From Thermococcus sp. (lineage in GTDB: Archaea > Methanobacteriota_B > Thermococci > Thermococcales > Thermococcaceae): a DNA stretch of 35,501 nt. Positions 1-35,501 of the stretch are shown one piece after another (the stretch's first letter is position 1; every line of letters starts with the position of its first letter). Position numbers and translations under genes: made by a program. Under the pieces are notes generated by a model. The model searched no databases. It saw only the letters and a program-made list of their open reading frames with translations, and had not been told where the DNA came from. Where the stretch lies: contig NZ_JALTCZ010000059.1 of the NCBI RefSeq assembly GCF_027008145.1, forward strand, positions 1 to 35,501, in the 5' to 3' direction.

Positions 1-448
1 TGAGGCGTATTATGTCCCCAGGAACGAGCTCCCTGGCAGGTATCGTCTTCCATTCTCCGTCGCGAAGAACCCTGACCTCCAGTTCCAGCTTCTCCTTCAG
101 GTACTCCATGATATTCTCGGCTTTGTGCTCCTGCCAGAAGCCAACGACCGCGTTGATTACCAGGAGGCTCACTATTATTGCGAAGTCCTCCCAGTGCTGG
201 ACTATGGCCGAGAGTATTGCCGCCACCTCTATCATCCATGGTATCGGCCCCCAGAAGTAAGAGAGGAACTTCCTGAGCGGGCTGACCTTCTTTTCCGGGA
301 TCTCGTTGGGGCCCACCTCCTTGAGACGGCGCTTGGCTTCTTCCTCACTGAGCCCCCTCTTTGGATCAACCCCTAAGTACTTCAAAACATCGTTAATACT
401 CAGGTGTTTGGCCTTTTGGGCCACCCCTTGCAGGTTTTTTACCTCCAT
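1..448 (-). CDS. P3A-type plasma-membrane H+-ATPase, N-terminal part (truncated by window edge)
   Basis: About 149 residues can be read from an ATG at 448, preceded by a GAGGTG ribosome binding site six bases upstream. The ORF track omits it because it runs off the window. The translation begins MEVKNLQGVAQKAKHLSIND and has the cation-ATPase N-terminal region (LSEEEAKRRLKEVGPNEIPEKK), then the first membrane hairpin (FLSYFWGPIPWMIEVAAILSA, followed by IIVSLLVINAVVGFWQEHKAE), and enters the actuator domain (ARELVPGDII). The FWGPIPWMIE hairpin is typical of P3A proton pumps of archaea and fungi. The protein would use ATP to export protons across the cytoplasmic membrane. The phosphorylation motif DKTGT lies outside the window, so subtype and integrity cannot be confirmed. 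Confidence 0.88.
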   Translation of the reverse strand, partial: MEVKNLQGVAQKAKHLSINDVLKYLGVDPKRGLSEEEAKRRLKEVGPNEIPEKKVSPLRKFLSYFWGPIPWMIEVAAILSAIVQHWEDFAIIVSLLVINAVVGFWQEHKAENIMEYLKEKLELEVRVLRDGEWKTIPARELVPGDIIRL

Positions 449-499
449 AGCTCTCACCTCTTTTTAGTTTCTTGGCGTTACTATAATTTCGTCCGGCTT

Positions 500-515
500 T
501 CAGCTTAAATAGTTT
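500..515 (-). promoter_or_regulatory. Probable promoter of the P-type ATPase gene
   Basis: On the minus strand the sequence reads GTAAACTATTTAAGCTG, with a TATA-like TATTTAAG about 59 bases before the ATG. A start about 26 bases downstream (near 481) would give a leader of about 33 nt that includes the GAGGTG site. A second AT-rich stretch (AATTATAG, near 480-488) is a less well placed alternative. Confidence 0.4.
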
Positions 516-687
516 ACTATATCAGATTACTGCGTACCTTTCAAGTTCTCGATATAGTTTTGGTGCTCCCTTCGCAAATCGATTATTTTTCGGGCTCGGT
601 GCTATGCTTTTTCTTTTGAAAACCTCACCAGTAACATTAGAGAAGGTCAGCCGAAATCCTGATAAGTCTCCTCTCCTATTTCCTACC

Positions 688-1062
688 ATGAACCTCCAAG
701 ATGCCGTTGAGAAAATCCTCCAGCTGGGTGGTGAAAGAGTTAAGTTCATAATCCTCTTCGGCTCAAGGGCGGGGGGTGATTATAGACCGGACAGCGACTT
801 CGACCTCTGCGTTTACTACGACGGGAGTGATAGGGAGGCATTCAAGTTCAGGGCTCTGGTTCTCGGTCATCTGCCCGATAACTACGATGTCCAGATCTTC
901 CAGCTACTTCCGGTTTACGTGAAGAAGGAGTGCCTCAAGGGAAAGGTGCTCTTCTGCAGGGACGAGACGTTTCTCTATGATCTTGCCTATGAAACCATCA
1001 AGGAGTGGGAGGATTTCAAGCGCTACTACTACGACTACCTCGGCCTGGAGGCGATAGAATGA
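688..1062 (+). CDS. mntA: Minimal nucleotidyltransferase, MntA-type antitoxin
   Basis: 124 residues. The ORF track starts at 604, but those first 28 residues (rich in S, P, L) do not resemble the family, and MNLQDAVEKILQLGG from 688 is a typical MNT start. The Pol-beta-fold signature GSX10DXD is intact: G25-S26, then D37 and D39 (GSRAGGDYRPDSDFD). In studied MntA-HepT pairs this enzyme adds AMP to a tyrosine of the HEPN partner and silences it. The next ORF encodes that HEPN partner and overlaps by an ATGA junction. No clear ribosome binding site precedes 688, so a leaderless or very short-leader transcript is possible. The family and the pairing are secure; the antitoxin role is inferred. 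Confidence 0.85.
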   Translation: MNLQDAVEKILQLGGERVKFIILFGSRAGGDYRPDSDFDLCVYYDGSDREAFKFRALVLGHLPDNYDVQIFQLLPVYVKKECLKGKVLFCRDETFLYDLAYETIKEWEDFKRYYYDYLGLEAIE

Positions 1063-1481
1063 GAAGAGAGTTAATAAAATCCAAAATTGAGGAAATCCTT
1101 GGGAGTCTAAAGCTTGTTGAGGAGAACCTCCAGGAGGATTTCGAGACCTTTCAGTCTCTCGGCCTTATCAAGGACGGGATATACAAAAGGATCGAGTTTG
1201 CCATTCAGAACGTTATGGACATCTGTGCCATACTGAACTCGGACCTAAAGCTCAGGATGCCTGAGAAGGAAGAAGATGTTTTTGAAGGGCTCGTTGGAGC
1301 GGGTATTCTGCCACGTGAAATGGCCAATAAGTTGCGCCTCATGAAGGGCTTTCGCAACATTCTTGTGCATCACTACGGCAGGATAAACGACGAACTTGCC
1401 TTCGAAACCCTTCGCGAGCACCTGGATGGCATCTACGAGTTCGTGGAACTTGTTGAAAAGTTTTTGGAGGGCCAAAAATGA
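1059..1481 (+). CDS. hepT: HEPN-domain RNase, HepT-type toxin
   Basis: 140 residues from the ATG at 1059, whose last two bases begin the TGA of the MNT gene, so the two are translationally coupled. The ORF track start at 1005 lies inside the MNT gene. The protein is helical and carries the HepT signature RX4HXY: R99, H104 and Y106 in [11 protein letters not shown]. In characterised systems R and H are the RNase active site and Y is AMPylated by MntA. Its own stop overlaps the start of mevalonate kinase (ATGA at 1478-1481), so toxin and isoprenoid genes appear to share one message. The motif suggests it is catalytically intact. Its RNA target is unknown. Confidence 0.87.
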
Positions 1482-2482
1482 GGGTTTTAGCTTCGGCTCC
1501 CGCTAAAATTATCCTCTTCGGCGAGCACAGCGTGGTTTACGGCAAGCCGGCAATAGCCGCCGCAATAAACCTGAGAACGTACGTTAAAGCAGAGTTCAAC
1601 GACTCTGGCAGGATAAAAATCGAGGCCCACGACATAAAGACGCCCGGTTTAATAGTTTCCTTCTCCGAGAACGAGATTTACTTTGAGAGCGACTACGGAA
1701 AAGCGGCTGAAGTTCTCAGCTATGTCAGGCAGGCGATAGAGCTCGTTAGAGAAGAGGCGGGTAAGAACGGGAGGGGTATAACGGTTTCGATAACCTCCCA
1801 GATCCCGGTTGGAGCGGGATTGGGAAGTTCAGCGGCGGTGGCCGTTGCCACAATCGGTGCGGTCTCGAAACTCCTCGGCCTTGAGCTTACCAACGAGGAG
1901 ATAGGTAAGCTCGGCCACCGCGTTGAGCTCCTCGTTCAAGGAGCTTCAAGCGGTATAGACCCGACCGTCTCGGCGATTGGCGGGATAATCCACTATGAGG
2001 GGGGCAACTTTGAACACCTCCCCTTCGTAGGGCTCCCCCTCGTCGTCGGCTACACCGGTTCGAGCGGCTCAACCAAGGAGCTGGTGGCGATGGTGAGGAG
2101 AACCTACGAGGAGATGCCCGAGATAATAGAGCCCATACTCACCTCGATGGGCAAGGTCGTCGAGAAGGCAAGAGAAACTCTCTTATCGAAGCTTGAGGGG
2201 GAGGAAAAGCTCACCCGCCTCGGCAGGCTGATGAACATAAATCACGGCCTGCTCGATGCCCTTGGAGTTTCAACGAAGAAGCTGAGCGAGCTCGTCTACG
2301 CAGCCAGGACAGCTGGGGCTCTGGGAGCGAAGATAACGGGAGCGGGAGGCGGGGGATGTATGTACGCATTAGCCCCGGAGAAGCAGAGCGAGGTGGCGAC
2401 GGCGATAACCATAGCCGGCGGGACGCCGATGGTAACCGAGATAAGCAGTGAAGGGCTTCGCACTGAGGAGGTGATACCGTGA
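1478..2482 (+). CDS. mvk: Mevalonate kinase
   Basis: 334 residues, normal for archaeal MVK of the GHMP kinase superfamily. It phosphorylates mevalonate with ATP in isoprenoid synthesis. Visible motifs are the N-terminal substrate region ([15 protein letters not shown], residues 8-22), the glycine/serine-rich ATP loop ([15 protein letters not shown], about 110-124), [13 protein letters not shown] with the conserved Asp at 161, and the C-terminal [10 protein letters not shown]. The ATG at 1478 overlaps the hepT stop, and its end overlaps the GTG of isopentenyl phosphate kinase by four bases. Both junctions imply coupled translation in a mntA-hepT-mvk-ipk operon. Confidence 0.97.
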
Positions 2483-3270
2483 TAATCATAAAGCTCGGGG
2501 GTAGCGTCTTCAGCGACAAGGCCGGAGAACCGGAAAACTTCAGGGAAAACGTCGTCCGCTCAATAGCGAGGGAGATGGTGGAGTTTTACCCTGCCGAGAA
2601 GTTCATAGTAGTTCACGGTGGCGGGAGCTTCGGCCACAGGTACGCCGATGAGTATGGCATAAGGGCGGGGCTGAAGGGCCTTATCGGGAAAGAGCTGTCG
2701 AGGAGGAGAAGGGGCTTTTCCCTCACCCATCAGGCCATGCTGAGGGCGAACGCCAAGATCGTCAACGCCTTCCTCGCCGAGGGACTTCCTGCCGTCTCGG
2801 TCTCAAGCTCCTCGATTTTCCTCATGGACAGGGATAAGGTTGCATACGGGGACGTTGAGGCCATAAGGAAGCTCGTGGAGAACTCCTTCATACCTATTCT
2901 CTTCGGTGACGTTGCCATAGACCTTTGGAATGGCATTGATGTTCTCTCTGGTGACCAGATAGTTGCCTACCTTGCCAAGCTCTTCAGGCCGAAGAAGGTC
3001 ATATTCCTGATGAGCGTTGACGGCATCTACGACGGAAAGCCCGGCCAAGGGACGCTGCTCTTTAAGATATTCCCCCACCAGATAGACGCCCTGATAGATC
3101 ACCTTGAAGGCTCGGCGGGAAGGGACGTCACAGGAGGCATAGTCAACAAGCTCAGACAGGCGAAGGAGATAGCCCGCTTTTCGGAGGTATGGTTCGTGAA
3201 CGGACTGGTGGAAGGGCGCCTAAAGGGGGCCATAACTGACCAGGGATTCGGAACTAGGATCGTCGGCTGA
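2479..3270 (+). CDS. ipk: Isopentenyl phosphate kinase
   Basis: 263 residues, amino-acid-kinase fold. It converts isopentenyl phosphate to IPP in the archaeal alternative mevalonate pathway, where decarboxylation precedes the second phosphorylation. Visible are the N-terminal [14 protein letters not shown] with Lys5, the glycine loop [10 protein letters not shown] with His53 (the IPK-diagnostic histidine, His50/His60 in studied homologues), [18 protein letters not shown], and LMSVDGIY followed by [10 protein letters not shown]. It starts with GTG overlapping the mvk stop (GTGA). No mevalonate-phosphate decarboxylase lies in the window, so that step must be encoded elsewhere. Confidence 0.96.
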
Positions 3271-3405
3271 TTATCCTTCTTTTATCCTCAGATAAGTGTT
3301 TGCCGGGCCAACGCTGTGGAAGTGGAGGGTGAACCTTCACGTCCCCTGCATAAAGTTGCAACAAATGGAGAGTGAGCTTTGAGTCATATAGAGGTTTCAA
3401 GGTTC

Positions 3406-3424
3406 CAAAAACCTCTTAACTTCC
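3406..3424 (+). promoter_or_regulatory. Possible promoter of the IPP isomerase gene
   Basis: CAAAAACCTCTTAACTTCC, about 30-45 bases before the ATG at 3452, resembles a BRE plus TATA element (CTCTTAAC). The 181-base gap after ipk suggests that the isomerase is a separate transcription unit. Confidence 0.35.
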
Positions 3425-3451
3425 CCCACCCTTCCCCTCTTGGTGGTGTGA

Positions 3452-4576
3452 ATGCAGGTCTCTGACAGGGAAGAGCTCACTATCATCAGGAAGTTCGAGC
3501 ACATAGATCACTGCTTGAAAAGGAACGTTCAGGCTCACGTTTCCAACGGATTCGAGGACGTTCACTTCGTCCACATGAGCCTGCCCGAGATAGACAAGGA
3601 TGAAATAGACATGAGCATCGAGTTTTTGGGTAGAAAGTTTGACTACCCGATTTTCATAGCGGGAATGACCGGCGGAACGAAGGGCTCACAGCTCGCTGGA
3701 AGAATAAACAAGACCTTAGCGAAGGCAGCTCAGGAGCTGAACATCCCGATGGGCGTTGGCAGTCAGAGGGCTATGATAAGGAAGCCCGAAACATGGGAGA
3801 GCTACTATGTTAGGGATGTCGCTCCAGATATTTTCCTCGTCGGGAACTTGGGTGCACCGCAGTTCTCCGAGACGATTCCCGAGCGCTACGGCATCGAGGA
3901 GGCTTTGAAGGCCGTCGAGACTGTACAGGCTGACGCTTTAGCCATACACATGAACCCGCTCCAAGAGAGCGTCCAGCCGGAGGGAGACACGCAGTACAGG
4001 GGTGTTCTCAAAGCTTTAGCCGAGCTAAAGTCTGAGTTTCCCTATCCAATAATCGCTAAGGAAACCGGTGCAGGTGTCTCCAAGGAAGTCGCGATAAGGC
4101 TTGAGAGCATTGGAATTGACGCGATAGACGTCGGCGGCCTCGGCGGGACGAGCTGGAGCGCCGTTGAGTATTACAGAGCCAGGGACGAAATTGGAAGGGA
4201 CTTGGCTCTGCGCTTCTGGGACTGGGGCATTAAAACCGTCATAAGCGTGGCTGAAGTGCGCTATGCTACCGAGTTACCGATAATAGCCACAGGGGGAATG
4301 CGTGACGGAATAACCATGGCGAAGGCTTTAGCTATGGGCGCGACCTTTGCCGGCGTTGCGTTACCACTCCTCAAGCCCGCTGTGAAGGGCGACGTCGAGG
4401 GGGTTATAAGAATTCTGAGGCGCTACATCGAGGAGATAAAGAACGCTATGTTTCTGGTAGGTGCTAAGAATGTTGAGGAACTTAGAAGGGTTCCGCTCGT
4501 CGTTACGGGCTTTACGAGGGAGTGGCTAAGCCAGAGGATTGACTTTTTGACTTACCTCAGGGGAGGTCGATTCTGA
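3452..4576 (+). CDS. fni: Type 2 isopentenyl-diphosphate delta-isomerase
   Basis: 374 residues, FMN-dependent TIM-barrel isomerase that interconverts IPP and DMAPP. Family motifs are in order: [12 protein letters not shown] near the N-terminus, [51 protein letters not shown], and the flavin phosphate loop [20 protein letters not shown]. The start ATG is preceded by GGTGGTG. It follows mvk-ipk in the same direction and precedes RNase J and the prenyl diphosphate synthase. With mvk and ipk it feeds the prenyltransferase at 7084. No truncation is seen. Confidence 0.97.
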
Positions 4577-4599
4577 ACTTTCTTTCCTTCTGATGCACA

Positions 4600-4612
4600 C
4601 CTTTTTAAACCC
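4600..4612 (+). promoter_or_regulatory. Promoter of RNase J
   Basis: CCTTTTTAAACCC is a clear TATA element centred near 4606. A start about 26 bases downstream falls near 4632, only a few bases before the hairpin at 4636-4663, so the message would begin almost directly with that structure. Confidence 0.6.
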
Positions 4613-4635
4613 TCCCGAGAAGTAGGGCCAGCGCA

Positions 4636-4663
4636 GCCCCACGCCTCATGAGAGGCCTGGGGC
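4636..4663 (+). promoter_or_regulatory. Strong hairpin in the RNase J leader, next to the RBS
   Basis: GCCCCA-c-GCCTC-atga-GAGGC-c-TGGGGC forms an 11-bp stem with one C/C mismatch and a four-base loop. It is followed without a gap by the ribosome binding site GGGAGG (4664-4669) and the ATG at 4673. The structure would sit at or near the 5' end of the mRNA. A role in shielding the 5' end or in autoregulation is inferred. Confidence 0.7.
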
Positions 4664-4672
4664 GGGAGGCTG

Positions 4673-6025
4673 ATGGGAATGATAAAAATCTACACTATTA
4701 GCGGTTACGAGGAAGTCGGCAAGAACATGACGGCAGTGGGCTACTCCAACGGGGGAAGGGAAGAGGTCGTTATAATGGACATGGGCATAATGCTCGACAG
4801 GGTTCTCATTCATGAGGATACGAACATCCAGAAGTTCTCAGACAAGGAGCTCCAGCGCCTCGGGGCAATCCCCGACGACAAAATCCTCTGGAAGGGCGGT
4901 AAGAACAGAAAGGTTGTCGCGATAACCCTGACCCACGGCCACCTCGATCACATAGGTGCCATCGGGAAGCTCGGCCCCCACTACCCAGATGTCCCGATTT
5001 ACGGCACACCCTACACAATAAAGCTCGCCAAGAGTGAGGTCAAGAGCGAGGAGTACTTTGAGGTCAAGAACCCGATGTACGAGACCGAATACGGCGAGAT
5101 AGTGCAGGTGAGTGAGAACCTCGCAATAGAGTTCGTCCGCTCGACCCACTCCATCCCCCAGGCTTCTATGGTTGTCGTCCACACTCCAGAGGGAGCGGTA
5201 GTTCACACCGGCGACTTCAAGTTTGACAACAACAGCCCGCTCGGCGAGAAGCCCGACTACAAGCGTCTTAAGGAGCTCGGTAAGGAGGGTGTTAAAGTCC
5301 TCATAGCGGAATCAACACGTGTTGCAGAGCCGACGAAGACCCCCAGCGAGCGCGTTGCCCAGATGCTCCTTGAGGACTTCTTTCTCTATGAAGGACGGGA
5401 CGAGGTCGGGCTGATAGCGACAACCTTCGCGAGCCACATTGCTCGGCTTCAGGAGCTTATATGGCTAGCGAATGAGATGGGCAGACAGGCCGTCTTGGTC
5501 GGCCGTTCCCTCGCGAAGTACGCTGGCATAGCCAAGCAGCTCGGCCTCATAAAGATGAAGGGAGCGAGGGCCGTTAGAAGCCCGAACGCCGTCAGGAAGG
5601 TTCTCAAGGAGGTCAGCCAAGCTAGGGAGAACTACCTCCTAATCGTTACTGGCCATCAGGGTGAGCCCGGGGCGGTTCTGACGAGGATGGCCGACGGCGA
5701 GCTCTACGACATCGGCGGGAGGGACACTGTTGTCTTTTCAGCTGGGACGATACCCAACCCCATAAACCTCGCCCAGCGCTACAAGCTCGAAACAAAGCTC
5801 AGGATGAAGGGTGTCAGGATGATAAAGGACATGCACGTCAGCGGTCACGCGAGCAGGGAAGACCACCGCTACCTCCTCAGGATGCTCAATCCGGAGAACA
5901 TCGTCCCGGCACACGGCGACTTCAGGATGCTCACGCACTATGCCGAGCTCGCTGAAGAAGAGGGCTACCTCATCGGCAGGGACGTCTTCGTTTCGAGGAA
6001 CGGCTATACCGTGGATATCAGATGA
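4673..6025 (+). CDS. rnj: Archaeal RNase J, beta-CASP 5'-3' exoribonuclease
   Basis: 450 residues, the usual size of euryarchaeal RNase J. It is a metallo-beta-lactamase/beta-CASP enzyme that degrades RNA 5' to 3'. Visible are the zinc motif HGHLDH (residues 88-93), the later histidine and aspartate ligands in VRSTHSIPQASM and VVHTGDFKFD, the beta-CASP segment (VLVGRSLAKYAGIAKQLG), and C-terminal motifs SGHASREDHRYLL and PAHGDFRM. It has no KH domains, which separates it from FttA at 33479. The start ATG at 4673 has GGGAGG upstream; ATG 4679 is an alternative. It sits between two isoprenoid genes. Confidence 0.94.
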   Translation: MGMIKIYTISGYEEVGKNMTAVGYSNGGREEVVIMDMGIMLDRVLIHEDTNIQKFSDKELQRLGAIPDDKILWKGGKNRKVVAITLTHGHLDHIGAIGKLGPHYPDVPIYGTPYTIKLAKSEVKSEEYFEVKNPMYETEYGEIVQVSENLAIEFVRSTHSIPQASMVVVHTPEGAVVHTGDFKFDNNSPLGEKPDYKRLKELGKEGVKVLIAESTRVAEPTKTPSERVAQMLLEDFFLYEGRDEVGLIATTFASHIARLQELIWLANEMGRQAVLVGRSLAKYAGIAKQLGLIKMKGARAVRSPNAVRKVLKEVSQARENYLLIVTGHQGEPGAVLTRMADGELYDIGGRDTVVFSAGTIPNPINLAQRYKLETKLRMKGVRMIKDMHVSGHASREDHRYLLRMLNPENIVPAHGDFRMLTHYAELAEEEGYLIGRDVFVSRNGYTVDIR

Positions 6026-6043
6026 CATCCATGGGTGGAAACT

Positions 6044-6985
6044 ATGGGAAGGAACATTATACCCCTTCTATTAATCCTCTTCGTTTTTGCATCCGCATGC
6101 ATCGGCGGTGTCAACCCCAAAGACACGAGTGGCTACCTCCAAACAAAAGTGCCCCGAGGAGTCGTTGAGCTCTCCCCTCTGATCAATTACGGGAACATTA
6201 CGATACTCAGGGCCTCCTACGGCTACGTAATTTTTAGGAATAACACCAAAGTTTTCCTAAACGTTTCAAAGGCGTATTTCTTCCCGTGGGGGTTCGTGAT
6301 AATTAAAACGATTCCGGAGGTCAGAAGTATTCCCATTGTAGATGCTAGGATTGGCAGAACTTACGAGGAAGATTCTCGGAACATCACCGCTATGGTTGGA
6401 GTAATGAGAATAGAAGCGTATGATTACGAGGGCAACATCCTCTGGGTGCATGAATCCCAGCCCCCTTACATCTGGGAGATAAGGCGGACCGATGATGGGG
6501 GAAGGAATTACAAAAAGGGTATATCCTACCCGGAGATACTGATTTCGAATAGCAGTGAATACCTTTTCATAGCAGAACTCCCGAGGACTTTCAGAAACAT
6601 GATAACTCTCCCGGTGTCTACTGGAGACGTTTGCAATTACCTGTACGTCTATGGGGGTAACGGCTTGGTCGAGAGGTTTAATTTTTCTTCCTCCGGGGGA
6701 TACCAGGTGGACAACGAGTTCCTCCTCTCCTCAGGTAACTACACAGTTTTTGGCTTTCAGGTGCCGTTGGGAGATGGAAGTCCGGACTATGGGAAGGTAA
6801 TGATATTCAAAGGATCCAAAGTCATCTTTACGAGAAGGTTTGAGAGAGATCCAACGTGCCTCTGCAATGTGATTCATGGATGGGCAAAAATCACTCCCGA
6901 TGGATGTGTGTTCTTCGGCCTCTTCAACGGCTACGGATTCTACTGCAGGGGGAATTTTAAATACGTCAGAAACGAGGAGAGCTAG
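6044..6985 (+). CDS. Predicted secreted lipoprotein, function unknown
   Basis: 313 residues from the ATG at 6044. The ORF track uses a GTG at 6035, but GGTGG at 6034-6038 is well spaced for 6044 and overlaps that GTG. The N-terminus MGRNIIPLLLILFVFASACIGG is a signal peptide ending in a lipobox-like cysteine followed by IGG, a common pattern in Thermococcales lipoproteins. The mature part is rich in Asn, Tyr and Gly, with many possible N-glycosylation sites (NIT, NNT, NVS, NSS, NFS) and several cysteines near the C-terminus. I recognise no domain. Codons are more AT-rich than in the flanking genes. It separates RNase J from idsA and may be a later insertion. Confidence 0.75.
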   Translation: MGRNIIPLLLILFVFASACIGGVNPKDTSGYLQTKVPRGVVELSPLINYGNITILRASYGYVIFRNNTKVFLNVSKAYFFPWGFVIIKTIPEVRSIPIVDARIGRTYEEDSRNITAMVGVMRIEAYDYEGNILWVHESQPPYIWEIRRTDDGGRNYKKGISYPEILISNSSEYLFIAELPRTFRNMITLPVSTGDVCNYLYVYGGNGLVERFNFSSSGGYQVDNEFLLSSGNYTVFGFQVPLGDGSPDYGKVMIFKGSKVIFTRRFERDPTCLCNVIHGWAKITPDGCVFFGLFNGYGFYCRGNFKYVRNEES

Positions 6986-7083
6986 CTGGCCTTTTCATTA
7001 TCCTAGCACCCCACAGCAAAGCTCATAAAGGTTTGGCCTTTTCCTTTCTTTAGCCATCTTATGTTCATCTCGGAGGGGTGTCT

Positions 7084-8115
7084 ATGGGAAAGTACAATGA
7101 GCTGTTCAACAGGATTAAGGATAAAGCCAGGGATGTTGATCGGGTCATCCTAGAGCTCGTCCCCGAGAGGGAGCCCCTTGAGCTCTACAAGGCTGCAAGG
7201 CACTACCCGCTAGCGGGTGGGAAGAGGATTCGTCCCTTCGTCGTCCTCCGTGCAACGGAAGCAGCCGGCGGTAATCCAGAGAAGGCCCTCTACCCAGCTG
7301 CTTCCGTTGAGTTCATCCACAACTACTCCCTCGTCCACGACGATATAATGGACATGGACGAGCTTAGGCGCGGAAGGCCGACCGTCCACAAGCTCTGGGG
7401 AGTAAACATGGCCATCCTCGCTGGCGACCTTCTCTTCAGCAAGGCCTTTGAAGCTATTTCTAGGGCCAACGTTTCCCCAAAAAAGAAGGCAAGAATTCTC
7501 GACGTCCTCGTCAGGACTTCCAACCTACTCTGTGAGGGACAGGCCCTAGATATAGAGTTCGAGACGCGCGATGAGGTTACCGTCGAGGAGTACCTCAGGA
7601 TGATAAGCGGTAAAACCGGAGCCCTCTTCCAGGGTTCGGCGGAGATTGGCGCGATCATCGGAACCGATAACGAGGAATACATCCGGGCCCTCTCCAGGTG
7701 GGGCATGAACGTCGGGATAGCCTTCCAGATCTGGGACGACGTGCTCGACCTCATAGCGGACGAGGAGAAGCTCGGAAAGCCAGTGGGAAGCGACATAAGG
7801 AAGGGCAAGAAGACGTTAATAGTTAGCCACTTCTTCAGCAAGGCCAGCGAAGAGGACAAGGCCGAGTTCATGAAGATCTTCGGCAAGTACGCCGGTGATG
7901 CTAAAGGTGATGCACTCATACACGACGATAAGGTCAAGGAAGAAGTTGCAAAAGCTATAGAGCTCCTCAAGGAGTACGGGAGCATTGACTACGCGGCGCA
8001 ATACGCTAGGAACCTCGTGAAAGAGGCAAACGAAGCGCTAAAGATACTCCCCGAGAGCGAGGCAAGGGAGGATTTGGAGCTTTTGGCGGAGTTCCTAGTT
8101 GAGAGGGAGTTCTGA
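7084..8115 (+). CDS. idsA: Bifunctional farnesyl/geranylgeranyl diphosphate synthase
   Basis: 343 residues. It condenses DMAPP with IPP units to make FPP and GGPP for archaeal membrane lipids. Both aspartate-rich motifs are present: DDIMD starting at residue 86 in VHDDIMDMDELRRGRP, and DDVLD in FQIWDDVLDLIAD. Tyr81, five residues before the first motif, matches the position reported to influence chain length in the T. kodakarensis enzyme IdsA. The start is the ATG at 7084, seven bases after GGAGG; the track's GTG at 7078 overlaps that ribosome binding site. It completes the isoprenoid set of this region. Confidence 0.95.
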   Translation: MGKYNELFNRIKDKARDVDRVILELVPEREPLELYKAARHYPLAGGKRIRPFVVLRATEAAGGNPEKALYPAASVEFIHNYSLVHDDIMDMDELRRGRPTVHKLWGVNMAILAGDLLFSKAFEAISRANVSPKKKARILDVLVRTSNLLCEGQALDIEFETRDEVTVEEYLRMISGKTGALFQGSAEIGAIIGTDNEEYIRALSRWGMNVGIAFQIWDDVLDLIADEEKLGKPVGSDIRKGKKTLIVSHFFSKASEEDKAEFMKIFGKYAGDAKGDALIHDDKVKEEVAKAIELLKEYGSIDYAAQYARNLVKEANEALKILPESEAREDLELLAEFLVEREF

Positions 8116-8118
8116 GCT

Positions 8119-8925
8119 TTACCTCTCTTTTACCAGAATCCACCCCACCGGCGGGTGCTCTGCGCCTTTCTTCCACTTTTCGTAGGCCCTGTCCCACTGC
8201 CCCAGAAGTTTGGCGCGCTTTTCTTCGTCTTTTATCTTTTCCACATATTCCCGCGGGATGTAAGCTAGGTAGTGAGGCAACTTGGGCTCGAAGGTCCCGC
8301 TTTTGATTACTCTTCCTCCTGCTTTCTCCACAAGTTCTTGGAGTTTTTCAAGTGTAGGGTAGTGCAGGTCGTCCTTCTCACCGAAAAGGGCCTCAAATAT
8401 TTCCTCGCGGAGGTTGTAGAGCTCTAAATGTGCTTTCTGCCTCTCGTTCTCCGCTACAGGCAGGCTCTCGGCTATAAAGATCCTGTCCGCAACGCGGAGC
8501 ATCTCGGAGATGACTTTTATCATCGTATTCTCGCTCTTCATGCTTCTAATCCCATGAACGAGGACGGCTAAGTCAAAGGTCTTAAACGGAAATGGCAGTT
8601 CCCTCGCATTGAGCTTTAGCGGGAATATCCTGGGTTTCATGCCTGCCGATGAGATTATTTCCTCAAAGAAGCGCCATCTTGATTTATCAACCGCCACAAC
8701 GCGACCGGTTTCACCAACGAGATAAGCGAGCGGAACCGTCGTTAGGGCATGTGCCCCACAACCGATTTCGAGGACGTTCATTCCACTCCTAAGCGTTGCC
8801 TGCTGGAGAACGCGGAAGCGCTCGAGCATCTCAAGCTGAAGCCAATCGGGAGGTAATGGTGGTTCATCCCGGGGCGGGATTTTAGAGAGGATTTCTCTTT
8901 TGAATGTTTCTTCGCCAAAAAACAT
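8119..8925 (-). CDS. Class I SAM-dependent methyltransferase, substrate unknown
   Basis: 268 residues from the ATG at 8925; the track's GTG at 8934 falls in the GCGGTG that probably acts as ribosome binding site. Motif I is VLEIGCGAHALTTVPLA, the acidic end of strand beta-2 is VVAVDKS, and FDLAVLVHGIRSM follows as the motif IV region. It resembles UbiE/Methyltransf_11 enzymes, with a C-terminal helical part (DLHYPTLEKLQELVEKAGGRV). It is convergent with idsA, three bases between stops, and divergent from the ORF at 9089. The methyl acceptor cannot be told from the sequence. Confidence 0.8.
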   Translation of the reverse strand: MFFGEETFKREILSKIPPRDEPPLPPDWLQLEMLERFRVLQQATLRSGMNVLEIGCGAHALTTVPLAYLVGETGRVVAVDKSRWRFFEEIISSAGMKPRIFPLKLNARELPFPFKTFDLAVLVHGIRSMKSENTMIKVISEMLRVADRIFIAESLPVAENERQKAHLELYNLREEIFEALFGEKDDLHYPTLEKLQELVEKAGGRVIKSGTFEPKLPHYLAYIPREYVEKIKDEEKRAKLLGQWDRAYEKWKKGAEHPPVGWILVKER

Positions 8926-8977
8926 GGACAACACCGCAAAATGCTAAAGGGCTTTTCTTTAAGGTGTTTTCGGAGAA

Positions 8978-8992
8978 AGGGTTTTATAAGGT
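8978..8992 (-). promoter_or_regulatory. Probable promoter of the methyltransferase gene
   Basis: The minus strand reads CCTTATAAAACCC, a good TATA element about 60 bases before the ATG at 8925. The plus-strand promoter for the ORF at 9089 may use AACTTATAACC or ATTTTAAACC slightly further on (about 8999-9029). Confidence 0.45.
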
Positions 8993-9088
8993 GGGGTTGA
9001 ACTTATAACCGGTGGTGAAATTTTAAACCGTTTCTTGACACATAACTGTTTTAAGATAAACACTAATTTGTCTTATTGGTGGAATACA

Positions 9089-10039
9089 ATGTTGCCGATT
9101 GGAAAGTTAGAACCTTTCTTAGATTGGATTAGCAACCATCCACAAGATTCAACTGAGATTTTTAGGGTTCCCCATACCGTTCAGATTGTCCAAGAATCAA
9201 GGATTTCTTTAGAATTTCCCGTTCTCGTTGATTTCCCGAGGGTTGCCTACGAGGCGATTGGAACGTTCCTAATCAACCATATTTCAGAAGAACTAAATAA
9301 GAAAAGTCCACGAGAGTTGCTGTCTGTGCTTCTTAATGAAAAAGAACAGACAAATACGCCCCTCGGTCAGGTTACCTCTATGTTGAGGACCTTAGGAATT
9401 GAGTGGGATGCTCGCGTCTTTTCATTTAATGAAGGGATAATAATCACTGTTGAGCCAGAAGAGTATTACAGAAGTGTCTGGCCCAAGAAAATCCTCGATT
9501 TCATTGAGTTACTGAATGCCGACAAAGATTACCCAAGCAATATTTATGAAATTGCCTCGATACTCACTCCTCAATTACCCCTAAAAGAGTTTGCCAAGCC
9601 ATATTCAGTTGATCTTCCAATGATTTTTAAGCTTTTAGCTACTCAAGAGGACTTTAATATGATAGTTGAACTGGAAAAACTGCGGAAATCAATACTGTCC
9701 CTTTATGGACTAATAATGGCCTCAACTGAGCTTCCTGAGAACTATGGACGTCAGATTATCGCTTGGAATGACCTCACCAAAATATTCTATGACCTCTTGG
9801 GTCTCCTCAACCATTTGGAAGTCCTTTTGAAAGTTGGTCATTTTCATTCTGGTTACAATGTGCTACGCTCGTTGATACGGGATTTAGGTGATGCTCTGAT
9901 CGTCGTCTCCCTTGCTCAATACTACGAGAGTATAACATCAGAACTTAGGGATAAATCTCTCAAAGAGGAAGACAAGGAATCTGCCGTTTATGTTGGATTG
10001 GGGCAGGTAAAAGAAAAATTTGTTAATACATGGTTGTGA
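9089..10039 (+). CDS. Unrecognised AT-rich ORF, upstream half of a probable split gene
   Basis: 316 residues from the ATG at 9089 (GGTGG six bases upstream); the track's TTG at 9035 is less likely. I recognise no family. The C-terminal third is helical (SLYGLIMASTELPENYGRQIIAW, then VGHFHSGYNVLRSLIRDLGDALIV) and loosely recalls HEPN/DUF5677-like helical domains, which is only an impression. Codon use is clearly more AT-rich than in neighbouring genes, pointing to recent acquisition. The frame ends at a TGA (10037) just after an A-rich stretch, GTAAAAGAAAAATTT. The next ORF continues in the +1 frame and overlaps by 20 bases. Removing one base in the A run would join them into one protein of roughly 490 residues. 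Confidence 0.6.
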   Translation: MLPIGKLEPFLDWISNHPQDSTEIFRVPHTVQIVQESRISLEFPVLVDFPRVAYEAIGTFLINHISEELNKKSPRELLSVLLNEKEQTNTPLGQVTSMLRTLGIEWDARVFSFNEGIIITVEPEEYYRSVWPKKILDFIELLNADKDYPSNIYEIASILTPQLPLKEFAKPYSVDLPMIFKLLATQEDFNMIVELEKLRKSILSLYGLIMASTELPENYGRQIIAWNDLTKIFYDLLGLLNHLEVLLKVGHFHSGYNVLRSLIRDLGDALIVVSLAQYYESITSELRDKSLKEEDKESAVYVGLGQVKEKFVNTWL

Positions 10040-10565
10040 CAAAGAAGGACGGCCTTTCTCAGGAGATGCTCCATTGGATAGTCAGGAGGATTATGATAAG
10101 ACGTTTTATATTAAAACACTAGAAGAACTTCGTAAGGAACTTGTGCAAGGTATCTTTGTGGAGTTTTATAAGAATAAGCATGTAACTAGGGCTGTCAAAA
10201 AGAACAGAGCCAAAAGATACTCGCTCATTGATTTCAGGGATAGGGTATACTACGAGTCAGTTGACATGTTCATTCAAACCGGTAAATTGCCCTTTGAAGT
10301 CGCTTTAGACAGAACAGTTCTCATGCCCACAAAGAAGAGTTTTGAGAACCCTTCGAAGTTCCCTGTGGCCAATGAATATCACAAACTTAGTGATGTAGTT
10401 CATAATCCCGTTTTGGTGGACTTCCCACCTTATAGCTCTACAATTGAGTACCTTGGATTCCTCCATCATCTAAAACTAGTGCGGAAAATCTTCGAAGACG
10501 TCCTGAAGGTTTACCGCAGGAGAATTTCAAAAAACATCCAGAGAGAAGAAATGAGTAGGGATTAA
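10020..10565 (+). CDS. Unrecognised AT-rich ORF, downstream half of a probable split gene
   Basis: 181 residues with a TTG as first start and no good ribosome binding site, which fits a frameshifted continuation better than an independent gene. The region is coding-like from about 10075 (TFYIKTLEELRKELVQGIFVE). It is basic in the middle (KKNRAKRY) and ends in a helical part with YHKLSDVVHNPVLVDFPP. The string LSDVVH resembles the 'LSD.VH' turn of some HEPN-like abortive-infection and DUF4145-type proteins; this is a weak lead. PVLVDFP also occurs in the upstream ORF. It is convergent with leuS, two bases between stops. Confidence 0.5.
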   Translation: MLIHGCDKEGRPFSGDAPLDSQEDYDKTFYIKTLEELRKELVQGIFVEFYKNKHVTRAVKKNRAKRYSLIDFRDRVYYESVDMFIQTGKLPFEVALDRTVLMPTKKSFENPSKFPVANEYHKLSDVVHNPVLVDFPPYSSTIEYLGFLHHLKLVRKIFEDVLKVYRRRISKNIQREEMSRD

Positions 10566-10567
10566 TA

Positions 10568-13471
10568 TCACTCCACGTAAACAGCGGGCTTCAGCGGCAT
10601 CGCGGCCTTCTTCTTTCCTCCCCTGTCCTCCTCGACGTTGATGATTATCTCAAGGCCAAGCTCCTTCTCCATGAAGTCCTTTGCCTCCCTAAGGGCCTTC
10701 TCTTCGTTAATGCGCTTCACTTCAAAGGCGCGCTCCTTGATGAGCCTCTGGATGAGCCTGCTTACCTCCTTGCCGTGCTTTCTCATCTCTTGCTCTTTCA
10801 TCAGCTCTGCCATCGCGCTCTTGAAGTCCCTCTTTTCTGCCACAACTTCAACTACCTTCCACTTCCACTCTGGAGCGGTGTAGATGTAGGCCCTCTTGGC
10901 GTTTTCGAGCTTGGCGACCCTTATTATCTCCTTTATGTCCTCGATGACCGACTGGATGAAGTCTTCCTCGGCCTCAACGGTCTCGTTCCACCACTCGTCA
11001 ACCGGCTCCGGCCATTTCGCCAAGCTGATGAATCCCTCCCCGCCGAGCTTCTCCCAGAGCTCCTCGGCGATGTGCGGTGTGAAGGGTGCCATCAGCCTGA
11101 CCCAGACCTCAGCGAGCTTTCTCAACACAAAGCGCTTTGCTTCATCGTTCCTGCCCTCGGTTCTCCTCATATACCAGCGCAGGTCGTTGAGGACTGTGTA
11201 GAAGGCCCACTGGACGGCAGTCCTCGTCCTGAACTCCTCAAGGGCATTGGTTGTTCCTTTGATGGCTTTGTTCAGGCGGTGGAGCATCCATTTATCTATG
11301 TTCTTCAGCTCAACGCCTTCTTTGGCCTCATAACCTGAGAACTCGCTTATCAGCTCGTAGAACCTCTCGACCTGCCTGCGGAGCTTTCCGACCTCTTTTC
11401 TCCTCCAGTCGAAGTCGTTGTCGTGTTCTGCCAGGCTCATTATGTAGAGTCTCACCACATCGGCACCGTTTTCTTCGATGGCATCTATGAAGTTCAGCAC
11501 GTTGCCCTTGCTCTTGCTCATCTTCTGACCTTCCAGCGTTCCGAAGCCGTTTACCGCTATTCCCCTCGGCCAGTGCTCCCTCCTGAATATCGCCACGTGG
11601 TTGAAGATGAAGAAGGTCAGATGGTTTGGGATCAGGTCTTTGGCGGAACAGCGCCAGTCTAGGGGATACCAGTACTCGAACTCCCCCTTCATCTCGTGAA
11701 TTGTCTCCGCTGGAATTCCTGTCTTCTCGGCCAGCTCTTCCTCGCGCTCCTCGCTGAAGTCCTCCCTGAATATGTAGTCGAAGAACTCCCTCGTGAGTTT
11801 CTCCGGGTTGAGTTTGCCCTCTTTCCTCAGCTGGTTGATGTGCCTGCTTATCGTGTAGTAGGCCATGTATATCGTTGAATCGCTGAGGCTCTCGATTACC
11901 CAGTCCGGATCCCAAGGCAGGGGCGTTCCAAGGCCAACTTTCCTCGCGCAGGCCTTCTCCTCGAGCCAGTCTATAACAGCCTCGAACTGCGCTCTTCTGC
12001 TCTCGGGGAGTATTTTCATGTCAGCGAGAGCTTCTCTCGCCTTCTCCTTCCATTCCGGGTTGCCGTAGTCGATGAACCACTGGTCGTGGATTATCTTGAT
12101 TACCGCTTGGTTGCCAAAGCGGCTTATAACCGGCTTGTCCGCAAACTCGTACATTGTCTCCGCTATGCCCTTCTCGGTGATCTCCTTGGCAATGATGTCC
12201 TTTACTTCCTGGACGGACATGCCAGCGTAGGGCTTTATCTTGAATATTCCCTTGTGGTACTCCGCCTTATAGATGTTCTTGGTTGCCTCCTCAAGCTTCT
12301 CCCTGTCCTTCTGACTCCTCACGCCGAGCCTCTGAGCCTCCTCTACAGCTGGAAACTCGCCATAGCCCTCAAGCTCGATGAGGGAAATGTAGCTTATCTC
12401 CTCGACAACGCGCGGGTCTACCTCGTACTTGAGGAGTATTTCAGTTTCTTTCTTCAGGTCTTCGAGGGCTATGTGGTCGAAGGGGGCATGAGCTGGAACG
12501 CTCATAACTACACCGGTAGCGTTGTCCGGGTCAACGAACTCCGCCGGTAGAATGATGATTTCGTCACCAGTCACTGGGTTCTTCACGTACTTCCCTATCA
12601 GCTTTTCACCCTTGAACTCCTCTATGGTCTCAACCTCCCTGTCCTGGAAGGAGAGCTTGTAAGCGGCCTCCTTGCTGACTATCCAAGTTTCCTCCTTTCC
12701 GCCACGTCTGACCTTAGCCTTGACGTAGGTCGCGTTGGGATTCAGCCACATGTTGGTGACGCCGTAAACCGTTTCGGGCCTCAGTGTCGCCGCGGGGAGA
12801 TAGATAACCTCGCCGTTCTCCTCAAGGATGAACTTGATTATGACGTACTCCAGAATCTGGATGTCCTCGCCCTCCATGATGTCGTGGTCGCCGAGCGGGG
12901 TTCCAACAACGGGGTCCCAGCGAACGCGGTGCGCTCCCTTAACGACCAGTCCCATGTCCTTCAGCGTCCAGAACTGCCACTCGATGAACTTGCTGAAGGG
13001 CGGAAACAGTGAAGTCGTGTGGAACTCGCGCGTCCAGTCAACGGAGAAGCCGGCCCTTATGAAGGTCTCCTTCGCCGACTTCATGAAGTACTTCACGATC
13101 TCCTTCGGATCCTCGAACTTCCAGAGGATTTCCTCGGGGACTTTGTAGACGTCGCGGTATATGTGGATGGTCTTTGGGTCGCGGTTCTTTATCCTCTCGG
13201 CGATACCAACTATTGGAGCTCCGGTGATGTGCCACGCCATCGGGAAGAGGACGTTGTAGCCCTGCATTCTCTTAAAGCGCGCTATAACGTCTGGGATCGT
13301 GTAGGTTCTTGCATGCCCCACGTGTAGGTGGCCTGAGAGGTATGGAAAGGCGACCGTTATGTAGAACTTTTTCTCCTTGGGCTTGGCTTTTCTGTCGGGC
13401 TCGAAGACTCTAGCTTCCATCCACCTCCTCTGCCACTTCTCCTCAATGGCCTTGAAGTCGAGCTCAGCCAT
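10568..13471 (-). CDS. leuS: Leucyl-tRNA synthetase
   Basis: 967 residues, normal for archaeal/eukaryotic-type LeuRS. This class I synthetase charges tRNA-Leu and edits mischarged products. The HIGH motif is GHLHVGH in [15 protein letters not shown] (about residues 43-57), the CP1 editing domain has the threonine-rich TLRPETVYG, and the KMSKS loop is [12 protein letters not shown]. An anticodon-binding helical domain and a lysine-rich C-terminal part follow. The ATG at 13471 has GGAGG eight bases upstream. It lies downstream of prolidase on the same strand, but a 186-base gap with its own TATA element suggests independent transcription. Confidence 0.97.
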
Positions 13472-13515
13472 GGCTAAAACCTCCTTTGGCCTCTTTTACC
13501 ACTAAAAACCCTTGA

Positions 13516-13543
13516 GAGACTCCAAAAGCGCGAGACTCCAAAA
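13516..13543. repeat. Two direct copies of GAGACTCCAAAA (16-base period)
   Basis: GAGACTCCAAAA occurs at 13516-13527 and 13532-13543, separated by GCGC. On the minus strand this is TTTTGGAGTCTC twice, inside the predicted leuS leader. Function unknown. Confidence 0.8.
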
Positions 13544-13545
13544 TA

Positions 13546-13605
13546 GGGGGGTTATCGGTGAAATCAGTTACCGCTGAGATTACGGTGGAGAAGACACTCC
13601 CCCCT
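13546..13605 (-). promoter_or_regulatory. Structured leader upstream of leuS with two exclusive hairpins
   Basis: AGGGGGG and CCCCCCT (13599-13605 and 13545-13551) can close a 7-bp stem. Inside, on the minus strand, ACCG (13583-13586), CGGT (13570-13573) and ACCG (13556-13559) follow in order, so the central CGGT can pair with either flank but not both. The predicted transcription start (near 13614) puts this structure at the 5' end of a leader of about 140 nt. A regulatory role is inferred; it could also be an independent small RNA on either strand. Confidence 0.45.
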
Positions 13606-13633
13606 CATCGGCATCGGAAGCGGTAAAGACCTT

Positions 13634-13650
13634 GGGTATTTAAGGTTTTT
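13634..13650 (-). promoter_or_regulatory. Probable leuS promoter
   Basis: The minus strand reads AAAAACCTTAAATACCC, a good BRE/TATA combination, just downstream of the prolidase stop. It implies a start near 13614. Confidence 0.55.
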
Positions 13651-13657
13651 GGAGGAC

Positions 13658-14728
13658 TCAGAGGATGACCAGCTCCCTCTCGGCCCTCGTCAGCCTCTTT
13701 CCCCTTCCGTCCATGACCGCGACGTCGTCCTCTATGCGAACCCCTCCAAGGCCAGGAACGTAAATTCCGGGCTCTATAGTGAACGTCATGCCGTTTTCAA
13801 GGATTACTTCCCCGTCGGGCCCTATGTAGGGTTCCTCGTGGACGTCCAAGCCGAGACCGTGACCGGTTCTGTGGGTGAAGTAGTTGCCGTAACCTGCCTC
13901 GGCTATCGTCTCCCTTGCGGCAGTGTCAATTTCCTTCGCCTTTACGCCGGTTTTAACGGCCCGGTAAGCCCTTTCCTGCGCCTCCCTTACAATTCCGTAT
14001 ATTTCCACCAGCCTCTCATCGGGCTTTCCCACCGCTATGGTTCTAGTTATGTCCGAGCAGTAGCCTCTCCACCTCGCCCCGAAGTCGAGGATTACCATGT
14101 CCCCCCGCCTGATTCGCCTGTTGCCGGGTTCGTGGTGGGGGTTTGCGCCGTTTTTGCCGGAGGCAACTATAGGCTCGAAGGATATTCCATCCGATAGTTC
14201 CCTTATGGCGAGCTCTATCTTCAGGGCTAACTCCCTCTCCCTCATCCCGAGGATGTCCCAGCCCAAGATTTCTTCAAAAACTCTGTCAACGACCCTGGAA
14301 GCGTGCTTCATCAGATCTATTTCCTTCTCGTCCTTTCTCATCCTCATCTCCCTGATTACCGAGCTCAGTGGATGGAAGCTGAACTCCCCGAGCTTCATAA
14401 TGCCTATCAGCCAGTCCGCCCGCATGGTGTCCTCAACGAGAACCTTCCCCGAGGAGAGGCGCATTTCCGCCAGAATCCATGCGAGCTTCTCGTAGGGGTT
14501 CTCACCGTCGCGCCAGAAGGTAACCGGGAATTTTGAAACAACGTTTTCGTAGAGGCTCGGGGCGAGAAGGCGGTAGTCGCCTTCGGCTGAAACTGCTAAA
14601 AGGGTCAGTCTCTCGCCGGCCTCGTAGATTTTGATACCCGTCAGGTAGTAGAGGTTCGAGCCGGGGCTTATGATGGCTCCGTCAAAGTCCCTCTCTTTTA
14701 TAAGGGAGATTAACCTGTCGAGGCGCAT
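13658..14728 (-). CDS. pepQ: Xaa-Pro dipeptidase (prolidase), M24 family
   Basis: 356 residues from the ATG at 14728. The track's start at 14899 adds 57 residues that run antisense into the L15e gene and do not match the family. A GGTGAAAG site precedes the chosen start. The protein has an N-terminal creatinase-like domain (DFDGAIISPGSNLYYLTGI) and a pita-bread catalytic domain. Metal-ligand motifs are visible: VILDFGARWRGYCSDITRT (two Asp), THRTGHGLGLDVHEEPY (His), TIEPGIYVPG (Glu) and VRIEDDV (Glu). It cleaves dipeptides with C-terminal proline in the cytoplasm and supports growth on peptides. Size matches the Pyrococcus enzyme (about 348 residues). Confidence 0.94.
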   Translation of the reverse strand: MRLDRLISLIKERDFDGAIISPGSNLYYLTGIKIYEAGERLTLLAVSAEGDYRLLAPSLYENVVSKFPVTFWRDGENPYEKLAWILAEMRLSSGKVLVEDTMRADWLIGIMKLGEFSFHPLSSVIREMRMRKDEKEIDLMKHASRVVDRVFEEILGWDILGMRERELALKIELAIRELSDGISFEPIVASGKNGANPHHEPGNRRIRRGDMVILDFGARWRGYCSDITRTIAVGKPDERLVEIYGIVREAQERAYRAVKTGVKAKEIDTAARETIAEAGYGNYFTHRTGHGLGLDVHEEPYIGPDGEVILENGMTFTIEPGIYVPGLGGVRIEDDVAVMDGRGKRLTRAERELVIL

Positions 14729-14755
14729 AACTTTCACCGCCCCAACTACTCCACA

Positions 14756-14770
14756 ACCCTTAAAAACTAA
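14756..14770 (+). promoter_or_regulatory. Probable promoter of the L15e gene
   Basis: ACCCTTAAAAACTAA contains a TATA-like TTAAAAAC about 90 bases before the ATG at 14856. It implies a leader of about 65-70 nt. Confidence 0.4.
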
Positions 14771-14776
14771 TTCTCG

Positions 14777-14791
14777 AAGTCGGCTCGACTT
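14777..14791. repeat. Inverted repeat near the L15e transcription start
   Basis: AAGTCG-gct-CGACTT is a perfect 6-bp inverted repeat ending at about the predicted start (near 14790). It could be an operator or the first hairpin of the leader. No function is known to me. Confidence 0.5.
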
Positions 14792-14855
14792 GGCGGGGTG
14801 AACCCGTGGGATGTTCCCGGAAGGGAGAACCACAAACACGGAAGGGGTGAAAGAG

Positions 14856-15440
14856 ATGAGCATGTACAAGTACATTAGGGAAGCCTGGAAGAACCCCAAG
14901 AAGAGCTACGTCGGGGAGCTACTCAAGAAGAGGATGATCCAGTGGAGGAGGGAACCCGTCGTTGTGCGCGTTGAGAGACCTACCAGGCTCGACCGCGCGA
15001 GAAATCTCGGCTACCAGGCCAAGCAGGGCTACATCATAGCTCGCGTCCGCGTGAGAAAGGGCGGAAGGAAGAGACCCAGGTGGAAGGGCGGAAGGAAGCC
15101 GAGCAAGATGGGTATGGTGAAGTACTCGCCCAAGAAGAGCCTCCAGTGGATAGCCGAGGAGAAGGCAGCAAGGAAGTTCCCGAACCTTGAGGTTCTCAAC
15201 AGTTACTGGGTCGGCGAGGACGGTATGTACAAGTGGTTTGAGGTCATTCTCGTTGACCCACACCACCCGGCTATAAAGAACGATCCCAAGATAGCCTGGA
15301 TCGCTGGAAGGGCTCACAAGGGAAGGGTCTTCCGCGGTCTGACGAGTGCTGGAAAGAGGAGCCGCGGCCTGCTCAACAAGGGCAAAGGAGCTGAAAAGGT
15401 AAGGCCCAGCATAAGGGCCAACAAGGGCAGGGGCAAGTGA
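14856..15440 (+). CDS. rpl15e: 50S ribosomal protein L15e
   Basis: 194 residues from the ATG at 14856, preceded by GGGGTGA; the track's start at 14811 adds an unrelated leader sequence. [16 protein letters not shown] is the typical L15e N-terminus. The protein is highly basic, with [20 protein letters not shown] and the conserved C-terminal [12 protein letters not shown]. It belongs to the large subunit of archaeal and eukaryotic ribosomes. In many archaea L15e lies beside the COG1325 RNA-binding protein and RNase P Rpp30. Here these are 2.7 kb downstream, separated by biotin genes. Confidence 0.97.
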
Positions 15441-15441
15441 T

Positions 15442-15457
15442 CCCCCTTCTCTTTTTA
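15442..15457 (+). terminator. Oligo-T terminator after L15e
   Basis: CCCCCTTCTCTTTTTA follows the L15e stop directly. Pyrimidine-rich runs ending in T5 are typical of intrinsic and FttA-assisted termination in Thermococcales. It lies just before the convergent ecfT stop. Confidence 0.5.
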
Positions 15458-16051
15458 CATTAAGCTTATCGCCAAGAGAAGGACCGAGCCAATGACTAAA
15501 ACAGCTTCTCCAAGCCTGAACCTATCCTTGTAAGGAAGCCTGAGCCTCCCGCTGTAGGCCCTTGCCTCCATAGCCTCCCCGAGTTCTTCCCCAAGGAGTA
15601 GGGCCCTCACGATGACGGGAACGACCGTTGATTTCACCGCAGTGAAGCCACCCCCCATTCCTCGCGAAGCTTGAGCCTCCGAAACTTCTCCAAAAAGTCT
15701 CCTCAGGTTGTGGAACCCATTGAGGGCCATCCCCACGGAGATGGCAACGTCAGAGGGCAGTTTCATCCTCGTGAGCGCACCCATGACGTCTCCCTCCCTC
15801 GTCGTCTCGGCGAAGAGTAGCCCGAGCTCGGCTACCGCGAGAAGTCGGACGAAGTAATCAAGGCCCCCAAGCAGGCTGACCGCAAGGATGAGGAGAACTC
15901 CCGGCGTGAAGGCCTTCCTCTTGAGGAGAGGATACGCCAAGAGCACCACCACCGCTAGGGGTATGGGTTCTCTCGCCCTGAGTATCGCTATTCCAACGAG
16001 AAAAACCGAGAGCATCTTCGCCCGGGCGTCGAGTTTATCGAGTCCTCTCAA
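15455..16051 (-). CDS. ecfT: ECF transporter T component of the biotin transporter (EcfT/BioN)
   Basis: 198 residues, at the short end for EcfT. The start is a TTG at 16051 with GGAGG seven bases upstream. Hydrophobic segments (MLSVFLVGIAILRA, IPLAVVVLLAYPLL, VLLILAVSLLGGL, and the C-terminal LVIGSVLLLAISLM) frame a cytoplasmic helical part. The two coupling motifs are readable as EAQASRG and EARAYSG, the Ala-Arg-Gly-like signatures that contact the ATPase. It couples ATP hydrolysis by EcfA to the S component BioY in the membrane. It overlaps ecfA by 17 bases in a birA-ecfA-ecfT operon. Confidence 0.88.
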   Translation of the reverse strand: MRGLDKLDARAKMLSVFLVGIAILRAREPIPLAVVVLLAYPLLKRKAFTPGVLLILAVSLLGGLDYFVRLLAVAELGLLFAETTREGDVMGALTRMKLPSDVAISVGMALNGFHNLRRLFGEVSEAQASRGMGGGFTAVKSTVVPVIVRALLLGEELGEAMEARAYSGRLRLPYKDRFRLGEAVLVIGSVLLLAISLM

Positions 16052-16784
16052 TGGAGTTCCTCCTGAGAAGTCTTATCCCGAGGGGTTCCCTGAGGCCATA
16101 GTCTCGTAGATCCAGGCTCAGGAGTTCCTCAGGTTTGTCTTCGAAGACAACTCTGCCGTTGGATAGTATCACAGCTCTGTCCGAGACCTCGAGGGCGAGC
16201 TCGACGTCGTGGGTGACGAGCAGAACGCCCTTGCCTTCTCCCCTTAACTTACCGATTATCTCTACCACTGCCCCGAAGCCCCAGCCGTCAAGGTCGCTCG
16301 TCGGCTCGTCGAGGATCACGTAGTCTGTCTCCATCGCGAGAACACAGGCCATAGCCAATCGCCTCATCTCCCCACCGCTCAGGCTCAGCGGTTTCTTATC
16401 CTCGTAGCCTTCGAGGCCGACGAGCGAGAGCGCCCGCTTGACCCTTTCCTCAATTTCATCTTCGCTAAGTCCCAAGTTCCCGGGACCGAAGGCGACCTCG
16501 TCGAAGACCCGCCCCGTGAAGAACATTCTCTCTGGCTCCTGAAAGACATAGCCGACTTTCCTGCTCAGCTCGGCGACACTCGAGCTTTTTGTGTCGATTC
16601 CGTCAACGAGAACCCTTCCCCTCGTCGGCTTCAGCAGGCCGTTGAGGTGCTTCGCGAGCGTCGTCTTCCCAGCCCCGTTCGGCCCGAGGAGGGCGAGGAC
16701 TTCTCCCCTCTCGAGGCGCAGATTGATGTCCCTCAGCACCTCTCGCCCGCTCCTCGAGTGGTAAAGGCCATCAACGAGTATCAT
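16035..16784 (-). CDS. ecfA: ECF transporter ATPase of the biotin transporter (EcfA/BioM)
   Basis: 249 residues, ABC ATPase of the CbiO/EcfA type. Walker A is GPNGAGKTT, the signature is LSGGEMRRLAMA, Walker B is YVILDEPTSDLD, and the switch histidine is in LLVTHDVELALE. The start ATG at 16784 has GGGTGG upstream, and its first 14 bases overlap the end of birA. Only one ATPase gene is present here, so it probably works as a homodimer with EcfT and BioY. It lies between birA and ecfT, with bioY divergent. That context makes biotin the likely substrate. Confidence 0.92.
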   Translation of the reverse strand: MILVDGLYHSRSGREVLRDINLRLERGEVLALLGPNGAGKTTLAKHLNGLLKPTRGRVLVDGIDTKSSSVAELSRKVGYVFQEPERMFFTGRVFDEVAFGPGNLGLSEDEIEERVKRALSLVGLEGYEDKKPLSLSGGEMRRLAMACVLAMETDYVILDEPTSDLDGWGFGAVVEIIGKLRGEGKGVLLVTHDVELALEVSDRAVILSNGRVVFEDKPEELLSLDLRDYGLREPLGIRLLRRNSIERTR

Positions 16785-17505
16785 AGTCCACCCCCTCTAT
16801 TACCGCCCTCGCGACCTTCAGGAGGCTTACCCTCTTGCCGAGCTCAATTGAGAGAGATGTTCCCTCCTCAGGAACGGGGTTGTTTACGTTGATGCCAACA
16901 CCTACAAGGGCGAATCTAACCAGCTCCGGCTCCCCAAAACCCTCAACGAGGACTCCTCCAAGCTTTCCGTTTTCGGTGAAGATCCCATTCTCAGCCGCTT
17001 CCGCTTTCACCCCCAGGTTTTCAAGGACCTTTACGATGCTTTCCATCACCTCTACTCTCAGGCGGGAGAGTCCTTCCATTGGAATCCTTTGCGAGACCCC
17101 AACGGAGAAGTAGAGGCCACCTTGCATAGAGACCCAGCTCCTTCCGAGCCTGCCTCGTCCAGCGGTTTGCTCTCCAGCAATGACAAAGGTTCCGAAGGTT
17201 TCCTCCTCGGCGAGCGCCTTGGTAACGTTCATCGTCGATGGGACGGAGCGGAAGTAGAGAGATTTAACGCCGAGCTCCCATGGATAGGGGATTTTTGCTT
17301 CTCTCACGAGCCGATAGCCCCTCCTAGTTGCCTTTATCGAGTAGCCGAGGGAGTTTAACTCCCTGACGTGCTTCCATATCGCGACTCTCGAGAGACCAAG
17401 AAGCTTACCGAGCTCCTCACCGCTCACGGGGCCATTCCTGAGGTTTTCTAGGATAACCCTTTTGGCCCTACTGTCCCGTATCGCGCCCTTCAAATGAACT
17501 TTCAT
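16771..17505 (-). CDS. birA: Bifunctional biotin-protein ligase and transcriptional repressor BirA
   Basis: 244 residues. An N-terminal winged helix (ILENLRNGPVSGEELGKLLGLSRVAIWKHVRELNSLGYSI, about residues 20-60) precedes the ligase domain with EQTAGRGRLGRSW, the biotinyl-AMP loop, and KLGGVLVEG. It attaches biotin to carboxylase carrier proteins and, having an HTH, probably senses biotinyl-AMP and represses biotin genes as E. coli BirA does. The characterised Pyrococcus ligase lacks this domain, so its presence is informative. No ribosome binding site precedes the ATG, and the shared TATA lies about 25 bases upstream, so the message may be leaderless. Confidence 0.93.
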   Translation of the reverse strand: MKVHLKGAIRDSRAKRVILENLRNGPVSGEELGKLLGLSRVAIWKHVRELNSLGYSIKATRRGYRLVREAKIPYPWELGVKSLYFRSVPSTMNVTKALAEEETFGTFVIAGEQTAGRGRLGRSWVSMQGGLYFSVGVSQRIPMEGLSRLRVEVMESIVKVLENLGVKAEAAENGIFTENGKLGGVLVEGFGEPELVRFALVGVGINVNNPVPEEGTSLSIELGKRVSLLKVARAVIEGVDYDTR

Positions 17506-17511
17506 GTACGT

Positions 17512-17542
17512 CCGTTAACCGAATGATTTTTAACGTTTACGC
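17512..17542. promoter_or_regulatory. Putative BirA operator and shared TATA between birA and bioY
   Basis: The 58-bp divergent gap contains GTTAAC (17514-17519), 15 bases, then GTTTAC (17535-17540). This resembles the comparative-genomics BirA site consensus TTGTTAACC-N14/15-GGTTAACAA, with mismatches in the outer bases. Between the arms, TTTTTAAC (17526-17533) reads as a TATA box on plus for bioY and GTTAAAAA on minus for birA. A bound repressor would cover both promoters. A second pairing, CGTTAA with TTAACG, also exists. Operator function is inferred. Confidence 0.55.
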
Positions 17543-17563
17543 ATTTCTCAAAGGGGTGGTGGA

Positions 17564-18076
17564 ATGAAGCCAAAGGAGCTTGCGCTGATATCGATGTTCA
17601 CCTCTCTAACCGCCCTTGGGGCGCAGATGACAGTTCCAATAGGCCCGGTTCCTATTACGCTCCAAGTCCTCTTCGTTCTCCTTTCTGGCCTCATACTGGG
17701 GGCGAGGCTGGGCTTTCTCAGTCAGGCCCTCTACATGTTCCTCGGGCTGATAGGACTACCCGTCTTTGCCCATCTCGGCTCGGGACTGGCAACGCTCTAC
17801 GGGCCGACTGGTGGCTATCTGATGGCTTTTCCCCTGGCTTCCTACCTGTCAGGCCTCTTCACGGGTAGAGGAAAGGCCTTCCAGCTCCTCGGTTCCCTGC
17901 TTGCCATCGGCGTTATATATCTCCTCGGCTGGGCGAGGCTAAGCCTCATTCTCGGCCTTGCCAAGGCCTTCTACGTTGGGGTTCTGCCCTTCGTAGGCGT
18001 TGACGTCACCAAGGCAGTCGTTGCCGTTCTCGTTGCAGATGCTGTAAGGGAGGCCCTCCCTGAGAACAGGTTTTAA
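17564..18076 (+). CDS. bioY: Biotin-specific S component BioY
   Basis: 170 residues, slightly short for BioY but complete. It is the membrane substrate-binding component of an ECF biotin transporter. The N-terminal MKPKELALISMFTSLTALGAQMTVPIGPVPITLQ, with QVLFVLLSGLILGARLGFLSQALYMFLGLIGLPVF, is characteristic of BioY, as is GLATLYGPTGGYLMAFPLASYLSG. About six membrane segments are expected. GGGGTGGTGG precedes the ATG. It is divergent from birA-ecfA-ecfT. The set covers uptake, ligation and regulation but no biotin synthesis genes, so the cell probably scavenges biotin. Confidence 0.95.
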   Translation: MKPKELALISMFTSLTALGAQMTVPIGPVPITLQVLFVLLSGLILGARLGFLSQALYMFLGLIGLPVFAHLGSGLATLYGPTGGYLMAFPLASYLSGLFTGRGKAFQLLGSLLAIGVIYLLGWARLSLILGLAKAFYVGVLPFVGVDVTKAVVAVLVADAVREALPENRF

Positions 18077-18109
18077 AACCCTCCCCCCAACTTTTTTTCG
18101 GTGATAGGA

Positions 18110-18565
18110 ATGGCAAAGCTTCAGGCCCATCACGTCAGGCTTACCACCTTCATCCAGGCGACCGAGGATGAGGACAAGGTTCTTGAGGCGATAGCGACGT
18201 TCATTCCTGATGAGATTGACGACGATGACGTCCACTTTGACGTTGAGGAAACGACTGGCTTCTTTGGCAACCCGATAAGGGTCGTCAACGTCGAGATACA
18301 GAGGAACAGGTCAGTGAGAGTCTTCCTCAGGTACTTCAGAGAGCTCCTGAGCGATGAGGACAGGAAATACCTACTCGAACACCTCGACGAGAAGGTTGAT
18401 GAGGAGGGAATCCTCTACATCCGCTTCAACAAGCAGAAGGCCTACCTGGGTGAAGCAGAGGTCGATGAAGGCCCCGATGTTATCCAGGTGAGGATAAAGG
18501 TCAAGGCCTTCCCGATGAGGAAAGAGTCCGTAGTGAAGGCGGTAAGGGAGTGGCTGGAGAAATGA
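18110..18565 (+). CDS. COG1325 RNA-binding protein, predicted exosome-associated
   Basis: 151 residues from the ATG at 18110, just after GGTGATAGG; the track's GTG at 18101 is part of that site. It begins MAKLQAHHVRLTTFIQATED and contains FDVEETTGFFGNPIRVVNVEI, as in the archaeal COG1325 family, which is predicted to bind RNA and was proposed as an exosome-linked subunit from gene neighbourhoods. It overlaps the Rpp30 gene by an ATGA junction, so the two are translationally coupled. The biochemical role in archaea is not established to my knowledge. Confidence 0.85.
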   Translation: MAKLQAHHVRLTTFIQATEDEDKVLEAIATFIPDEIDDDDVHFDVEETTGFFGNPIRVVNVEIQRNRSVRVFLRYFRELLSDEDRKYLLEHLDEKVDEEGILYIRFNKQKAYLGEAEVDEGPDVIQVRIKVKAFPMRKESVVKAVREWLEK

Positions 18566-19221
18566 ACGAAGAAAGCCTTCCCCGGAACTACTTCGTCGAA
18601 ATGGACGTGAGAGATGAGGAGGCCTACCAGCTCGCAAGTGAGTGGTTCAATAAAGTTGTCTTTACCAGAAAGCTCGTTCTAACGGGAGAACCTGAGTGGG
18701 GTATTCTAAGGGAGGAGCTGAAGGAACTCCGGGAAAAATACGGGGAGGTTGCCCTCCTCATCGTTACTAAGAAACCGAGCCTGATAATGGAGGTAAAGCG
18801 CAGAAACCTTAAGGCCATCCTCTACGTTCAGGGTGGCGACATGAGGGTCAACAGGGCGGCTATTGAGAGTGGTGTTGATGCCCTCATAAGCCCCTGGTTC
18901 GGGAGGAAAGACTCGGGCTTCGACCACACCTTAGCTGGAATGGCTTCAAGGAGAAACGTCGCGATAGGTTTTTCTCTCTCGCCCCTTCTGAAGGCCAGTC
19001 CATACGAGAGGACCCTCACGCTCCGCTTCATGATGAAGGTGTGGGAGCTGACCAAAAAGTACCGGGTGCCTAGGTTCATAACGAGCTCGGCCGAGAGCAG
19101 GTGGGAGGTCCGCTCTCCGGGGGATTTGATGAGCCTCGGGACAAACATCGGTATGGAAGTCCCTGAGGCTAGGGCCAGTTTGAACTTCTATCCTAGGAGG
19201 ATTCTGTCTAGGCTCAAATGA
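18562..19221 (+). CDS. rnp3: RNase P protein component 3 (Rpp30 homologue)
   Basis: 219 residues from the ATG at 18562, which overlaps the previous stop (ATGA) and has GGAG a few bases upstream; the track's GTG at 18550 is less likely. It folds as a TIM barrel related to PHP enzymes. Conserved stretches are NYFVEMDVRD, SGVDALISPWFGRKDSGFDHTLAGMASRRNVAIGFSLSPLL and TSSAESRWEVRSPGDLMSLG. It pairs with Pop5 in archaeal RNase P, which matures the 5' ends of tRNAs. It ends nine bases before the convergent trpB2 stop. Confidence 0.95.
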   Translation: MNEESLPRNYFVEMDVRDEEAYQLASEWFNKVVFTRKLVLTGEPEWGILREELKELREKYGEVALLIVTKKPSLIMEVKRRNLKAILYVQGGDMRVNRAAIESGVDALISPWFGRKDSGFDHTLAGMASRRNVAIGFSLSPLLKASPYERTLTLRFMMKVWELTKKYRVPRFITSSAESRWEVRSPGDLMSLGTNIGMEVPEARASLNFYPRRILSRLK

Positions 19222-19230
19222 AAAGAAAAG

Positions 19231-20559
19231 TCAAGGCTCTTCTAAAGCAGGGAAGTAGTCGGGCTCATAATCCTCAAGCTTCCCGTCCAGGTAGTCCTCA
19301 TAACCCTGAAGGTCGAGAAGGCCGTGTCCGCTGAGGTTGAAAAGTATGACCTCCTCTTTTCCTTCCTCCTTCGCCTTCAGGGCCCTGTCTATCGTGCCTT
19401 TTATCGCGTGGGCGCTCTCGGGAGCGGGGATTATCCCCTCTGTCTTGGCGAAGAGGTGTGCCGCCTGGAAAACCTCGTTCTGGTGATATGCTATTGGCTT
19501 CACTATGCCATGGTTGACGAGAACGCTCAGCGTTGGCGCCAATCCGTGGTAGCGCAGTCCGCCTGCATGTATCGGCGGGACATAGTAGGTGTGACCTAAA
19601 GTGTGCATCTTCATCTTTGGGGTGTAGCCACCCGAATCCCCAAAGTCGTACTTGTAGAGGCCGCGAGTCATGGACGGAGCTGCTTTCGGCTCGACCGCTA
19701 TGAACTCGTAGTCGGCTTTGCCGTCCAGTTTGTCCTTCACGAAGGGGTAAGCTAAACCGGCGAAATTGCTCCCGCCACCGACGCAGCCGATTATAACGTC
19801 CGGTTCTTCGAACTCCTTCATCTGCTCCTTCGTCTCAAGCCCTATGACCGTCTGGTGCATCAGGACGTGGTTTAAAACGCTCCCGAGGGAGTAGCGGGCC
19901 TTCTCGTCCCTTAAAATGTCTTCAATTGCTTCACTTATCGCTATGCCAAGGCCACCGGGGTGGTTCGGATCCTCTGCCAAAAACTTCCGCCCGATTTCGG
20001 TCCTGTCGCTCGGGCTCGGGTAGATTTCAGCACCGTAGAGGCGCATTATTGTCTTCCTGTAGGGCTTCTGCTGGTAGCTGGCACGGGCCATATAAACCCT
20101 GACCTTAAGTCCGAGGAGGGTTCCGGCTAAGCTTAAAGCCGTCCCCCACTGGCCTGCTCCGGTCTCGGTCACGAGCCTCTCGATGCCCTGCTTTTTGGCG
20201 TAGTAGGCCTGAGCTAAGGCCGTGTTTATCTTGTGGCTTCCAGTTACAGTTGCCCCTTCGAACTTGAAGTATATCTTAGCCGGCGTCCCAAGGGCCTTCT
20301 CAAGGTGCGTCGCCCGGAAAAGCGGGGTTGGACGGCCTATCTTGGCGTAGAGTTTTCTGACCTCCGTGGGTATCTCCATGTAGCGCTCGCTGCTCATCTC
20401 CTGCTTCACCAGCTCCTCCGCAAAGATACGCAGCAGCTTTTCCGGTTCAACGGGCTCGCCGGTCTCTGGATCCAGGGGCGGTTCTAGGGGCTCCGGAAGA
20501 TCCGGTAGGATGTTGTACCACCTCTTTGGTATCTTCGAGTCAGGAAGAACGGCTTTCAT
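19231..20559 (-). CDS. trpB2: TrpB2-type tryptophan synthase beta chain
   Basis: 442 residues, typical of the TrpB2 subclass, which is longer than TrpB1. It is a PLP enzyme that forms tryptophan from indole and serine. The PLP lysine is K110 in [32 protein letters not shown] (phosphate loop) and [12 protein letters not shown] are present. GGAGGTGTTGG precedes the ATG at 20559. No trpA or other trp gene is adjacent, as is usual for TrpB2, for which indole salvage or an alternative role has been proposed. It has an unusually long predicted leader (see 20560-20887). Confidence 0.95.
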
Positions 20560-20651
20560 TCCAACACCTCCGGCTTGATTTTTGGAAGAAAAGTCCCAAA
20601 AGCGAGGGAATAATGAGCATAAGGACTAAGCCTGAAAAGAGGGGATAACGG

Positions 20652-20732
20652 CTATGCCCGCCAAAAACAAGCCCCCCTGTTCAGTTCAGCACCAAAAGCA
20701 ATCCCGCCCTTGAGGTTGTGGGCTAGGGACAT
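20652..20732 (-). CDS. Mini-ORF 2 in the trpB2 leader (26 codons, uncertain)
   Basis: Reads MSLAHNLKGGIAFGAELNRG and ends ACFWRA-stop. It contains one Trp codon near the end. No ribosome binding site is visible, so translation is doubtful. Confidence 0.2.
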   Translation of the reverse strand: MSLAHNLKGGIAFGAELNRGACFWRA

Positions 20733-20749
20733 TGATTAGAGGGACACAC

Positions 20750-20782
20750 TCAAAGCCAAAAACGATCACTCCTAGCAGTCAT
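20750..20782 (-). CDS. Mini-ORF 1 in the trpB2 leader (10 codons, uncertain)
   Basis: Reads MTARSDRFWL-stop. Its ATG lies only about seven bases after the transcription start predicted from the TATA box, so near-leaderless translation is possible. It ends with a Trp codon followed by Leu. A leader-peptide role in sensing tryptophan is speculative. Confidence 0.25.
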   Translation of the reverse strand: MTARSDRFWL

Positions 20783-20807
20783 TGGACATCGTAGTGCAGA
20801 ATGTTTC

Positions 20808-20822
20808 CTCCTTTATATGTTT
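20808..20822 (-). promoter_or_regulatory. Probable trpB2 promoter
   Basis: The minus strand reads CCAAAAAACATATAAAGGAGG, a strong TATA element with a purine-rich BRE. The implied start is near 20789, about 230 bases before the trpB2 ATG. Confidence 0.6.
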
Positions 20823-20887
20823 TTTGGAAATAACTTCGATAGTCTGACAAAAAGGACGGGGAAAATTTGAAAAAATCTGTCCAAACA

Positions 20888-21670
20888 TCAGGCCTTCGGC
20901 GCCCCGACGAGGACTGAGAGAACTCTATCAACGTCGCTCTTTCTTCCCTTCAGGACAATGAGAGCCCGATACTGCCCGGCGTCGCTCTCCATAAACCTTA
21001 GGCTCCCGTCGGCTTTCCTGAGGACGTATTCAGCATACCTGACCTGATCATCCTTGGAATATATCAGTATGAGCACTTGTACACCGTCGCCTGCCTTTGC
21101 CCCAAAGGAGAACTTTGCCAAGTACCAGTCGGGAAGTGGCCCGCTCCAGTTTGCCTGTCCGATGGAGATGTTGGCGTCCATGAGTTCCTTCCCGAGACCT
21201 ATCGCCAGAACCTCAGCGGCCTTCCACGGGCTTGGGGCGCTCGCTATGAACAAACCTGAGGGTTTCCCGCAGAGCCACTCCCGCCGGGTCTCGTTGAGGA
21301 CACCGCTTGATTTTCCTCTGACGGCTAGGAAGGTGCTCCCGTTGTAGGCCACGTAGTAAGTCTTTCCACCTGCCCTCTCCCAGAGGCTCCACTGGCAGTT
21401 CGTCCTGCTCCAGTTTCCAGAGGACATGGCATAGCCCAGATCCTGGAGCTCGGCTATGACCTCCCCGTAGAGCTGTGGAGCGCTTCCGTTCTCGACCTTT
21501 AGGACTTCCGCGTTTCTGGTTTTTTCCCAGCTCATATTGGCCAGGGCCGGTGGGTCGGTGAGGCCCCAGAGGGCAGGCTTCTCAACGGGTTTCAGCTCAT
21601 CTCTTTCCCAGTAGTAGAGGGCCGAAGCCAGAACCGCGATAACTACGATGATCCCGAGAACCCTCTTCAT
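20888..21670 (-). CDS. Membrane-anchored extracellular protein, function unknown
   Basis: 260 residues from the ATG at 21670, with GGTGGTG upstream; the track's GTG at 21679 is in that site and would overlap the upstream gene. MKRVLGIIVVIAVLASALYYWERDE is an uncleaved-looking N-terminal anchor. The rest is soluble, with several N-glycosylation sequons (NMS, NGS, NWS, NIS) and WSLWERAGGKTYYVAYNGSTFLAV. Two cysteines (NCQW and WLCGKP) could form a disulfide. I recognise no domain. It follows the ORF at 22131 with a two-base gap, probably in one operon. Such lone secreted proteins are common in Thermococcales. Confidence 0.7.
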   Translation of the reverse strand: MKRVLGIIVVIAVLASALYYWERDELKPVEKPALWGLTDPPALANMSWEKTRNAEVLKVENGSAPQLYGEVIAELQDLGYAMSSGNWSRTNCQWSLWERAGGKTYYVAYNGSTFLAVRGKSSGVLNETRREWLCGKPSGLFIASAPSPWKAAEVLAIGLGKELMDANISIGQANWSGPLPDWYLAKFSFGAKAGDGVQVLILIYSKDDQVRYAEYVLRKADGSLRFMESDAGQYRALIVLKGRKSDVDRVLSVLVGAPKA

Positions 21671-21672
21671 CT

Positions 21673-22131
21673 TCACCACCCCTGTGCCATCCCGGTCTTC
21701 TCATGGGGGCTTTTTCCGACCCTGTGTCTTGCAAGGAGGGAGAAGAAGAACTCCTTCAGCTCGGAGGACATGCCATCGTCGAGGAGTATGTCCGCCTTCC
21801 CGGAGTACTTCTTTTCTGCCTTGGTAATGAGGGTCGCTATCTTGGGGGCTAGGTACTCAAGCAGGGCCCTTCCGAGCTCAATAAACTCCTCCTCGTCGAG
21901 TTCCTCGTCGCTCTCGACTCCGATGTAGAGCACGAAGCCCTTCATCTGAACCGCCAGCACGAAGTCATTACTTGTGACCTCAAAGAACGAGAAGTTGTAG
22001 CCCTTGCTTGGGCTTCTCGCTATTAAGAGGCCCTTTATTGAAAGCGTTACAGGAGTTTCGCCCACCAGTTCGAATACCAGATCCTCGGCAAACTCACGCC
22101 TCGCCAGAGGGTAGAGTTCGTTGAGCTTCAT
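21673..22131 (-). CDS. Uncharacterised soluble protein
   Basis: 152 residues from the ATG at 22131. The track's start at 22197 lies in the nikR promoter region and adds a Ser/Pro/Lys-rich stretch that does not look genuine. No ribosome binding site precedes 22131, and a TATA-like CTTATTAT lies about 28 bases upstream, so the message may be leaderless. The sequence is acidic in the middle ([26 protein letters not shown]). It has no signal peptide or recognised motif. It is divergent from nikR by 82 bases, so shared control is possible. Confidence 0.65.
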
Positions 22132-22170
22132 GGTTGGGCGTTTGGGTGGAGGGATAATAAGGCTTTTGGA

Positions 22171-22191
22171 ACATCTTTTTAACTCGGATGT
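22171..22191. promoter_or_regulatory. nikR promoter with flanking inverted repeat, possible autoregulatory site
   Basis: ACATC (22171-22175) and GATGT (22187-22191) are inverted around TTTTTAACTCG, which contains a TATA-like element for nikR (start ATG 22214). A regulator bound here would block nikR and perhaps the divergent ORF. The arms are short and do not match the E. coli NikR site GTATGA-N16-TCATAC, so NikR binding is only a guess. Confidence 0.3.
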
Positions 22192-22213
22192 GAACACTTA
22201 TATTGGTGGTGCT

Positions 22214-22630
22214 ATGAAGATAGTCCGCTTCGGTGTCTCGGTGCCCGAGGAGCTGCTGGAAGGCTTTGACAGGATAATCAAGGAGAGGGGTTACGTCAAC
22301 AGGAGCGAGGCCATAAGGGACCTTATGAGGGACTTCATAGTCAGGCACGAGTGGGAAGTTGGGAACGCTGAGGTCGCTGGGACGATAACGATGCTCTACA
22401 ACCACGACGAGGCCGACGTTGTAAAGGAGCTCCTCGATTTACAGCATGAGTACCTTGAGGAGATCATTTCGAGTGTACATGTCCACATGGACGAGCACAA
22501 CTGCCTTGAGGTTGTAATAGTCAGGGGCAAAGCTGGCAGGATAAAGGAAATAGCCGACAGGCTTCTCAGCCTCAAGGGCGTTAAGCACGGAAAGCTCGTC
22601 ATGACAGGAACTGGAAAAGGACTCGTCTGA
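22214..22630 (+). CDS. nikR: Nickel-responsive transcriptional regulator NikR
   Basis: 138 residues from the ATG at 22214 (GGTGGTG upstream); the track's start at 22121 is too far upstream. An N-terminal ribbon-helix-helix domain ([41 protein letters not shown]) precedes an ACT-like metal-binding domain. The square-planar nickel ligands are conserved: H78, H89, H91 and C97, in LQHEY and [10 protein letters not shown], equivalent to H76, H87, H89 and C95 of E. coli NikR. It represses nickel uptake genes when nickel is bound. No nickel transporter or hydrogenase gene is adjacent, so targets lie elsewhere. Confidence 0.95.
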
Positions 22631-22635
22631 GGGGA

Positions 22636-22646
22636 AGGTTTAAAGC
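22636..22646 (+). promoter_or_regulatory. Probable promoter of the small membrane protein gene
   Basis: AGGTTTAAAGC has a TATA-like core centred about 38 bases before the ATG at 22678, just after the nikR stop. Confidence 0.45.
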
Positions 22647-22677
22647 ATCAACCTCCTTTCACACGGGGGGATGCACC

Positions 22678-23100
22678 ATGAGGATCGTCGGGTTTCTCGC
22701 TGCGGTCTTGGTACTCTTCTCCTTCCTGATGCCGTGGTTCCAGACCGAGAAGTGGTACGGAACCGAGCAGATTACTATGATGGAGATTGTGAAGGGACTT
22801 TACAGCAACGTCACTCAGATAGAGGAGACTGTAAAGGAGCTCAACCAGAACCCCACAAATGCTTCAATGCTATTCCTGTCCTACGTTGTGGGCGTTTCCC
22901 TGATACTCATTGGGGCCCTCTTCGGGCTCACCGGGGGGAGGGGAGGCCATCTCCTCGGGATAATAGGCATGGCCCTATTGACGTACCCCCTCTGGGTAAC
23001 GACGGGCAAGGAGCTCTTCAACATAATTTCCTACGGCTACATCGTCGGCGGGATTGGATTCCTCATTGGTCTCGTTGGGGGTGGAAAGGGGGGGAAGTAA
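22678..23100 (+). CDS. Small integral membrane protein, function unknown
   Basis: 140 residues. Hydrophobic segments are MRIVGFLAAVLVLFSFLMPWF, MLFLSYVVGVSLILIGALFGL, LLGIIGMALLTYPLWV and YIVGGIGFLIGLVGGG, so four helices are likely. A polar extracytoplasmic loop between helices 1 and 2 has sequons (NVT, NAS). The C-terminus is GGGKGGK. I recognise no family beyond a general likeness to small DoxX/DUF-type membrane proteins of Thermococcales. The stop codon abuts the stop of the convergent rqcH gene with no base between. Confidence 0.7.
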   Translation: MRIVGFLAAVLVLFSFLMPWFQTEKWYGTEQITMMEIVKGLYSNVTQIEETVKELNQNPTNASMLFLSYVVGVSLILIGALFGLTGGRGGHLLGIIGMALLTYPLWVTTGKELFNIISYGYIVGGIGFLIGLVGGGKGGK

Positions 23101-25053
23101 CTATCCAACAATCTCAACTATCTCCCCCCCTCCAGGGGGGAGAACCGCGTTTAAATCCTCTTCCCTCACCTTGTAACCCCACTTTTCGAGGACGCCCTTT
23201 ATCTTCTTGACAAGTTCACCCTTCTTAAGCCTTCCCGGCCTTATGACGATGTATCTCTTTGTGTGGGCCTTGATGGCGTCAACTGGCGCGCACACAACGT
23301 ATTCCTCGCCATCGTATGTTGCAACACCGACTGCAAGCCTCAGCGAGAGTCCGTGGAGCCAGTTCCTCTTGCCGTAGACCATGAAAGACCCCTTGCCGAG
23401 GTACTCACCGCTCGGTGTCTGCTTCGTGACCTGCTCCGGATAGGCCCAGTAGGCGTCGGCCGAGTAGAGCCCCCGACTCCAGGCACGGCTCATCGAGACT
23501 GCGAACTGGCAGGCCTCAAAGATTGTCTTTTCCCCGGCCTTCTTGCCCTCCTTGATGACGACATGAGGAGCACCGTAGACGTCGGCGTGACAGTAGATGT
23601 CGTTTTCGGTCATGTGCTTCTTTATCAGAATCTCGTTGGTGCTCGCGTCTTTTCCAGCCAAAACAAGGAAGCCCTCACTCGAAAGGAACCAGCGGAACTT
23701 CTCGAACCACTTCTTCTTTCTTCTCTCGATCCTCTTTACGTTCACCTCTTTCTTTATCTCTTCCTCGATGAGCTTTTCGACCTCGTCGAGCTTTCGCTTG
23801 GTGTCCTCGTAGGCTTTAAGCGCTCCCTCGTACTTGTGTCTGAACTTCTTGGCCTTCTCGTAGTAGAGCTCTGCGTTCTCCCCTAGGCTTTTGTTCAGGT
23901 AGAGCTTCACCCTCTTCCCTTCGAGTTCAATCGTTGCTGCCTTCTCCTTTGGGTCGATACCCTGAACCAGAAGGGCAACCTTGTTTCCGGCCTTCTTGCC
24001 CTCCTCGATTCTGCGCTTGAACTCCTCCCAGCCGAGGGTCTCGGTGGCTTTCCTGAACTCCTCTAAAAGCCTCTCGATGAGGGTGTAGTTCGCGTAGATT
24101 GTATCGCCTATCCTCTGGTTCTCGTTCATCGCCTTTTCAAACCCCTTGAGCAACTCCCCCTGCTTCTTGAGCGTCATGAGGAGTTGTCTCTTTCTGGCTT
24201 CGAGCTTCCTAGTCTGCTCCTCTTTGGCCTTTTCGACGGTTATCCTCCCGAAGTACTCGTCGAGGGCCTCGCTGAAGGTTTTAAAATACCGCTTCTCAAA
24301 CCCCTCGTAGACCCTCAGTTCTATCGGGGCAACGTCGTGCATACGTCCGTTCTTGAAAACGATGTTCGGCTTTGGTTCATCGTTGAAAGTCTTTAACATT
24401 GCCGCATAGACCATTCTCAGGTCGTCGTCGCTCAGTTCCTTAACCGGCGTTGTCTTTTCAAAGCCCGCCCTAATGGAAATCTCCTCGGCGTAGAGACCAC
24501 CCATGTTGAGCTTTCTCGCCAGAGCGCGGACGAGTTCTAAGCTCTCGTTCTCCCTCATCAGCTCAAGGAATCTCTCAAACGAAACCTCAAGCGGGTTTTC
24601 CCTGGCTGGAGGGAACCTGTAATCGGCGTTGGGCTTTATGGCCCTATCCTTGTACTCCTCATAGCGCAGGGCGGAGATTATTCTGTTACCTGAATCGACG
24701 AGGATGACGTTCCCCCTCCTGAAGAGCTCACCGATTAGTGTGTAGTCTCCGACCCTTATCTTTACAATCCTGTCGAACTGGTGTTGCTCTATACCCTCTA
24801 TGAAGCCCCCTCCCAGGTACTTCCTGAGGAGCATCGTGAAGCTCGAGGGCTGTTTTGGAGCCTCCTTGACGTAGCTCGTGAGGTGAAACCTCTTTCCTGC
24901 CTGGAGGATTAGATCGGCCCTCCCCTCTCTGGTTCGGAGTTTTATCCTTATCTCGTTGCCGTCGTGGTAGACCTTATCAACGCGGGAACCGACCAGCCAC
25001 TGAAGCTCCCTCACGATGTAGCGTATGTCAACGGAACTCATCTCCTCCTTCAT
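23101..25053 (-). CDS. rqcH: NEMF/Rqc2/RqcH homologue (NFACT family), ribosome rescue factor
   Basis: 650 residues with the full NFACT layout: NFACT-N (about 1-250), a charged coiled-coil region (about 280-440, rich in E, K and R), and NFACT-R (about 450-560) with VLAGKDASTNEILIKKHMTENDIYCHADVYGAPHVVIK. Residues needed for C-terminal tailing in bacterial RqcH are readable: D94-R95 in QFDRIVKI and E109 in IGELFRRGN. It likely binds split 60S-type subunits with stalled nascent chains and recruits tRNA. Older annotations call such proteins fibronectin-binding. The start ATG at 25053 has GGTGG upstream; ATG 25041 is possible. Confidence 0.93.
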   Translation of the reverse strand: MKEEMSSVDIRYIVRELQWLVGSRVDKVYHDGNEIRIKLRTREGRADLILQAGKRFHLTSYVKEAPKQPSSFTMLLRKYLGGGFIEGIEQHQFDRIVKIRVGDYTLIGELFRRGNVILVDSGNRIISALRYEEYKDRAIKPNADYRFPPARENPLEVSFERFLELMRENESLELVRALARKLNMGGLYAEEISIRAGFEKTTPVKELSDDDLRMVYAAMLKTFNDEPKPNIVFKNGRMHDVAPIELRVYEGFEKRYFKTFSEALDEYFGRITVEKAKEEQTRKLEARKRQLLMTLKKQGELLKGFEKAMNENQRIGDTIYANYTLIERLLEEFRKATETLGWEEFKRRIEEGKKAGNKVALLVQGIDPKEKAATIELEGKRVKLYLNKSLGENAELYYEKAKKFRHKYEGALKAYEDTKRKLDEVEKLIEEEIKKEVNVKRIERRKKKWFEKFRWFLSSEGFLVLAGKDASTNEILIKKHMTENDIYCHADVYGAPHVVIKEGKKAGEKTIFEACQFAVSMSRAWSRGLYSADAYWAYPEQVTKQTPSGEYLGKGSFMVYGKRNWLHGLSLRLAVGVATYDGEEYVVCAPVDAIKAHTKRYIVIRPGRLKKGELVKKIKGVLEKWGYKVREEDLNAVLPPGGGEIVEIVG

Positions 25054-25135
25054 CTTCCCACCGGGGGAAGTTGAAGCTGGAGGTTATAAGCTTGAATGTC
25101 CATTTCTGTCACGGACGACACTTCTGGACTGGATA

Positions 25136-25147
25136 AAGTTAAATACG
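25136..25147 (+). promoter_or_regulatory. Probable promoter of the branching enzyme gene
   Basis: AAGTTAAATACG has a TATA-like core about 34 bases before the ATG at 25176. The leader would be very short, and the GGTGAT site lies at its edge. Confidence 0.4.
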
Positions 25148-25175
25148 ATAGTGTAATAACACCCCCGGTGATACC

Positions 25176-27149
25176 ATGATTGGATACTTCACGTTCGTAC
25201 TGCACAGCCACCTCCCCTACGTGAGGAAACATGGAAAATGGCCCTTTGGGGAGGAGTGGCTCTATGAGGCAATGAGCGAGACTTACCTGCCCCTGCTGAT
25301 GGAGTTCGAACGTCTCAGGGAATCTGGCGTCAGGTTCCAGATAGTTGTCAACATAACCCCCGTCCTCATGGAACAGCTCGCCGATGACTACCTGAAGGCT
25401 GGGTTTCAGACGTACCTCCTTGATAAAATAGAAAAGACGAGGAAAGACCTCGAATCGGGCAAGTACTCCAAGAAGGCGGTTAAAGCTGTCCTTGAGCACT
25501 ACGAGAAGGTTCTTTCCTACTGGAGGGCCATAAACGGCGACGTTATTGGAAAGTTCAGGGAGCTCCAAGGAGAAGGATATGTGGAGGTCATAACCTCGCC
25601 GGCAACCCATGCGTACCTGCCCCTCCTCCTCAGAGATGAGGCAATTAGGGCACAGATAGCCAATGGAATAACCACCTACGAGAAGCACTTCGGGAGGAAA
25701 CCAGCAGGGATGTGGCTCTCGGAGTGCGCCTACAGACCCGCTGGAGAGTGGGGGCTCCCTGGAGGGAGGAAGGTCAGGAGGAAGGGTATAGAGAAGTTCC
25801 TTGAGGAGTTCGGGATAAGGTACTTCTTCGTCGAGAGCAAACTCATCGATGAGGGACCAGTGTCCGGGGGCTACGGTGACATACCTCCTTACAGCGGTGA
25901 GAAGAGCACCCTCAGGCCCTACTGGGTGAAGGGCTCGAACGTTGCCGTCTTTGCGAGGAACAGGGAGACGGGCCACCAGGTGTGGAACGCCCACTTCGGT
26001 TACCCAGGCGACTTCTGGTACAGGGAGTTCCACAGGAAGGCCCCGGAGAGCGGTGGGCAGTACTGGAGGATAACTGGAAAGGATGTTGAACTCGGAGACA
26101 AGGAATTCTACGACCCAGAGAAGGCGATGGAGCGCGTCGAAGAGCACGCAAGGCACTTCGTCTCACTGGTTGAGAGACTCCTAAGGGAGTTTGAAGAGAA
26201 AACCGGGGAGAGAGGGATAGTGGTTTCCCCCTATGATACCGAACTCTTCGGCCACTGGTGGTTTGAGGGTGTCAAATGGCTCGGCAGAGTCCTTGAGCTG
26301 ATGGCAATCAGGGGGATAGAGACCGTCAGCCTCTCCCGCTTCCTTGAGGGGTATTCCGGCAGGAGGCACGAGATAGAGCTTCCCGAGGGATCATGGGGGG
26401 CGAATGCCGACCACTCGACGTGGTGGAATGGAGAAACGGAGTGGACGTGGGAGCACGTCTACCGCGCCGAGGAGCGGATGGTTGCCATAGCCAGCAGGTT
26501 CCATGGGCGGGACAGTACAGTGAACCGCGTCATAGGTCAGCTCGCCAGGGAGCTAATGATCCTTGAGGGCAGTGACTGGCAGTTCCTCATAACGACGGGT
26601 CAGGCTAAAGAGTACGCCAGGAGGAGGGTTCTTGTGCACAGCAGGGACTTTCACAGGCTCACCAACGAGCTGGTTAAGTATCTCAGAACCGGGCAGTTCG
26701 ATAGAGTCATCCTCAACGAACTTGAGGAGCGCGACAATCCCTTCAGGCCCGTTATAGTCGAGCACTACGTGAGCGAGAACCCGCCTGAGCTTGAGGAGTA
26801 CGTCGAGCCCCCTGAAGTGCCCCCTGAAGAAGTGGCGGAGTCTGAAGAGAAGGCTCCCGCGGTGGCCGAAGAGAGGGCCTATTCAACGGCCATAGCCATT
26901 GAGACCGTTGCGAGGAGGGAGAAGAAGAGGGTCGAGAGGGCCCCAAAGGTTAAGAAGAGGCTGAGCTCCAAGAAGGAGAAGAGTGATCTGCTCTCAATAA
27001 AGGGCATAGGGCCGAAGACCCTGGAGAAGCTCAAGAGGGCTGAAGTTCACACCATTGAGGATCTCAAGAGAGCTGACCTTGAGGGACTGGCGAAGAAGAC
27101 TCGGATTTCGATAAAGCGCCTCAGGAAGTTTGTGGAGCAGATCTCTTGA
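25176..27149 (+). CDS. GH57 1,4-alpha-glucan branching enzyme with C-terminal HhH tail
   Basis: 657 residues. It transfers alpha-1,4-glucan segments to make alpha-1,6 branches in glycogen. The GH57 barrel begins FTFVLHSHLPYVRK. The nucleophile is E183 in GMWLSECAYRP and the acid/base is D354 in SPYDTELFGHWW, with W270 also conserved; these match the positions in the T. kodakarensis branching enzyme (TK1436, 675 residues). After an acidic, Pro/Glu-rich linker (about 545-600), the last 55 residues form tandem helix-hairpin-helix motifs (LLSIKGIGPKTLEKLKRAEVHTIEDLKRADLEGLAKK), a fold usually tied to DNA binding. In the T. kodakarensis enzyme this tail is dispensable for activity. Confidence 0.95.
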   Translation: MIGYFTFVLHSHLPYVRKHGKWPFGEEWLYEAMSETYLPLLMEFERLRESGVRFQIVVNITPVLMEQLADDYLKAGFQTYLLDKIEKTRKDLESGKYSKKAVKAVLEHYEKVLSYWRAINGDVIGKFRELQGEGYVEVITSPATHAYLPLLLRDEAIRAQIANGITTYEKHFGRKPAGMWLSECAYRPAGEWGLPGGRKVRRKGIEKFLEEFGIRYFFVESKLIDEGPVSGGYGDIPPYSGEKSTLRPYWVKGSNVAVFARNRETGHQVWNAHFGYPGDFWYREFHRKAPESGGQYWRITGKDVELGDKEFYDPEKAMERVEEHARHFVSLVERLLREFEEKTGERGIVVSPYDTELFGHWWFEGVKWLGRVLELMAIRGIETVSLSRFLEGYSGRRHEIELPEGSWGANADHSTWWNGETEWTWEHVYRAEERMVAIASRFHGRDSTVNRVIGQLARELMILEGSDWQFLITTGQAKEYARRRVLVHSRDFHRLTNELVKYLRTGQFDRVILNELEERDNPFRPVIVEHYVSENPPELEEYVEPPEVPPEEVAESEEKAPAVAEERAYSTAIAIETVARREKKRVERAPKVKKRLSSKKEKSDLLSIKGIGPKTLEKLKRAEVHTIEDLKRADLEGLAKKTRISIKRLRKFVEQIS

Positions 27150-27189
27150 GGGGTCCAACCCGGCCGTAGAACAACGGAAAATGAAAGGG

Positions 27190-27924
27190 TCAGAGAAAGG
27201 CGTGCCTGTGCTTGTAGAGGAGGTACGAACCGTAGAGTATTAGGTAGAGCTCGGCTGCACTCAGGATCACCATAAAGATGAGCCATCCCTTGACGAAGCT
27301 GGGGCTCTTGTTTATCATCTCGGTTATCTTTCCAATTGCCCCAGGGGTGGTCAGCTGTCTCAGTCCGTAGGTTAGTCCCATTGCTCCTTGGATTATCGGT
27401 ATTGGTATCGTTGAATACGCCAGAAGAAGACCGAGGTATCCCCTTCTCTGAAGGGAGAGCATCGAGAGGATCGTGGGAATTGCCAGTATCAAAGCCGTTA
27501 CGGCCATTACCTGGCTCATATAAACACCAACCAGCAGGAAGAACGCCGTCATTCCAAAGAGGTACGTTCTGTAAGCCTTTTTAAGTGCCTTGAGCATGTC
27601 TGGATCGAAGTCATACACGGCGGACTTTGAGTAGAAGTTCATCTTCTTAGCTCGCTCAATGTATTTTTTCTTTCCTTCCTTCTCTATGCCATTGTCAGTG
27701 CTCATGTTCTTCAGTTCCTTGGCCTTCTTAAAGAAGAACTCCGCCAGCTGGACGTTGTCCTTTTTGACGTTCTCGGCCAGCGCCTTGAAGTTTTCGGCCG
27801 CTTCTCTGATGAGTGAGATTACCTTTCTCTTCTCCTTCTCGTTTAGAACAGTTAACCTCTCAACCCGGGGTATCGTTGTTTCGAGAACTTCGGCAGTGTC
27901 CTCAAGAATCGCGGGACTCTTCAC
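27190..27924 (-). CDS. Multi-pass membrane protein with N-terminal helical cytoplasmic domain
   Basis: 244 residues, GTG start at 27924 with GGAGGG upstream. The first 115 residues are charged and helical (LNEKEKRKVISLIREAAENFKALAENVKKDN), possibly a coiled coil. Hydrophobic segments follow: YLFGMTAFFLLVGVYMSQVMAVTALILAIPTIL, LGLLLAYSTIPIPIIQGAMGL and GWLIFMVILSAAELYLILYGSYLL, about four to five helices. I recognise no family. It lies downstream of the NSS transporter genes on the same strand. A T6 run at 27944-27949 may separate it from them. Confidence 0.75.
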   Translation of the reverse strand: MKSPAILEDTAEVLETTIPRVERLTVLNEKEKRKVISLIREAAENFKALAENVKKDNVQLAEFFFKKAKELKNMSTDNGIEKEGKKKYIERAKKMNFYSKSAVYDFDPDMLKALKKAYRTYLFGMTAFFLLVGVYMSQVMAVTALILAIPTILSMLSLQRRGYLGLLLAYSTIPIPIIQGAMGLTYGLRQLTTPGAIGKITEMINKSPSFVKGWLIFMVILSAAELYLILYGSYLLYKHRHAFL

Positions 27925-27942
27925 GTTTATCCCTCCAAAAAC

Positions 27943-27954
27943 CTAAAAAAGAAA
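27943..27954 (-). terminator. Oligo-T run after the NSS small-peptide gene
   Basis: On the minus strand CTTTCTTTTTTA follows the stop of the 35-aa ORF, six bases on. It can end the transporter transcript, although readthrough into the gene at 27924 cannot be excluded. Confidence 0.45.
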
Positions 27955-27959
27955 GGGGT

Positions 27960-28067
27960 TTAAGACCCTTGTGCCTTCTCGGCGGACAAAAGCCTGCCGA
28001 TGCTCCAGAACATTAAGGCAAGGATCACGATCCATGCTATTATCATGTAGATTACCCAGCTTCCCAT
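27960..28067 (-). CDS. 35-residue membrane peptide, likely small subunit of the NSS transporter
   Basis: Too short for the ORF track. It reads MGSWVIYMIIAWIVILALMF and continues WSIGRLLSAEKAQGS, one transmembrane helix with a short polar C-terminus. The ATG at 28067 has GGTGGTG five bases upstream, and that site begins ten bases after the stop of the NSS transporter gene, so the pair is almost certainly co-transcribed. In bacteria the NSS methionine/alanine importer MetP needs the small one-helix MetS encoded directly downstream. Size, topology and position fit, so a MetS-like role is proposed; direct sequence similarity to MetS is weak by eye. Confidence 0.72.
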   Translation of the reverse strand: MGSWVIYMIIAWIVILALMFWSIGRLLSAEKAQGS

Positions 28068-28077
28068 TGTCACCACC

Positions 28078-29643
28078 TCAGATCTTCACTAGCACTCTGT
28101 TCTCCTTTATCTCCTCTCCATACTTTTTCTTGATGGCAAAGTATGTTTCTACTGCTCCGATGATGAACATGATTATTATTGCTGCTCCAACGGACGCTGG
28201 AATTTCGCCGCTAACGAAGCCCTTGAACGTTCCGACCAGCGGGATCAGCAGAAATATTGGTGCCACGATGAGGGTAACCCACTTGTAGGCAGTTGGGACT
28301 CTGATATAGGCTCCCTTGTGAAGCTCCTCCCAGAAGTTGCTGGGCTTGAAGAGGTACACTGCCACTATAATGTCAAGCAGTGCCAGCAGGGTGAGCTGGA
28401 AGCTGATCCAGTTGTCGAGTGGGGTAACGTACTTGTCGAGACCTATGTAGATGACCGGCAGTCCCAGTATGAAGTATATCAGCAGGACGAGCCAGGTTCC
28501 AATGCTTCTCTTGATGTTGAGATCCTCCTCAAAGAGCGCAACGAGGTAGTTGTACATTGCTATTGCCGAAGTCCATCCCGCAAACCACAGGAGCAGGAAC
28601 CACAGTGCGCCGAAGAACCTTCCGGCTTCACCCATGCTGACGAAGACGTTCGGCAGGCTGGTGTATGCGAAACCGAGGCCGAATTTGTGGCCGATCCATG
28701 CAAGGGCTGCGTTCTTGCCTTGGTCGAGGACGTTTGCTGGCACTATCTTCGGAGCATATGCCGTTGCCAGCGGTATTGCAAGGGAACCGCCGAGGATGAC
28801 TTCTGCGAACTCGTTGAGTGAAACGGTGGCTATTCCAGAGAGGGCGACGTCATCGTTGGGGCCGAGGTAGCTCGCGTAGTTCTGGATGATACCCATGCCC
28901 AGCGACAGCGTGAAGAATATCTGCCCTGCTGCCGCAAGCATGACGGCGGCGAAGTGCTCCTTGAGGTAAGCCCAGTTGGGACTCCATATGAAAGAGAATC
29001 CGTCTAATGTGCTCCAGTTGGGGTTGATTGGTGCGCCAAGGACGAAAACATAGCCGACTAATATAATAGCGAAGATGTAGAGCAATGGCATCATTACCTT
29101 AACCCATCTTTCTATACCCTTGCTGATTCCCCTTCCAACGGCTATGGCTATGGTGACTATAGTGATGCCCCAGAAGATGAACACCTCGGCGTGATTGCTC
29201 AGATAGTTGCCGAAAAACTGCCCCGTGCTCTTGCCGAAGTACGCCCCGGTTATGCTGAACCATGTGTAGGCTGCGGACCAGCCTATGAGGTGCAGGTAGT
29301 AGCTGTTGAGCAGGGTAACTCCACCAAACGCTACCATACCACTGATAACACCCATTACAAGTGCTCCCCTCGGGCTGAGGCTCTCCCTCGCCATCAGGTA
29401 GTAGGTTGGACCGATGGTACCGTGGCCGTACTTGCCACCGTAGCGACCTGCAACCCACTCAACCCACATTATGGGTATTCCAAGAAGGAACAGCGCCAGG
29501 AAGTACGGCACCATGAAGGCGCCGCCGCCGTTCTGGGCGACCTGGGTCGGGAACCTGACGAAGTTACCAAGGCCGACCGCGTTGCCGGCCATGGCTAGAA
29601 TCAAACCGAGCTTGGTCGCCCATTGATCCCTCTGGGCTTCCAT
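28078..29643 (-). CDS. Sodium-dependent NSS/SNF family amino acid symporter
   Basis: 521 residues with about 12 membrane helices. The first helix carries the NSS substrate and sodium signature NAVGLGNFVRFPTQVAQNGGGAFMVPYF. Further family features are the polar helix 6 region (FFTLSLGMGIIQNYASYLG) and the long helix 3 region. It imports an amino acid with sodium. The substrate is not determined; methionine or alanine is suggested only by the MetS-like neighbour. The start ATG has GGAGGTGATCC upstream, an unusually complete anti-16S match. It is divergent from gdh across 584 bases. Confidence 0.93.
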   Translation of the reverse strand: MEAQRDQWATKLGLILAMAGNAVGLGNFVRFPTQVAQNGGGAFMVPYFLALFLLGIPIMWVEWVAGRYGGKYGHGTIGPTYYLMARESLSPRGALVMGVISGMVAFGGVTLLNSYYLHLIGWSAAYTWFSITGAYFGKSTGQFFGNYLSNHAEVFIFWGITIVTIAIAVGRGISKGIERWVKVMMPLLYIFAIILVGYVFVLGAPINPNWSTLDGFSFIWSPNWAYLKEHFAAVMLAAAGQIFFTLSLGMGIIQNYASYLGPNDDVALSGIATVSLNEFAEVILGGSLAIPLATAYAPKIVPANVLDQGKNAALAWIGHKFGLGFAYTSLPNVFVSMGEAGRFFGALWFLLLWFAGWTSAIAMYNYLVALFEEDLNIKRSIGTWLVLLIYFILGLPVIYIGLDKYVTPLDNWISFQLTLLALLDIIVAVYLFKPSNFWEELHKGAYIRVPTAYKWVTLIVAPIFLLIPLVGTFKGFVSGEIPASVGAAIIIMFIIGAVETYFAIKKKYGEEIKENRVLVKI

Positions 29644-29721
29644 TCTGGATCACCTCCGAGCTTCTTGGGTTCTTAACATCTCATTGTTGCCCAGGATATG
29701 GGCACTATGTATTGGAGCATG

Positions 29722-29741
29722 CATTATATAAAAAGCTTTTT
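29722..29741 (-). promoter_or_regulatory. NSS transporter promoter with adjacent palindrome
   Basis: The minus strand reads AAAAAGCTTTTTATATAATG. The TATA box TTTATATAA abuts a perfect 12-bp palindrome AAAAAGCTTTTT (29730-29741) that overlaps the BRE position. The palindrome could be a regulator site. Confidence 0.6.
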
Positions 29742-29936
29742 GGTCGGTATTTTCGACGAAAAACGATTTACGCTGGCACCGATTAAGTTGAGGTTCTCTC
29801 TTGTCATTTTTTCAATCCGATGGTATAAAGCCCTTTCCTTAGTATCATTCTGACAATTGAACGTTCTATCCTTTCAAAAAAACGTCAATGAAAGTGCAAG
29901 GCGAAAGTCTTTTCTAAGGAGTTGCCTAGAGTCCTC

Positions 29937-29999
29937 GGGCCCAATGACTGGAACGTGAGTGAGCTGAGCCTGTGATGACCGACTTCTCGCTGAGGGCCC
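29937..29999 (+). ncRNA. Candidate C/D box methylation-guide sRNA
   Basis: The order fits an archaeal C/D sRNA: terminal stem GGGCCC (29937-29942), degenerate C box ATGACTG (29944-29950), 13-nt guide, D' box CTGA (29964-29967), 4-nt spacer, perfect C' box GTGATGA (29972-29978), 11-nt guide CCGACTTCTCG, D box CTGA (29990-29993), and GGGCCC (29994-29999) closing the stem. Length (63 nt) and guide lengths are typical. The weak C box is the main doubt. Such RNAs bind L7Ae, Nop5 and fibrillarin to 2'-O-methylate rRNA or tRNA. Targets would contain CTCACTCACGTTC and CGAGAAGTCGG; I cannot check them here. Confidence 0.65.
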
Positions 30000-30160
30000 A
30001 TTAAATGTTCATTAACGGATTTTTAAGTCCATTGCCGTCCAGAAAATTTTGAATGTACATTACTTCTTTTAGCTCAGAATTTCAAGAGAACTTTTTATTC
30101 CCTCGAAAATTTGTGATGAAAACTCTTTGTTGAAAACTAAGCGTTCTCCTTTCCCCTTTC

Positions 30161-30178
30161 CCGAAAGGTTTATATATG
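30161..30178 (+). promoter_or_regulatory. Strong gdh promoter
   Basis: CCGAAAGGTTTATATATG is an excellent BRE (CGAAAGG) plus TATA (TTTATATAT) pair. The implied start is near 30199, giving a leader of about 29 nt with the GAGGTGA site. The Thermococcus gdh promoter is known to be strong. Confidence 0.8.
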
Positions 30179-30227
30179 CAAAGGCCGTAACGAATATCGC
30201 AGATTACCGAAACCCGAGGTGATGACT

Positions 30228-31493
30228 ATGGTCGAGATGGACCCCTTTGAGATGGCCATCCAGCAGCTTGAGAGGGCCGCCCAGTTCATGGACATAAGCG
30301 AAGAGGCCCTCGAGTGGCTTAAGAGGCCCATGAGGATCGTTGAGGTTTCAGTTCCCCTTGAGATGGACGACGGCTCCGTCAAGGTTTTCACCGGTTTCAG
30401 GGTTCAGCACAACTGGGCCCGCGGGCCTACTAAGGGTGGCATCCGCTGGCACCCGGAGGAGACCTTAAGCACCGTTAAGGCCTTAGCAACCTGGATGACC
30501 TGGAAGGTCTCCGTTATGGATCTCCCCTACGGTGGCGGCAAGGGCGGCATAATCGTTGACCCGAAGAAGCTCTCCGAGAGGGAGCAGGAGAGGCTCGCGA
30601 GGAGCTACATCAGGGCAATCTACGACGTCATCGGGCCCTGGACCGACATCCCGGCTCCAGACGTCTACACCAACCCCAAGATAATGGCCTGGATGATGGA
30701 CGAGTACGAGACCATAATGAGGCGCAAGGGCCCGGCCTTCGGCGTCATAACCGGCAAGCCACCCGGAGTCGGTGGTATAGTCGCCAGAATGGACGCAACC
30801 GCCCGCGGTGCGGCATTTGCCATGCGCGAGGCAGCTAAGGCCCTCGGCTGGGACGGCCTCAAGGGCAAGACCATAGCCATACAGGGCTACGGTAACGCCG
30901 GCCACTTCCTCCACAAGATCCTCAGCGAGGAGTTCGGCATGAAGGTAGTCGCTGTAAGCGACAGCAAGGGCGGTATCTACAACCCCGACGGAATTCCGCC
31001 GGCTGACGAAGTCCTCAAGTGGAAGAGGGAGCACGGCTCGGTCAAGGACATGCCCGGAACCCAGAACATAACCAACGAAGAACTTCTCGAGCTCGACGTT
31101 GACATCCTCGCTCCAGCGGCAATAGAGGAGGTCATCACCGAGAAGAACGCCGACAACATCAAAGCCAAGATCGTTGCTGAAGTTGCCAACGGACCAGTTA
31201 CTCCCGAAGCAGACGAGATACTCTACGAGAAGGGCATTCTTCAGATCCCGGACTTCCTGTGCAACGCCGGTGGCGTTACCGTCAGCTACTTCGAGTGGGT
31301 TCAGAACATAAACGGCTTCTACTGGACGGTTGAGGAGACCAGGGAGAGGCTCGACCACAAGATGACCAAGGCCTTCTGGGACGTCTTCAACACCCACAAG
31401 GAGAAGAACATCCACATGCGCGATGCTGCCTACGTCGTCGCTGTCAGCAGGGTCTACGAGGCCATGAAGCACCGCGGATGGGTGAAGAAGTGA
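30228..31493 (+). CDS. gdhA: Glutamate dehydrogenase (NADP-type)
   Basis: 421 residues from the ATG at 30228, matching the [10 protein letters not shown] start of Thermococcus GdhA; the track's GTG at 30219 falls in the ribosome binding site GAGGTGATG. It interconverts glutamate with 2-oxoglutarate and ammonia. The glutamate site [12 protein letters not shown], the catalytic lysine region [11 protein letters not shown], and the Rossmann motif [15 protein letters not shown] are present. It is a highly abundant hexameric enzyme in these organisms and handles ammonia during peptide fermentation. Codon use is strongly biased toward highly expressed codons. Confidence 0.98.
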
Positions 31494-31517
31494 CTCTTTT
31501 CTTTTCTCCTCTTGTTT
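31494..31517 (+). terminator. Pyrimidine-rich terminator after gdh
   Basis: CTCTTTTCTTTTCTCCTCTTG directly follows the gdh stop. Repeated T4 runs in a C/T tract suit archaeal intrinsic termination and FttA recognition. Confidence 0.55.
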
Positions 31518-31588
31518 GGATGGATTGACTCAATTTTCTGGCACAAGGCTTTCTCATCTTCAGGTGATTAAATGCAAAGGGGAAGGCT

Positions 31589-32755
31589 TCACACCTTCGC
31601 CCAGTACTCTTTTTCTTCCACCATTGCCCTTATCATCTCCTCTTCGTCCTTGAACATGGTTCTCCGCGAGGGGTTCTGCATGCCGTAGAACTCCATGAAG
31701 GGACTCGGGCGCCTCTTGAAAGGATAGTAGAGATATATTGCAGCGAGCGTTCTGTAAGCTTCGGCCATCTCACTTATAACACCGGCGGAGACTCCTTCGG
31801 CATAGTGATAGACCGCTATTGCCTTGCTGACGTCGACAAGGTTAAAATCGCGCTCAACGAGCTGTCTCCTGAGTATGTCTGTCGCTTGCTCTATGTCCTC
31901 CCTTTCGAGTTCCTCCTCTCCCTCGCCGTCGAGGAGGTGTTTTATCCTGATGTATTGTATCGATGGGTTTTTCGAGACCTGCTCGTCGTATTCAGCGACC
32001 ACCCACCAGTCATCGAGAGCCCCGGGATCGAGAACTGTAAAGTGCTCGCTCAACCTGTGGTAGAAGCCTCTAACGCGGTGGTAGTACTCCTTTTCGTGGC
32101 CGGTCATCGGATAGCTGAGGTAGACCAGGGGCTTCTCCTTTTCCCTGAAGATGAGGTCGAGGAAGACCCCCTTTGGATGCCTTATGCCGAACTGAAGGAT
32201 GTAGCGGACGTTTAGCCCCTCTTTCTTCAGCTCGTGGACGAGGGTCTTGACGTGGTTTATTGCATCTTCTCTCCACATGACGAGTGTCGTCAGCTTTATG
32301 TTGCTCGGGCTCTCGCCAAAGCGCTCGAACCACTCTGGATCATCAATTATTCTCCTCCTGACGGAGAGGACGTCGTCAAGGACTATTATCACCCTATCTG
32401 GCTTTAGGAGCTTGAGGTTGCTCAGGGTGAAGCCTATGACGCTCCCGCTCCCCCAGCGGAACAAACTGGGCGTTGAAACTAGGTGGAAAGTCTTGTCACT
32501 TCCGTCTATCTCTCCCCTTATCCTGGCGAAGGCTTCGTCCCTTATCTCGTTCATGAGGTCTGGGTGACTTATCGCGAAGTCGAGAACGTTCTTCCTAGTT
32601 ATCTTGACTCCCCTCTCCTTTCCAACTTCTCTGAGCCAGTCAAAGACGTGGTAATAAGCGTAGCCCTCTCCCTCTGCTAGTTTGAGGGCTTCAGTTATGT
32701 ACTCGTCCCTCCCATTGAGGGGCGGGCCGGTTAGGAGTATTACCTCCTTTCCCAT
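31589..32755 (-). CDS. Degenerate P-loop protein fused to a nucleoside deoxyribosyltransferase-like domain
   Basis: 388 residues from the ATG at 32755 (GGTGAT upstream); the track's GTG at 32764 is in that site. Residues 1-200 look like an adenylate-kinase/AAA-type P-loop fold (KEVILLTGPPLNGRDEYI, PDRVIIVLDDV), but the loop lacks the GK[ST] core, so ATP hydrolysis is doubtful. From about 210, PLVYLSYPMTGHEKEYYHRVRG strongly recalls the YISGPMTG start of DUF4406 and nucleoside 2-deoxyribosyltransferase-like proteins. E329 in SAGVISEMAEAY is placed like their catalytic glutamate. A nucleotide or nucleoside substrate is likely; the reaction is unknown. It is divergent from psmB. Confidence 0.75.
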   Translation of the reverse strand: MGKEVILLTGPPLNGRDEYITEALKLAEGEGYAYYHVFDWLREVGKERGVKITRKNVLDFAISHPDLMNEIRDEAFARIRGEIDGSDKTFHLVSTPSLFRWGSGSVIGFTLSNLKLLKPDRVIIVLDDVLSVRRRIIDDPEWFERFGESPSNIKLTTLVMWREDAINHVKTLVHELKKEGLNVRYILQFGIRHPKGVFLDLIFREKEKPLVYLSYPMTGHEKEYYHRVRGFYHRLSEHFTVLDPGALDDWWVVAEYDEQVSKNPSIQYIRIKHLLDGEGEEELEREDIEQATDILRRQLVERDFNLVDVSKAIAVYHYAEGVSAGVISEMAEAYRTLAAIYLYYPFKRRPSPFMEFYGMQNPSRRTMFKDEEEMIRAMVEEKEYWAKV

Positions 32756-32782
32756 GGCAATCACCCAATTAATTCAGGCGAA

Positions 32783-32795
32783 ACCTTTAAATACT
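32783..32795. promoter_or_regulatory. TATA element between psmB and the divergent fusion gene
   Basis: ACCTTTAAATACT has the near-palindromic core TTTAAATA. On plus it predicts a psmB start near 32816. On minus (TATTTAAA) it predicts a start near 32764, nine bases before the fusion-gene ATG. One element may serve both directions. Confidence 0.5.
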
Positions 32796-32856
32796 CTTTC
32801 CCTAAGCAGTTCCTAGGGATTCTTCTGTTCTAAAACCAAATCCAGGGGTGTTGCAG

Positions 32857-33468
32857 TTGGCTGAGGGCCTAAAGGGCACAACAACCGTTGGCATCGTTTG
32901 TAAGGACGGCATAGTCTTAGCTGCGGACAAGAGGGCATCGCTTGGCAACATGGTGCTCTCCGAGAACGTTACAAAGATATTCCAGATAGACGAGCACTTG
33001 GCACTGGCCGGGGCCGGAAGCGTTGGGGACATCCTCGGTCTGGTCAGACTTCTCAGGGCCGAGGCAAGGCTTTACAGGGCAAGGGTCGGGAAAGAGATGT
33101 CTGTAAAGGCCCTTGCAACGCTGACGGCCAATGTTCTTCACGGTGGTAGGGGCTACGCCTACTACGCGTGGTTTCTCGTTGGTGGCTACGACGAGGAACC
33201 CGGGCTGTATTCAATAGACTCGGCCGGTGGCGTTACCGAGGATAAGTTTACTGCCGCTGGCTCGGGCATGGAGTTTGCCTTCTCAATACTTGAGGAGAAC
33301 TACCGTGAAGATCTCTCCGTTGAGGAGGGGATAAAGCTCGCCCTCAAAGGGATCAAGGTCGCGACGAGGAGGGATGTCTTCACGGGAGGTGGCCTCACCC
33401 TCGTGACGATAACCAAGGAGGGCTACCGCGAGTGGAGCGAGGAGGAGCTCAGGGCTTTTCTTGAGTGA
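32857..33468 (+). CDS. psmB: Proteasome beta subunit
   Basis: 203 residues from a TTG at 32857, six bases after GGGGTG; the track's GTG at 32848 lies in that site. A short propeptide (MLAEGLKG) is followed by the catalytic threonine of TTTVGIV, exposed after autocleavage. The active-site lysine is in [10 protein letters not shown], and [13 protein letters not shown] and [13 protein letters not shown] are typical. It forms the inner rings of the 20S proteasome with PsmA, which is not encoded here. The message continues into fttA: the TGA overlaps that gene's ribosome binding site. Confidence 0.96.
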
Positions 33469-33478
33469 GGTGGTGGCG

Positions 33479-35425
33479 TTGATAAGAAGGGAGACCTACG
33501 TTGACGACATACTCAAAGAGATAAGGGAAGTAATCAGCCAGATGGTGCCACCCAATGCTAAGATAACCGAGATAGAGTTCGAGGGGCCGGAGCTCGTGAT
33601 ATACACTAAGAACCCAGAAGTCCTCATGAGGGACGGTGACCTGATAAGGAACCTTGCTAAAGTCCTGAAGAAGCGCATCAGCGTTCGCCCTGATCCGGAC
33701 ATACTGATCCCGCCGGAGAAGGCTGAGGAGATGATAAAGGAGATAGTCCCGCCCGAGGCGGAGATAACCAACATAAGCTTCGACCCTTCCGTCGGGGAGG
33801 TCATAATAGAGGCCAAGAAGCCCGGCCTCGTTATAGGGAAGAATGGGGAAACGCTTCGCCTGATAACCCAGAAGGTTCACTGGGCGCCAAGGCCCGTCAG
33901 GACACCACCACTCCAGAGCCAGACGATATACTCGATAAGGCAGATACTCCAGAACGAGAGCAAGGACAGGAGGAAGTTCCTTAGGCAGGCCGGGAGAAAC
34001 ATCTACAGAAAATCGGAATACAAGAGCAGATGGATAAGGATAACAGGCCTCGGAGGCTTCCGTGAGGTTGGGAGAAGCTCCCTCCTCATCCAGACGGACG
34101 AGAGTTACGTCCTCGTCGACTTCGGCGTCAACATAGCAACTCTAAAGGACCCTCTCAAGGCCTTCCCTCACTTCGATGCTCCAGAATTCCGCTACGTTCT
34201 CGACGAGGGCCTCCTCGATGCCATAATAATCACCCATGCCCACCTTGACCACAGCGGTATGCTCCCCTACCTTTTCCGCTACAGGCTCTTCGACGGGCCG
34301 ATATATACCACTCCGCCCACGAGGGACTTGATGGTTCTCCTCCAGCAGGATTTTATAGACATCCAGAAGATGAACGGTGTCGAACCCCTCTACCGCCCTA
34401 GAGACATAAAGGAGGTCATAAAGCACACCATAACCCTCGACTACGGGGAAGTAAGAGACATAGCCCCGGACATAAGGCTCACCCTCCACAACGCTGGACA
34501 CATACTAGGTTCTTCGATAGTCCACCTCCACATCGGCAACGGACTGCATAACATAGCCATAACCGGGGACTTCAAATTCATCCCCACAAGGCTTTTCGAG
34601 CCGGCCGTGAGCAGGTTCCCGAGGCTTGAGACCCTTGTCATGGAGTCCACCTACGGCGGGAGCAACGACTACCAGATGCCACGCGATGAGGCCGAGAAGA
34701 AGCTCATCGAGATAATCCACCAGACGATAAAGCGCGGTGGAAAGGTTCTCATACCGGCCATGGCAGTTGGAAGGGCTCAGGAGATAATGATGGTTCTCGA
34801 AGAGTATGCGAGAGTTGGTGGTATAGACGTTCCGATATACCTCGACGGAATGATATGGGAGGCTACCGCCATACACACTGCCTATCCGGAATACCTCAGC
34901 AAGAACCTCCGCGAGCAGATACTCCACGAGGGCTACAACCCCTTCCTGAACCCGGCCTTTAAGCCTGTCGCGAACTCCCGCGAGAGAGGGGATATAATAG
35001 ACAGCGGTGATCCCGCGATAATAATAGCCACCTCCGGCATGCTCGTCGGCGGGCCGAGCGTTGAGTACTTCAAGCAACTTGCATCGGACCCCAAGAACAG
35101 CATAATTTTCGTGAGCTACCAGGCTGAGGGAACCCTCGGAAGGCAGGTTCAGAGGGGCCTGAGGGAGATACCCCTTGTTGGAGAGGATGGCAGAACCGAG
35201 GTTGTCAACGTCAACATGAAGGTCCACACGATAGACGGCTTCTCTGGCCACGCGGACAGGAGGGAGCTGATAAGCTACGTCGCCCGCGTCAGGCCGAGGC
35301 CGGAGCGCATAATAACCGTCCATGGCGAGTCTCATAAGTGCCTCGACCTCTCGACAAGCGTACACAGAAAGTTTGGCATCTCAACTCGCGCCCCCAACAA
35401 CCTCGACGCCATAAGGCTCAAGTGA
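33479..35425 (+). CDS. fttA: FttA/aCPSF1, KH-beta-CASP transcription termination factor
   Basis: 648 residues from a TTG at 33479, with GAGGTGGTGG just upstream; the track's TTG at 33461 would overlap psmB and put this site inside the coding region. Two KH domains occupy about the first 140 residues (GxxG loop in GLVIGKNGETLRLI). The metallo-beta-lactamase domain has HAHLDH in IITHAHLDHSGMLPYL, and the beta-CASP domain has MAVGRAQEIMMVLEEY and DGFSGHADRREL. FttA cleaves nascent RNA at U-rich sites and releases RNA polymerase, as shown in T. kodakarensis (TK1428). It is coupled to psmB with a ten-base gap. Confidence 0.97.
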   Translation: MIRRETYVDDILKEIREVISQMVPPNAKITEIEFEGPELVIYTKNPEVLMRDGDLIRNLAKVLKKRISVRPDPDILIPPEKAEEMIKEIVPPEAEITNISFDPSVGEVIIEAKKPGLVIGKNGETLRLITQKVHWAPRPVRTPPLQSQTIYSIRQILQNESKDRRKFLRQAGRNIYRKSEYKSRWIRITGLGGFREVGRSSLLIQTDESYVLVDFGVNIATLKDPLKAFPHFDAPEFRYVLDEGLLDAIIITHAHLDHSGMLPYLFRYRLFDGPIYTTPPTRDLMVLLQQDFIDIQKMNGVEPLYRPRDIKEVIKHTITLDYGEVRDIAPDIRLTLHNAGHILGSSIVHLHIGNGLHNIAITGDFKFIPTRLFEPAVSRFPRLETLVMESTYGGSNDYQMPRDEAEKKLIEIIHQTIKRGGKVLIPAMAVGRAQEIMMVLEEYARVGGIDVPIYLDGMIWEATAIHTAYPEYLSKNLREQILHEGYNPFLNPAFKPVANSRERGDIIDSGDPAIIIATSGMLVGGPSVEYFKQLASDPKNSIIFVSYQAEGTLGRQVQRGLREIPLVGEDGRTEVVNVNMKVHTIDGFSGHADRRELISYVARVRPRPERIITVHGESHKCLDLSTSVHRKFGISTRAPNNLDAIRLK

Positions 35426-35433
35426 GCCGTTTC

Positions 35434-35446
35434 AAAATTTTTAAAA
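35434..35446 (+). terminator. Short T5 run after fttA
   Basis: AAAATTTTTAAAA lies 13 bases after the stop. Its A/T symmetry lets it act for fttA and for the convergent gene at the window end. Confidence 0.4.
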
Positions 35447-35455
35447 GAAAGAGCC

Positions 35456-35501
35456 TCAGCCCAGAAGGGCCAGGAAGACACCGGCAACCACTGCAGTCCC
35501 T
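35456..35501 (-). CDS. C-terminal end of a membrane protein (cut by window edge)
   Basis: One minus-strand frame reads GTAVVAGVFLALLG followed by TGA at 35456-35458. The uniformly hydrophobic end just beyond a terminator suggests the last helix of a membrane protein converging on fttA. With only 14 residues the identity is unknown. Confidence 0.4.
   Translation of the reverse strand, partial: GTAVVAGVFLALLG

Follow-up and report, generated by a model that had tools for sequence, protein, structure and literature searches.

Two overlapping open reading frames on the forward strand of the window, by which we mean the whole 35,501-nucleotide stretch of Thermococcus sp. DNA that was analyzed (contig C59 of a 212-contig draft genome), are the halves of a single gene that has very probably been inactivated by an 11-base deletion. 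ORF1 occupies positions 9089–10039 (316 codons plus a stop, counted from its ATG) and ORF2 positions 10020–10565, with an overlap of 20 bases. Because ORF1 matches positions 1–316 and ORF2 positions 319–487 of one family profile, we treat them as parts of the same gene. The N-terminal 316 codons (9089–10036) end in the authentic residues FVNTWL and are preceded by GGTGG just 5' of the ATG (9072–9091), a plausible ribosome-binding site. The C-terminal 175 codons (10038–10565) lie in the shifted frame and carry the best-conserved motif of the family, NEYHKLSDVVHNPVLVDFPPYSSTIEYLGFLHHL. ORF2 opens with TTG, has no clear ribosome-binding site, and has its first in-frame ATG far inside. A first-pass annotation made from the sequence alone had described the overlapping frames, the frame change, the TTG start and an underlying protein of about 490 residues, and all of these hold in our analysis.

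Intact homologues occur as uninterrupted single frames of 480–515 amino acids in G060, G010 and G009, all Thermococcus, in G113, which belongs to another genus of the same family, and in G337, which we take to be Methanocaldococcus-like, judging from its enolase. They are thus single genes rather than consistently separate pairs. ORF1 is 91% identical to the G060 protein, 54% to that of G010 and 52% to that of G009, and among named relatives with the gene the closest is a Thermococcus MAG (JALTBN010000027.1).

In a four-way DNA alignment, G060 reads TGGTTG-AAAGTATATTA-TGACAA where the window reads TGGTTG-TGACAA, with the joint at 10036/10037. The gap, which is not shared by the intact orthologues, removes K317, V318, Y319 and Y320, shifts the frame and creates a TGA stop at 10037–10039; the residues on either side of the lost ones, W315 and D321, are invariant in the family. 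An extra A in an A5 run had previously been put forward as the cause of the break. However, the run GTAAAAGAAAAATTTGTT is identical in the window and in the intact frame of G060, and the gap falls slightly further 3', which rules out slippage at the run. Since the run is unchanged in G060 and the 11-base loss lies just after TGGTTG, the FVNTWL end of ORF1 is genuine.

We propose that the ancestral gene encoded one soluble protein of about 490 residues. The deletion at codons 317–320 would have taken away four residues, moved the frame and made the TGA, and translation would then give a product of only 316 residues without the conserved C-terminal motif. Because the part of the protein that is best conserved is missing from this shortened product, we infer loss of function. 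We attribute that loss to the deletion by itself, as the second half of the gene shows no clear excess of damage. The dN/dS between the window and G060 is ∼0.27 in the first half and ∼0.20 in the second, and 13 resolved amino acid changes fall on the window branch compared with 7 on the G060 branch, a small excess. Furthermore, 84 of the 85 columns that are invariant among the five intact homologues are kept in the window, the exception being G145D. This conservation suggests that inactivation is recent or else that the deletion represents a variant of the strain or of the assembly.

An assembly error or minority strain variant in this draft or metagenome-derived contig would mean that the living organism carries an intact gene. 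The division of the genome into 212 contigs and the constraint apparent in the rest of the gene are both compatible with such an origin. However, short-read and homopolymer errors do not typically remove 11 bp from non-repetitive sequence, and the joint is not bordered by an exact direct repeat; we consider this explanation unlikely.

A second broken copy is present in the distant G202. Close to the hinge at which the window copy is broken it too changes frame, but here the frames could only be rejoined by a -1 shift (at AAATTTTC), and the copy lacks several motif residues as well as about 35 residues that follow the hinge. Because the shifts in the window and in G202 are opposite and the deletions different, independent decay fits the two cases better than halves that function separately. 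The surroundings of the G202 copy (L130:6544–17403) hold a tyrosine integrase, an AbiEi/AbiEii-like pair, a split GmrSD-like gene and two MNT/HEPN-like pairs, as judged by eye from the translations.

The break in G202 slightly raises the idea that the halves act as separate proteins of a split gene, translation of the second starting internally at the TTG. Such an arrangement would agree with the occurrence of breaks close to one hinge in two lineages and with the retention of almost every invariant residue in the two halves of the window copy. It is nevertheless highly improbable, given that ORF2 lacks an ATG near its start and a clear ribosome-binding site, that G202 has lost the residues listed above, and that the two parts are fused in all other homologues. 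A programmed +1 shift that fuses both frames into one protein, whether at UUG-UGA-C or in the A-rich run, is barely credible despite the +1 change with a UGA-C context exactly at the junction and the split of the G202 copy near the same position: five homologues need no shift, the A-run is the same in the intact G060 gene, the joined sequence VKENLLIHGC that the first-pass annotation obtained by deleting one A would put NLLIHGC in place of FVDTWLKVYY and so replace the conserved FV(N/D)TWL, any joining leaves four otherwise conserved residues (KVYY) missing, and G202 would require the opposite shift without recovering its further missing sequence, so that the direction of the break is not conserved. 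Decay is also the better prior, as pseudogene clusters (4010) far exceed recoding clusters (146) in the frame-transition survey of Antonov et al. (PMC3711429). Of the two possibilities raised at first, decay or programmed frameshift, the deletion and the intact relatives thus favor the former and the five unbroken homologues speak against the latter. The annotation should accordingly read deletion-disrupted gene rather than frameshift product, and the break itself is of an ordinary kind.

Deletion-disrupted as it is, the gene differs in composition and history from its neighbors. Its G+C content is 0.403 compared with 0.53 for the window, and the homologues have 0.39–0.41 in Thermococcus and less in AT-richer hosts. 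Synonymous divergence between the window and G060 is 0.16 for ORF1 and only 0.02 for codons 241–316, whereas it is 1.06–1.43 for three upstream genes and 1.79 for the gene beyond leuS. In leuS the value is 0.81 overall, falling to 0.47 at the gene-proximal end and lying at 0.66–1.25 further in. The low divergence of the gene and the gradient into leuS indicate recent exchange by recombination, the gradient being the trace expected of recombination tracts centered on the gene. Together with the G+C content, this contrast with the surroundings bears out the AT-rich, foreign look first noted. The gene is itself mosaic, since a block of about 190 bp (10070–10260, forward strand) has ∼62–73% DNA identity to G060 and saturated synonymous sites within flanks of 88–100% identity; the block suggests recombination within the gene. 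We envisage that the gene reached its position by horizontal exchange, as cargo of a slot swapped between strains. The swapping would proceed by homologous recombination through the flanks, and the divergence gradient supports such exchange.

The slot corresponds to positions 8934–10568 of the window. Its left border is a UbiE-like methyltransferase gene (8119–8934, reverse strand) that is often broken in relatives, and its right border is leuS (10568–13471, reverse strand), encoding an archaeal leucine–tRNA ligase, which is convergent with the broken gene and whose position is conserved in relatives. The methyltransferase gene is intact here, truncated or interrupted in G034, G004, G029, G028, G008, G035 and G018 (L093, L095–L099, L101) and reduced to fragments in G060. 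Across about 40 relatives (L084–L123) the slot, flanked by the methyltransferase gene in those that have it, either holds unrelated cargo, mostly convergent to leuS, or is nearly empty (∼0.1 kb in G020, for example). The present gene adjoins leuS in all four Thermococcus copies and in G113, and is convergent to enolase in G337.

Sixteen slot proteins (L086, L088, L111 and others) share nearly the same leader, of the WKPLFAVLLGLLMVGVTAGS type, while their mature parts belong to several groups between which no similarity was detected. The genes for these proteins, which in many cases precede an ABC operon or a gene for a small membrane protein, are possibly toxin/immunity-like secreted cassettes. 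In the window's own genome there are four leader-like matches elsewhere (L135, L136, L137, L138), of which three are weak and two contain an internal stop. Other slot cargo includes ABC-transporter operons, as judged by eye from the sequences, a PLD-domain protein in G035 and a 1510-residue NACHT/STAND-TPR protein in G030 (L091:1424–5953), of a kind often involved in antiviral defense. G060 and G113 each have the present gene alongside a leader-type cassette.

The gene itself is rare, being present in 7 of 396 genomes of relatives. No further copy was found in 394 genomes of the phylum of G202 or in 36 genomes of that of G337; bacterial genomes were covered by a single narrow pattern scan. A phage or plasmid origin was considered and rejected, as tblastn gave no match to the gene in phages and plasmids and viral contigs contained none.

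The intact protein is characterized by the signature NEYxKLx3VHxPxLVDFPPYxSTIEYLGFxHHL. No credible match to the family was obtained in Pfam, NCBIfam or PADLOC, and a PDB sequence search with the protein returned nothing. With intact homologues in other genomes, this agrees with the initial view that the family is uncharacterized. PADLOC models gave no match for the window pieces, G060, G010, G337 or G202 and one weak match for G113 (PDC-M22A, E 0.0016); we did not trust this match or those to phrog_37819, PF01653, PF12495 and PF03987. Because no hydrophobic leader is seen by eye at the N-terminus, we take the protein to be intracellular. AlphaFold2 models are mostly helical, but at a mean pLDDT of 39–40 they are too poor to judge a four-helix-bundle fold, as only three closely related alignment rows were usable. 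Residues 46–60 and 444–463 of the G060 protein (L003:1636–1680 and L003:2830–2889) each combine an LVDFP-type stretch with an E-x-x-G-type motif that comes after it, and this pair in the N- and C-terminal parts is possibly an internal repeat or a matter of chance.

A faint resemblance to HEPN-type defense proteins had been suggested for the C-terminal part. That the intact family is a divergent HEPN-type defense ribonuclease would be in keeping with the helix-rich prediction, poor as the model is, with the conserved Y-x-K-L-x3-V-H motif and with the STAND NTPase and PLD protein found in the slot of other strains. Yet the R-x4-6-H motif is not conserved, being absent from G060 and without an aligned pair across the five homologues, no family model matches, and hhalign against archaeal HEPN proteins gave a probability of 1.2% compared with 98% for a positive control. 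DUF5677, which the Y-x-K-L...H motif brought to mind, was likewise discarded, as PF18928 had no match in genomes G000, G009 and G010 and so misses the family. We therefore consider a HEPN identity very unlikely. As for the suggestion that homologues might neighbor defense genes, the Thermococcus copies lie beside housekeeping genes and it applies to the distant broken G202 copy only; the defense context of the gene is weak.

The most likely reading is that of a newly broken accessory gene, possibly conflict-related. The intact protein would take part, within the cell, in conflicts with viruses, plasmids or other strains, a role that we put forward tentatively from its patchy distribution, its exchange and the company it keeps. 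It is a more doubtful conjecture that the intact gene represents an undescribed intracellular conflict family (defense or anti-plasmid) of hyperthermophilic archaea, exchanged via a leuS-linked slot that elsewhere also delivers secreted, immunity-like and defense-like genes. Of more use than the break itself is the slot to which the gene points, a hypervariable site next to leuS in Thermococcus whose content is exchanged by recombination. The cargo of this slot, many of whose products are secreted with a common leader, forms a candidate set of genes for inter-strain conflict in hyperthermophiles that is testable in the genetically tractable Thermococcus.

Several described systems resemble parts of this picture. 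HEPN ribonucleases (PF05168 and relatives) are likewise mostly helical, as predicted here, and have a conserved histidine near a Y-x-K-L motif, but the present gene lacks their conserved R-x4-6-H and any sequence or profile similarity to them. The VARTIG loci of Thermococcales (PMC8416519) are also hypervariable, belong to the same archaeal order and combine genes in a strain-specific way. They center on an Ig-domain protein of arCOG07710, and a term search of that paper gave no mention of 'leucyl' or HEPN. The archaeal 'dark matter islands' (PMC4158269) similarly cluster rare, fast-evolving genes of unknown function, and Thermococcus-specific secreted families are listed among them. Unlike those secreted proteins, the product of the present gene has no evident signal peptide. 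Finally, the pseudogene clusters of the GeneTack survey (PMC3711429) likewise stem from an ancestral gene, with known homologues, that is now divided into two ORFs by a change of frame; the present case differs in that the exact lesion, the 11-bp deletion, is identified and lies in a horizontally exchanged orphan gene.
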